A stretch of 46,313 nt of DNA, taken from Oscillospiraceae bacterium. Its GTDB lineage: Bacteria; Bacillota; Clostridia; Oscillospirales; Oscillospiraceae. Where the stretch lies: the NCBI GenBank assembly GCA_021771635.1, contig JAETOQ010000013.1, forward strand, positions 1-46,313, in the 5' to 3' direction. The position numbers were made by a program, and so were the translations under genes. This document shows, piece by piece, positions 1 to 46,313 of the stretch (positions within the stretch are counted from its first letter, which is position 1; each line of letters begins with the position of its first letter). The notes beneath the pieces were generated by a model. It did no database searches. It was not told the DNA's origin and saw only the letters and a program-made list of their open reading frames with translations.

Positions 1-7
1 CCCGATC

Positions 8-48
8 GCCATACTGCGTCGCTTTCCCTTGCCATACGTCAGTATGGC
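8..48. repeat. Short nested inverted repeats downstream of tmcAL
   Basis: GCCATACTG (8-16) is inverted as CAGTATGGC (40-48), and GCCATAC (31-37) also pairs with GTATGGC (42-48) around a 4-nt loop. A small palindrome, CTTGTC/GACAAG, follows at about 61-73. None has a T-tract, so this is not a standard terminator. It may be the edge of a larger repeat cut by the window boundary. No gene is visible in 1-120. Confidence 0.4.
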
Positions 49-120
49 TGTGGAAAATCTCCTTGTCTGACAAGAAAAATCCTCGTCCATCCGGCATTCT
101 CCGGTTATGAATACAGATTC

Positions 121-1329
121 TTAAACAATAACAGGTCCCTCTTTCCAGGCGCTGCCGCCCACGGCGGCAGCGAGGTCTGGATAGGCCAGCGCGTAAAGAT
201 CGGCGGCCCGGGCCTCCAGGGCGAACAGCGTCCGCGCCTCCTCCCCCAGCCGCCGGACATCCGCCGGCTTGGTGAGAATGGGGACAGACGCGGTCTTCCG
301 CATCCGGGCCAGCAGCGCGCGGCCCGCGGCGTTGGCGGCCAACGGCCGCAGATAGGGCACCTCCGCAGGAAAATCAACGGGCGTCAGCCCCAGATATGCC
401 CACAGCGCCATCCGGCGCAGGCGGGCATAGGCGTACCGTTTCGTCTTGGCCGCCTCCAGCACCTCCGCCACGGAGGCAGCGGTGCGGCTGGCGCGGTACA
501 GGCGGTTGCACAGGCCCTCCCGCCCCTCGTCCAGAGCGGTGAAGTCCTGTTCGGTCATGGTCCGCAGACGGGCCAGCATCGCCCTCTCACAATTCTCCAG
601 AAAGACCGGGGCGCGGCCCGCGGCCTCCTCCTCCCGATAGGCCTCCCCCATGGCGGGGGCCATCAAGGCCAGCGCCGCTTCCCGCTCTCCCCGCCGCAGC
701 AGCTCGCGGATGGCGGAGGCGGAGGGGTTCTCCTCCACCTGGGCCGCCCCGTCGTGAGCGGCGCCCCGCCGGGGCACGGTCAGCGGCTGGATGGAAGAAC
801 CCCGGTGCAGCAGGCTCTTGCAGTACTCCACGGCCAGAATATTGTTGGGCGTTTCCAGCAGGGCGGCCTTTTCCGCACCCAGGATGCTCCCCACCACCGC
901 CTGGCGGCAGGCGGCAAAGGACATGCCCTCCCCCAGAAAGCGGCGCAGGCCCGCCTGATACAGCTCCGAGTCCAGACACGCGGCCATCTCCGTCAGCGCC
1001 GCCGCGTCTCCGCATTCGCTGCCAAAGGCCAGGTGTGTCACCACCCCCGCAGCGGCCAGCATCTGCACACCGCCGTCCGCAAACCGCTCCGCCGAGGAGA
1101 CGGCCCAAGGCAGCGGCAGCTCCAGCACCAGGTCCGCGCCGCTCATGACGGCGGCCTTCGCCCTGGCCCGGCGGCCCACCACGGCAAAATCGCCCCGCTG
1201 GACAAAATCGCCGCTCATGACGCAGACCACCGCGGTATCCGGTCCCAAGAGGCGGCGTGTCTCCTCGATCAGATGGATATGGCCGCTGTGCATGGGATTG
1301 TATTCTATAATGATACCCGCAGTTTGCAC
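121..1329 (-). CDS. tmcAL: tRNA(Met) cytidine acetate ligase TmcAL (YlbM family)
   Basis: The family activates acetate with ATP and acetylates the wobble cytidine (C34) of elongator tRNA-Met. The product is 402 aa, a normal length. The N-terminus reads GIIIEYNPMHSGH, the nucleotidyltransferase-type HxGH nucleotide site, followed by the SGDFVQRG and ADLVLELPLPW blocks typical of YlbM. I start at GTG 1329 because AGGGGTG lies about 5 nt upstream and this places the GII-EYNP motif at residue 5 as in homologues; an in-frame ATG at 1365 would add 12 unrelated residues and has no good ribosome site. It is divergent from ackA, which makes acetate, the substrate of this enzyme. Confidence 0.9.
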   Translation of the reverse strand: MQTAGIIIEYNPMHSGHIHLIEETRRLLGPDTAVVCVMSGDFVQRGDFAVVGRRARAKAAVMSGADLVLELPLPWAVSSAERFADGGVQMLAAAGVVTHLAFGSECGDAAALTEMAACLDSELYQAGLRRFLGEGMSFAACRQAVVGSILGAEKAALLETPNNILAVEYCKSLLHRGSSIQPLTVPRRGAAHDGAAQVEENPSASAIRELLRRGEREAALALMAPAMGEAYREEEAAGRAPVFLENCERAMLARLRTMTEQDFTALDEGREGLCNRLYRASRTAASVAEVLEAAKTKRYAYARLRRMALWAYLGLTPVDFPAEVPYLRPLAANAAGRALLARMRKTASVPILTKPADVRRLGEEARTLFALEARAADLYALAYPDLAAAVGGSAWKEGPVIV

Positions 1330-1382
1330 AGATTTCACCCCTAACTGGTAACAAAAAAATGACATTTCGGTAAAAATGGTGG

Positions 1383-1410
1383 TTGTAACCCGTGGAAACT
1401 CTGGTATAAT
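1383..1410 (+). promoter_or_regulatory. Promoter of ackA
   Basis: TTGTAA (1383-1388), a 16-nt spacer, then an extended -10 TGG-TATAAT (1402-1410). Predicted transcription starts near 1417, leaving about 110 nt of untranslated leader before ackA. Confidence 0.75.
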
Positions 1411-1525
1411 GGTAATATCTAGGATTCTGCTCCGGTGTGAAAGAGTCCCCTGTATGTTTTATTTTATCTCAAATTTGGAAAACCCGCAAGGCTTTCCCCA
1501 AAAGAAGAAAGAGGAGACGTTAAAC

Positions 1526-2731
1526 ATGAACATTCTCGTCATCAACGCTGGCAGTTCTTCCCTGAAGTATCAGCTGCTGAACCCCGAGACCGGCGCGCTG
1601 CTGGCCAAGGGTCTGTGCGAGCGCATCGGCATCGACGGCAAGTTCACCTACAAGCCCCAGGTTGAGGGCAAGGAGACGCTGGATGCCGTGGACGTTGCCA
1701 TGCCCACCCATTCCGAGGCCATCCAGGCCGTGCTGGACGCTCTGGTGGATACCAAGAACGGTGTCATCAGCTCCATGAAGGAGATCGATGCTGTGGGCCA
1801 CCGCGTGGTGCATGGCGGCGAGGCGTTCAACAAGTCCGTCCTCATCACCGACGAGGTCATGAAGGCCCTGGAGGACTGCATCCCCCTGGCCCCCCTGCAC
1901 AACCCCGCCAACATCACCGGCATCAACGCCTGCACCGCCGTCATGGGCAAGGACGTGCCTCAGGTGGCCGTGTTCGACACCGCCTTCCATCAGACCATGC
2001 CCGCCAAGGCCTACATGTACGCCCTGCCCTACGAGTACTATGAGAACGACAAGGTCCGCCGCTACGGCTTCCACGGCACCTCCCACAAGTATGTCGCCGG
2101 TCGCGCCGCCGCCATGCTGGGCAAGAAGCCCGAGGAGCTGAAGCTGATCTCCTGCCACCTGGGCAACGGCTCCTCCGTCACCGCCGTGGACGGAGGCAAG
2201 AGCGTGGACACCTCCATGGGCTTCACCCCCCTGGCCGGCCTGCCCATGGGCACCCGCTCCGGCGACCTGGACGCCGGCATCCTGGAGTTCCTGATGAACA
2301 AGTACGGCATGGACATCAAGGAGATGGTCTCCATCCTGAACAAGAAGTCCGGCGTGCAGGGCGTGTCCGGCGTCAGCTCCGACTTCCGTGACCTGGAGAA
2401 CGCCCACAAGGAGGGCAACGAGCGCGCCGGCCTGGCCGTGGATATGTTCAACTACGGCGTCAAGAAGCTGATCGGCGCGTATGCCGCCGCCATGGGCGGC
2501 GTGGACGCCATCATCTTCACCGCCGGCGTGGGCGAGAACTCCGCCAGCCAGCGTCTGGCCATCGCCTCCGGCCTGGAATTCATGGGCGTGAAGATGGACG
2601 CCGAGGCCAACAACGTCCGGGGCAAGGAGGCTGTGATCTCCGCCGCCGACTCCAAGGTGAAGGTCCTGCTGATTCCCACCAACGAAGAGCTCATGATTGC
2701 CATGGACACCGCCGCCATCGTCAAGGGCTGA
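1526..2731 (+). CDS. ackA: Acetate kinase
   Basis: Reversibly transfers phosphate from acetyl phosphate to ADP, giving acetate and ATP, the last step of acetate fermentation, in the cytosol. The 401-aa product has the family landmarks in order: NAGSSSLKY at the N-terminus, the [11 protein letters not shown] segment, GFHGTSH, LGNGSS, and the C-terminal FTAGVGENS nucleotide-binding loop. The start is ATG 1526 behind GAGGAGA (1511-1517); the open frame extends 50 codons upstream through the promoter, which cannot be coding. Phosphotransacetylase is not adjacent. Codon use is strongly biased to C-ending codons, as expected for a highly expressed gene. Confidence 0.97.
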
Positions 2732-2750
2732 TCCAATTTTCCGTATAACA

Positions 2751-2784
2751 AAGTCCCGGGATGAGGATTCATCCCGGGACTTTT
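2751..2784 (+). terminator. Rho-independent terminator of ackA
   Basis: A perfect 14-bp stem (2751-2764 with 2769-2782) around loop GGAT, ending in a short T-run. It lies 20 nt after the ackA stop. Confidence 0.9.
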
Positions 2785-2912
2785 CGTTTTCCTGTCATGC
2801 CATCAGCGGCACGACGACGCAAAGCGTCAGGCCGATGGGCAGGCCGTGCAGGAACCTGTCCGCACAATCTGGGGCTGTTCATTCTCCGTTCCGGGGGCCA
2901 ATTGCGTCCGCA

Positions 2913-3848
2913 TCACAGATGGGGCAGGTGTGTCCGGTAATGGCGCAGCGCCGCCTCGCTCTGTGTCTCACAGGCGTTCGTCAGTTCCGCCAGCAGCCGC
3001 TCCCGGTCCTCCGGCAGGCGGCCCTGGGTCTGGACCGCGTTGGAGGCGCCCAGCATGGCGAAAAACACCGGAATGCGCAGATGCTCCGCCAGATACTTCA
3101 CCTCCGCCAGCTTCTCCAGCTCGCCCGCTTCCCTCCAATTCCCCGCCTGGATCTCTCCATACAGCCTGGACTCCGGATAGACCGTCAGCATGGAGGTCCC
3201 GATGATCCCCGGATGGAGCTGGTTGAATACCTCCGCGCTCCTCTGGGCCCCGATCTCTCCCCGCCCCGCGCCGGAGATGCCCGCCAGATAAAAGAAATGA
3301 TACCGGATGCCCGCCCTGTCCAGCCGCCGGCACTGGGTGAGGATCTCCTCCGGCTGGTAGCCCTTGTCCATGAACGCCAGCGCCTCTCCGTCTCCGGTCT
3401 CCACGCCGATGGTGATGCCGTCATACCCCAGATCGTGGAGCGCCGCCAGCTGTTCGTCCGTTTTCCGCGTGATATCCGTCACCCGGGCAAAGCAGCCGAT
3501 GGTCCGGCAGGCGGGGAAATACCGGCGGATCAGTTCCGCGATGGCTTGCAGGCGGTCGAACCGCAGGACAAAGGGATTGGCCCCCACCAGATAGGCCCGC
3601 TGGTATGGCCGGTCCGCAGGGAGGCCCTGTAAGGCGGCCGCCAGCTTGCCCATGGGCGAGTGGAACGCCGTCTGCGCCTCCATCAGGTCGGCCTCGATAT
3701 CCTGAAGGGGCGACATGCGGAATTGGAAAGGCAGGTCATCATACAGCGTGCAGAATTTGCACCTGTGATGGGTGCAGCCCGCTGTGACCTCCAGCAGCAG
3801 GGAGCCCGCCTCATAGGGCGGCCGCCAGATGGTTCCTGTAAAATGCAT
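2913..3848 (-). CDS. Radical SAM protein, CX4CX2C type, substrate unknown
   Basis: Likely a cytosolic iron-sulfur enzyme that cleaves S-adenosylmethionine to start radical chemistry. The 311-aa product has C25, C30 and C33 spaced CX4CX2C (GCTHHRCKFC), as in a branch of radical SAM proteins with the GCxHxRCxFC pattern, followed by a (beta/alpha) barrel-like sequence with ITIGVETGDGEAL, the usual GxIxGxE-type strand. No B12, SPASM or TRAM domain is evident. ATG 3848 is preceded by GGAGTG. It is divergent from an HxlR-type regulator. The reaction cannot be named from sequence. Confidence 0.8.
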   Translation of the reverse strand: MHFTGTIWRPPYEAGSLLLEVTAGCTHHRCKFCTLYDDLPFQFRMSPLQDIEADLMEAQTAFHSPMGKLAAALQGLPADRPYQRAYLVGANPFVLRFDRLQAIAELIRRYFPACRTIGCFARVTDITRKTDEQLAALHDLGYDGITIGVETGDGEALAFMDKGYQPEEILTQCRRLDRAGIRYHFFYLAGISGAGRGEIGAQRSAEVFNQLHPGIIGTSMLTVYPESRLYGEIQAGNWREAGELEKLAEVKYLAEHLRIPVFFAMLGASNAVQTQGRLPEDRERLLAELTNACETQSEAALRHYRTHLPHL

Positions 3849-3981
3849 AGGATCACTCCGTTTCTTTTTATCTGACTCACAGCTTACCCTGTCCGCTTTG
3901 ATCCCGCAAGTACGGTCTTTTTATGGAAATAGTACCCTTTTTGATACCATATCTCCGCGTTTTCCCCTCCGCTTTCCGCTC

Positions 3982-4010
3982 TTGAGATTTTTCTCCGGCT
4001 CCTGTATACT
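3982..4010 (+). promoter_or_regulatory. Promoter of the HxlR-family regulator gene
   Basis: TTGAGA (3982-3987), 17-nt spacer, TATACT (4005-4010). Transcription would begin about 15 nt before the ribosome site GGAGGGAG. Confidence 0.75.
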
Positions 4011-4033
4011 GTCCTTGAAACGGAGGGAGTGCG

Positions 4034-4420
4034 ATGGCGGAAAACAAATTTCAGGCGCCGGACACCATGGCCCGGTGCGTGCCCATGAGCGCTTTGCAGT
4101 CTGTCCTGAGCGGTAAGTGGAAGCTCCTGATCTTGTGGTATGTGGCCTTTTACAAGGTCCAGCGGTTCGGGGAGCTCCAGCGCCGTCTGGACGGCATCAC
4201 CCAGTCCACCCTGACAAAGCAGCTGCGGGAGCTGGAACAGGACGGTTTCCTGCGCCGCGAGGTCTACCCGGAGGTGCCGCCCAGGGTGGAATATACGCTG
4301 ACGGAGCTGGGCGGGAGCTTCATCCCCCTGCTGAACGCCATGGTGGCATGGAGCCAGCAGCATTTGACTCCCGATTATGTCAATCCCTATGTGGAAGCAC
4401 CCGCCCCGGAAAAACCGTGA
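4034..4420 (+). CDS. HxlR-family winged-helix transcriptional regulator
   Basis: A 128-aa DNA-binding protein. CVPMSALQSVLSGKWKLLILW is the HxlR N-terminal block, with a conserved-type N-terminal Cys (about residue 15), then the recognition helix region ITQSTLTKQLRELEQDGF and the wing EVYPEVPPRVEYTLTELG. HxlR/YodB proteins often sense electrophiles or oxidants through this Cys and repress divergent genes. The target here may be the divergent radical SAM gene or itself. Strong ribosome site GGAGGGAG before ATG 4034. Confidence 0.9.
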   Translation: MAENKFQAPDTMARCVPMSALQSVLSGKWKLLILWYVAFYKVQRFGELQRRLDGITQSTLTKQLRELEQDGFLRREVYPEVPPRVEYTLTELGGSFIPLLNAMVAWSQQHLTPDYVNPYVEAPAPEKP

Positions 4421-4449
4421 TTGCCGAAATGTCCGGCGTGTGATATGCT
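4421..4449 (+). promoter_or_regulatory. Promoter of the zinc-ribbon/mtnN/luxS operon
   Basis: TTGCCG (4421-4426), 17-nt spacer, extended -10 TGA-TATGCT (4441-4449), directly after the HxlR stop codon. Confidence 0.6.
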
Positions 4450-4480
4450 GGAACTGATCAAATAGATGGAGGTACTGCCT

Positions 4481-4885
4481 GTGAAAAGCGTCAAGCCCGG
4501 CCGTGGACCGTCGGCCATGGGAGCCCTTGGCTCCGTCATCGCGGTCATCTTCGGCATTTTCTGGACCATCGGCGCCGCGTCCATGGGTGCGCCGTGGTTC
4601 TTCCCCCTCTTCGGCGTCCTGTTTATCATCATCGGCATCGTTCAGACTGTATACAACCTCAAAAATGCCACCGGGGAAAACCGCTATTCCTCCTTTGACA
4701 TCGTGGAGGAAACCGAGGAGCCGGACCCGCTGAACCGGCGCTTTGGCAGCGCGGCTCCAATGGACGACACGGCTTCTGACGGGGGCAGCGGAGACTTCCG
4801 CTTCTGCCCCTACTGCGGCGCGAAGCTGGGGGCGGAATTTGAATTCTGCGGAAAATGCGGCAAGAAACTGCCGGACATTCCGTAA
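4481..4885 (+). CDS. Two-TM membrane protein with C-terminal zinc ribbon
   Basis: Function unknown. The 134-aa product has two hydrophobic segments (about residues 14-34 and 38-58), an acidic linker, and a C-terminal zinc ribbon with C109, C112, C123 and C126 (CPYC...CGKC). The start is GTG 4481: the in-frame ATG 4466 overlaps the Shine-Dalgarno GGAGGT (4468-4473), which sits 7 nt before the GTG. It ends 11 nt before mtnN, so the two are probably co-transcribed. Confidence 0.75.
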   Translation: MKSVKPGRGPSAMGALGSVIAVIFGIFWTIGAASMGAPWFFPLFGVLFIIIGIVQTVYNLKNATGENRYSSFDIVEETEEPDPLNRRFGSAAPMDDTASDGGSGDFRFCPYCGAKLGAEFEFCGKCGKKLPDIP

Positions 4886-4896
4886 AAGGAGTTTCT

Positions 4897-5580
4897 ATGA
4901 AGATCGGACTGCAATTTGCCATGCCCGCGGAGCTTCACGCTCTGCCGGGTGCGAAGGAGCTGGAACCCTTTGAGACTGTTTCCGGCGTACCCTTTTTTGA
5001 GATCGCCCCCAATATTCTTGCCTGCGCCGGCGGCGTCAGCAAGGTCAACGCCGCCATGGCGGCGGAGATCTTCTGCCTGCGGTACGGCGTGGACCTGATC
5101 CTGAACGCCGGGGTGGCTGGCTGCGTCACGGACCTGCCCACCGGGAGTTTGGTGGTGGCGTCGGAGTTCGTCCAGCACGATGTGGACACCACCGCCGTGG
5201 GGGACCCCATCGGACTGGTCTCCACCGTCAATCAGGTGGTTTTTCCCACCTGGGAGCCCGCCCGCTGCGCGGAGGTCCTGAAAGCCCTGGGAGTCAGCGC
5301 CGCCACCGGGCGGGCAGCCACCGGGGACTGGTTCGCCGTCAAGGGGGACCGGGCCGCGTGGATCCGGGACACGTTCTCCCCTCTGCTGGTGGAGATGGAG
5401 GGCTGTGCCATCGCCCAGGTGTGCCTGCGGAACGGCGTGAAATTCGTGTCGCTGAAATCCGTGTCCGACCACCTGTTCAGCGACAGACAGGCGGAGGAGT
5501 ACTTTGATTTCGGACAGGCCCTGGAAAATCTGGGCAAAATCGTTCTGCCCTTTGCGGCGAAATTACAGGAGGAATGCTGA
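4897..5580 (+). CDS. mtnN: 5'-methylthioadenosine/S-adenosylhomocysteine nucleosidase
   Basis: Hydrolyses S-adenosylhomocysteine to adenine and S-ribosylhomocysteine (and MTA to methylthioribose) in the cytosol. The 227-aa product carries E12 in the MPAE motif (general acid region), the LNAGVAG substrate strand, VEMEGCAIAQ with the ribose-binding glutamate, and the SVSDH aspartate. The ATG 4897 follows AAAGGAG; an upstream in-frame ATG (4855) lies inside the previous gene. luxS, the next enzyme in the pathway, begins 1 nt after the stop, a compact two-step detoxification unit. Confidence 0.93.
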   Translation: MKIGLQFAMPAELHALPGAKELEPFETVSGVPFFEIAPNILACAGGVSKVNAAMAAEIFCLRYGVDLILNAGVAGCVTDLPTGSLVVASEFVQHDVDTTAVGDPIGLVSTVNQVVFPTWEPARCAEVLKALGVSAATGRAATGDWFAVKGDRAAWIRDTFSPLLVEMEGCAIAQVCLRNGVKFVSLKSVSDHLFSDRQAEEYFDFGQALENLGKIVLPFAAKLQEEC

Positions 5581-5581
5581 T

Positions 5582-6043
5582 ATGGAGCGCATCGCCAGTT
5601 TCACCGTGGACCACAACAAGCTGGTCCCAGGCCTTTACTATTCCCGCCGTGACGGCGACATCGTAACCTTTGACCTGCGGTTCAAAAAGCCCAACACCGG
5701 GGATCTGCTGAGCAATGCCGAGATGCACTCCGCCGAGCATCTGATCGCCACCCTGCTGCGGAACTCCCGCGCCAGGGAGGCGGTGGTCTACTTCGGTCCC
5801 ATGGGCTGCCAGACAGGCTTCTACTTCCTGTTCGACAGCCGGCTGCTGTCTCTGGAGGGCGCCATCGACCTGCTGAAAGAGGTCTTTGCCGCAGCGGCGG
5901 CTTTCGAAGGTGAGATGCCCGGTAAGAGTGCTGTCGAGTGTGGAAATTATGTCAACCTCGATGTGGACACCGGCAAAGCGGTCTGCCAGTTCTATGCTGA
6001 CCTCATTGCCGACTGGACCGTGAAAAGGCTGTCCTATGACTGA
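5582..6043 (+). CDS. luxS: S-ribosylhomocysteine lyase LuxS
   Basis: Splits S-ribosylhomocysteine, the MtnN product, into homocysteine and 4,5-dihydroxy-2,3-pentanedione, the autoinducer-2 precursor. The 153-aa product has the metal-binding HxxxH motif (H49 and H53, with E52) in HSAEHL, the catalytic-type C76 in GPMGCQTGFY, and the third metal ligand C120 in ECGNY. Start ATG 5582 follows AGGAGGA (5567-5573), which lies in the end of mtnN. The gene completes the SAH-recycling half of the activated methyl cycle; whether AI-2 is used as a signal cannot be told from this window. Confidence 0.95.
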   Translation: MERIASFTVDHNKLVPGLYYSRRDGDIVTFDLRFKKPNTGDLLSNAEMHSAEHLIATLLRNSRAREAVVYFGPMGCQTGFYFLFDSRLLSLEGAIDLLKEVFAAAAAFEGEMPGKSAVECGNYVNLDVDTGKAVCQFYADLIADWTVKRLSYD

Positions 6044-6410
6044 GCGGTCGGAAAAACAAGCCCAAAAACGGGAGCGATGGGAACAGGAAAACATCTCGCG
6101 GCAGAGGCAGCGGCGGTGGAAACGCCGCTGTCTGCAAATACTCTATCACCTGTGTCTTTTGGCAGGCGGTGTCTGTTTCCTTGCGCTTCTGTTTGCGCAG
6201 CGCCTCCCGCTTCTGCTGGGGGCGTTATGGCTCTGGACCGCCGGGGCCTGGTGCGGCTGGGCGCTGGACCCGAAAGGCCGCTCCCCGTTTGTGCGGGCCG
6301 TGGGTGGAGGCAATCACTATGTGGGCAGTTATGGGAATCTGGTGGTGGCGCTGGTCCTCTCCGCGGTCGCACTGCTTTTCTCCCTGATTCTCTTGCCGAT
6401 GTGCCTTTAA
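6036..6410 (+). CDS. Small membrane protein after luxS
   Basis: Not recognised. It is 124 aa with a very basic, Arg/Gln-rich first 32 residues, then about three hydrophobic segments (residues 33-55, 58-75 and 103-122). It overlaps the luxS stop by 8 nt and has only a weak AAAGG ribosome site, suggesting translational coupling to luxS. It could be a permease-like or membrane-scaffold protein. Confidence 0.6.
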   Translation: MTERSEKQAQKRERWEQENISRQRQRRWKRRCLQILYHLCLLAGGVCFLALLFAQRLPLLLGALWLWTAGAWCGWALDPKGRSPFVRAVGGGNHYVGSYGNLVVALVLSAVALLFSLILLPMCL

Positions 6411-6450
6411 AGGCCCGCAGTGCCGATTTTCATTTTTTTGTTAAAAACCG

Positions 6451-6479
6451 TTGACATTTTGAAATTCCACTGATATACT
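6451..6479 (+). promoter_or_regulatory. Strong promoter of rplU-prp-rpmA
   Basis: TTGACA (6451-6456), 17-nt spacer, extended -10 TGA-TATACT (6471-6479): near-consensus. About 78 nt of leader (6487-6564) precede rplU. Firmicutes rplU leaders often form an autoregulatory structure (the L21 leader); I cannot confirm the fold by eye. Confidence 0.88.
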
Positions 6480-6564
6480 TGATAAGCCGCTTTGAATGGG
6501 TCTATAAGTGCGCCCCGGCGCCGCCCCCGACAGCGAGCCCGTAAATGAAGGAGTTGAAACACAA

Positions 6565-6876
6565 ATGAACGCAATCATCGTGACCGGCGGCAAGCAGTAC
6601 AAGGTCGCTGAGGGCGACGTGGTCTACATCGAGAAGCTGGACCAGGAAGCCGGCGAGACCGTGAAGTTCGATCAGGTCCTGGCCGTCATCGACGGCGACA
6701 AGGCCACCTTCGGCACCCCCGTGGTGGAGGGCGCTTCCGTGGAGGCCACCATCGTCAAGAACGGCAAGGGTAAGAAGATCCGCATCTTCAAGTACAACCC
6801 CAAGAAGGGTTACCGCAAGCGTCAGGGCCATCGTCAGCCTTACACCAAGGTTGAGATCGGCAAGATCTCTGTCTGA
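6565..6876 (+). CDS. rplU: 50S ribosomal protein L21
   Basis: The 103-aa product has typical L21 sequence: [11 protein letters not shown] at the N-terminus, the GDVVYIEKL strand, and the C-terminal [21 protein letters not shown] rRNA-binding segment. ATG 6565 follows GAAGGAG; the longer open frame begins in the promoter leader and is not coding. First gene of rplU-prp-rpmA. Confidence 0.97.
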
Positions 6877-6878
6877 GC

Positions 6879-7211
6879 ATGACCACCATCACGTTCCGCA
6901 CGGAGGGAGACCGGATCACCGGCTTTGACTCCAAAGGCCACAGCGGCTACGCCGAGGAGGGCGCGGACATCGTCTGCGCGGGCATCACCAGCGCCATCCG
7001 CCTGGTGGAAGCCACCATCAACGACGTACTGGGTCTGGCGGCATCCGTGAAGGTCCGGGAAAGTGACGCGTCCATCTCTCTCCGCCTGCCCGGGGGCCTG
7101 GCTCCCACGGCTGAGAGCACCTGTCAGGCACTTCTGACGGGATTGATGGTCTACTTTGCCGAGCTCCACGACGAGTATCCCGACAATATTGAGGTTCTGG
7201 AGGAAGAATAA
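6879..7211 (+). CDS. prp: Ribosomal-processing cysteine protease Prp
   Basis: Removes the N-terminal extension of ribosomal protein L27 in Firmicutes. The 110-aa product has the catalytic pair H21 (GHSGYAEEG) and C33 (DIVCAGITSA). It starts 2 nt after the rplU stop and precedes rpmA, whose product here has the extension it cuts. Confidence 0.95.
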   Translation: MTTITFRTEGDRITGFDSKGHSGYAEEGADIVCAGITSAIRLVEATINDVLGLAASVKVRESDASISLRLPGGLAPTAESTCQALLTGLMVYFAELHDEYPDNIEVLEEE

Positions 7212-7253
7212 TTCCTCTCCATCTACAATCTTACAGAAAGGATGGTCCGTATC

Positions 7254-7535
7254 ATGATTCGTATTGGTCTTCAGTTCTTCGCCCACAAGAAGGGCGGCGG
7301 CTCCACCAAGAACGGCCGTGACTCCGAGTCCAAGCGCCTGGGTCCCAAGCGTGCGGACGGTCAGTTCGTCAAGGCCGGCAACATCCTGGTCCGCCAGCGC
7401 GGCACCCGCATCCATCCCGGCAAGAACGTCGGCATCGGCACTGACGATACCCTGTTCGCCAAGGTGGACGGCACGCTCCGTTTTGAGCGCCTGGGCAAGG
7501 ATCGTAAGCAGGCTTCTGTTTACGAGGCCGAATAA
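7254..7535 (+). CDS. rpmA: 50S ribosomal protein L27 with cleavable presequence
   Basis: The 93-aa product begins [18 protein letters not shown]; Prp is expected to cut after LQFFA (residue 10), exposing the mature N-terminus that reaches the peptidyl transferase centre. The remaining sequence ([16 protein letters not shown] and the [16 protein letters not shown] core) is standard L27. I prefer ATG 7254 because it gives the canonical short presequence; the alternative ATG 7242 adds MVRI and abuts the ribosome site GAAAGG. Confidence 0.96.
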
Positions 7536-7541
7536 GTCTTG

Positions 7542-7577
7542 AAAAAAGAGTCCGGACTGCTGTCCGGGCTCTTTTTT
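7542..7577 (+). terminator. Rho-independent terminator of rplU-prp-rpmA
   Basis: A-tract, stem GAGTCCGGAC/GTCCGGGCTC with one G-T wobble around loop TGCT, then a six-T run, 6 nt after the rpmA stop. Confidence 0.9.
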
Positions 7578-7661
7578 GCTGTCAGGAGCGGTAAAAATTT
7601 TTCAAAACGTGTTGGTTTTCCACGCAAATGCTGTGTATATGGGTGAAAGGAGGGATCTCCC

Positions 7662-7958
7662 ATGGAAGACTGCGAGATCGTGCGGCTGTATTGGGACCGG
7701 TGTTCTGACGCCATCTCCGCTGCGTCTGAAAAATACGGGAACTACTGCCGGTCCATCGCCCGAAACATCCTGGGAAACCGAGAGGACGCTGAGGAGTGCG
7801 TCAACGACACTTGGCTGAACGCGTGGAACGCCATCCCGCCGCACCGCCCCAGCGTGCTGTCTGCTTTCCTCGGCAAGCTCACAAGGGACCTGTCTTTCAA
7901 CAGGTATCAGCGCGATCACGCGGCAAAGCGGGGCGTGTTTATCCGGCAGGAGGCATAA
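7662..7958 (+). pseudogene. Truncated ECF-type sigma factor (region 2 only)
   Basis: The 98-aa frame matches the first half of the intact sigma factor at 10617-11177 (for example YGNYCRSIARNIL and EDAEECVNDTWLNAWNAIPP against YGAYCFAIANGIL and AAEECVNDAWLKCWQSIPP) but stops just after region 2 at DHAAKRG. Region 4, needed for -35 recognition, is missing and no continuation is seen in other frames before obgE. It keeps a good ribosome site (GAAAGGAGGG). It is probably a decayed gene inserted between rpmA and obgE; a short regulatory protein is possible but less likely. Confidence 0.75.
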
Positions 7959-7994
7959 AAACCGCGCTCACGCCAGGACACCACCGTGTTTGTC

Positions 7995-8023
7995 TTGACG
8001 TTCCTCCATATTTTCGTTAAAAT
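7995..8023 (+). promoter_or_regulatory. Promoter of obgE
   Basis: TTGACG (7995-8000), 17-nt spacer, TAAAAT (8018-8023). It gives obgE its own start downstream of the rpmA terminator and the sigma remnant. Confidence 0.8.
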
Positions 8024-8074
8024 GGACGGAAATGGAGATTCTATTATCAAGTTTTAAAATATGAGAGGTACACC

Positions 8075-9361
8075 ATGGCAACTTCATTCATCGACAAGGC
8101 CCGGATCACCGTCCGGGCCGGTGACGGCGGCAACGGCGTGGTGTCGTTTCACCGGGAAAAATATGTGGCGGCGGGCGGTCCCGACGGCGGCGACGGCGGC
8201 CGGGGCGGCTCTATCATCCTGGTGGTGGACGACAATATGTCCACCCTGATGGACTTCCGCTACAAGCGCAAATACGTGGCACCCAACGGCATGCCCGGCC
8301 AGGGCGCCCGCAAGTCCGGCAAGGACGGGCAGGACCTCATCATCCGCGTCCCCCGGGGCACTCTGGTGCGGGATGCGGAGACCAACGAGATCATCCAGGA
8401 CATGTCCGGCTCGGAGCCTTACGTGCTCTGCAAGGGCGGCCGGGGCGGCTGGGGCAACATGCACTTCGCCACCCCCACCCGGCAGGTGCCCCGCTTCGCC
8501 AAGGCGGGCCTGCCCGGCGAGAGCCATGATGTGATCCTGGAGCTGAAGCTGCTGGCGGACGTGGGCCTGATCGGCTTCCCCAACGTGGGCAAGTCCACCC
8601 TGCTCTCCGTGGTGTCCAAGGCCCAGCCCAAGATCGCCAACTACCACTTCACCACCCTGTATCCCAATCTGGGCGTAGTGTGGGTGGACGAGGGCGTCAG
8701 CTTCGTCATGGCGGATATCCCCGGCATTATCGAGGGCGCCAGCGAGGGCGCCGGCCTGGGCCACGACTTCCTGCGGCACATCGACCGCTGCCGCCTGCTG
8801 GTCCATGTGGTGGACGTCTCCGGCAGTGAGGGCCGTGACCCCGTGGCGGATTTCGACGCCATCAACGAGGAGCTGAGGCAGTACAGCCCCGAGCTGGCGG
8901 TCCGGCCCCAGATCGTGGCCGCCAACAAGGTGGACATCATGGAGGACCCGGAAAATCTGGAAAAGCTCCGGGCCCATGTGGAGGCGCTGGGCTACTCCCT
9001 GTTTGAGATCTCCGCGGCGGCCCACCAGGGCACCCGGGAACTTGTGGGCAAGGTGGCGGAGATGCTGTCCGTCCTCCCCCCCGTCACGGTGTACGAGGCG
9101 GAATATGTGCCCAAGCCCCCTGTGATCGACGCCTCCGCTCCCTTGGATATCCAGCGGGCCGACGATGGCCACACCTGGCTGGTGGAGGGGGCCTGGCTCC
9201 AGCGCCTCATGGGCAATGTCAACTTCGCCGACTACGAGAGCCGGATGTATTTCGACAAGACGCTGCGGGAATCCGGGCTGTTCCAGCAGTTGGAAGAGCT
9301 GGGCATCCAGGACGGCGACACTGTGTCCATGTACAATTTTGAGTTCGAATATCAGCGGTGA
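8075..9361 (+). CDS. obgE: Obg-family GTPase
   Basis: Ribosome-assembly GTPase on the 50S subunit, linked to stress and growth control. The 428-aa product has three parts: the glycine-rich Obg fold (about 1-158, with GGDGGRGGS and GGRGGWGN), the G domain with G1 GFPNVGKST, G3 DIPG in MADIPGIIEGA, G4 NKVD and G5 SAAA, and a C-terminal OCT domain (about 345-428) found in Gram-positive Obg. It normally follows rpmA; here a terminator and a sigma-factor remnant separate them. Confidence 0.97.
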   Translation: MATSFIDKARITVRAGDGGNGVVSFHREKYVAAGGPDGGDGGRGGSIILVVDDNMSTLMDFRYKRKYVAPNGMPGQGARKSGKDGQDLIIRVPRGTLVRDAETNEIIQDMSGSEPYVLCKGGRGGWGNMHFATPTRQVPRFAKAGLPGESHDVILELKLLADVGLIGFPNVGKSTLLSVVSKAQPKIANYHFTTLYPNLGVVWVDEGVSFVMADIPGIIEGASEGAGLGHDFLRHIDRCRLLVHVVDVSGSEGRDPVADFDAINEELRQYSPELAVRPQIVAANKVDIMEDPENLEKLRAHVEALGYSLFEISAAAHQGTRELVGKVAEMLSVLPPVTVYEAEYVPKPPVIDASAPLDIQRADDGHTWLVEGAWLQRLMGNVNFADYESRMYFDKTLRESGLFQQLEELGIQDGDTVSMYNFEFEYQR

Positions 9362-9418
9362 CAAAAAGGCGGCGGGCCAAAAGCCGTGCCTGATAAAGAA
9401 GTTTTCTTTGTCGGGCGG

Positions 9419-9457
9419 CAACCGCATGATACTACGGTGTCATGCGGTTGTCTTTTT
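9419..9457 (+). terminator. Rho-independent terminator of obgE
   Basis: Perfect 11-bp stem CAACCGCATGA/TCATGCGGTTG with a 10-nt loop followed by TCTTTTT. Confidence 0.85.
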
Positions 9458-9646
9458 GCTATACCGGCTAAATTCCGGGAAAAAATCAATCTCGCCAATG
9501 AAGTTATAATGTACGTCAATGCGCTGGACGCGATGGCCGCTGGACTCATCGGGGGGCATGGACAACGATTTTTTCCACAAACTCCCGCAAAAGCGCCGGG
9601 AGCCTTGTATCACCTCGAAGGTAAAAAATACTGACAGCCGGATCAT
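9440..9646 (-). pseudogene. Remnant of a serine recombinase C-terminus
   Basis: Reading the minus strand gives SSGHRVQRIDVHYNFIGEID, the pattern that ends many large serine recombinases of Firmicutes conjugative elements (IxIHYNFIG). Upstream residues no longer match the family and there is no catalytic domain, so it is a fragment. It pairs with a second fragment of the same family at 11232-11483 in the opposite orientation. The rest of 9458-9626 shows nothing else. Confidence 0.55.
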
Positions 9647-9666
9647 AGCTTCCGGCTGTCAGTATT
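9621..9666 (-). terminator. Terminator of the sigma/anti-sigma operon
   Basis: A perfect 16-bp stem (9627-9642 with 9651-9666), 8-nt loop; on the minus strand it is followed by a T-run, 34 nt after the stop of the anti-sigma-like gene. Confidence 0.88.
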
Positions 9667-9699
9667 GTAACCGCTTTTCTCCCAAAAGGGAAGCAAAAT

Positions 9700-10620
9700 T
9701 TACTTATCCAGCGGAGGCAAGTCGTCCCGGGCGGGCTGGGACGACTCCTTGGTCTGGGGCAGATCCTCCGCAGGGCTGACGCCGCCGGGGACGGGCTGCA
9801 CAGCGAAGCCTTTTATTTCATCCTCCGGCAAGCTGCTCAGCTTGTCAGTGAGCGCCCGCACCCGGATGGCGTCCCCCGCCGGATCCAGCTTGGCCAGCTT
9901 GGCCAGGATACTGTCGGGGATGGCCTGCCCGTCGCTGTACAGATCCACCCCCAGGCAGTTGGCGGTCACGTCCACGCCGACGCCGCAGTTCAGCTCCGTG
10001 CCGTCCAGCAGGGCCACCGCCTGCTCCATCAGGCCGTCCAGGTAGGCGTGGCTGTACTTCGCGTCCCGGAACACCACGCCGTCGCCGCACCAGCCCGTGA
10101 TCTCCGCCTCCAGCTCAGGGGTGCGGAGGCCGTCCACGATGGCGACTGTCAGCTGGGACTGGTCGATCCACGCCCCGGCGAACCAGTCGGGGTAGGATGC
10201 CGCGCCCTCGCCGTGCATCCCCATGCCCCGAAGCAGGCGGTCGTACTGGTCGGCGGCGGCTTCATCCACAGGGATGTCCTGGCCGGGGGCGGCGTATTCG
10301 TTGCCGTCAATGTCCGGTTTCCCCTTGTCGCTGCTGACATAGGCCCCGCCGGGAATGGCGTTGGGGGCGGATTCCCCGCCCGCTGGGGCTTTCACATCGT
10401 CCAAAGTAGTCATACCGCCGCCCTCCAGCACGGTGTAGCTGTGTAGGGGCGGGTTGACCGCCCGGTACACGGGGTAGGCCCCCAGCACCAGGGCCGCGCA
10501 GGCAGCGCAGGCCGCCAGGGTTTTCCAGCGGAATTTGGGGCGGATCACCGTGCTGTCCGCCGCCCGGACGTAGTCCTCGTTCACGTCGCCGATCAGTTCC
10601 AAAAGCTCGTAGTTTTTCAT
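9700..10620 (-). CDS. Membrane-anchored anti-sigma-like protein
   Basis: A 306-aa product with a short cytoplasmic N-terminus (about 1-31), one transmembrane segment (about 33-52, KTLAACAACAALVLGAYPVY) and a large extracytoplasmic domain ending in a Pro/Asp-rich tail. This topology and the 4-nt ATGA overlap with the upstream ECF sigma gene argue for the cognate anti-sigma or a co-regulated sensor. There is no zinc-binding anti-sigma (HxxxCxxC) motif. The extracellular domain is not recognised, so the signal is unknown. Confidence 0.65.
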   Translation of the reverse strand: MKNYELLELIGDVNEDYVRAADSTVIRPKFRWKTLAACAACAALVLGAYPVYRAVNPPLHSYTVLEGGGMTTLDDVKAPAGGESAPNAIPGGAYVSSDKGKPDIDGNEYAAPGQDIPVDEAAADQYDRLLRGMGMHGEGAASYPDWFAGAWIDQSQLTVAIVDGLRTPELEAEITGWCGDGVVFRDAKYSHAYLDGLMEQAVALLDGTELNCGVGVDVTANCLGVDLYSDGQAIPDSILAKLAKLDPAGDAIRVRALTDKLSSLPEDEIKGFAVQPVPGGVSPAEDLPQTKESSQPARDDLPPLDK

Positions 10621-11177
10621 ACTTCAAATCCCTCCTGTTCAAGATGGGCGCGCAACTTCACCCGCAGCCGGTGGAGCGTGGTGGTCACGTTGGTGCGGCT
10701 CATGCGGAAGCGTTTGGCAAGCTCCTGCGTTCCGTCTAAATACCAATACCGCCGCAGGAACAGCTTCCGGTCCCGCTCCGGCAGCCCCGCCAAAAAACCG
10801 TCCAGTGCCGCCCGGAACGCCTGCCGGTCCAGCGCACCCTCGGGGGTGTCGCCGCCGGACACCACCTCGCTGAGTTCGTCCAGGGCCAGCGCGACCTGCC
10901 CGCCGCCCCGCTTCTGGGCGGCGTCCGCCCGCCGGACGGACAGCGCCAGGTTGCGGACGATCCGCCCCGCATAGTCCTTCAGCGACCGGGGCCGCTGGGG
11001 CGGGATGGACTGCCAGCACTTCAGCCAGGCGTCGTTGACGCACTCCTCCGCCGCGCCGGGGTCGTTCAAAATGCCGTTGGCGATGGCGAAGCAGTAGGCC
11101 CCGTACTGCCGCTGGGCGGCCTGGATTGCCTTCTCGTCCTGGGCGAGAAACAGCGCAATGATCTGGTTATCGTCCAT
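10617..11177 (-). CDS. ECF-family RNA polymerase sigma factor
   Basis: A 186-aa product with sigma region 2 (about 20-90, EECVNDAWLKCWQSIPP, then ARIVRNLAL-type helix) and region 4 (about 125-180, LPERDRKLFLRRYWYLDGTQELAKRFRMSRTNVTTTLHRLR helix-turn-helix). Start ATG 11177 follows AAAGGAG by 8 nt. It is coupled by an ATGA overlap to the membrane-anchored gene downstream, a standard sigma/anti-sigma layout. The pair lies between two serine-recombinase fragments. Targets are unknown; no autoregulated ECF promoter could be assigned. Confidence 0.88.
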   Translation of the reverse strand: MDDNQIIALFLAQDEKAIQAAQRQYGAYCFAIANGILNDPGAAEECVNDAWLKCWQSIPPQRPRSLKDYAGRIVRNLALSVRRADAAQKRGGGQVALALDELSEVVSGGDTPEGALDRQAFRAALDGFLAGLPERDRKLFLRRYWYLDGTQELAKRFRMSRTNVTTTLHRLRVKLRAHLEQEGFEV

Positions 11178-11231
11178 GGTATCAACTCCTTTGAAAGGCC
11201 CTTCACCTATAAAGACGCGGTTTGAATCGAG

Positions 11232-11483
11232 ATGTCACAGAAGGGAACAAAAAAGTCCAGTTCCAACTACCGGGGCAACCGGGGCACCTGCAATGAAACC
11301 CACTATATCCGGGCCGACTCGTTAGAACAGGTGGTATTGCTGGAACTCAACCGCATGGTCAGCTACCTGAAAAATCATGTGGAGGAATTTGCGGAACTGC
11401 TGGCTCAGAAAACCACCATGGACTATGAGCGGGAGACCCAAAACAGGCGGCAGCAGTTCAAAAAGGACATTGATGATACTTAA
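11232..11483 (+). pseudogene. Internal fragment of a serine recombinase
   Basis: The 83-residue frame GTCNETHYIRADSLEQVVLLEL...EFAELLAQKT matches the region after the zinc ribbon in large serine recombinases (TnpX-type, before the coiled-coil). It lacks the resolvase catalytic domain and the C-terminus. The stretch 11484-11621 beyond it holds no gene; a minus-strand frame here (TYVNSFDSLTSLIITIGGALSI, about 11470-11540) looks weakly like a conjugative-element membrane protein but is too short to call. Confidence 0.7.
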
Positions 11484-11621
11484 CGCCCCGCCAATCGTGA
11501 TAATAAGGGATGTCAGGCTGTCAAAGGAATTGACATAGGTTGCTTTTTCGGTAACTGCCAAGTAAATTTGTGCTTTTAGTCTTGTGCGTTATCGGGCACG
11601 TCCTCAAGGTCCGCCGCTTTT

Positions 11622-12980
11622 TCAGACCTCTGTCCGGGCGGCCAGCCCGACGTATCTCCGCTTTTGATGAAGATACCAGCCCATGCACAGCAGGATCTGC
11701 ACCACGGTGGAGGCCGGTGTGGAGAGGCCCAGGTGGAACAGGGAACCGGGAGACAGCCGGCTCATGAGGAACGCCGCCGGCAGACGAACGCCGATAGCCC
11801 CCGCGAAGCCCTGGAGCATGACAAACACCGTGTTTCCATGGCCGTTGAAGTAGCCGATAAAGCAGAACAGGAAGCTGGTCAGCAGGCAGTCGATGGCATA
11901 GGCCTTCAAGTATTCCCAGGCAGCGGCAATGACCGCCGCATCCTTGGCAAAAAGGCCCGCCAGCAGGTCCCCGTGGAAAAACGCCGCCCAGCCCATCAAC
12001 ACTCCCGCCGCCACAGAGGAAGCAATACCGCACCACAGGGCTTTTCGCGCCCGGTCCTCCCTGTCCGCGCCCACATTCTGGGCCACGAAGGCGGACATGG
12101 ACTGCATGTAGGCGGAGGGCACCAGCATGACGAAGGCGCACAGCTTCTCCGCCACGCCCACGCCGGCGGAGGCGATGGTGCCCATGGAGTTGGCGATGGC
12201 GATGATGGCCAGGAAGGAGAGGTTCACCAGCAGATCCTGGAGGGCCACCGGACTGCCCAGCCGCAGGATCTTGCCGGTCACAGCCCTGTCAAGGCGAAGG
12301 TCCTGGCGTGTCAATGTAAAGGGCAGCTGCTTCCGTCGGATGATCATCAGGGACAGCACCACACTGACCGCCTGGGCAAACACCGTGGCAATGGCGGCTC
12401 CCGCCACGCCCAGGCCAAGCCCTCCCACCAGCAGCAGATCGCCGCCAATATTCAGCACACAGGCGATGAACACGGTGAGCAGCGGCATCTGGGAATCCCC
12501 AAGGCCCCGGAAAATGCTGCCCACCAGGTTGTACGCCACAATGAACAGCGCTCCGGCCGAGCAGATCCGCACATAGGTCACCGCGCCGTCATAGGCGTCC
12601 GCCGGGGCGTGCATGGCCGCGGCGATGGCGGGCGCCGCCGCCAGCATCAGCGCCGTCACCGCCAGGGCCAGCGCGGCAAAGAGGCAGATGCCGCCGCCCA
12701 CGGTCCGCCCCGCTTCCTCCGGTCTGCCCTCGCCCAGCTTCTGTCCCAGCAGCACTGTGATACCCATAGCCAGCCCAGTGATGACAATGGTGATCGTCTG
12801 CATGATCTGACTGCCGGTGGAGACGGCGGAGATGTCCGCCGCCGTGCCGAATCTGCCCACCACCTGCAGATCCACCGCGCCGTACATGGCCTGGAGCAGC
12901 AGGGCCAGCAGCACCGGCAGCGCGAATTTCAAAAGCGCAGGCAGGATCGCTCCCTGTGTAAAATCGTGTTCTTTTCGCAT
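11622..12980 (-). CDS. MATE-family multidrug efflux transporter
   Basis: A 452-aa membrane protein that probably exports cationic drugs or metabolites using a sodium or proton gradient. It shows twelve hydrophobic segments in two homologous halves, with the MATE signatures LPVLLALLLQAMYGAVDLQVVGRF near the N-terminus and the matching SPVALQDLLVNLSFLAIIAIANSMG at the start of the second half. The start is ATG 12980, 7 nt after AGGAGGT. The frame stays open upstream without a stop, including a second plausible start at 13070 (ATG after GGAGGG), and the space between contains a terminator-like hairpin; see the leader feature. Confidence 0.9.
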   Translation of the reverse strand: MRKEHDFTQGAILPALLKFALPVLLALLLQAMYGAVDLQVVGRFGTAADISAVSTGSQIMQTITIVITGLAMGITVLLGQKLGEGRPEEAGRTVGGGICLFAALALAVTALMLAAAPAIAAAMHAPADAYDGAVTYVRICSAGALFIVAYNLVGSIFRGLGDSQMPLLTVFIACVLNIGGDLLLVGGLGLGVAGAAIATVFAQAVSVVLSLMIIRRKQLPFTLTRQDLRLDRAVTGKILRLGSPVALQDLLVNLSFLAIIAIANSMGTIASAGVGVAEKLCAFVMLVPSAYMQSMSAFVAQNVGADREDRARKALWCGIASSVAAGVLMGWAAFFHGDLLAGLFAKDAAVIAAAWEYLKAYAIDCLLTSFLFCFIGYFNGHGNTVFVMLQGFAGAIGVRLPAAFLMSRLSPGSLFHLGLSTPASTVVQILLCMGWYLHQKRRYVGLAARTEV

Positions 12981-13086
12981 AGCACTACCTCCTGTAAAAA
13001 GGGCAAAAAAAAACCGGACAAGACTCCGGGCGGCACCCGGCATCTTATCCAGCTTGATGATTGCGATCATAAGCCCTCCGATGAAC
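12981..13086 (-). promoter_or_regulatory. Attenuator-like leader of the MATE gene with upstream ORF
   Basis: The transcript from the promoter at 13093-13121 contains GGAGGG followed 4 nt later by ATG (13070). That frame runs without a stop straight into the MATE coding sequence, encoding about 30 extra residues including RFFFALF. It overlaps a hairpin at 13013-13047 (GGATAAGA with TCTTGTCC outside, CCGGG with CCCGG inside) followed by a nine-T run, the form of an intrinsic terminator. The true ribosome site AGGAGGT lies after the T-run. Ribosome movement on the leader could decide whether the terminator forms; this is inference. Confidence 0.6.
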
Positions 13087-13092
13087 GTGGCT

Positions 13093-13121
13093 ACTGTAAC
13101 ATATCCCCGCAGGAATGTCAA
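13093..13121 (-). promoter_or_regulatory. Promoter of the MATE gene
   Basis: On the minus strand TTGACA (13121-13116), 17-nt spacer, extended -10 TGT-TACAGT (-10 at 13098-13093). Confidence 0.8.
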
Positions 13122-13239
13122 TGCCGTTAAGCCGCATAATTTTCCCACTTTTATCAGAATATCCAAAAGTCCTTTTATGGTTTGGCAAATGCCTTCCAAA
13201 GGTATACCGCGCCCAAATTCAAGCGCGAAACCGATGACG

Positions 13240-13431
13240 CAGGCAAGTACGCAGGGCGAGTTCCTCCCAGTGAGTACCGGAGGGCTTTTCCCCCGTTACC
13301 AGGGAAAGACGTGTGATGGCACGTCGCTGAGCGGACGCGTGATCGTCAATTTGGGCGGCACCACAGAGGTTTCAGACTTTTGTCCCAAGGGAACCATAGG
13401 AATGGGGCCTTTGGGAACAAAGGCCTTTTTT
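13240..13431 (+). ncRNA. Terminator-bearing structured leader, possibly a T-box remnant
   Basis: The stretch ends in a perfect terminator on the plus strand: GGCCTTTG (13406-13413), loop GGAA, CAAAGGCC (13418-13425), six T. Upstream are GAGTACCGG, CCCCGTTACC, a hairpin GACGTG...GCACGTC, GAGCGGACGCG and GGGCGGCACC (13355-13364), an order that resembles clostridial T-box leaders, where GGNACC pairs with the tRNA end. A segment before the terminator (TTTTGTCCCAAGG) could pair with the terminator's 5' arm. Against this, the invariant T of TGGN is C and Stem I is very short. No intact gene follows; only a 29-codon CDS tail is seen. Confidence 0.35.
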
Positions 13432-13458
13432 GTTTCCCCGGTGGGCCGCGCGGCTTGA

Positions 13459-13545
13459 AGCGCAAGCCTGCCCCTGCTGAACCCCGGCACGGGCGAGTCC
13501 ATGGGCTTTGAGGACCTGCTGGAATATCAAAAGCCTGAGAAATAA
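13459..13545 (+). pseudogene. 3' tail of an unidentified coding sequence
   Basis: The frame LLNPGTGESMGFEDLLEYQK then a TAA has protein-like composition and no start or ribosome site. It may be what is left of the gene once controlled by the leader at 13240-13431. Identity unknown. Confidence 0.3.
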
Positions 13546-13579
13546 ACCGGCCCTGCGTTTCCTTGGGAAGCGCAGGGCT
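13545..13579 (-). terminator. Terminator of the Mbeg1-like gene
   Basis: Stem GCCCTGCG/CGCAGGGC with an inner TTCC/GGAA stem; on the minus strand followed by CGGTTTATTT, just after the stop of the gene at 13586. Confidence 0.65.
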
Positions 13580-13585
13580 GTTGTC

Positions 13586-14749
13586 TTATTGTCCGTTCTT
13601 TTTCAGGCTCCACTTCTTTTTCGGCTTTTTCTCGCTCTCCTGCTGCCAGTCCTCGATGAGCACCTTGAAATTGCTGCGGAACAGGAGCTTGATGGCGTAG
13701 AGCAGGGCGTCCCGGGTGTCCTTGTCCATATCCTTCATGGCCTTGACCATGGCCCCCGCCGCCTTGAAGCTCTCGTCCTTTAAATCGGTCAGCGTCTGGG
13801 CGCCGGAGGCGCTCAGGACCGTGAACAGCCCGTCCACAAACAGCTCCCGCTGTTCCTGGGACATGTGGTGGACCCACTCCTTCAGCACCAGGTCGTTGAG
13901 CCTGCCCTGCCGGGTGACGCTGCGGAGTTTGACGAAGTGGTCCCCCAGCACCTGCCAGGAAAAGCCGTCATGCTGCATCAGCCCCTGCTGGTCGCTGTCC
14001 ACCACGAAGTAGTCCTCCTCGTGCTCCAGGATCATCCCCACCACGGAGGATTTGGGCACGATGGAGACAATGCGGTCCGCCACCCGCTGGTGCTGGGGCA
14101 GGGACAGGATATCATCGTGGAAGCCGGGGCCGTCGTTGGACCAGATGGCGGCGATGCGCCGCTGGACGGCCACCGGACAGAACACGCCGGACCACACCGC
14201 CAGATTGCCGCCCTTGGAGTGGCCGCCCAGACGGAGCTTTTTCCGGGGGAACTGCCTTGCCACGGCCTGCACATACTCCACCGCCATCTTTTGAGCCGGG
14301 ACCTCCGGCACGCAGGCCAGGTGGAAGTCCTCCTTCCAGCCCGCCAGAGTGTCGTCCGTCCCCCGGAAGGAGAGATACAGCCCACCGTCCCCCGTCTCAA
14401 CGGTCAGGGCCGCGAACTGCTCCGCCTTTTCGTTGTCCAGCCAGTCCACGAAGCAGTTGAGCTTCATGTCCCGGAAGCGGTTGGAGTCCGCCATTTTCCG
14501 CAGCATCTCCGGGATGGCGTCCGGCACCAGGACCCCCATGTCGATCTTCTCCCCCTTGGGAAGGCGGGCAAAAAAGGCATCCGCCGCCTGGTGCAGGCCG
14601 ACGCTCTCCCCCTCTCCGGGGGCGGGAACGATGCCCTTGAAGTCCACAAAGACCAGCTCCGCCAAAATCAGGTTGTCCACCTCATTGAATGGCGCCTGCT
14701 CCAGCGTCAGGTCTCCCCGCCAGTCCAGATAATCCAAGAGATTCGCCAT
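13586..14749 (-). CDS. Mbeg1-like (DUF2974) alpha/beta-hydrolase-fold protein
   Basis: A 387-aa probable cytosolic hydrolase. The nucleophile elbow is GGHSKGGNLA with S178, and a lipase-like SFRGTDDTLAGWKEDF block sits about 50 residues earlier, as in class 3 lipases and the Mbeg1-like/DUF2974 family. WSNDGPGF supplies a possible acid residue and the C-terminus is a basic Lys-rich tail. The start is ATG 14749 because the ATG at 14770 lies upstream of the ribosome site AGAGGAGGA. Substrate unknown. Confidence 0.82.
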   Translation of the reverse strand: MANLLDYLDWRGDLTLEQAPFNEVDNLILAELVFVDFKGIVPAPGEGESVGLHQAADAFFARLPKGEKIDMGVLVPDAIPEMLRKMADSNRFRDMKLNCFVDWLDNEKAEQFAALTVETGDGGLYLSFRGTDDTLAGWKEDFHLACVPEVPAQKMAVEYVQAVARQFPRKKLRLGGHSKGGNLAVWSGVFCPVAVQRRIAAIWSNDGPGFHDDILSLPQHQRVADRIVSIVPKSSVVGMILEHEEDYFVVDSDQQGLMQHDGFSWQVLGDHFVKLRSVTRQGRLNDLVLKEWVHHMSQEQRELFVDGLFTVLSASGAQTLTDLKDESFKAAGAMVKAMKDMDKDTRDALLYAIKLLFRSNFKVLIEDWQQESEKKPKKKWSLKKNGQ

Positions 14750-14830
14750 ATGCCATCCTCCTCTGCGCATGCCGTCTGTCGCGATCCCGCCGCGGAAATC
14801 AACCGCGAAGCGGTTTGTTCAGCAGACATT

Positions 14831-14859
14831 ATTATAATCTGCATTTTCTCCACATACAA
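14831..14859 (-). promoter_or_regulatory. Promoter of the Mbeg1-like gene
   Basis: On the minus strand TTGTAT (14859-14854), 17-nt spacer, perfect TATAAT (14836-14831). Confidence 0.75.
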
Positions 14860-14919
14860 GAGGTCTATCCGTGAAATGCCCCTCATAGAATGCATCATCA
14901 CGACCGAGAGGTGGACAAC

Positions 14920-15534
14920 ATGACGACTCAAACCCAAAACGAAGTCCTGCTGGAGGGCCTGGTCCTGGCGGCCCCGGAATGGTCCCACGAAAACCACGGC
15001 ACCCAATTTTACCGCTGTTATCTCCAGGTCCCCCGACTGTCCGGTCAGGCGGACACCCTGCCGGTCCTCCTGCCGGAGAGCCAGGTGCCGCTGGTCTCCG
15101 CCGGAGCCGCCCTGCGTATCCGGGGCCAGCTGCGGTCTTTCAACAACCGCAGCGGCGTGGGCAACCGGCTGGTGCTGACCGTATACGCTCAAGAGTTACA
15201 GCCCGGCCTCGGCGAGGCTGTCAATCAGATCACGCTGTCCGGCGCTCTCTGCAAGCCGCCGGTGTTCCGCCGGACGCCCCTGGGCCGCAGCATCTGCGAC
15301 TTGATGCTGGCCGCCCCCCGCCGGTATGGCCGGGCGGACTATCTGCCGGTCATCGCCTGGGGACAGCTGGCCGTGCAGGTCAGCCGCCTGCAGGTGGGCG
15401 ACTCCCTGACGCTGGAGGGCCGGGTGCAGAGCCGTACATACCGCAAGGTCACGGACACCGGAAGTGAAGAACGTGTGGCCTACGAGGTGTCTATGATGCA
15501 CCTGTTGGCTCCGGAGGAGCCGAACAGTCCGTGA
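14920..15534 (+). CDS. Single-stranded-DNA-binding-like protein with two OB folds
   Basis: A 204-aa product made of two OB-fold halves: residues about 7-90 (VLLEGLVLAAPEWS...YRCYLQVPRLSGQADTLPVLLP...IRGQLRSFNN) and about 100-200 (ITLSGALCKPPVFRRTPLG...CDLMLAAPRRYGRADYLPVIAWGQLA...LEGRVQSRTY). The second half is SSB-like, the first diverged. The C-terminus ends EEPNSP rather than the DDDIPF tip used by replicative SSB for partner binding, so it is probably an accessory ssDNA-binding protein, not the main SSB. Start ATG 14920 follows GAGAGGTGG. Confidence 0.75.
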   Translation: MTTQTQNEVLLEGLVLAAPEWSHENHGTQFYRCYLQVPRLSGQADTLPVLLPESQVPLVSAGAALRIRGQLRSFNNRSGVGNRLVLTVYAQELQPGLGEAVNQITLSGALCKPPVFRRTPLGRSICDLMLAAPRRYGRADYLPVIAWGQLAVQVSRLQVGDSLTLEGRVQSRTYRKVTDTGSEERVAYEVSMMHLLAPEEPNSP

Positions 15535-15557
15535 CCGCCATTTGAACATGGGTATGC

Positions 15558-15592
15558 AGACGTCCGCCATCAGGCGGGCGTCTCTGTTTGTT
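15558..15592 (+). terminator. Terminator after the SSB-like gene
   Basis: An 11-bp stem AGACGTCCGCC/GGCGGGCGTCT (one T-G pair), loop ATCA, then a weak T-rich tail. Confidence 0.7.
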
Positions 15593-15623
15593 CCCCCTTT
15601 GTAACTATTTGTTGCTAAAAAGA

Positions 15624-15652
15624 TTGGATTTTTCCCGGATATCTGGTAAAGT
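15624..15652 (+). promoter_or_regulatory. Promoter of the three-lipoprotein operon
   Basis: TTGGAT (15624-15629), 17-nt spacer, extended -10 TGG-TAAAGT (-10 at 15647-15652). Confidence 0.65.
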
Positions 15653-15676
15653 AAGGACAGAAAGGAGTGCTGCAAC

Positions 15677-16603
15677 ATGAAATACACACGCTTCCTGGCG
15701 CCTCTGCTGGCGCTCTGTCTGCTGACGGCCTGCGGCAGTCAACCCCCGGAGACGCCCGCTCCGCCGCCGGAGCCTCAGCCGGAACAATTCGTATTCACCC
15801 GGGAAAACTTTCCCCGTCTCAATGGCTCCACCTCCACCGTCCCCCTGGGCCAGGCCATCGCCAGCGTCCTGCTGGGCGAGAGCCGGGAGGAGGTCAGCGA
15901 CCTCATCCAGTTCTCCAAGACCACCCAGTCCTACCGGGAGCTGATGTGGGGGCCCGCCGAGCTGCTCATCGCCGCCGAGCCCGCGGAGGTCATCTGGCAG
16001 GAGAAAGAGGAGAGCGGCTTCGAGTGGGAGATGGAGCCCTTTGCCGTGGACGGCCTGGTGTTCATCGTCAACGCGGACAACCCGGTGGATAACCTGACCA
16101 CGGAGCAGGTGCAGAAGATCTATACCGGCGAGATCACCAACTGGTCGGAGGTAGGCGGCGATGACCTTCCCATCGTCCCCTTCCAGCGCAACGCTGAAGC
16201 CGGGAGCCAGACCGCCATGCTGAAGCTGGTGATGGGAGACCTGCCCATGATGGAGGCCCCGGCGGACTATGTGCGGGGCGAGATGGGCGACCTCATCGAG
16301 GCCGTGGCCGCCTTTGACGGCTCCGCCAACGCCATCGGCTACACGGTCTACTACTACGCCAACGACATGAAAATGGCGGAGGGTCTGAAAATTTTGTCCA
16401 TCGACGGCGTGGAGCCCTGTGACGAGACCATCCGCAGCGGGGACTATCCGTTCCTGAACAATTACTATGTCCTGACCGCCGCCGGGCTGGCTGACGACGC
16501 CCCGGCGAAGATCCTGTATGACTGGATCTTAAGCGAGGAGGGCCAGCGGCTGGTGGCCCATGAGGGCTATGTGTCTGTGCTGGATGTGGGGGATGGCACA
16601 TGA
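15677..16603 (+). CDS. PstS-like phosphate-type substrate-binding lipoprotein
   Basis: A 308-aa secreted lipoprotein: signal peptide with lipobox LTAC (Cys at about 19), a Pro-rich linker, then a PBP-like type 2 domain. FPRLNGSTSTVPLGQAI is the PstS ligand loop (usually xGSTTxxP), and LTTEQVQKIYTGEITNWSEVGG is the PstS hinge block. It therefore probably binds phosphate or a similar oxyanion. There are no pst permease genes next to it; instead it heads an operon with two WG-repeat lipoproteins, so it may act as a sensor. Confidence 0.82.
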   Translation: MKYTRFLAPLLALCLLTACGSQPPETPAPPPEPQPEQFVFTRENFPRLNGSTSTVPLGQAIASVLLGESREEVSDLIQFSKTTQSYRELMWGPAELLIAAEPAEVIWQEKEESGFEWEMEPFAVDGLVFIVNADNPVDNLTTEQVQKIYTGEITNWSEVGGDDLPIVPFQRNAEAGSQTAMLKLVMGDLPMMEAPADYVRGEMGDLIEAVAAFDGSANAIGYTVYYYANDMKMAEGLKILSIDGVEPCDETIRSGDYPFLNNYYVLTAAGLADDAPAKILYDWILSEEGQRLVAHEGYVSVLDVGDGT

Positions 16604-17718
16604 AACGGCTGTCATTGACTTTGCTGGTCCTGTGCCTGTTGGCGGGCTGCGCGTCTCCTGCCCCGGAGCCGGAGCCTGTCCCGGAGCCCGTCTCCCCGGT
16701 CTACACGGACTGGTCAAAGCTGACGCCCTACTACTCCCCGGAAGCGGCGGAGGCGAAATACACCTACTTTGCGCCGTACAGCGGCGATGGGCCGCTCCAG
16801 CCCAGGGACGATTACGGCCCGTTGCTCCCCTATGTGGGGGCGGATATCGGCCTGAGCGGCTATATTCTGGACCGCCTGCCCCTTTACGGTCTGGTCACCG
16901 CCGACGGGCAGCTCGTCACGGCGCCGGTCTACGCGGACCTGTACCGTGAAGGCCCCTTTCTGCTTCTGGCCCAGGGAGAGGTCCAGGCACGGCACGAATC
17001 CTCCGACGGCGGCACCTGGGTGGAGGGTGATTTTCTGTACACCATAGCCGCATCGGACGGCAGCTGGGTGCGGGAACCCGCCGCCTATAACAACCTGTTT
17101 TTATGGGAGGACACGGATCTGGTGTGCGTGCTGGCAGATGGCTCTGTGCAGGTCCTGAACGCTCAGGGGGAGATCACCGCCCGATTCCCCCGCTCCGCCT
17201 TTGAACCGTACCTGGGCGCCGACTTCCAATGGACCTGGGAGGGCGGGCCCTCCCTGAATGCCGACAACGGGGTTTTGACCGTGTGGCAGTACCGGGATGA
17301 GGTCACGGACGGCAACTACAATGTCTGTTATCTGGACCTGGCCACCTCTACTGTCTCCCCGGACCCGCCGGAGGGCTGGATTCCCTTCAGCTCGCCGGAC
17401 TACGTCCCCGATGACACGGTTGAGGAGCCCACCCTCTCCCTGCCGGAATACAACTATCTGGACAGGATCGTTGACGATGTGACGGGCCGCGCCTATTATT
17501 ACGGCTCCCGCTGGGAGGGCGAGGTCTTACACTATGACCTGCTGAACGAGAGCGGTGGGCTGGTCTTTCCGGACATCAGCACCCCCAATGGCCTCCTTTG
17601 GCGCCCTCTGATCCGGGCGGGACTGGTGTCCAACGTCGAGGGCAATTCTTTCTGCTATTACGATCTGGAGGACGGCTCCCTGGTGTTCCGGTATCCCATC
17701 CGCACCAACAGCGACTGA
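16600..17718 (+). CDS. WG-repeat lipoprotein, copy 1
   Basis: A 372-aa predicted lipoprotein (lipobox LAGC) starting in a 4-nt ATGA overlap with the PstS-like gene. After a Pro/Glu linker come SPVYTDWSKLTPY and YSGDGPLQPRDDYGPLLPY, then a WG-type repeat (LYGLVTADGQLVTAPVYADL) and beta-rich sequence ending FRYPIRTNSD. The same blocks occur in the next gene, so the two are tandem duplicates. WG-repeat proteins probably form beta-propeller-like or extended surface structures; the function is unknown. Confidence 0.75.
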   Translation: MKRLSLTLLVLCLLAGCASPAPEPEPVPEPVSPVYTDWSKLTPYYSPEAAEAKYTYFAPYSGDGPLQPRDDYGPLLPYVGADIGLSGYILDRLPLYGLVTADGQLVTAPVYADLYREGPFLLLAQGEVQARHESSDGGTWVEGDFLYTIAASDGSWVREPAAYNNLFLWEDTDLVCVLADGSVQVLNAQGEITARFPRSAFEPYLGADFQWTWEGGPSLNADNGVLTVWQYRDEVTDGNYNVCYLDLATSTVSPDPPEGWIPFSSPDYVPDDTVEEPTLSLPEYNYLDRIVDDVTGRAYYYGSRWEGEVLHYDLLNESGGLVFPDISTPNGLLWRPLIRAGLVSNVEGNSFCYYDLEDGSLVFRYPIRTNSD

Positions 17719-17729
17719 AAGGAGACGCC

Positions 17730-18857
17730 ATGAAACGCCTGCTGGTTTTCCTGCTCTCCTTCTGCCTCCTGACCGGGTGCGGCACCGCGCCCAAAGCGGA
17801 AACAGCCCCGCCGCCGGAGACTGTTTCCCCGGTCTACACGGACTGGTCCAAGCTGACGCCCTATACGTCCACGGAGCCGCTGTACGCCTATTTTGAGCCA
17901 TACAGCGGCGATGGGCCGCTCCAGCCCCGGGACGACTACGGGCCGCTGCTTCCCTATATCGGCGCCTGTTCCAGCACAGGCAGTTATATGGGTGACTTGC
18001 CGCTTATCGGCCTGGTGACCACCGACGGACAGCTCGTTACCGATCCGGTGTATGCCGCCATGGAGGCCTCTGCCGCCTATTGGCCGGACCCAACACAGCC
18101 GTGCTCTTTTCTGATTTTATATCGCGGCCAGGTCCATGACCGCATCCAGGAGGAATGGGGCACCTGGGTGGACGGCGGTTTCGACTATACGGTCACCGCC
18201 CTGGACGGAAGCTGGGTGCGGGAATTTTCGGACGTCTATAACTGCTTTCTGCTGGATCCCGCCCGCCTGGTCATTGTCAGCCAGAGTGGATCGCTGACGG
18301 TCATCGATGACAGCGGACAGACAACGGCCTTTTTTCCCGCCTCCGCTCTGGAGCCTTATTTGGGAAAAGACTTCCAGTGGTGGGACTTTGACGGCGGCCC
18401 TGATCCCTGGCGCAGCGGTGGTGTGATCTGTATTTCCCGCGATGACGAAAAATCCCCCGGAGGCGACGGCATCGTGTGCTGGCTGCACCCTGAAACTGGG
18501 ACCGTCACAGCGGAACGGCCGGAGGGCTTCACGGAGCAAGAGGAGACCTACCACCACCTCCCCGCCGCCTCCTTCAAGGGCTATGGCGAGATGGATGCCA
18601 TCATGGACCCCGTCACCGGCCAGCTCTATTACTATGGCCGCCGGACGGACGGCAGCAAGATTGCGGACCTGCTGGACGCGGACGGCAGCGTCCTGCTGGC
18701 GGACTGCCAGTGGGCCTATCCGGTGCTGGGCAGCGGCGGCTCCTTCCCCTGGGTATGGGGCGGGCGCATCGCCTGTACCGAGGGCGAAACTTTCTGCTGG
18801 TACGATCTGGATGGAAACTGCGTGTTTCGCTATCCCCTCCGCACCAACAGCGACTGA
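17730..18857 (+). CDS. WG-repeat lipoprotein, copy 2
   Basis: A 375-aa paralogue of the preceding gene. It has lipobox LTGC, the shared SPVYTDWSKLTPY and YSGDGPLQPRDDYGPLLPY blocks, the WG-type repeat IGLVTTDGQLVTDPVYAAM, and the same C-terminus FRYPLRTNSD. The middle (about residues 110-300) is much more diverged than the ends. ATG 17730 is 6 nt after AAAGGAG; the longer open frame starts inside copy 1. Last gene of the operon. Confidence 0.75.
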   Translation: MKRLLVFLLSFCLLTGCGTAPKAETAPPPETVSPVYTDWSKLTPYTSTEPLYAYFEPYSGDGPLQPRDDYGPLLPYIGACSSTGSYMGDLPLIGLVTTDGQLVTDPVYAAMEASAAYWPDPTQPCSFLILYRGQVHDRIQEEWGTWVDGGFDYTVTALDGSWVREFSDVYNCFLLDPARLVIVSQSGSLTVIDDSGQTTAFFPASALEPYLGKDFQWWDFDGGPDPWRSGGVICISRDDEKSPGGDGIVCWLHPETGTVTAERPEGFTEQEETYHHLPAASFKGYGEMDAIMDPVTGQLYYYGRRTDGSKIADLLDADGSVLLADCQWAYPVLGSGGSFPWVWGGRIACTEGETFCWYDLDGNCVFRYPLRTNSD

Positions 18858-18863
18858 CAGCAA

Positions 18864-18903
18864 AGCGCCGTGGAGCTTGTGCTCCACGGCGCTGTCTTTT
18901 TTT
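18864..18903 (+). terminator. Terminator of the lipoprotein operon
   Basis: A perfect 13-bp stem AGCGCCGTGGAGC/GCTCCACGGCGCT with loop TTGT, then GTC and a long T-run. Confidence 0.92.
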
Positions 18904-19420
18904 ATTTCGTCGGAAATCCGAAGGTCTCCCGCATGTCGAAGAGGAATTGCAGGAAGCTCTTGGGATAGGGGATGAAGCTGCCGTCGTCCACCATAGGGAG
19001 AAGCTCCTCCAGCGTCACCCAGCGGACGGCGCTGACCTCCTCAGCCTGAAGAGACAGTGTGTGGAGGTCCAGGTCCCGGACGGCGATAAAAAAGTCATCA
19101 AAGCCGCCCTCAAAGTTCACCGTCACGGAGGGCCGCAGGCCGGACAGGTCCAGGGCATACCCCAGTTCCTCCCGGACCTCCCGCTCAGCGCCCTGACGGG
19201 TGGTCTCTCCGGCGTCCACGCCGCCGCCCACCGTCACATCCCACAGGCCAGGCCAGATGCGCTTGCTCTCCGTCCGCCGCTGGATCAGCATACGGCCCCG
19301 GCTGTCGAACAGGCACACGTGGACCACGATCCGCAGCTCGCCGGGGCCCTTTTTCCCATAGCGCTCCGCCGTCTTTCCCAGGGGGACGCGGTTTTCATCA
19401 TACAGGTCTACCAATTCCAT
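18902..19420 (-). CDS. Nudix hydrolase
   Basis: A 172-aa enzyme of the group that resembles isopentenyl-diphosphate isomerase (MELVDLYDENRVPLGKTAER at the start, HVCLFDSRGRMLIQRR). The Nudix box GX5EX7REXXEELG is intact (GGGVDAGETTRQGAEREVREELGY). It probably hydrolyses a nucleoside diphosphate derivative. ATG 19420 follows GGAGGG, 12 nt after the upstream Cys-rich gene, and it is the last gene of the yedF operon; a link to selenium is only positional. Confidence 0.88.
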   Translation of the reverse strand: MELVDLYDENRVPLGKTAERYGKKGPGELRIVVHVCLFDSRGRMLIQRRTESKRIWPGLWDVTVGGGVDAGETTRQGAEREVREELGYALDLSGLRPSVTVNFEGGFDDFFIAVRDLDLHTLSLQAEEVSAVRWVTLEELLPMVDDGSFIPYPKSFLQFLFDMRETFGFPTK

Positions 19421-19432
19421 CCGCTTCCCTCC

Positions 19433-19606
19433 TCACTGCCGCCGGGCGGTCTGATAGTCGCCGCCCCGGCGGTAAAAGGGGCAGGCGTCGTTTGCACTTC
19501 GCAGAAAGCGCTCCATCTCATCCTCGTCCAGGTCCATGGTGCAATAATAGGCGTCCATCTCCTCGTCATAATCGTAGTAGACGCACTCTTCACAATTGAC
19601 CGCCAT
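19433..19606 (-). CDS. Small Cys-rich protein (DUF6472-like) in the selenium-type operon
   Basis: A 57-aa acidic protein with C5, C8, C22 and C42 arranged CEEC...YC...C, probably a metal-binding or redox module. ATG 19606 follows GAGAGGTG. It lies 12 nt after the DUF3343 gene and 12 nt before the Nudix gene. Asp/Glu/Tyr-rich (YYDYDEEMDAYYC). A longer frame in the same phase upstream is the shadow of DUF3343. Confidence 0.7.
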   Translation of the reverse strand: MAVNCEECVYYDYDEEMDAYYCTMDLDEDEMERFLRSANDACPFYRRGGDYQTARRQ

Positions 19607-19617
19607 TGAATCACCTC

Positions 19618-19854
19618 TCAAAGAAGTATCGCATAAATGCCGTCCACATCCAAGTGCTGTTCCATCACCAGCTCCTCGACGGCCTCCCGGGCCTCCGGCG
19701 GCGCGGCCCAGCACATGCCGCATCCCGCGGTGATGGTCCGGGGCACGGGGATCAGCCGTCCCGGCACTCCCGCCGCCTTGCAGGCGCGCTCCATAGCCAT
19801 GGCCCCGGTGGTGGTGCGGAAGGTAACCACGCACTTTTCTGATCTTTCCCGCAT
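19618..19854 (-). CDS. DUF3343 family putative Se/S carrier
   Basis: A 78-aa protein. CVVTFRTTTGAMAMERACK and the C-terminal-half TAGCGMCW with two Cys are the DUF3343 pattern; the family is seen with YedF and the TIGR01977 desulfurase in organisms that use selenium-dependent molybdenum hydroxylases. It begins 1 nt after the desulfurase stop, indicating coupling. The paired Cys may carry sulfur or selenium as a persulfide or selenide; this is inference from family context. Confidence 0.8.
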   Translation of the reverse strand: MRERSEKCVVTFRTTTGAMAMERACKAAGVPGRLIPVPRTITAGCGMCWAAPPEAREAVEELVMEQHLDVDGIYAILL

Positions 19855-19855
19855 C

Positions 19856-20998
19856 TCACCGGGCCTCCGCCGCCAGCACACGGACGGCGTCCGCCGCCGC
19901 GTCGGTCTCCGCCGCGGTATTGAAATAGGACCAGGAAAACCGGACGGCTCCCTGCTCCTCCGTCCCCAGCGCACGGTGGAGACGGGGCGCACAGTGGGCG
20001 CCGGGGCGGGTGGCGATGCCGAACCGCTCCGCCAGCTCATCGGAGACCTCGGAGGAATCCAAATCCGCAATGTTCAGTGTCACCACAGGCGCCCGCTCAG
20101 GTGCGGTGTGATCGCCGTACACCGTAACACCCGGAACGTCACAGACAGCCTCATAGAACCGGCGGGCCAGAACCGTCTCATGGGCCCGGACGGCGTCCAT
20201 GCCGGTCTGCTGGATAAAGTCCAGGGCCGCCCCCAGTCCGGCAATGCCGTGGCTGTTCAGCGTCCCGGCCTCCAGGCGGGTGGGATATTCCGGCGGCTGT
20301 GTCTCCAGATAGCTCTGGACGCCGGTGCCGCCCACGGCAAAGGGCCGGATGTCCACGCCCTCCCCCACGCACAGTCCGCCGGTCCCCTGAGGCCCCAGCA
20401 GGCTCTTGTGGCCGGTGAAGCACACCACGTCGATGTGCTGGCGGGCCATGTCAATGGGGAACACCCCCGCCGTCTGGGAGGCATCCAGAATGAACAGCAG
20501 GCCGTGCCGGCGGGCGAATTCTCCCACCCGTTGGATGTCCACCATATCCCCCGTCAGGTTGGAGGCATGGGTGCAGACAACAGCCCGGGTGTTTGGCCGC
20601 AGGAGCCGTTCAAAATCATCGTAGTCGATGCGCCCTGTCCGGGCGGCGGGAACAAAGTCCAGCGCCATTCCCTGGTCCCGGAGACGGTACAGGGGCCGCA
20701 GGACGGAATTGTGCTCCAGGTCCGTGGAGATGGCATGGTCGCCAGGCGTCAGCAGACCGCTGATGGCAATGTTCAGCGCCTGGGTGGAGTTCTGCGTAAA
20801 GGCCACATGGTCCGCCCTGGAACAGCCAAACAGGTCCGCCAGCTTCTGCCGGACACCGTAGACCGTCCGGGCCGCCGACAGGGCGTCATCGTGAACGCCC
20901 CGGCCGCAGTTGCCGTAGGCGTTCATGGCCGCTGCCACCGCCTCCGCCACCCCGGGCGGCTTGGGCCGGGTGGTGGCGGCATTGTCCAGATAGATCAT
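19856..20998 (-). CDS. Cysteine desulfurase family protein (TIGR01977 type)
   Basis: A PLP-dependent class V aminotransferase-fold enzyme, 380 aa. MIYLDNAATTRPKPP is the group N-terminus, K198 in FTGHKSLLGPQG binds PLP, H97 in DLEHNSVLRPL lies over the cofactor, and C336 in ATRPGAHCAP is the likely sulfur-accepting Cys. It overlaps yedF by ATGA and is followed by DUF3343, so it probably supplies sulfur or selenium to that module rather than general Fe-S assembly. Confidence 0.9.
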   Translation of the reverse strand: MIYLDNAATTRPKPPGVAEAVAAAMNAYGNCGRGVHDDALSAARTVYGVRQKLADLFGCSRADHVAFTQNSTQALNIAISGLLTPGDHAISTDLEHNSVLRPLYRLRDQGMALDFVPAARTGRIDYDDFERLLRPNTRAVVCTHASNLTGDMVDIQRVGEFARRHGLLFILDASQTAGVFPIDMARQHIDVVCFTGHKSLLGPQGTGGLCVGEGVDIRPFAVGGTGVQSYLETQPPEYPTRLEAGTLNSHGIAGLGAALDFIQQTGMDAVRAHETVLARRFYEAVCDVPGVTVYGDHTAPERAPVVTLNIADLDSSEVSDELAERFGIATRPGAHCAPRLHRALGTEEQGAVRFSWSYFNTAAETDAAADAVRVLAAEAR

Positions 20999-21612
20999 GG
21001 CTTGATGACCTTTCCGGCCCCCGCCAGCGTCTCCACGATGCTGTACATATTGGTCGCGGAGCCCACCGCCAATTTTTCCGTCAGGCCGTAGAAGTTCAGA
21101 CAGGTGCCGCAGGTCAGGATCTCCACACCCTGGGCCTCCATCTTCTTCAGGTCCTCCAGGGAGTCGGAGCCCTCCACGGTCAGCTTGGCGCCGCCGTTGT
21201 AGAACAGGATGGTTTTAGGGAGCTTCGGAAGCTGGCTGACGGCAAACAAAAAGCCCTTCATCAGCGTCCGGCCCAGCTCCTCGCTGCCCCGGCCCATCAC
21301 ATCGGTGTCCACCGCCACCACGAAGCCGCTCCGCATGTCCGGCGCACAGGTCATCTCCGGCTCCTCCGCGGGGGCGTCCCCCACAGGGGCGTTGACCTCC
21401 ATGGTGACCACAAACTCCGCCTCTCCAATCTTCTCCGCCTTTGCCGTCAGATGATGTCCGCCGGCCATCCGCGTCAGGTTCTGGACCGCGATCTCATTGT
21501 CCACGTGGACCTCCAAAATTCCCGGTTCGGTCATCCCCCGCAGAGCGCGGGTGGCCTTTACCACCGGAATGGGGCACTGCTCGCCAACGGCGTTTACCAC
21601 GATATGCTTCAT
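20995..21612 (-). CDS. yedF: Sulfurtransferase-like selenium metabolism protein YedF
   Basis: A 205-aa two-domain protein. The N-terminal TusA-like domain has the CPxP motif (GEQCPIPVVKAT, C13) that carries persulfide; the C-terminal DsrE-like domain has LFYNGGAKL and the TCGTCLNFYG Cys pair. This fusion is the hallmark of the YedF family linked to orphan SelD and selenium-dependent hydroxylases. selD is not in the window. First gene of a five-gene operon with tight or overlapping junctions. Confidence 0.93.
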   Translation of the reverse strand: MKHIVVNAVGEQCPIPVVKATRALRGMTEPGILEVHVDNEIAVQNLTRMAGGHHLTAKAEKIGEAEFVVTMEVNAPVGDAPAEEPEMTCAPDMRSGFVVAVDTDVMGRGSEELGRTLMKGFLFAVSQLPKLPKTILFYNGGAKLTVEGSDSLEDLKKMEAQGVEILTCGTCLNFYGLTEKLAVGSATNMYSIVETLAGAGKVIKP

Positions 21613-21692
21613 GCATGTTTCCTTTCTCCGCTTTGCGCGGTCTGTTTTTCCTGAACAGGAACGCGCTTCAAAGGTTCCCCGTCTAAATTCCT

Positions 21693-22475
21693 TTACCGGG
21701 GCAGTTCTTCCAAAATCTCTTCCAACGATACGTCCCCTATCTCCGCCCCCACATACACATGGACAGTCAGCGTGAGCACTCCGTCATACGAGTCTCGAAT
21801 CGGGCGGGCATACAGATGCAGCACGCTTGCCCCCAGGGGACCGGAGGTCCTCCATGTGGCATAATTGCTGACCGGAAGTACGCCGTCTGCACCCCCCAAG
21901 CCCTTCACGTCTCTGAGGTCCTGTGCAGTATCCTGATCAGCCGGACTTCCATACGCCGATTCAAAGGCATCGAGCAGCCCGTAAAAATACCGGCAGGCGT
22001 CCTCGTAGGGCATCTCGTTTGCCGCCGGCCCTCCCAGCGCCGCGCCCATTGTCCGCGGTTCCTCAAATCTCGCTGTGAAGTCCAGCATATAGCACTTCAA
22101 CGACCTGGACAGATGGAAGCCGAGGGTGTAGGTCACTCCGCCAAACGCGGTGAACACCAGGTCCGTATCGCTGTACCGCACATTGCATGCGCCTTCTGCC
22201 CCGGCGGCGTCGGTCGTAATATCCCGGACCCGCTCCTCCGGGAACCACTCCCCCAATTGCAGCATCCCAACGGACGCGGAAAAGTCCTGCCCGTATGTAA
22301 AACCCGAAATGCCGAATTGATCCCCACCGGATACCAGGAGGGAGCCATCGGCGGCCGATAGCTTTTCCTCCAAAACAGCGGAGCGGTCAGCCCCGTCCCT
22401 TTCCAGGAATATGATGCACAAAACAGCGGCGATCCCAAGGATCATAAGCCACGCAAACGCTCTTGTTTTTTTCAT
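21693..22475 (-). CDS. Membrane-anchored extracytoplasmic protein, function unknown
   Basis: A 260-aa product with one N-terminal hydrophobic segment (about 6-24) and an otherwise soluble, probably extracytoplasmic domain. I recognise no family. The sequence has alternating strands and Asp/Gly turns typical of a beta-rich domain. It stands alone between the yedF operon and a divergent decarboxylase gene and has its own strong promoter. The ribosome site is AGGGATAGGG. Confidence 0.65.
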   Translation of the reverse strand: MKKTRAFAWLMILGIAAVLCIIFLERDGADRSAVLEEKLSAADGSLLVSGGDQFGISGFTYGQDFSASVGMLQLGEWFPEERVRDITTDAAGAEGACNVRYSDTDLVFTAFGGVTYTLGFHLSRSLKCYMLDFTARFEEPRTMGAALGGPAANEMPYEDACRYFYGLLDAFESAYGSPADQDTAQDLRDVKGLGGADGVLPVSNYATWRTSGPLGASVLHLYARPIRDSYDGVLTLTVHVYVGAEIGDVSLEEILEELPR

Positions 22476-22572
22476 ACATCCCTATCCCTCTCATACCGTC
22501 CGGTGCCGTAAAGGAACACGGACGTACGGCGATTGCTTTGCCTCGTCATAGCCTGTATAGAGACCCGTTTTT

Positions 22573-22601
22573 ATTATAAGTCTCCCCCGCTCCCTTTACA
22601 A
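22573..22601 (-). promoter_or_regulatory. Promoter of the gene at 21693-22475
   Basis: Minus strand TTGTAA (22601-22596), 17-nt spacer, perfect TATAAT (22578-22573), followed by about 97 nt of leader. Confidence 0.8.
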
Positions 22602-22707
22602 CAGTTTTTTCCCCCGTCCGAAATCTTCCGCATTCCGGCGATTCTGATGATTTTTAGGCGGCAAGTACAAAAAAATACAGATGTTTTGCCATTTTTCGCC
22701 AAACTTC

Positions 22708-22736
22708 TTGACGCGTTGAAAAAAGGCTCGTAAAAT
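22708..22736 (+). promoter_or_regulatory. Promoter of the diaminopimelate decarboxylase gene
   Basis: TTGACG (22708-22713), 17-nt spacer, TAAAAT (22731-22736), the same hexamers and spacing as the obgE promoter. Confidence 0.8.
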
Positions 22737-22772
22737 GGTATCCAACATTCAAAAGGCTGAGAGGTCACACCT

Positions 22773-24029
22773 ATGAAAACACCGTTTGTAACCAGAGAGC
22801 AGTTGGAAGCCATTGCCGCCCAGTATCCGACGCCCTTTCATATTTACGACGAAAAAGGCATTCGGGAAAACGCCCGCCGCCTGAAAGCCGCCTTCTCCTG
22901 GAACCCCGGCTACCGGGAGTATTTCGCGGTCAAGGCCACCCCTACCCCCGCGATCCTGAAGATCCTGAAGGAGGAGGGCTGCGGCTGTGACTGCTCCTCC
23001 ATGGCGGAGCTGCTGATGGCGGAAAAGTGCGGCGTCACCGGCGAGGGCATCATGTTCTCCTCCAACAACACCCCCGCCGAGGAATTCCAGCTGGCGGACA
23101 AGCTGGGCGCTGTCATCAATCTGGACGATATCACCCTGGTGGACTTTTTGGAGCAGTCCATCGGCAGGATCCCCGAAAAGATCTGCTGCCGGTACAATCC
23201 CGGCGGCGTGTTCACTCTGGGTGAGACTCGGGAGGGCTTCCAGGTGATGGACAACCCCGGCGACGCCAAATACGGCATGACCCGCCAGCAGATCGCGGAG
23301 GCGTTCCTGCGGCTGTCCGCCATGGGTGCCAAGGAGTTCGGCATCCACAGCTTCCTGGCCTCCAACACCCTCTCCAATGAATATTACCCTGCCCTGGCCC
23401 GCCTCCTGTTCCAGCTGGCCGTGGAATTGAAAGAGGAGACCGGCGTCCACATCACGTTCATCAATCTCTCCGGCGGCGTGGGCATTCCCTACCGGCCGGA
23501 GCAGCCCGCCAACGACATCGCCGCGATCGGCGAGGGCGTGCGCAAGGCCTATGAGGAGATCCTGGTTCCCGCTGGAATGGATGACGTGGCCCTGTACACG
23601 GAGCTGGGCCGCTTCATGCTGGCACCCTACGGCCACCTGGTCACCCGGGCCATCCACGAAAAGCATATCTATAAGGAGTACATCGGTGTGGACGCCTGCG
23701 CCTGCAACCTGATGCGCCCCGCCATGTACGGAGCCTACCACCACATCACCGTCATGGGTAAGGAGCACGCTCCCTGCGACCACAAGTACGACGTGGCCGG
23801 CGGCCTGTGCGAAAACAACGACAAATTCGCCGTGGACCGGATGCTGCCCAAGATCGATATGGGCGACCTGCTGGTCATCCACGACACCGGCGCTCACGGC
23901 CACGCCATGGGCTACAACTACAACGGAAAGCTCCGCTCCGCCGAGCTGCTGCTGAAAGAGGACGGCTCCGTGGAGCTGATCCGGAGAGCGGAGACGATTG
24001 AGGACTACTTCCAGACGCTGGTCTGGTAA
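22773..24029 (+). CDS. lysA: Diaminopimelate decarboxylase family protein
   Basis: A 418-aa fold-type III PLP enzyme, probably making L-lysine from meso-diaminopimelate. K54 in YFAVKATP binds PLP, SGGVGIPY is the phosphate-binding glycine loop, ELGRF follows, and DACACNLMRPAMYGAYHH holds the active-site Cys-type loop contributed to the other subunit. The usual HxHIGSQ strand is GIHSFLASNT here, a variant seen as a difference from textbook LysA, so another amino-acid substrate cannot be excluded. It stands alone with its own promoter and terminator. Confidence 0.85.
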   Translation: MKTPFVTREQLEAIAAQYPTPFHIYDEKGIRENARRLKAAFSWNPGYREYFAVKATPTPAILKILKEEGCGCDCSSMAELLMAEKCGVTGEGIMFSSNNTPAEEFQLADKLGAVINLDDITLVDFLEQSIGRIPEKICCRYNPGGVFTLGETREGFQVMDNPGDAKYGMTRQQIAEAFLRLSAMGAKEFGIHSFLASNTLSNEYYPALARLLFQLAVELKEETGVHITFINLSGGVGIPYRPEQPANDIAAIGEGVRKAYEEILVPAGMDDVALYTELGRFMLAPYGHLVTRAIHEKHIYKEYIGVDACACNLMRPAMYGAYHHITVMGKEHAPCDHKYDVAGGLCENNDKFAVDRMLPKIDMGDLLVIHDTGAHGHAMGYNYNGKLRSAELLLKEDGSVELIRRAETIEDYFQTLVW

Positions 24030-24035
24030 ACACGA

Positions 24036-24074
24036 AAAAACCGCCTCCGCGGCAATGCCGCGGAGGCGATTTTT
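24036..24074. terminator. Bidirectional terminator between convergent genes
   Basis: An 11-bp stem CGCCTCCGCGG/CCGCGGAGGCG with a 5-nt loop, six A on the left and a T-run on the right, serving the decarboxylase gene and the converging RCC1 gene. Confidence 0.88.
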
Positions 24075-24122
24075 GTCGTCGTCAGTCTCCTTTTGGCGCG
24101 GAGCGCGCCGTGCCGTCCCGCT

Positions 24123-25433
24123 TCAGCGCCGCTTTTTCCATTGGAAACACACAGCCGCCGCCAGGGGCAGCAGGGAAACCGCCAGCGCCGCCCAGAGCAC
24201 CGGGCCGCGCTCCGTGGCGGAGAGAGATATTTCCTCAGCAGCCGGTGTCTCTGCCGGTTCCTCCCGGGGTGTTTCCACAGGCGCTTCTGTCTCTGCCTCC
24301 GGCTTTTCCCGCAGGGCATCCGGCATCTCCAGCAGTTCCGGTGCCGGGGCATTCGGATCGATCTCCATCCAGGACACCTCTCCCGCCTGCTCCATCAGCT
24401 TCCTGCATTCCGTCCGGACCTCCGGGAACCGATCCTGCGGGTACTCCTCCTGAATGGACACATGATACGCGCTGGGCAGCTCCCAGAGGCTGCCATCCTC
24501 CAGAATCGCCAGCGTACAGTCCTCGGTGGCCTCTGCGTAACGGACGCCCTCCATGATCTTCACCGGGACCGCCAGCTCCTTGTCCGGCAGATCACCGTTA
24601 TAGGCGTCCTCCGAGTCCGGCGCACCGTCCTTTAGGATGGCGGGCCTCCCGCGGCCCCAAGACCAGAGGGTGCCCTCCACCGTCACAGCGGTGGGACCAA
24701 GTCCGCCGTGGAAGCAGACTACGTTTTCCAGCAGCAGCTCCGGCGTGCCGTACCAATCCCCTTTGCGGACCGCCCGATAGAGGCCGCCATTCTCTCCCAG
24801 CATCAGCAGTGCGTCCGCGGCATAATCATAGCTCACCTCCGCCGCGTTGACCGCCACCGGGAGCAGCAAAGTCTCTCCATCTTCGGCGGACCGCCGCTCT
24901 ACCCATGTACCGCTCTCCAACTGGATATAATTTCCCCAAAAGGCCCGCACCTGGTCCATGATCTGCTCCGGCATCCGGAACGTTTTCGTCTCCGAATCAT
25001 ATCCGCCCCAGGTCCACAGCGTCCCGTCGTCCTTCAGCGCCACGACACATTCAGTCATATCGTGGACCGAAACCACGTGGTCCATCAGCCGTACCGCGCC
25101 CTGACGGCCGCTCTGTCCGCACAGCTTCCCCTGGAAATCACTCCCCCAGCCCCAGAGGACGCCGTCCCGATCCACCGCAAAGCCTGCCAAAAAACCGCTC
25201 TCCGCATAGACCGCGTGCTTCACCTCCGGTACGGCATCTTCCCAGAGTACCGGGTCCACCTCGGCGGTGATACCGCCGTGGAAGCTGTCGCCCCAGGACC
25301 AGAGGGTGCCGTCGCCGTCGATGGCATAGTGGGTGTAGCCGCCGTTGGAAATGGGCCGCTTCACCGGCTCCAAGGCGGCGGCCGAGGCCGTCAGCAGAAG
25401 CAGGGCGGCCAACAGCGCAAACAGCCGTTTCAT
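24123..25433 (-). CDS. Surface-anchored RCC1-repeat protein
   Basis: A 436-aa exported protein. A signal peptide (about 1-20, ending ASAAA) precedes about five RCC1-type repeats: DGTLWSWGDS, DGVLWGWGSD, DGTLWTWGGY, EGTLWSWGRG and DGSLWEL, which should fold as a beta-propeller. A Glu/Pro/Thr-rich spacer follows (about 375-410), then a transmembrane segment and a basic KKRR tail, a sortase-like anchor layout without an LPxTG motif. Start ATG 25433 follows GGGGGGAGAG. RCC1 repeats in gut Clostridia are usually of unknown function; binding to a surface ligand is a guess. Confidence 0.82.
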   Translation of the reverse strand: MKRLFALLAALLLLTASAAALEPVKRPISNGGYTHYAIDGDGTLWSWGDSFHGGITAEVDPVLWEDAVPEVKHAVYAESGFLAGFAVDRDGVLWGWGSDFQGKLCGQSGRQGAVRLMDHVVSVHDMTECVVALKDDGTLWTWGGYDSETKTFRMPEQIMDQVRAFWGNYIQLESGTWVERRSAEDGETLLLPVAVNAAEVSYDYAADALLMLGENGGLYRAVRKGDWYGTPELLLENVVCFHGGLGPTAVTVEGTLWSWGRGRPAILKDGAPDSEDAYNGDLPDKELAVPVKIMEGVRYAEATEDCTLAILEDGSLWELPSAYHVSIQEEYPQDRFPEVRTECRKLMEQAGEVSWMEIDPNAPAPELLEMPDALREKPEAETEAPVETPREEPAETPAAEEISLSATERGPVLWAALAVSLLPLAAAVCFQWKKRR

Positions 25434-25443
25434 CTCTCCCCCC

Positions 25444-25809
25444 TTACCGCGCGGGGATGATCTCGATCCAGTACCCGTCGGGGTCGCTGATGAAGTAGAT
25501 GCCCATCTCCGGGTTTTCAAAGCAGATGCAGCCCAGCGCGTCATGCCGGGCATGGGCGGCGGCGTAGTCCTCCGCCTGCATGGCCAGGTGGAATTCGCAC
25601 TCCCCCAGATCGTACTTCTGGGGATGGTCCCGCAGCCAGGTCAGCTCCAGACGGAAGTCCGTCTTCCCGTCCCCCAGAAAGACAATGACAAAGCTGCCGT
25701 CCGCCGCTTCCTTCCGGCGCACCGGCTCCAGATCCAGGGCGTCCTTATAAAATTGAAGGGACTTGTCCAGATCCGACACATTGAAGTTGAAATGGTTGAA
25801 TGAAAGCAT
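25444..25809 (-). CDS. VOC-family (glyoxalase I-like) protein
   Basis: A 121-aa metal-dependent enzyme of the vicinal oxygen chelate superfamily. It has two beta-alpha-beta-beta-beta modules: FNHFNFNVSDLDKSLQFYKDAL at the start and FHLAMQAEDYAAAHARHDALG in the middle, ending YFISDPDGYWIEIIPA. Candidate metal ligands are the first-strand His, the central Glu, the FHLA His and the WIEI Glu. It fits lactoylglutathione-lyase-like proteins, although these bacteria may not use glutathione. ATG 25809 is 6 nt after AGGTG; an in-frame GTG at 25818 is less well placed. Confidence 0.82.
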   Translation of the reverse strand: MLSFNHFNFNVSDLDKSLQFYKDALDLEPVRRKEAADGSFVIVFLGDGKTDFRLELTWLRDHPQKYDLGECEFHLAMQAEDYAAAHARHDALGCICFENPEMGIYFISDPDGYWIEIIPAR

Positions 25810-25896
25810 CCCGATCACCTCATTTTTTTAGATGATTCCAGTATACCACAGCCTTCCAGGCCCCTGCAACCGCTTCCTCCTGCCAGAAGGTTTTTC

Positions 25897-25981
25897 TACC
25901 ATCGATTGACAAGGGGAAACACGCCTGCCAGCATTTGTTTTAGCCCCGAAAAACCGTATTTCCCCTTGTCAATCGATGGTA
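25897..25981. repeat. 23-bp perfect inverted repeat
   Basis: Positions 25897-25919 are perfectly inverted at 25959-25981 with 39 nt between. Each arm contains ATCGATTGACA followed by AGGGGAAA. No target-site duplication or T-tract is obvious. It lies between the VOC gene (minus) and feoA (plus). It could be a short non-autonomous transposable element, a recombination site or a large hairpin. Confidence 0.85.
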
Positions 25982-26029
25982 TACAAAATGATTTAAAAAG
26001 TTTGTCGGAAATTCTGGTGATTTTGCTAT

Positions 26030-26058
26030 TTGACAGAGGCGAGATGCCGTGATAGACT
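26030..26058 (+). promoter_or_regulatory. Promoter of feoAB
   Basis: TTGACA (26030-26035), 17-nt spacer, extended -10 TGA-TAGACT (-10 at 26053-26058). Confidence 0.82.
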
Positions 26059-26064
26059 CGCAAT

Positions 26065-26082
26065 AGTTAGAATAAGCTAACT
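26065..26082 (+). promoter_or_regulatory. Candidate iron-responsive operator of feoAB
   Basis: AGTTAG (26065-26070), 6 nt, CTAACT (26077-26082), an inverted repeat covering the predicted transcription start. The half-site resembles the TTAG/CTAA arms bound by DtxR/IdeR-type metal repressors but with wider spacing. The regulator is not in the window. Confidence 0.5.
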
Positions 26083-26101
26083 GTAAAGGAGGAAATTGCC
26101 G

Positions 26102-26332
26102 ATGACTTTGGATATGCTGCCCCTGGGCCAGGACGCTGTCATCACCGCTGTGGGCGGAGAGGGCCCGCTGCGCTGCCGTCTGCTGGACATGGGCCTGATC
26201 CCCAAGACTCTGGTGCGGGTCGAAAAGGTCGCCCCTCTGGGAGATCCCATTGAGCTGTGGGTGCGGGGCTACTCCCTGTCCCTGCGGAAAGAGGACGCCC
26301 ACAATATCACCGTGGAGGTGAGGAAGGCATGA
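26102..26332 (+). CDS. feoA: Ferrous iron transport protein A
   Basis: A 76-aa SH3-like cytosolic protein that supports FeoB. LDMLPLGQDAVITAV, LLDMGLIPKTLVRVEKVAPLGDPIELWVRGYSLSLRKEDA is the full FeoA fold. ATG 26102 is 9 nt after AGGAGG; an in-frame TTG at 26096 is too close. It overlaps feoB by ATGA. Confidence 0.93.
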   Translation: MTLDMLPLGQDAVITAVGGEGPLRCRLLDMGLIPKTLVRVEKVAPLGDPIELWVRGYSLSLRKEDAHNITVEVRKA

Positions 26333-28335
26333 TCCTCGCACTGGCAGGCAATCAAAACTGCGGCAAGACCACCCTGTTCAACCAGCTCACCGGCTCCAAC
26401 CAGCATGTGGGCAACTTCCCCGGCGTCACCGTGGATCAGAAATCCGGTGAGGTCCGGGGGCAGAAAGACTGCACCGTCGTGGATCTGCCGGGCATCTACT
26501 CCATCCGGCCCTATACGCCGGAGGAGATCGTCACCCGGGACTTCATCCTGAATCAGAGGCCCGACGGCATTATCAACATCGTGGACGCCACCAACATTGA
26601 GCGGAACCTCTACCTCACCTTGCAATTGATGGAGATGCGCATCCCTATGGTGCTGGCGCTGAACATGATGGACGAGGTATCCGCCAACGGCGGCACCATC
26701 GATATCCAGGGCATGTCCAAGGCTCTGGGCATTCCTGTGGTCCCCATCTCCGCCGTGAAAAATGAGGGTGTGGACGAGCTGATCCGCATCGCGGTCAGCA
26801 CCGCCAAAAACCGGACCTATCCCCAGGTATACGATTTCTGCACCCCTGGTCCCGTCCACCGCTGCATCCACGCGGTGGTCCACCAGATTGAAGACCACGC
26901 CGAGGCCGCCGGCCTCCCTGTCCGCTTTGCCGCCACCAAGCTGATCGAAGACGACCCGGACATCCGGGCGCGGCTGGAGCTGGACCAGAACGAGCTGGAG
27001 CTGATCGAACACAGCGTCCAGGAGATGGAGGCCGAGCACGGCATGGACCGCAACGCGGCCCTGGCGGATATGCGGTATGACTTTATTGAGGGCGTCTGCC
27101 GGGAGACGGTGGTCAAATGCCGGGAGTCCAGGGAGCGCCAGCGCAGTGAGGCCATCGACCGGGTGGTCACCAACAGGTATCTGGCCCTGCCCATCTTCTT
27201 CGGCATCATGCTGGCGATCTTCTACCTGACCTTCAATGTCATCGGCGCGTTTCTCTCCGATCTGCTGGCGGCCGGCATCGACACGCTGGCGGTTGCCGTG
27301 GACGCGGGCCTGACGGCCTACGGCTTGAACCCGGTGGTCCACAGCCTGGTGATCGACGGCATTTTCGCCGGAGTGGGCAGTGTATTGAGCTTTTTGCCCA
27401 TTATCGTGGTCCTTTTCTTCTTTTTATCGATTTTGGAGGATACCGGATACATGGCCCGTGTGGCCTTCGTCATGGACCAGCTGCTGCGGAAGATCGGCCT
27501 GTCCGGCCGCAGCATCGTGCCGATGCTGATCGGCTTCGGCTGCTCGGTGCCCGCCATCATGTCCACCCGGACGCTGGCCTCCGAGCGGGACCGGCGGATG
27601 ACCATCCTGCTGACGCCCTTTATGAGCTGTTCCGCCAAGATCCCCATCTACGCGGTATTCACCGCCGCGTTCTTCCCCGGCTGCGCGGCGCTGGTGATGA
27701 TCGGCCTGTACTTAGGCGGCATCCTGGTGGGCATTCTGGCGGCCAAGATCCTGGGCGCCACCGCATTTCAGGGGAATCCGGTCCCCTTTGTCATGGAGCT
27801 GCCCAACTACCGCTTCCCCTCCGCCAAAAGCGTGGGCCAGCTGTGCTGGGACAAGGCCAAGGACTTTTTGACCCGGGCTTTTACCATCATCTTTGTGGCC
27901 ACCATTCTGGTCTGGTTCCTCCAGACCTTTGACACCCGGCTGAACCTGGTGACGGACAGCGCCGACAGCCTGCTGGCCGCCGTGGGTGCCTGGATCGCCC
28001 CCCTGTTTGCCCCCCTGGGCTTTGGCGACTGGCGGGTATCCACCGCCCTGATCACCGGCTTCATTGCCAAGGAGTCCGTGATCTCCACCCTGGGCATCCT
28101 CACCGGCGCGGGCGCCGATGTGACGGTGGAAGCCCTCAGTTCCCTGTTCTCCACCGTGACTGCCATCAGCTTCCTGGTGTTCACCCTGCTGTACACGCCC
28201 TGCGTGGCGGCGATCTCCGCGGTGAAGCGGGAGCTTGGCTCCGGCTGGAAGGCGGCGGGCGTCGCCATCAGCCAGTGCTGTGTGGCCTGGGTGGTGTCCT
28301 TCCTGGTCTATCACATCGCTCTTCTGATCGCATAG
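26329..28335 (+). CDS. feoB: Ferrous iron transport protein B
   Basis: A 668-aa inner-membrane Fe(II) transporter with an N-terminal G domain. G1 is GNQNCGKT (7-14), the G3 motif is DLPG, G4 is the FeoB-type NMMD, and the switch region includes GNFPGVTVD. A helical guanine-dissociation-inhibitor-like region follows (about 165-270), then the transmembrane core with two nucleoside-transporter-like gates; GFGCSVPAIM and SCSAKIPIY contain the conserved Cys thought to line the iron path. The start is in the feoA stop; the frame upstream is a shadow of feoA. Confidence 0.95.
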   Translation: MILALAGNQNCGKTTLFNQLTGSNQHVGNFPGVTVDQKSGEVRGQKDCTVVDLPGIYSIRPYTPEEIVTRDFILNQRPDGIINIVDATNIERNLYLTLQLMEMRIPMVLALNMMDEVSANGGTIDIQGMSKALGIPVVPISAVKNEGVDELIRIAVSTAKNRTYPQVYDFCTPGPVHRCIHAVVHQIEDHAEAAGLPVRFAATKLIEDDPDIRARLELDQNELELIEHSVQEMEAEHGMDRNAALADMRYDFIEGVCRETVVKCRESRERQRSEAIDRVVTNRYLALPIFFGIMLAIFYLTFNVIGAFLSDLLAAGIDTLAVAVDAGLTAYGLNPVVHSLVIDGIFAGVGSVLSFLPIIVVLFFFLSILEDTGYMARVAFVMDQLLRKIGLSGRSIVPMLIGFGCSVPAIMSTRTLASERDRRMTILLTPFMSCSAKIPIYAVFTAAFFPGCAALVMIGLYLGGILVGILAAKILGATAFQGNPVPFVMELPNYRFPSAKSVGQLCWDKAKDFLTRAFTIIFVATILVWFLQTFDTRLNLVTDSADSLLAAVGAWIAPLFAPLGFGDWRVSTALITGFIAKESVISTLGILTGAGADVTVEALSSLFSTVTAISFLVFTLLYTPCVAAISAVKRELGSGWKAAGVAISQCCVAWVVSFLVYHIALLIA

Positions 28336-28345
28336 GAGGTCCTTT

Positions 28346-28486
28346 ATGCTGGAATTCCTGATTTTGGCCCTGCTGGGGGGCTGGCTGTTCCTGGCCCTCC
28401 GCTCCTGCCTCCGCCGGAAGGGCGGCTGCGGTTCCTCCTGCGACGGCTGCTGTTCAGCCTGCCGCGCCAACTGCCAAAAGCGATAA
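28346..28486 (+). CDS. FeoB-associated Cys-rich membrane protein
   Basis: A 46-aa protein directly after feoB with a strong ribosome site (AGGAGG, 7 nt before ATG 28346). One transmembrane helix (about 2-19) is followed by a basic stop and six Cys (GGCGSSCDGCCSACRANC, plus C21). This is the FeoB-associated Cys-rich membrane protein family; it may deliver or sense iron at the FeoB exit. Confidence 0.9.
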   Translation: MLEFLILALLGGWLFLALRSCLRRKGGCGSSCDGCCSACRANCQKR

Positions 28487-28490
28487 GCCA

Positions 28491-28571
28491 TGATCCCCGG
28501 ACCGAACGGTCCGGGGATCACGACTCTTCATAAGATCAGGGGCAGCAGCTGAAAAAGCTGCTGCCCCTGAT
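28491..28571 (+). terminator. Two consecutive hairpins after the feo operon
   Basis: A perfect 13-bp stem with loop GAAC (28491-28520), then a perfect 16-bp stem with loop GAAAA (28535-28571). Neither is followed by a strong T-run, so they may act as 3'-end stabilisers as well as terminators. Confidence 0.6.
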
Positions 28572-28582
28572 TTGCATGTGTC

Positions 28583-28733
28583 ATACTAAAACTTGTTAAA
28601 AAGCTTTTTATAGCGCCGGAGGCGCGTCAAGTTCTTATGAGACGCATTTTGCACCGTTTACGGTGCGAAATGGAAACGCACTTGTGCGTTTCCGTTCTTG
28701 ATAAAACGAAATGGTTTTATCAAGAATTAGTAT
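28583..28733. repeat. Compact multi-hairpin element
   Basis: About 150 nt in which nearly every base is in an inverted repeat. ATACTAA (28583-28589) closes with TTAGTAT (28727-28733). Inside: AACTTG (28590-28595) with CAAGTT (28628-28633); TAAAAAGCTTTTTA self-palindrome (28597-28610); GCGCC/GGCGC (28613-28625); GCGTC/GACGC (28624-28645); a 12-bp stem 28645-28656 with 28661-28672; a 10-bp stem 28672-28681 with 28684-28693; a 13-bp stem 28695-28707 with 28714-28726. No coding frame fits. It may be a repetitive palindromic element or a structured RNA. Confidence 0.8.
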
Positions 28734-28777
28734 CAGGCAGCTGTCAACGGGGACGCGGCCCATCTGCCTGTTCCGGC

Positions 28778-28969
28778 TTATTTCTGCTCCTGCTTGAGCC
28801 GCTTTTTTGCCTCCTCCACGGTCTCGCCGTCTTTGGTCAGATAGCGCTCAACAAAGGCATCCTCCATTTTGGTATAGCCGTCTACAACGGTATCCTCAAT
28901 TTTTTCAAAGGTGCCGACAACTTTTTCCGCGATTTTTTCATTCGCTTTTACGATTTTTGATTTTGCCAT
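28778..28969 (-). CDS. Small charged helical protein in the TetR-controlled cluster
   Basis: A 63-aa Lys/Glu-rich protein, mostly helical by composition (KIVKANEKIAEKVVGTFEKI, ETVEEAKKRLKQ), no Cys and no membrane segment. It is the last gene of a minus-strand cluster with two membrane proteins, divergent from a TetR regulator. Function unknown; similar short proteins occur with TetR-regulated membrane genes in Firmicutes, as far as I recall. Confidence 0.7.
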   Translation of the reverse strand: MAKSKIVKANEKIAEKVVGTFEKIEDTVVDGYTKMEDAFVERYLTKDGETVEEAKKRLKQEQK

Positions 28970-28975
28970 TCTGAT

Positions 28976-29647
28976 CTATCCTTTCTTGATCCCTCTGATC
29001 GTCATGAAAATTCCCAGCATCAGTACAAATAAGCAAATACCAGCCCCTGTCAACGCGTTCATCAGCCGTACTTTTGCACTGTCTATCGCCCCGAAAGAGA
29101 CCAGCATGGACCGCTGCAAGGTCAGGACCGACGCGGCCACCTCGGCATAGCTGATCGTGCGAATGACCGCCAGCAGCGGAGAGGGGTTCTTCCTCTGCCG
29201 CACAGCTCTGATGACCGCCATTGTGATTTTGTAAAAGGTATAGGCCGCGATGGTGATCATGGTGATCTCGCCATATTTTGCGGTGATGTTCTGCGACAGG
29301 CTGATGTAATTGACCGCCGCCAAAACAAGGCTCAACAGGACGAGCAGCACGCCGGACAGCTTCATCACAAAATACTCTGTATCATCAGACGCCGCGGCGC
29401 CGCCCCTGCGTTCACACAAAACGGCGGAGAGGCGCATGGTGCCTAAAACAGTGTAGTAGGCACACATCGTGATAAACCACACAGACATGCCGATCACGCC
29501 CAGCACACCATGGTACAGCGCATAGAGGAGATTCAGCAAAAAGCCGAGAGCCGCAGTCAAAACCATCCGGAATCGCTGTTCCCCGACGATCCGCCTCCCC
29601 AATTCCGTTTTTGCAAGCCGGTCGGCGGCGGCCCGCCTGACATTCAC
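28976..29647 (-). CDS. Multi-pass membrane protein, function unknown
   Basis: A 223-aa product with about five hydrophobic segments (near 25-45, 46-65, 90-110, 120-145 and 195-220). The start is GTG 29647, overlapping the stop of the upstream gene (GTGA) and placed 9 nt after AAAGGG; an ATG-led longer frame would lie inside the upstream gene. I recognise no family. It is probably co-regulated with its neighbours by the divergent TetR protein. Confidence 0.7.
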   Translation of the reverse strand: MNVRRAAADRLAKTELGRRIVGEQRFRMVLTAALGFLLNLLYALYHGVLGVIGMSVWFITMCAYYTVLGTMRLSAVLCERRGGAAASDDTEYFVMKLSGVLLVLLSLVLAAVNYISLSQNITAKYGEITMITIAAYTFYKITMAVIRAVRQRKNPSPLLAVIRTISYAEVAASVLTLQRSMLVSFGAIDSAKVRLMNALTGAGICLFVLMLGIFMTIRGIKKG

Positions 29648-30015
29648 GCTTTTAAGCCCTTTGTTAAGGGGATCAGGCAAAGCAGGATGATGATCCCAAT
29701 AAGGCCGATCACAATTCCCTCGATCATCTTGCCCCATACCATGCAGAAGCACATGCCAACACCCAGGGACAGCGCACCGATGATACCGACGATCATCGTT
29801 AAAACGGTCTTCCCTGAAATATGGATCGGCTCCTTATGCTCCATCCTTCTCCGTATGAGCAAGGTGATCAGCCCCAGCAGGATACCTATACACCCGAAAA
29901 TGACCCCCGGCTGAAAAGCGTCCCACTCCGGGATCAGCGCCATGCACATGCCAAGGGCGAACAGCATCCCGCTGACTGTTCCCAGCATCACCGCAACAAA
30001 ACTGCTTTTTTTCAT
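29644..30015 (-). CDS. Four-TM membrane protein under TetR control
   Basis: A 123-aa product with four hydrophobic helices (about 6-27, 36-54, 68-90 and 98-117) and a basic loop RRRMEHKE between helices 2 and 3. ATG 30015 follows GGAGGTG. It is the first gene of the cluster divergent from the TetR gene, with a palindrome in between. No family recognised with confidence. Confidence 0.7.
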   Translation of the reverse strand: MKKSSFVAVMLGTVSGMLFALGMCMALIPEWDAFQPGVIFGCIGILLGLITLLIRRRMEHKEPIHISGKTVLTMIVGIIGALSLGVGMCFCMVWGKMIEGIVIGLIGIIILLCLIPLTKGLKA

Positions 30016-30038
30016 GAAAGCACCTCCAATTTTTTATT

Positions 30039-30058
30039 AAAGCAACAGTTGTTGTTTT
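30039..30058. promoter_or_regulatory. Candidate TetR operator in the divergent intergenic region
   Basis: AAAGCAACA-GT-TGTTGTTTT: arms 30039-30047 and 30050-30058 match at 8 of 9 positions. It overlaps the -35 of the TetR gene (TTGTTG, 30049-30054), so a bound dimer would block it and probably the divergent gene too. Confidence 0.65.
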
Positions 30059-30077
30059 AATTTAAATGCAGTATAAT
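30049..30077 (+). promoter_or_regulatory. Promoter of the TetR gene
   Basis: TTGTTG (30049-30054), 17-nt spacer, perfect TATAAT (30072-30077). Confidence 0.75.
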
Positions 30078-30139
30078 ACCTCTGATGTCTGAAAACAATC
30101 ATCAATTCGCATACAAGTGTTGGAGTAAAGGGAGTTTTT

Positions 30140-30682
30140 ATGAATACGCCGAATAACAAGAGAAGACGGGAGTCCATCGAAAAAATTGAAAGAGTCTTTG
30201 TCGAACTGCTGCAATCCAGGGAATTGGAGCAAATCAGCATATCGGATATCTGTAAAAAAGCGAAATTGAACCGCAGCACCTTTTACGCCAACTATGCAGA
30301 TATTTATGAGCTGGCAGATTCCATACGGGACAGGCTGGAAAACAATCTGTCGGAGCTGTATAAAAGCGAGATCGCCACAGGTTTTGACAGCCATGACTAT
30401 CTCAAGCTGTTCCAGCACATCAGGGATCACCAGATCTTTTACAAAACCTATTTCAAATTGGGATACGATGATAATTATAAGATCATCACGTATGATACGG
30501 CCCTTGCGAGCCAGCATTTTCAAAACCGTTTCGTCGAATACCATATGGAATTTTTCAAAAGCGGCATAACAAAGATCATCAAAATGTGGCTGCAAAATGG
30601 CTGCGTGGAGACGCCTGAAGAAATGTTTGGGATCATCCAGAGCGAATACCGGGGCCGCAAGGAATTTTTCTCTGAAAAATAG
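30140..30682 (+). CDS. TetR/AcrR-family transcriptional regulator
   Basis: A 180-aa regulator. The N-terminal helix-turn-helix is SRELEQISISDICKKAKLNRSTFYANYADIYEL (about 27-60), and the remaining helical domain should bind an effector and dimerise. It is divergent from the three-gene membrane cluster, with a palindrome over its own -35, so autoregulation and repression of the cluster are likely. Its lower GC than most neighbours hints at later acquisition of this cluster. Confidence 0.92.
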   Translation: MNTPNNKRRRESIEKIERVFVELLQSRELEQISISDICKKAKLNRSTFYANYADIYELADSIRDRLENNLSELYKSEIATGFDSHDYLKLFQHIRDHQIFYKTYFKLGYDDNYKIITYDTALASQHFQNRFVEYHMEFFKSGITKIIKMWLQNGCVETPEEMFGIIQSEYRGRKEFFSEK

Positions 30683-30770
30683 TAATTGCGTGTCCATGAG
30701 GTGCCGCCTGCCAAGCCATGCGATGCGCCGTCCGTGCACACGCGGTGTCCGCAGACCAGCATATAACAGA

Positions 30771-30902
30771 AGGCCGCTTCCGCCAAGGGCGGAAACGGCC
30801 TCCTGCTGCACTGTCATTCAGTTGGGCACGGCCTATCCGCGCAGGCGCGGCGCCGTGTGTATGTCAGGGCTGGGGCACCGGCAGGTGCCGCCGGCCTTTT
30901 TT
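30771..30902 (+). terminator. Hairpins and terminator after the TetR gene
   Basis: A hairpin 30771-30784 with 30788-30801 (one mismatch), then GGCACC/GGTGCC or CCGGC/GCCGG (30874-30894) followed by six T (30897-30902). The remainder of 30683-30909 shows no convincing gene. Confidence 0.55.
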
Positions 30903-30909
30903 GCAAAGG

Positions 30910-31674
30910 TTATCCCGCCTGATCCCGAATCGCCTGATCCCGGAGGATGGTGTAGACCTCGGAAATGTCGCTGATAGAGTAGGTGGCCTTCACATCCTTC
31001 GGCACATCTTTATCCCGGGATTTTGTCAGGTGGGAATGGATGTGGAACGTCACGGCAAAGCCCACGTTCTGCGGACCAATGACGTCCCGGGAGAAGGTAT
31101 CTCCCACATAGGCGCAGGTAGAGGGCTCAGACTGCACCTGATTCAGGGAGACAAGGAAAATATTCGGGTCCGGCTTCCGGTAGCCGGTGACGGAGGACAG
31201 CGTCACATCCTGGAAGTAGTCCCGGATGCCGTACTCCTTCAGGATCCAAAACACTTGATACAAGCTGGCGGTGTTGCTGATCACGCCCAGCTTCATACCC
31301 ATACCCTTCAAGCCCTCCAGCATCTCCGGGACGCCGGGGCGAAGGCTGCGGTGGTAATAGGTGACCTCCCACATGTGGGCAAGCTCTTCCGCAAAGGGCT
31401 TGACGGTCTCAAAATCCAGGCCGAATTCCGTCAGGACATAGCAGCCCCAGATCTCCTCCGGCTTTAATTCGCGGTTGGTAGGGCCGCGGTACGCGGCGTA
31501 GCGGTCCCAGCCGTCCGCCAGCTTTTTGACGGCGGTGGGAACATCCATGTCCACGGCGATCCCCTTTTCACGGAGAATGCGCAGGACCTCACGGGCGGAC
31601 TCCTCACGGCTGGCGTCATCGGTATAGATGTCCTCCAGCGTGCCGCCCATATCAAACAATACAGTATCGATCAT
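30910..31674 (-). CDS. HAD-superfamily hydrolase
   Basis: A 254-aa probable phosphatase or haloacid-type hydrolase. Motif I is FDMGGTL: the nucleophile D8 is present but the usual second Asp is Gly, a change seen in several HAD subgroups that alters acid-base catalysis. Motif II is VISNT, motif III the Lys in GYRKPDPNIF, and motif IV GDTFSRD. A helical cap lies between motifs I and II. It begins 4 nt after the upstream membrane gene and ends the ABC importer operon, so it may act on the imported compound. Confidence 0.85.
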   Translation of the reverse strand: MIDTVLFDMGGTLEDIYTDDASREESAREVLRILREKGIAVDMDVPTAVKKLADGWDRYAAYRGPTNRELKPEEIWGCYVLTEFGLDFETVKPFAEELAHMWEVTYYHRSLRPGVPEMLEGLKGMGMKLGVISNTASLYQVFWILKEYGIRDYFQDVTLSSVTGYRKPDPNIFLVSLNQVQSEPSTCAYVGDTFSRDVIGPQNVGFAVTFHIHSHLTKSRDKDVPKDVKATYSISDISEVYTILRDQAIRDQAG

Positions 31675-31678
31675 ACGC

Positions 31679-32227
31679 TCACTGCCCTTTCCTAATTTCT
31701 GCCGCAGGCGCAGCAGGGGGCTTACGCTTCCAGTATCGGTAGTACAGGAATATGGACGAGCCGCCGCCCACAACAAGCGGAGGCAACACGAACATTCCGA
31801 ACATTTGCAGGGTAAAGAGCTGGACCTCCCGCTCGCCTCTGGCGTCGATCAGCAGGGTGACCAGACAGGCCAGCATCAGCAAAAACAGCCAGAGATACGC
31901 CGCCGGCAGCAACCGCTTTTCCGTCCTGGATAAAAACCAGGTCAGACCGCAGATGGCCGCCCCGGCCACAGATGGTACCAGCCCCTCGATCAAATTCACG
32001 GCAAAAACAGGCAGTCCGGCGGTCAACGCATCCAACGGGTCCAGCAAAAAGAAGAACAACGCGCCGTAAACAGCGATAAATACCCAGCAAAGGCAGAAGG
32101 AATACAGCAGCAGCGTGCTCTTTACCTTGCCGTTTTCCGTCATCTGGAAAGCAGACCAGAAGCTCTCCGCCGCCTTGGTGACCTTTTCGTTATACGCTTT
32201 TTCCTCAATGGGGTTTCTGCCTGGCAT
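31679..32227 (-). CDS. Four-TM membrane protein in the ABC importer operon
   Basis: A 182-aa protein with a charged cytoplasmic N-terminus (about 1-38), four hydrophobic segments (about 40-65, 75-100, 108-125 and 135-165) and a basic tail. Strong ribosome site AAAGGAGG. A terminator-like hairpin separates it from the binding-protein gene, so it is probably expressed at a lower level. Function unknown. Confidence 0.7.
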   Translation of the reverse strand: MPGRNPIEEKAYNEKVTKAAESFWSAFQMTENGKVKSTLLLYSFCLCWVFIAVYGALFFFLLDPLDALTAGLPVFAVNLIEGLVPSVAGAAICGLTWFLSRTEKRLLPAAYLWLFLLMLACLVTLLIDARGEREVQLFTLQMFGMFVLPPLVVGGGSSIFLYYRYWKRKPPAAPAAEIRKGQ

Positions 32228-32243
32228 GGTGTTCCTCCTTTAG

Positions 32244-32274
32244 AAAAGGCGGGCGGCCGATTTGGCCGCCCGCC
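32244..32274 (-). terminator. Intra-operon attenuating terminator
   Basis: Minus strand: perfect 11-bp GC stem GGCGGGCGGCC/GGCCGCCCGCC with a 5-nt loop and TTTT, just after the binding-protein gene and directly before the next ribosome site. It would favour high expression of the binding protein over the two genes downstream. Confidence 0.75.
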
Positions 32275-32302
32275 CGGCGGAGCCGCATTCAGCGGCAAGA
32301 TA

Positions 32303-33616
32303 TTACATGTTGGGGTTCTTGCTCAGCCACAGGGTCCACATATCCTGCACGTCGGGATAGATGTTGTAAATGGCGTCCAGATCGTTGGCGCGGGCACCCA
32401 GTTCAGCCAGCTTGGCGGGGTTCCAGTCGTCCTCAACGTCGTCACGCAGCATCCAGTTTCCTTCCTTGGAGAAGGGCTTCAGGCCGCCGCTCTTGCCGTC
32501 GGCGCCGCCGGTAACGAAGCGGATGAACAGACGGGCACCGGCGGGGTTGTCGCAGCCCTTGACGGCGAACATGGACTCCATGTTCAGCAGTGCGTTGTAG
32601 GGAGTCAGGTTGAGGCACCATGCGATGTTGTAGCCGGACTCATCGCGGTTGCCGATCTTACCAGCGGAGGCCAGGGCCAGAGCGGGCTCTTCCTTGGTGG
32701 AGTTGTGAACAGCCAGCACCAGCTCATCGCCGTCGCCGATGAAGGTCATCTTGCACTGGCTGAAGCGCCACAGGTACTCAACACCGGCGTTGTTCTCGGG
32801 AACCTCAAAGGGGAAGGCGCTGGCGTCATAGGTATACTCCAGATCCTCGCCGTAGACGTCCTTGTAGGACTGGGCCATCTCGTCAGCGTAAGTAATGAAG
32901 CTGGCGAACAGGGACAGATAAGCGGTCTCCTGGCCGATCTCCTTGGCGTACAGGTGATACTTCTGGTTGCCGGCATCGTCCTTCTCGATGATCTGCCACC
33001 AGCTGGTGATGGGCTGGCCATCGGGGAACGCTTCGGTATTATAATACCAGAAAGCCTGAGAAGCGTACAGAGGATAGCTGAACTTCAGGTTGGCCTCATC
33101 GATGTGAGAGCAGATGTCGCGGGGATAGAAGGGTTCAATGATGCCCTGGTTGTAATACTCGAAGAACACGCTGCCGTTCACGTCCTTGGTCTGCAGGACG
33201 TCAGCGGTGATGTTGCCGGTCTCATTCTCGATCTGAGCCTTGCTCAGGACCTCGTCGGAGTCCAGGTCGGAAATCTCCAGCTTCAGCTCGGGATAGAGCT
33301 CATTCCAGCTGTCAGCGACCTTCATCATCTTGGAGGAGGTTGCATAGACGTTGATGGTGTCGGCACCGCCGGCGGCCTCTTCCTTGGCCATCTCGTAGAG
33401 CTGCTCGTCGGTCATGTCGCTCCACTCATCCCAGTAGGGACCATAGGTTTCCTCGCCGGTCTCCAGGTTCAAGCCCATGGGGAGCTTTTCCTCCGTGGCA
33501 GGGGCATCGCCGCCCTGCTCAGGAGCAGTGGTGTCGGCGGGCTTGTCACCGCCGCAGGCCGCCAGGCCAAGGACCATAATGCCGGCCATCAGAAGTGCAA
33601 AGAGTTTCTTTTTCAT
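32303..33616 (-). CDS. Extracellular solute-binding lipoprotein of an ABC importer
   Basis: A 437-aa lipoprotein: signal peptide with lipobox LAAC (Cys at 21), an acidic low-complexity linker, then a family 1/8-type periplasmic-binding fold (INVYATSSKMMKVADSWNELYP, then NITADVLQTKDVNGSVFFEYYNQG). This group serves Fe(III), polyamines or phosphonates in other species; no clear metal-ligand Tyr pair is visible, so the substrate is open. It follows the ATPase and permease genes in the same orientation. Confidence 0.82.
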   Translation of the reverse strand: MKKKLFALLMAGIMVLGLAACGGDKPADTTAPEQGGDAPATEEKLPMGLNLETGEETYGPYWDEWSDMTDEQLYEMAKEEAAGGADTINVYATSSKMMKVADSWNELYPELKLEISDLDSDEVLSKAQIENETGNITADVLQTKDVNGSVFFEYYNQGIIEPFYPRDICSHIDEANLKFSYPLYASQAFWYYNTEAFPDGQPITSWWQIIEKDDAGNQKYHLYAKEIGQETAYLSLFASFITYADEMAQSYKDVYGEDLEYTYDASAFPFEVPENNAGVEYLWRFSQCKMTFIGDGDELVLAVHNSTKEEPALALASAGKIGNRDESGYNIAWCLNLTPYNALLNMESMFAVKGCDNPAGARLFIRFVTGGADGKSGGLKPFSKEGNWMLRDDVEDDWNPAKLAELGARANDLDAIYNIYPDVQDMWTLWLSKNPNM

Positions 33617-33683
33617 CGGGTCTTCTCCTTTCGTTTTTGAAACATGTAGGGATTCGCCGCTGGGTCATTTATAAACTCGCGGA

Positions 33684-34805
33684 TCAAACCGCGCGCTTAA
33701 TGAGACGGGTGGTTTCTTTATTATAAACGTTGATCTTATCCTGGTCAATGATAGCCCAGACCTTCTGATCCAGATCGTAGTGGACCTGGCCCAGCTCCTT
33801 CACCAGGAATTCCTCTTCACCGGCCTTCAGGGTGACGATGGTCTCGGAACCGGCGGGCTGGCTGGCATAAACGGTGACAGGCAGAGCGCCCTCCACAGGC
33901 TCCCGGGAAATGAGGATCTGCTCCGGACGGCAGGCCAGCACGCAGTCGAACTCGCCGCTGGCGGGCTTCTCTTCGTTGGTCAGGACGTCGGCGTCGAAGG
34001 TATGGCCGCCCAGCTCGCTCTTGACCACCAGCTGGCCGTTCTTCATCTCGGCCTTACCGGGGATCAGATTGATGCGGGGATTGCCGATGAAGTCGGCGGC
34101 CTCCAGGTCGATGGGGTTGTTGTACAGCTCCATAGGCGTTGCCACCTGATTCAGCTCGCCGGCCTTGAACAGGGCGATCTTGGTGGACATGGTCAGAGCC
34201 TCGGTCTGGTCATGGGTAACGTAGATGATGGTGGTGCCCAGCTCCTTGTGCAGACGCTGCAGCTCGGCGCGCATGTCGATACGAAGCTTGGCGTCCAGGT
34301 TGGACAGGGGCTCGTCAAGGAGCAGCAGCTTGGGGCTGGAGGCAACGGCACGGGCGATGGCCACACGCTGCTGCTGGCCGCCGGACAACTCCGTGGGATA
34401 GCGGTCCTTGTACATGTCGATCCGCATCATCTTCAGGGCATCCATGACGCGGCGGTCGATCTCCGCCTTATCCATCTTCTGGATCTTCAGGCCAAAGGCA
34501 ATGTTGTTGTAGACCGTCATATGGGGCCACAGCGCGTAGGACTGGAACACCAGGTTCAGTCCCCGCTTGCTGGGTTCTGCGTAGTAGGCATCGTCTGCGT
34601 TGATCATCTCCACGCCGTCGATGGTCATGATACCGTTCTGGGGCTTCTCCAGGCCGGAGACCACACGCAGCGTGGTGGTCTTGCCGCAGCCGGAGGGGCC
34701 CAGCAGTGTCATGAAGTCGCCGTCCTCAATGGTGAGGTTGATGTCCCGCAGGACGTGGTTGCTGCCATAGAATTTATCAATATGTTTTAATTCGATACGA
34801 CTCAT
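33684..34805 (-). CDS. ABC importer ATPase (PotA/FbpC/UgpC type)
   Basis: A 373-aa ATPase. Walker A is GPSGCGKTT, the signature LSGGQQQR, Walker B LLLLDEP and the switch His is in YVTHDQTEA. A C-terminal TOBE domain (about 250-373) is present, as in CUT1, ferric and polyamine transporters. It probably pairs with the fused permease directly upstream. Confidence 0.9.
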   Translation of the reverse strand: MSRIELKHIDKFYGSNHVLRDINLTIEDGDFMTLLGPSGCGKTTTLRVVSGLEKPQNGIMTIDGVEMINADDAYYAEPSKRGLNLVFQSYALWPHMTVYNNIAFGLKIQKMDKAEIDRRVMDALKMMRIDMYKDRYPTELSGGQQQRVAIARAVASSPKLLLLDEPLSNLDAKLRIDMRAELQRLHKELGTTIIYVTHDQTEALTMSTKIALFKAGELNQVATPMELYNNPIDLEAADFIGNPRINLIPGKAEMKNGQLVVKSELGGHTFDADVLTNEEKPASGEFDCVLACRPEQILISREPVEGALPVTVYASQPAGSETIVTLKAGEEEFLVKELGQVHYDLDQKVWAIIDQDKINVYNKETTRLIKRAV

Positions 34806-34845
34806 ATCATTCTTTCCTTTCTGTCAATAAACACAGTTCCCGCGA

Positions 34846-36675
34846 TTACCAGCTCTTGCTGATGTCGGCACCACCGATCTTGTTGGCGGCGATGTAGCAC
34901 AGCAGGATGAACAGCAGCACGCACACGGAGATGGCGTCGGACATCTGGTTGTACCCCTCCTGAGAGTAGGTGAAGGCCAGATAGGACATGGTCCGGGTGG
35001 TGGGGGTCATCATGATGATGATCAGGTCCAGTTCCTTGGCAATGGAGATGAACACCAGCATGAAGCCGGAGATGAAGCCGTTCTTTGCCAGAGGGATGAT
35101 GATGGAGGCCATCCGCTTCCAGAAGCTGGCGCCGGCGATGTCAGCAGCCTCCTCCAGTTCCACGCTGATGGACAGCATGTTGGCGGTGCCGGACCGGCTG
35201 GCAAAGGGGAAGTGCTTGACCACGGAGGTCAGAACGATCAGGGTAAAGGTTCCGTACAGGGAGGGGATCAGGCCGCCCAGGTGGGGACGGCTGAACATGG
35301 AGAAATACATGGTGGAGAACGCCACGCCGCTCATCAGGTAGGGCACGAACACCAGCTGCTCGGTCAGGTTGCCGTACCACTTGCCGCGGCCGCGGGAGCT
35401 GATGTAGCCCAGGAACTGGCCGCAGAAGGCGGTCAGGATGGAGGCGATCAGTGTCAGGCGGACAGTGTTGAACACGGCGCTGGTGAACTCGGGATTGCGG
35501 AAGATACCGGGATAGTTGGTATACTTGGCAATGTCACCGGACTTGCCGATCCAGTTGTACAGCGTCAGGTTGTCCAGGCCGTAGCCGGCGCCGGTGGTGA
35601 TCTGGAAGGTCTCCATGATCAGCACGAAGAAAGGCATCACCATAGCCAGGAACAGGAAGACGAACAGGAAGGCCATCATGGGCTTCTTGGCAACGCCCAG
35701 AGGCATCAGGGTGCTGCGGCCGCCCTTGCCGCCCACGGTGGCATAGGACTTGCGGACGCCGATGATGCGCTGGTTGCTCATCAGGATCAGAGCGGCCAGG
35801 CCGACCAGAATGATAGACATGCCGTAGCCAACGCCGCGGGGGCCCTGGTCGATAAACACGCGCATCTTGGTGGCCAGGGTGTAGTAGCCGATGCGGTTGC
35901 CCAGGTTGGCGGCCACGCCGTATGTACCGATGGACTTGGAGACCGTCATGACCAGCGCGGACAGCACGGAGGGCATAATCAGAGGCAGGGTGATATGGCG
36001 CAGGATCTGGGCCTTGTTGGCGCCCTGGATCTCACCCATTTCCTCCAGCTCGGAGTTAATGGAGCGGAGCGCGCCGGACACCTGGATGTAGGAGAACGCG
36101 TAATAGTGCATGGACATGCACAGGATGATGGCAATGGGACCGTAGGCCAGCCAGTCCGGGATCGGGATACCCAGGCCGCACAGGAAGCCCTCGGCGCCGC
36201 TGGTGGAGTTGCGGAACACAGCCAGCCAGGCCAGAGCCTTGGTCCAGGAGGGGATCATATAGGGGATGGTGACCAGCAGCCCCAGGACCTTTTTGCCGGG
36301 CAGGTCAGTGCGGATCATCAGCCAGGCCAGGACGGAACCCAGAGGCACGGAGATCAGGGTGGTCATGGCGCCGCAGAACAGGGAGTGCAGCAGGGGCTCC
36401 CACAGCACGGCCTTGGCCATGGCGCCCGACAGCATATACTTCCAATAATACAGAGTAAAATCGCCCACCGCAGTACCAGGGTTTCGGCGCAGCTCGGACT
36501 GGGCCATGGTGAAGGTGGACTTGACCATGGTCAACAGAGGAATGACGATCAGGCAGAACAGTACGATCAAGCTGACCAGCACGATCATGTTGAACGGGTT
36601 TTTCACCACGTTCAGGATCAGGTTTTTCAGCCTTGTTTTCGTCAAGGGTTTCTTGGGAAGATTTTTCTTTGACAC
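34846..36675 (-). CDS. ABC importer permease with two fused membrane domains
   Basis: A 609-aa protein containing two BPD-type permease halves, each with an EAA coupling loop (ELEEMGEIQGANKAQILRHI near 250 and ELEEAADIAGASFWKRM near 520). One polypeptide can therefore form the whole membrane channel, as in FbpB-type ferric and 2-aminoethylphosphonate-type transporters. The start is GTG 36675: AAAGAGGTG lies 5 nt before it, inside the frame of the alternative ATG. First gene of the operon. Confidence 0.88.
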   Translation of the reverse strand: MSKKNLPKKPLTKTRLKNLILNVVKNPFNMIVLVSLIVLFCLIVIPLLTMVKSTFTMAQSELRRNPGTAVGDFTLYYWKYMLSGAMAKAVLWEPLLHSLFCGAMTTLISVPLGSVLAWLMIRTDLPGKKVLGLLVTIPYMIPSWTKALAWLAVFRNSTSGAEGFLCGLGIPIPDWLAYGPIAIILCMSMHYYAFSYIQVSGALRSINSELEEMGEIQGANKAQILRHITLPLIMPSVLSALVMTVSKSIGTYGVAANLGNRIGYYTLATKMRVFIDQGPRGVGYGMSIILVGLAALILMSNQRIIGVRKSYATVGGKGGRSTLMPLGVAKKPMMAFLFVFLFLAMVMPFFVLIMETFQITTGAGYGLDNLTLYNWIGKSGDIAKYTNYPGIFRNPEFTSAVFNTVRLTLIASILTAFCGQFLGYISSRGRGKWYGNLTEQLVFVPYLMSGVAFSTMYFSMFSRPHLGGLIPSLYGTFTLIVLTSVVKHFPFASRSGTANMLSISVELEEAADIAGASFWKRMASIIIPLAKNGFISGFMLVFISIAKELDLIIIMMTPTTRTMSYLAFTYSQEGYNQMSDAISVCVLLFILLCYIAANKIGGADISKSW

Positions 36676-36763
36676 GTTAACACCTCTTTCTGTCATTTGC
36701 CGGGAACCTCGCCTGTGACATTTTTCAGATTTTCTTTCCCTCACATCCATTTCTCGTCAGCGA

Positions 36764-36807
36764 TTTGCACCTGGAGATTTTGATCAGAAATCTCCGTTTT
36801 GTGCAAA
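36764..36807 (-). promoter_or_regulatory. Leader hairpin overlapping the operator
   Basis: TTTGCAC (36764-36770) pairs with GTGCAAA (36801-36807), enclosing GGAGATTT/AAATCTCC (36773-36780 with 36788-36795). In the importer mRNA it would form a stem just after the start site, sharing bases with the AAACGTTT operator. Confidence 0.5.
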
Positions 36808-36814
36808 CGTTTGC
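36803..36814. promoter_or_regulatory. LacI-type operator of the ABC importer
   Basis: A perfect 12-bp palindrome GCAAACGTTTGC placed about 15 nt downstream of the -10. The central CG with A/T arms is the LacI/CcpA-family form; it fits the CcpA cre consensus only partly. A similar site precedes the ABC exporter at 40560. Confidence 0.7.
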
Positions 36815-36828
36815 GTTTCGCTAGCCCA

Positions 36829-36858
36829 ATTATAATGCTTTTCCTGTTGATTTGTCAA
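36829..36858 (-). promoter_or_regulatory. Promoter of the ABC importer operon
   Basis: Minus strand TTGACA (36858-36853), 18-nt spacer, TATAAT (36834-36829). The AT-rich stretch 36859-37087 beyond it shows no gene. Confidence 0.78.
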
Positions 36859-37087
36859 TTGATATGTTGGCTATTTCGCATCCGTTTTTTTATGGATTTT
36901 CACAACTGTTGTTTAAAGTCGCCAGATTTTTACCGTTCATTTTCGTCATTCTGCTAATCACCGTTTAAAACGCGTCAAATTTTTTCGAACACGTTTTCAC
37001 AGGTTTGCCGCCCGCTGGTCTCCGCAGTTCGGACTGGCCGCCCCGGTGTTCACCGACCGGTCTGTCAAAAACGAAGGCTCTTCCCTG

Positions 37088-38836
37088 TCAGCTCTCCGCC
37101 GGAGCCGTCCACTGGGCGGCATACAGGGCCGCGTAGATCCCCCCCGCCGCAAGAAGCTCCTCGTGCGTCCCCTGTTCCGCCACGCCGCCCTGGTCCAGCA
37201 CCAGGATGCGGTCCGCATTGCGGACCGTGGCCAGCCGGTGGGCGATGACAAAGCATGTCCGTCCCTGCCGCAGACGCTCCATGGCGAGGCTGATCTCCCC
37301 CTCCGTCTCCGTGTCCACATTGGAGGTGGCCTCGTCCAGGATCACGATGTCGGCGTCCGTCAGCAGGCACCGGGCAATGGCCAGCAGCTGCCGCTGTCCC
37401 TTGGAGATGCCCGCGCCGCCGTCGGTGAGAACGGTGTCATATCCCTCCGGCAGAGAGGTGATGAAGCGGTGGATGCGGGCGGCCTTGGCGGCCTCCACGA
37501 TCTGCTCCCGGGTGGCGCCGGGGGTGCCGTAGGCAATGTTCTCCGCCACCGTTCCGCCGAAGAGCCAGGTGTCCTGAAGCACCAGGGCCAGCCTGCGGCG
37601 CAGGCCGTCCCGGCTGTATGCCCCTACCGGCACGCCGTCGATGGTGATGGCGCCGCCCTGGGGCTCATAAAACCGCAGGAGCAGGGAGACCAGCGTGGTC
37701 TTTCCGGCGCCGGTAGGCCCCACCACCGCCGCCAGGCTCCCCGCCCGGACCTGGGCGGTGAAATCCTTCAGCACCGGCCGAAGCGGATCATAGCCAAAAT
37801 CCACGTGATCAAAGGCGATATCGCCCCGGAAATGCTCCACCGGCACCGCGTCCGGCCGGTCCTCCGCCTCCGGCTGCTCGTCCAGCAGGTCCAGCACCCG
37901 CTCCGCTGCCGCCGCGCTGGCCTGCAGCTCGCTCAGGAGATTGGCCGCCTCCCGGATGGGGCCGGAGAATTTGCGGGAATACAGCACGAACGAAGAGAGG
38001 CTCCCCAGCGTCAGGCTGCCGCCCAGATACAGCACCGCGCCGAACATGCTGATGGCGGCCAGGGATACATTATTGATAAAGTTCACCGAGGGGCCCAGGG
38101 CCGCGCTGGCCCGGTCCGCCTGATAATACGCCTCGGAGGCCTCGCTGTTGTAGGCTTCGAACTGCCTGAGGTCCGCCTCCTCCACGCCATAGGTGCGGAT
38201 GGCCCGCTGGCGGTCGATCCGCTCCTCCGCGAACCCATTCAGGGCGCCCAGCTTTTTGGAGCGCAGGCGGAACAGCGGATGGACCCGCTTCATCTGGAAG
38301 CTGGTCAGCACCGTGGACAGCGGCACGGTCACAAAAAACACCAGCGTCAGCCGGGGGGAGATCAGCAGCAGCATGACAAAGGAGCCCGCCACCGTCAGCG
38401 CGCTGGTGCCGATCTGCAGCAGATCTGTGGAAATGGTGGCGTTCACTGTATCCACGTCATAGCAGATGCGGCTGATCAGGTCCCCCGCCGGATGGGTGTC
38501 AAAATATTCCACTGGAAGCTCGCTCATGCGGTCAAACGCCGCCTTTCGTAGGTCATGGGACACCGCCTGCCCCACCTGGATCAGGCGTGCGGCGACGATA
38601 TAGTTCAAAAGGGCCGACAGGCCGTAGCACGCCAGCATGCCCGCGCAGCTGCGGAACACGCCGGGAAAGTCCACCTTCCCCGCTTCAACGCCCACCGCGT
38701 CCACCGCCCAGCCGGACAGCAGCGGCGCCGCCAGGGCCAGCAGGTTCGTGGCGACCAGCAGCAATGGCAGAATGGTCAGCTGGACCGCATAGGGCCGCAG
38801 GAAGCGGGCCAGCCGCCGCAAAAGTCCTGCCTTCAT
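37088..38836 (-). CDS. ABC exporter half-transporter with the catalytic ATP site
   Basis: A 582-aa protein with six transmembrane helices (about 15-310) and a nucleotide-binding domain. Walker A is GPTGAGKTT, Walker B ILDEATS with the catalytic Glu, and the switch His is in IAHRLAT, all canonical. Its signature is degenerate (ISKGQRQ rather than LSGGQ). With the upstream partner, which has the opposite defects, it should form a heterodimer with one working and one degenerate ATP site. It starts in a 4-nt overlap with the partner gene. Likely exports drugs or lipids. Confidence 0.9.
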   Translation of the reverse strand: MKAGLLRRLARFLRPYAVQLTILPLLLVATNLLALAAPLLSGWAVDAVGVEAGKVDFPGVFRSCAGMLACYGLSALLNYIVAARLIQVGQAVSHDLRKAAFDRMSELPVEYFDTHPAGDLISRICYDVDTVNATISTDLLQIGTSALTVAGSFVMLLLISPRLTLVFFVTVPLSTVLTSFQMKRVHPLFRLRSKKLGALNGFAEERIDRQRAIRTYGVEEADLRQFEAYNSEASEAYYQADRASAALGPSVNFINNVSLAAISMFGAVLYLGGSLTLGSLSSFVLYSRKFSGPIREAANLLSELQASAAAAERVLDLLDEQPEAEDRPDAVPVEHFRGDIAFDHVDFGYDPLRPVLKDFTAQVRAGSLAAVVGPTGAGKTTLVSLLLRFYEPQGGAITIDGVPVGAYSRDGLRRRLALVLQDTWLFGGTVAENIAYGTPGATREQIVEAAKAARIHRFITSLPEGYDTVLTDGGAGISKGQRQLLAIARCLLTDADIVILDEATSNVDTETEGEISLAMERLRQGRTCFVIAHRLATVRNADRILVLDQGGVAEQGTHEELLAAGGIYAALYAAQWTAPAES

Positions 38837-40542
38837 GTCGCGGCACCTCCCATCTGCAGCTCCGCCATCCGGCGATACCGGCCGCAGGTCTCCATCAAAT
38901 GTGTATGATCTCCCTGGGCCGTGATGACGCCGTCCTCCAACACCAGGATCCGGTCCGCCTCCCGCAGGGAGGCGATGCGTTCTGAGATCACCACCAGCGT
39001 GACGCCGGGGTGGTCCCGGCGGATGGCCTCGTGAAGGGCCGCGGCGGTGCGGTAATCCAGGGCGCTGTCCGCACTGTCCAGCACCAGGACCCCCGGCTTT
39101 GCCGCCAGGGCCCGGGCGATCAGCAGCCGCTGCCGCTGGCCGCCGGAGAGGTTCGCCCCCCGGATGTCCAGCTGCGTATCCAGCCCGTCGGGCAGTTCCT
39201 GGATGAATTCCCATGCCTGGGCGGTTTTCGCGGCAGCGGTCACATCCTCCCGGGACAGCCCCCGGAGGAAGGAGATGTTTTCGTAAACGCTGTCGTGCAG
39301 GAGGGCCTCGTTCTGGAACACCACGCCGAAACGGCCCCGCAGGTCCTCCCGGGACAGGGACGCCGCGTCCCGGCCCCCGACCCAGACCACGCCCTCGTCG
39401 GCGTCATACAGCCGCAGAAGCAAAGACACCAGCGTGGTCTTGCCGCTGCCGGTGGGGCCTAAAATACCAAGCATCTCACCTTTGCGCAGGGTAAAATCCG
39501 CATCCGCCAGCTCCTTCTCCACGCCCAAATAGGAGAAAGACACATGCTCCATCCCCAGCTCCGCTCCGGACACAGCCTCGGAGCGCCGCACGGTCTGGCC
39601 GGTGGGAGCCTGCAGGATCTCCTCGATCCGGCGTGCGGAGGCCATGCCCTTGCTGATCTTCACAAAGATCTTCGCCATGCCCAGCGTTGCGTTCTGGATC
39701 AACGCGAAATAGGACAGAAACGCCACGATCTGGCCGGCGGCCATCCGCCCCTCCTGCACCCGGAACGCACCCACGACCACCACCAGCACCAATCCGGTAT
39801 TCAGGAAAAAACCCGTCAGTGGATTGGCCGCCGCCATGACGCAGCCGGCGGTCTCCTCCGTATGGCGGGCGGATGCGTTGGCTGTTTCAAACCGCGCCCG
39901 CTCCTGCTCCTGGCAGGCCAGCGCCTTGATGACCCGGACGCCGGAGGCATTTTCCCGGATCATGCGCACCACTGTATCCACCGCCGCCTGGGCTTTCGTA
40001 TAGTGGGGAATGCCCCGCCGTGTCACAGCCCAGATGGTAAAAAAGGTCAGGACGCATACCACCAGCTGCACCAGTGCCAGGACCGGCTCCTGCAAAAAGG
40101 TCAGCACCAGGCCGCCCAGCACCAGCATGGGTGCCCGAATGCCGCCCCGCTGGAGTTTGTCGAACATCTGGTGGACATGATAGGTATCATTGGTCAGCCG
40201 GGACACCAGAGAGGACACGGAGAAGCGGTCCATCTGTGCGCACGAAAGCCGTTCCGTCCGGCTGTACAGGTCGTTCCGCAGCTCCCGGACCATCTCCATG
40301 GAGACCCAGGCGGCCATTCGGTTGGCCGTGATATTGCAGAAAGCCGCTGAGAACGCCAGCACGGCCATCACGCCGCCGGCCTTCCAGATCGCATCCATGT
40401 CCCCCGCCGGGACATAGACATCGATGATCCGGGCCAGCAGCAGCGGCAAGGCCAGCTCCAAAATCGCGGCTGTGAACTTGATGGCAACGCCAATCGTCAC
40501 CCGGCGCGCAAAGGGCCGCAGATATCCCAGCACGGTCCGCAT
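38833..40542 (-). CDS. ABC exporter half-transporter with degenerate ATP site
   Basis: A 569-aa partner of the downstream exporter. It has six transmembrane helices, Walker A GPTGSGKTT and an intact signature LSGGQRQR, but the catalytic Glu after Walker B is Ser (LVLDSADS) and the switch His is Glu (VISERIAS). These changes are usual for the non-catalytic half of heterodimeric exporters such as BmrCD or TM287/288. ATG 40542 follows AGGAGG. First gene of a two-gene operon with a LacI-type site in its leader. Confidence 0.9.
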   Translation of the reverse strand: MRTVLGYLRPFARRVTIGVAIKFTAAILELALPLLLARIIDVYVPAGDMDAIWKAGGVMAVLAFSAAFCNITANRMAAWVSMEMVRELRNDLYSRTERLSCAQMDRFSVSSLVSRLTNDTYHVHQMFDKLQRGGIRAPMLVLGGLVLTFLQEPVLALVQLVVCVLTFFTIWAVTRRGIPHYTKAQAAVDTVVRMIRENASGVRVIKALACQEQERARFETANASARHTEETAGCVMAAANPLTGFFLNTGLVLVVVVGAFRVQEGRMAAGQIVAFLSYFALIQNATLGMAKIFVKISKGMASARRIEEILQAPTGQTVRRSEAVSGAELGMEHVSFSYLGVEKELADADFTLRKGEMLGILGPTGSGKTTLVSLLLRLYDADEGVVWVGGRDAASLSREDLRGRFGVVFQNEALLHDSVYENISFLRGLSREDVTAAAKTAQAWEFIQELPDGLDTQLDIRGANLSGGQRQRLLIARALAAKPGVLVLDSADSALDYRTAAALHEAIRRDHPGVTLVVISERIASLREADRILVLEDGVITAQGDHTHLMETCGRYRRMAELQMGGAAT

Positions 40543-40559
40543 ATTCGGCCTCCTAACTC

Positions 40560-40567
40560 AAACGTTT
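40560..40567. promoter_or_regulatory. LacI-type operator of the ABC exporter
   Basis: Palindromic core AAACGTTT; on the minus strand the longer site is TGTAAACGTTTGAG, whose left half fits the CcpA cre consensus. It lies about 10 nt after the predicted start. Confidence 0.5.
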
Positions 40568-40582
40568 ACATTTCATATATAC

Positions 40583-40611
40583 AGAATAGCAACACCGGGT
40601 CCGCAAGTCAA
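40583..40611 (-). promoter_or_regulatory. Promoter of the ABC exporter
   Basis: Minus strand TTGACT (40611-40606), 17-nt spacer, extended -10 TGC-TATTCT (-10 at 40588-40583). Confidence 0.65.
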
Positions 40612-40784
40612 TCCGCAATTTGTTGCGGCAATCAACTATTTTTTTTACAGCACCCGCCAAACTTCTGGACTGTATCTCCACAAAAAACACTTGTCCATCC
40701 CAGAAAACAGTTTTTTTGTCTGATTCCTCCATATTTCAATAGGTGCCTCCGTGAATTATGTGAATTTTGACGGTCTCAGAGTGG

Positions 40785-40813
40785 TTGACATTCCCGCATT
40801 CAACCGTTAAAAT
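40785..40813 (+). promoter_or_regulatory. Strong promoter of the small membrane protein gene
   Basis: Perfect TTGACA (40785-40790), 17-nt spacer, TAAAAT (40808-40813). Confidence 0.85.
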
Positions 40814-40854
40814 GAAAAACAACTTGAAGCCCGCTTGGAAAGGAGCTGACCACA

Positions 40855-41139
40855 ATGATGAATCGCCATATGAACGCCTATACCGCTATGATGTCTCATT
40901 GCGCGTCTGCTTCCACAGGCGCTTCCAGTTCCTGCGCTTCTTCCGCCTCTATGCAGGCTTCCGCCAATACTGCTATGACTCTGATTCTGGGCGCCATGAT
41001 CATGGCGTCCATTATTATTTGCGCGATTATTTGCCTGTCCATTCTGGGCATCGCTCTGGTACTGTTGGTCCAGGTACTGCTGGTAGTCCTGCTGGTAGGG
41101 AGAATGTTTGAAACGCCAAAGGCGAGTTTGTGCGCTTGA
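40855..41139 (+). CDS. Small Ser/Cys/Met/Ala-rich two-TM protein, family unknown
   Basis: A 94-aa protein. The first 40 residues are almost only Met, Ser, Ala, Cys, Thr, His and Asn (MSHCASASTGASSSCASS), followed by two long hydrophobic helices (about 41-61 and 62-83) and a short basic tail. The ribosome site AAAGGAG lies 10 nt before ATG 40855, a near-consensus promoter is upstream and a good terminator follows, so it is very likely expressed as a single gene. I recognise no family; a small transporter, a holin-like protein or a peptide precursor are all possible. Confidence 0.65.
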   Translation: MMNRHMNAYTAMMSHCASASTGASSSCASSASMQASANTAMTLILGAMIMASIIICAIICLSILGIALVLLVQVLLVVLLVGRMFETPKASLCA

Positions 41140-41155
41140 CTGTTTTGATACAGTA

Positions 41156-41188
41156 AAGCGGCTCCGCTGATGGCGGGGCCGCTTTTTT
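41156..41188 (+). terminator. Terminator of the small membrane protein gene
   Basis: A 12-bp stem AAGCGGCTCCGC/GCGGGGCCGCTT (one wobble), 5-nt loop, then a T-run. Confidence 0.88.
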
Positions 41189-41222
41189 GTATAATATCTT
41201 ATCTGCAAAAGGAGAAAACATG

Positions 41223-42419
41223 ATGAAGAAGAAGTTTTTTGCCCTCATGATGGCCATGGTCATGGTCCTCAGTCTGGCCGCCTGCGGCGGCGATTCCGGC
41301 ACGACCGACACACCGGACAGCACCGATGCCCCGGAAAACACCGGCACAGAAGCCACCGGCGCCGCTTTCAAGCTGGGCGGCACCGGCCCCCTGACCGGCG
41401 GCGCCGCCATCTACGGCAACGCGGCCAAGAACGGCGCCCAGATCGCCGTGGACGAGATCAATGCCATGGGCGGCATCCAGTTCGAGCTGAAGTATGAGGA
41501 TGACACCCACGACGCCGAGAAGGCCGTCAACGCCTACAACGCCCTGAAGGACTGGGGCATGCAGATCTCTCTGGGCTCCGTCACCTCCAAGCCCTGCGAG
41601 GCCACCTCTGCCGAGACCTATGCCGACCGCGTCTTCGCCCTGACGCCCTCCGCCTCCTCCACCGGCACCATTGAGGGCAAGGACAACATGTTCCAGATGT
41701 GCTTCATGGATCCCAACCAGGGCACCGCTTCCGCCCAGTACATCGCCGACAAAGGCTTAGGCGCCAAGATCGCCGTCATCTGGAAGAACGATGATCCCTA
41801 TTCCAAGGGCATCCACGACACCTTTATCGCCAAGGCCGCTGAGCTGGGCCTGCAGGTCGTCTCCGACACCACCTTTGCCGACGGCAATGACACCGACTTC
41901 TCCGTCCAGCTCTCCGATGCTCAGAGCAACGGCGCCGACCTGGTGTTCCTGCCCATGTACTATCAGCCCGCCTCCCTGATCCTGGCCCAGGCCAATTCCA
42001 AGGGCTACACCCCCAAGTGGTTCGGCGTGGACGGCATGGACGGCATCCTGACCATGGATGGCTTTGACACCGCTCTGGCCGAGGGCGTCATGCTGCTGAC
42101 TCCCTTCAACGCCGACTCCACCGACGAGCGCACCGCCGCCTTCGTCGCCAAGTATCAGGAGCAGTTCGGCGAGATCCCCAACCAGTTCGCCGCCGACGCT
42201 TATGACTGCGTGTACGCCTACAAGCAGGCCCTGGAGGCCGCCGGTGCCACGCCCGACATGAGTGCCGAGGAGCTGTGTGACCTGATGATCGCCCAGTTCA
42301 CCTCCATGACCTTCGACGGCCTGACCGGCGAGAGCATGACCTGGGACGCCAGCGGCGCTGTGTCCAAGAGCCCCAAGGGCATGGTCATCGAGAACGGCGC
42401 TTACGTCGGTCTGGACTGA
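41223..42419 (+). CDS. livK: Branched-chain amino acid ABC transporter binding lipoprotein
   Basis: A 398-aa lipoprotein: signal peptide with lipobox LAAC (Cys at 20), Thr/Asp/Pro-rich linker, then a type 1 periplasmic-binding domain with FKLGGTGPLTGGAAIYG, QIAVDEINAMGGIQ, LGSVTSKPC and AAFVAKYQEQFGEIPNQFAADAYD. It should capture leucine, isoleucine, valine or related amino acids for LivHMGF. Two ATGs are adjacent; 41223 is 8 nt after GGAG, 41220 only 5. A TATAAT at 41190 lies in the terminator tail, with no good -35. Confidence 0.9.
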   Translation: MKKKFFALMMAMVMVLSLAACGGDSGTTDTPDSTDAPENTGTEATGAAFKLGGTGPLTGGAAIYGNAAKNGAQIAVDEINAMGGIQFELKYEDDTHDAEKAVNAYNALKDWGMQISLGSVTSKPCEATSAETYADRVFALTPSASSTGTIEGKDNMFQMCFMDPNQGTASAQYIADKGLGAKIAVIWKNDDPYSKGIHDTFIAKAAELGLQVVSDTTFADGNDTDFSVQLSDAQSNGADLVFLPMYYQPASLILAQANSKGYTPKWFGVDGMDGILTMDGFDTALAEGVMLLTPFNADSTDERTAAFVAKYQEQFGEIPNQFAADAYDCVYAYKQALEAAGATPDMSAEELCDLMIAQFTSMTFDGLTGESMTWDASGAVSKSPKGMVIENGAYVGLD

Positions 42420-42453
42420 TCCCGTATCCCTCGCACCCCATCCCGGCTCCGGA

Positions 42454-42545
42454 GCCGGAGAGGCTGACACGGCCTCTCCGGCCCCCGCCCGGATAACAGC
42501 GCGTATCTGAAAAGGACCGGCAGGACCGGTGTTTTTCAGATACGC
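42454..42545 (+). terminator. Two strong hairpins between livK and livH
   Basis: An 11-bp stem 42454-42464 with 42472-42482, and a 13-bp stem 42501-42513 with 42533-42545 that contains an inner ACCGG/CCGGT. No T-run follows directly. They probably stabilise the livK message or reduce transcription into livH, giving excess binding protein. Confidence 0.65.
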
Positions 42546-42619
42546 TCTGTCGGCGTCACCAAGGCTTTCCGCGGCGGCGCAGGATCGACCCTCAAACAAA
42601 CATAGAGAGGTGTTACTTC

Positions 42620-43537
42620 ATGACCTTTTTGAATTTTCTGATCAGCGGGATCAGTCTGGGCAGCATCTACGCCATCATCGCCCTAGGCTATACCATGGTC
42701 TACGGCATTGCCAAGATGCTGAACTTCGCCCACGGCGACGTGATCATGGTAGGCTCCTATATCTGCTTCTTTGCCGTCTCCCGCTACGAGATGCCCCTGC
42801 TGGCCGGCGTGGTCCTGGCCATGGCGGTTTGCACGGTGCTGGGCATCGTGGTGGAGCGGCTGGCCTACAAGCCCCTGCGGCAGGCGCCCTCCCTGGCGGT
42901 GCTCATCACCGCCATCGGCGTCAGCTACTTCCTGCAGAATGCCGCGCAGCTTCTCTGGACCTCCAGCCCCAAGGTGTTCCCCAACGCTTTCGTCATCAAG
43001 AGTGTGGACAGCCAGGGAGTTGAGACGGTCAAAACCGGCATCCAGCTGTTTGACGGACAGCTGAATATCTCCTATGTGACACTGGTCACCATCGCGGCCT
43101 GCGTCATCATCATGGCAGGGCTGACGCTGTTCACCACATATACCAAGATGGGAAAGGCCATGCGGGCCTGCTCCGAGGACAAGGGCGCCGCCCAGCTGAT
43201 GGGCATCAACGTCAACGGCACCATCTCCATGACCTTTGCCATCGGCTCCGCCCTTGCCGCCATCGCCGGTGTGCTGCTCTGCTCCGCCTACCCCACGCTG
43301 GTCCCCACCACCGGCTCCATGCCCGGCATCAAGGCATTTACCGCCGCCGTGTTCGGCGGCATCGGCTCCATCCCTGGTGCTCTGCTGGGCGGCATTCTGC
43401 TGGGCATCATCCAGATCTTTACCCAGGCTTATATCAGTACGCAGCTGGCCGACGCGGTGGTGTTCGCCGTGCTGATCGTGGTGCTGCTGGTGAAGCCCGC
43501 CGGACTGCTGGGCAAGCAGATCCGGGAGAAAGTGTGA
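42620..43537 (+). CDS. livH: Branched-chain amino acid ABC transporter permease LivH
   Basis: A 305-aa membrane protein with about eight helices. GYTMVYGIAKMLNFAHGDVIMVGSY is the LivH N-terminal signature, and the cytoplasmic loop MRACSEDKGAAQLMGINVNGTISMTFAIGSALAAIAG contacts the ATPases. ATG 42620 follows AGAGAGGTG. It forms the channel with LivM. Confidence 0.95.
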   Translation: MTFLNFLISGISLGSIYAIIALGYTMVYGIAKMLNFAHGDVIMVGSYICFFAVSRYEMPLLAGVVLAMAVCTVLGIVVERLAYKPLRQAPSLAVLITAIGVSYFLQNAAQLLWTSSPKVFPNAFVIKSVDSQGVETVKTGIQLFDGQLNISYVTLVTIAACVIIMAGLTLFTTYTKMGKAMRACSEDKGAAQLMGINVNGTISMTFAIGSALAAIAGVLLCSAYPTLVPTTGSMPGIKAFTAAVFGGIGSIPGALLGGILLGIIQIFTQAYISTQLADAVVFAVLIVVLLVKPAGLLGKQIREKV

Positions 43538-43547
43538 GGTGGCAGAG

Positions 43548-44600
43548 ATGAAAGCATTGAAACTGAACAAGACCACCCGCCGGAATTATCTGACCTACGC
43601 GCTGGTCATCCTGGCCTATGCCATTCTCCAGATCATGGGCAGCACAGGCTCCCTCAGCTCCTCTCTGAAAGGCATGCTGGTCCCCATCTGCGCCTATGTG
43701 GTCATGGCCGTCTCCCTGAATCTGACGGTGGGCGTGCTGGGCGAGCTGTCCCTGGGACACGCGGGCTTCATGAGCGTGGGCGCCTTTACCGGCGTCACCG
43801 TGGCCGTCGCCCTGCAGGATGCCATTCCCGCCGCGCCGGTACGCATGGTCATTGCCCTCATCGTGGGCGCCGCCTTCGCGGCCCTGGCGGGATTTCTCAT
43901 CGGCATCCCGGTCCTGCGGCTGAACGGCGACTACCTTGCCATCGTGACTCTGGCCTTTGGCGAGATCATCAAGAGCATTTTTAACAACCTCTATGTGGGT
44001 GTCGACGCCGGGGGGCTCCACATGAGCCTTCTCAGCGACAAGACAAACCTGGCTGATGGCGGCAGACTGATCATCGGCGGCCCCATGGGCATCGGCGGCA
44101 TCCAGAAGATCTCCACCTTTACCGCCGGCTTCCTGCTGGTGATGGTCACGCTGGTCATCGTGTTCCATCTGGTGAACAGCCGCGCCGGACGGGCCATCAT
44201 GGCCATCCGGGACAACCGGATCGCCGCCGAAAGCGTCGGCGTCAATATCACAAAATACAAGATGATGGCCTTCGTCACCTCCGCCGCGCTGGCCGGTTCC
44301 TCCGGCGTCCTCTTCGCCATGAACTACTCCACCATCGTGGCCAACAAGTTCGACTTTAACACCTCCATCCTGGTGCTGGTGTTTGTGGTGCTGGGCGGCC
44401 TGGGCAATATGCTGGGCTCCATCATCGCCGCCGCCGCGCTGACCATCCTGCCGGAGGCCCTGCGCCAATTCTCCGACTACCGGATGCTGGTGTACGCCAT
44501 CGTACTGATCCTGGTCATGCTGGCAACCAACAATCCCACTTTCAAAGCATTTTTCAGCCGGTTCAAGCCCGGTAACCGTTCCGGAAAGGAGGCGGCCTGA
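43548..44600 (+). CDS. livM: Branched-chain amino acid ABC transporter permease LivM
   Basis: A 350-aa membrane protein with the LivM pattern: LGELSLGHAGFMSVGAFTG, PVLRLNGDYLAIVTLAFGEI and the coupling loop RAIMAIRDNRIAAESVGVN. It pairs with LivH. ATG 43548 is 6 nt after AGGTGG; the in-frame GTG at 43539 overlaps that ribosome site. Confidence 0.95.
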   Translation: MKALKLNKTTRRNYLTYALVILAYAILQIMGSTGSLSSSLKGMLVPICAYVVMAVSLNLTVGVLGELSLGHAGFMSVGAFTGVTVAVALQDAIPAAPVRMVIALIVGAAFAALAGFLIGIPVLRLNGDYLAIVTLAFGEIIKSIFNNLYVGVDAGGLHMSLLSDKTNLADGGRLIIGGPMGIGGIQKISTFTAGFLLVMVTLVIVFHLVNSRAGRAIMAIRDNRIAAESVGVNITKYKMMAFVTSAALAGSSGVLFAMNYSTIVANKFDFNTSILVLVFVVLGGLGNMLGSIIAAAALTILPEALRQFSDYRMLVYAIVLILVMLATNNPTFKAFFSRFKPGNRSGKEAA

Positions 44601-44601
44601 T

Positions 44602-45435
<834 letters not shown>

Positions 45436-45437
45436 GC

Positions 45438-46148
45438 ATGGAACCGATCTTAAAAGTTGACGATATCAACGTCTATTACGGCAGCATCCACGCCATCAAG
45501 GGCATCTCCTTTGAGGTCAACCAGGGGGAGATCGTCACCCTGATCGGCGCCAACGGCGCCGGCAAGTCCACCACCCTGAACACCATCTCCGGCCTGCTGC
45601 GCAGTAAGACCGGTTCCGTTTCCTTCATGGACGAGTCCCTGGCAAAGATCCCCTGCCACAAAGTGGTCTCCAAGGGGCTGGCCCTGGTGCCGGAAGGCCG
45701 CCGCGTTTTCCTGCAGATGACGGTCCAGGAGAACCTGGAAATGGGCGCCTACACCCGCAGCGGCAAGGCGGTGGAGGAGGACCTGGAAAAGGTCTATGTC
45801 CAGTTTCCCCGGCTGAAGGAGCGCTTCAAGCAGGTGGCCGGCACCCTGTCCGGCGGTGAGCAGCAGATGCTGGCCATGGGCCGCGCGCTCATGAGTCAGC
45901 CCAAGCTGCTGATGCTGGATGAGCCCTCCATGGGCCTGGCGCCCATTCTGGTGGAGCAGATCTTTGAGATCATCCAAAACCTGCATAAGGCCGGCACCAC
46001 CATCCTGCTGGTGGAACAGAACGCCCAGGCCGCCCTCTCCGTGGCGGACCGCGGCTATGTCCTGGAGACCGGCAAGATCGTGACCAGCGGCACCGGCAAA
46101 GAACTGCTGGCAAGCCCCGCCATCAAAAAAGCCTATCTGGGCGGTTGA
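45438..46148 (+). CDS. livF: Branched-chain amino acid ABC transporter ATPase LivF
   Basis: A 236-aa ATPase: Walker A GANGAGKST, signature LSGGEQQM, Walker B LLMLDEPSMGLAP and switch LLVEQNAQAAL, the LivF pattern. ATG 45438 is 7 nt after AGGAGG; the GTG at 45432 that overlaps the livG stop is too close to the ribosome site. Last gene of the liv operon. Confidence 0.95.
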   Translation: MEPILKVDDINVYYGSIHAIKGISFEVNQGEIVTLIGANGAGKSTTLNTISGLLRSKTGSVSFMDESLAKIPCHKVVSKGLALVPEGRRVFLQMTVQENLEMGAYTRSGKAVEEDLEKVYVQFPRLKERFKQVAGTLSGGEQQMLAMGRALMSQPKLLMLDEPSMGLAPILVEQIFEIIQNLHKAGTTILLVEQNAQAALSVADRGYVLETGKIVTSGTGKELLASPAIKKAYLGG

Positions 46149-46171
46149 TATGCAAACCATCCATGTGAAAA

Positions 46172-46310
46172 AGTGGGAGAGCATCTGCTCTCCCACTCAG
46201 CTTGTCGAAAAAGTCTTTTCGACAAGCTGCTTAAGATTTCAGAACTTTTAAAAAGTTCTGAAATCTGTTGATTTGAATAGCGCAGGGCACCCTTCCTGGG
46301 TTCCCCGCGC
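46172..46310. repeat. Array of four consecutive hairpins at the window end
   Basis: Stem 1: AGTGGGAGAGC (46172-46182) with 46187-46197. Stem 2: 14 bp, 46198-46211 with 46216-46229, sharing no gap with stem 1. Stem 3: 46234-46249 with 46251-46266. Stem 4: 46280-46292 with 46298-46310, two mismatches. The first may terminate livF but no hairpin has a clear T-run. The layout resembles the element at 28583-28733. Confidence 0.75.
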
Positions 46311-46313
46311 ACA

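Follow-up and report, generated by a model that had tools for sequence, protein, structure and literature searches.

The stretch of Oscillospiraceae DNA analysed here (contig JAETOQ010000013.1, 46,313 nucleotides, referred to as the window) contains at 28583-28733 a compact series of stems, and the question raised by this locus was what kind of element it is. A sequence-only reading had offered two options, a palindromic interspersed element or a structured RNA or DNA site, and had proposed a search for many copies with covarying stems; both the copies and the covariation were found. The first option was right and could be made more specific. In all likelihood the stretch is a miniature transposon (MITE) that is not autonomous, and an IS630-type transposase seems to move it. 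As a MITE it is of an already-known kind; the unusual features are the branched covarying fold, the TNA duplication and the insertion at stop codons.

Extent, copies and target duplication

The exact unit was 28584-28732, with a length of 149 nt and TCA on either flank. Its parts were as follows.

28581..28583, no strand: left copy of the target duplication, TCA (sequence; equal 3-bp flanks in 56 of 66 distinct class A copies)
28584..28732, + strand: mobile element (MITE), 149 nt, TACTAAAAC...ATTAGTA (copies and flanks)
28584..28588, + strand: left terminal repeat TACTA, pairing with 28728-28732 (fold and alignment)
28589..28595, + strand: 5' arm of helix P1, AAACTTG (77 cores with 30 different stems)
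28598..28609, + strand: P2, shortened to AAAAAGCTTTTT in the window copy (alignment A1)
28613..28625, + strand: P3 hairpin, GCGCC-GGA-GGCGC (both-sided changes in 2 of 5 pairs)
28628..28634, + strand: 3' arm of helix P1, CAAGTTC (stem and covariation tests)
28634..28644, + strand: conserved motif CTTATGAGACG, sharing its first base with P1 (no variation in the 17 rows of A1)
28646..28671, + strand: P4 hairpin (both-sided changes in 5 of 11 pairs)
28672..28693, + strand: P5 hairpin (loop inverted in copy L006)
28695..28726, + strand: P6 hairpin at the right end (both-sided changes in 4 of 14 pairs)
28728..28732, + strand: right terminal repeat TAGTA (fold and end pattern)
28733..28735, no strand: right copy of the target duplication, TCA (sequence)

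The window copy was intergenic, between the converging genes feoB (+ strand) and a small gene on the - strand; it did not lie on a stop codon and probably does little at its site. The last base of its P1 3' arm (28634) was unpaired against A28589. Its P2 hairpin was shorter than that of most aligned copies, apparently through the loss of one 10-nt repeat. Behind the feo genes and directly before the element, two strong G+C-rich hairpins were present at 28485-28570, the first of which scanned as a terminator on the - strand.

The element matched 51 pieces of its own genome; some of these belonged to a single copy or were matches to the opposite palindrome arm. A degenerate end pattern gave 77 matches in this genome against 2 for the reversed control, and 5, 17, 19, 19 and 27 matches in five relatives, with 0 or 1 for the control in each. 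A hand count of the own genome that included degenerate copies yielded about 45 copies of class A and 16 of class B. Of 60 genomes searched, 9 carried the window element (own included); these 9 were among the 37 of the same genus, and none of the 23 from other families had it. A pattern scan of the named collection produced 49 stretches, some from the same genomes as the relatives already counted, and their titles named Oscillibacter, Dysosmobacter, Oscillospiraceae, Clostridia or Clostridiales, Butyricicoccus and Pseudoflavonifractor; no match to the element was present in the collections of phages and plasmids.

The terminal inverted repeats of the family were TACTAR...YTAGTA. In one set of copies the elements ranged from 116 to 217 nt, and class B elements (L107-L112 and most of L202-L216) were mostly about 165-168 nt long, with like ends, TNA flanks and a fold of two branched domains linked by AGTATTGACAAC. 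One class B copy (L213:1072-1485) measured 414 nt with its flanks, and its inner stretch resembled another inserted repeat. Another repeat (...CCGGGGAATGCCGG... or a close variant) adjoined or interrupted elements at the right flank of L021, in L037 and in L219.

For the target duplication, 66 distinct class A copies, all selected for T-N-A on the left, were compared at their right flank. Identical 3-bp TNA flanks were present in 56 of them, with TCA in 35, TTA in 16, TGA in 3 and TAA in 2 copies. The flanks were unequal in the other 10, but in at least two of these (L042 and L045) the right end had been mis-set, and another flank determination gave equal flanks. With a looser end finder, equal flanks were obtained in 55 of 87 cases. 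In element orientation TYA prevailed over TRA in 51 of the 56 copies, and this excess was kept in copies away from stop codons (29 of 32 with equal flanks). The bases beside the target were also uneven, with T and C before TRA and purines behind it.

Empty sites were compared on contig C130 of the own genome, which carried four elements within 6 kb and had collinear matches in other members of the genus; of the four sites, site 2 was without a placeable counterpart in the relatives. At the first site the own genome read TGA-element-TGA, while a single TGA stood in the same context in three of five comparable element-free relatives (L285, L286 and L289), and TAA and CGA were present in L284 and L287, respectively. 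At two further sites L284 had a single TTA and a single TAG, and the own genome had TCA and TAA. As the empty sites hold a single triplet, the duplication comprises 3 bp, TNA. A duplication of TA only was rejected, since the empty site read one TGA and not TNATATNA.

Fold and covariation of the stems

The minimum-energy fold of the + strand reached -63.2 kcal/mol compared with -32.5 (sd 3.5) for shuffled sequences (z -8.9), and that of the - strand -56.2 kcal/mol (z -8.2); in neither case was any of 200 shuffles as good. The outer closure of ATACTAA with TTAGTAT described by the sequence-only reading was present at 28583-28733. The chain of hairpins was also found, with loops of 3-6 nt, but the statement that almost every base is in a stem was too strong, as 106 of 151 bases were paired in the + strand fold. 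In place of six hairpins, the fold shared by the copies consisted of five hairpins plus P1 and the closing helix, with the difference on the 5' side. Contrary to the same reading, the element contained a T-run (TTTTT at 28605-28609, part of P2), and a consensus scan of 28300-29000 found one promoter-like match inside it (9 of 12 positions, 0.4 expected). The single terminator-like site found by consensus scan in 28300-29000 lay outside the element. Open frames did cross the stretch, for example 28637-28960 on the + strand, and the absence of a coding frame held insofar as none of them was convincing.

The consensus fold was obtained from alignment A1, which comprised 17 copies selected for a common architecture. 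It began and ended with the TACTA/TAGTA closing helix, within which P1 enclosed P2 and P3 and was followed by the 11-nt motif CTTATGAGACG and by P4-P6. Variants of the motif existed among copies beyond this alignment. In the 77 cores P1 had a mean of 6.71 of 7 Watson-Crick pairs, compared with a mean of 4.18 and a largest value of 4.86 in 5000 shuffles; when the calculation was limited to the 30 distinct P1 stems, the values were 6.43 and 3.91. Pairing was present in 96.5% of the cells of A1, and 21 of 62 pairs showed both-sided changes. The covariation score of A1 was reached by none of 500 shuffles, and when the partners were slid as a control, the pairs with double changes dropped to 2-4. 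The number of further pair types in A1 (41) was not above that of the shuffles (mean 42.3). As the sequences are related, the significance obtained from shuffles is overstated.

The architecture varied among the copies. P3 was missing from L051 and L120, and an insert of about 55 nt (CCCCGCAAGGGG...) was present in at least 13 of 66 copies according to a pattern-based search, which some inserts may escape; it lay behind P2 in seven and inside the P2 loop in six of them. This insert has hairpins of its own and two positions in class A (for example in L006, L017, L019, L026, L030 and L040), as if it were a module moved separately. When four end stretches of insertion sequences (IS) of 150 nt each were folded, three were without a terminal hairpin and the left end of L249 formed an imperfect one of nine pairs. 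As three of the four lack it, the elaborate fold is largely, although not wholly, a feature of the MITEs.

Insertion at stop codons and alternative readings

Many copies were located at the ends of genes. In 26 of the 63 copies on whose right end a frame of at least 100 codons converged, the stop codon of this frame was exactly the duplicated triplet, and at the left end the same was true of 5 of 63. Compared with TRA sites within 600 nt, stop codons were in excess (25 of 53 versus 87 of 1076). For a stricter comparison, the 44 of 66 copies whose TYA flanks were equal and which had 800 nt of sequence on either side were assigned with gene calls based on codon usage: 21 lay exactly on a stop codon, 18 were intergenic and 5 were in coding sequence, while the 1494 neighbouring TRA control sites comprised 30 stops, 294 intergenic and 1170 coding sites. 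The odds ratio of stop versus intergenic was 11 (p 2e-10), a figure that is derived from crude gene calls and related copies and that mixes targeting with selection after insertion. A cruder longest-frame caller assigned 10 copies to stops, 16 to intergenic and 18 to coding positions, and the excess was also seen (p 2e-4). In the own genome 8 of 21 copies were on stop codons. Class B pattern ends were on stops in 8 of 21 cases; one IS end and a few elements of other types are part of this set. At three of five IS ends in G029 an open frame terminated (262-285 codons), but a location of IS ends at stops is not claimed, as a coding-aware caller placed none of four examined IS ends on a stop.

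In the mechanism that we propose, an IS630-type transposase would bind both ends of the MITE, excise the element and insert it at TNA, with TC-TRA-RA as the preferred context and the right end of the element adjoining TRA. Where this TRA is a stop codon, the duplication would regenerate the stop and leave the gene intact, and part of the accumulation at stops may be due to this. We are less sure of the role of the stems, which may be a property at the DNA level that is renewed by strand switching within the palindromes; they might be kept if a compact folded strand makes it easier for the ends to meet or renders the insertion harmless. The further idea that the IS630-like system actively seeks stop codons (TRA, fixed polarity, stop restored) and that the branched covarying DNA fold of the MITE serves transposition is tentative, and we regard it as rather doubtful. 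If the stop-seeking part were true, insertion would occur without cost to the host.

The fold can be read in other ways. It could belong to a structured regulatory or catalytic RNA that was spread by transposition and acts in the transcript as an attenuator, an RNase target or a stabilising 3' end. The strong covariation, including that of P1 around P2 and P3, the invariant motif and the numerous copies directly behind stop codons are consistent with this, and genes co-transcribed with known MITEs can be affected by them (PMC3049150, PMC2229807). The better fold of the + strand also leans to RNA, as do the exceptions to pairing when counted by cells, with 28 G-U versus 19 A-C. When counted by pair columns, however, G-U and A-C were nearly equal (17 versus 15, p 0.86), and at copies behind stops transcription would mostly read the opposite strand, given the right-end and left-end counts of 26 and 5 in 63. 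Rfam had no match in the window at the gathering threshold and, for eight loci searched with E up to 1, none within a class A element. The RNA option of the sequence-only reading thus received no positive support, and we consider it unlikely. (Outside the elements, L014:2473-2652 on the - strand matched the malK-I RNA, RF03069, at 135.8 bits, where the gathering score is 60.3.) Alternatively, the stems may be functionless, with template switching copying one arm onto the other, sometimes flipping a loop and keeping the palindromes perfect. Loops of the same stem that differed between copies were exact reverse complements in 6 of 96 comparisons, with 0.7 expected; four of the six were loops of 2 nt, and loops of at least 3 nt gave 2 of 45 against 0.11 expected. 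Strand switching or hairpin inversion leaves such inversions behind, and with the lack of a clear RNA-strand bias they suggest, without proving it, that the fold acts at the DNA level. Template switching does not readily account for the covariation of P1, whose arms are separated by about 25 to 100 nt that contain other stems, for the stem order and unpaired motif kept across the aligned copies, or for the terminal hairpin missing in three of the four IS ends. A lack of function of the stems is therefore a real possibility, although we lean against it.

The accumulation at stops could likewise result from purifying selection only, if the element inserted at any TRA and copies within or before genes were lost. 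The control TRA sites were mostly coding (1170 of 1494), and converging neighbours outnumbered diverging ones by 19 copies to 3, as this would predict. Yet intergenic TRA sites were about ten times as frequent as stops and held 18 copies compared with 21 on stops; only 2 copies lay up to 60 nt behind a stop, versus 21 on one, while the control sites numbered 173 and 147, respectively. After the controls had been weighted by a target preference trained on non-stop copies, 7.4% were expected on stops. Selection as the sole cause is a real possibility but, in our estimation, not the more probable one. A terminator or a REP/BIME-like repeat, without transposition and target duplication, would agree with the palindromic nature of the element and its frequent position at the 3' ends of genes. 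It was already disfavoured by the 3-bp duplications and the empty site, and the element is without a terminator-like site, so this explanation is very improbable.

A putative IS630-type partner and related systems

A complete IS of 1116 bp was found at locus L249 in G080, a genome of the same genus that lies outside the 60 searched with the MITE. It had TACTAGTTACT at both ends and TTA on both flanks, and its ends shared only the first bases with those of the MITE. Its frame was split; the first part matched HTH_23, and the second matched DDE_3 (1e-18) and the IS630 model NF033545 (1.4e-38, above cut-off). In the congener G029 five contigs (C34, C50, C55, C73 and C75; L222-L226) ended about 120-170 nt inside an element starting with TACTAAAATCTGATAAAA. 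At its left end this element opened a reading frame, which was translated from one contig and was identical to the N-terminus of the L249 IS in 14 of 34 positions. G025, likewise of this genus, contained a copy with one recognisable (left) end and a DDE_3 frame. As contigs end inside the repeated IS630-type element, such assemblies probably contain too few of the autonomous copies, and the family may explain some of their broken contigs. No transposase of the four families searched (PF01609, PF13586, PF13359 and PF13358/DDE_3) was found in the own genome, whose assembly of 170 contigs may lack one; DDE_3 matches occurred in 13 of 86 genomes of the genus, the own genome not being among them. 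The PF13358 search gave 30 loci, and an inverted-repeat test on all 30 showed no such ends; L249 and L250 are the two of these loci that were read directly, and there the ends were found.

PIF/Harbinger and IS1031-type elements produce 3-bp TNA duplications, and IS1031-like transposases were considered because the TNA duplication suggested them. Despite this likeness, IS5-type partners were rejected: in the 86 genomes of the genus, own included, the end-pattern test was applied to the PF01609 and PF13586 loci, with PF13359 loci left out, and none of the best 30 of either kind had TACTA-type ends and equal TNA flanks. If the family belongs to IS630, it would be a variant group, since the duplication is a 3-bp TNA and not TA.

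Two questions can be approached in this family as a natural experiment, namely whether the palindromes of a MITE are kept paired by selection on the fold or by strand switching, and whether a simple DDE transposase can be guided to stop codons, which are safe to target where genes are crowded. Both are testable in Oscillibacter and its kin, with dozens of copies here, more in relatives and an empty site. Literature searches among open-access full texts, judged by titles and abstract openings, revealed neither an account of the present family nor one of an IS630 element that targets stop codons.

Among known repeats, Correia/NEMIS, ERIC and BOX resemble the element in their size below about 200 bp, stable folds, terminal repeats, target duplications and copy number (PMC3049150, PMC2229807); they occur in other hosts, and no homology was found in a comparison made through Rfam only. 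ISY100, of the IS630/Tc1-mariner group, is like the IS found here in its DDE_3 transposase, NF033545 match and short inverted ends. For IS630 and ISY100 a duplication of TA is reported (PMC2170065), whereas the IS found here was flanked by TTA and the MITEs by TNA. The nearest described case found was that of RUP and IS630-Spn1 in Streptococcus pneumoniae. RUP is a folded MITE of 107 bp whose ends resemble those of IS630-Spn1; it targets sites containing TA and reaches its highest density 50-150 bp from genes (PMC3049150, PMC2229807). It shares with the present family the short folded MITE and the IS630-type ends. Unlike RUP as described there, the present family duplicates TNA, folds into a larger number of stems of which one part is branched, and has many of its copies on stop codons.
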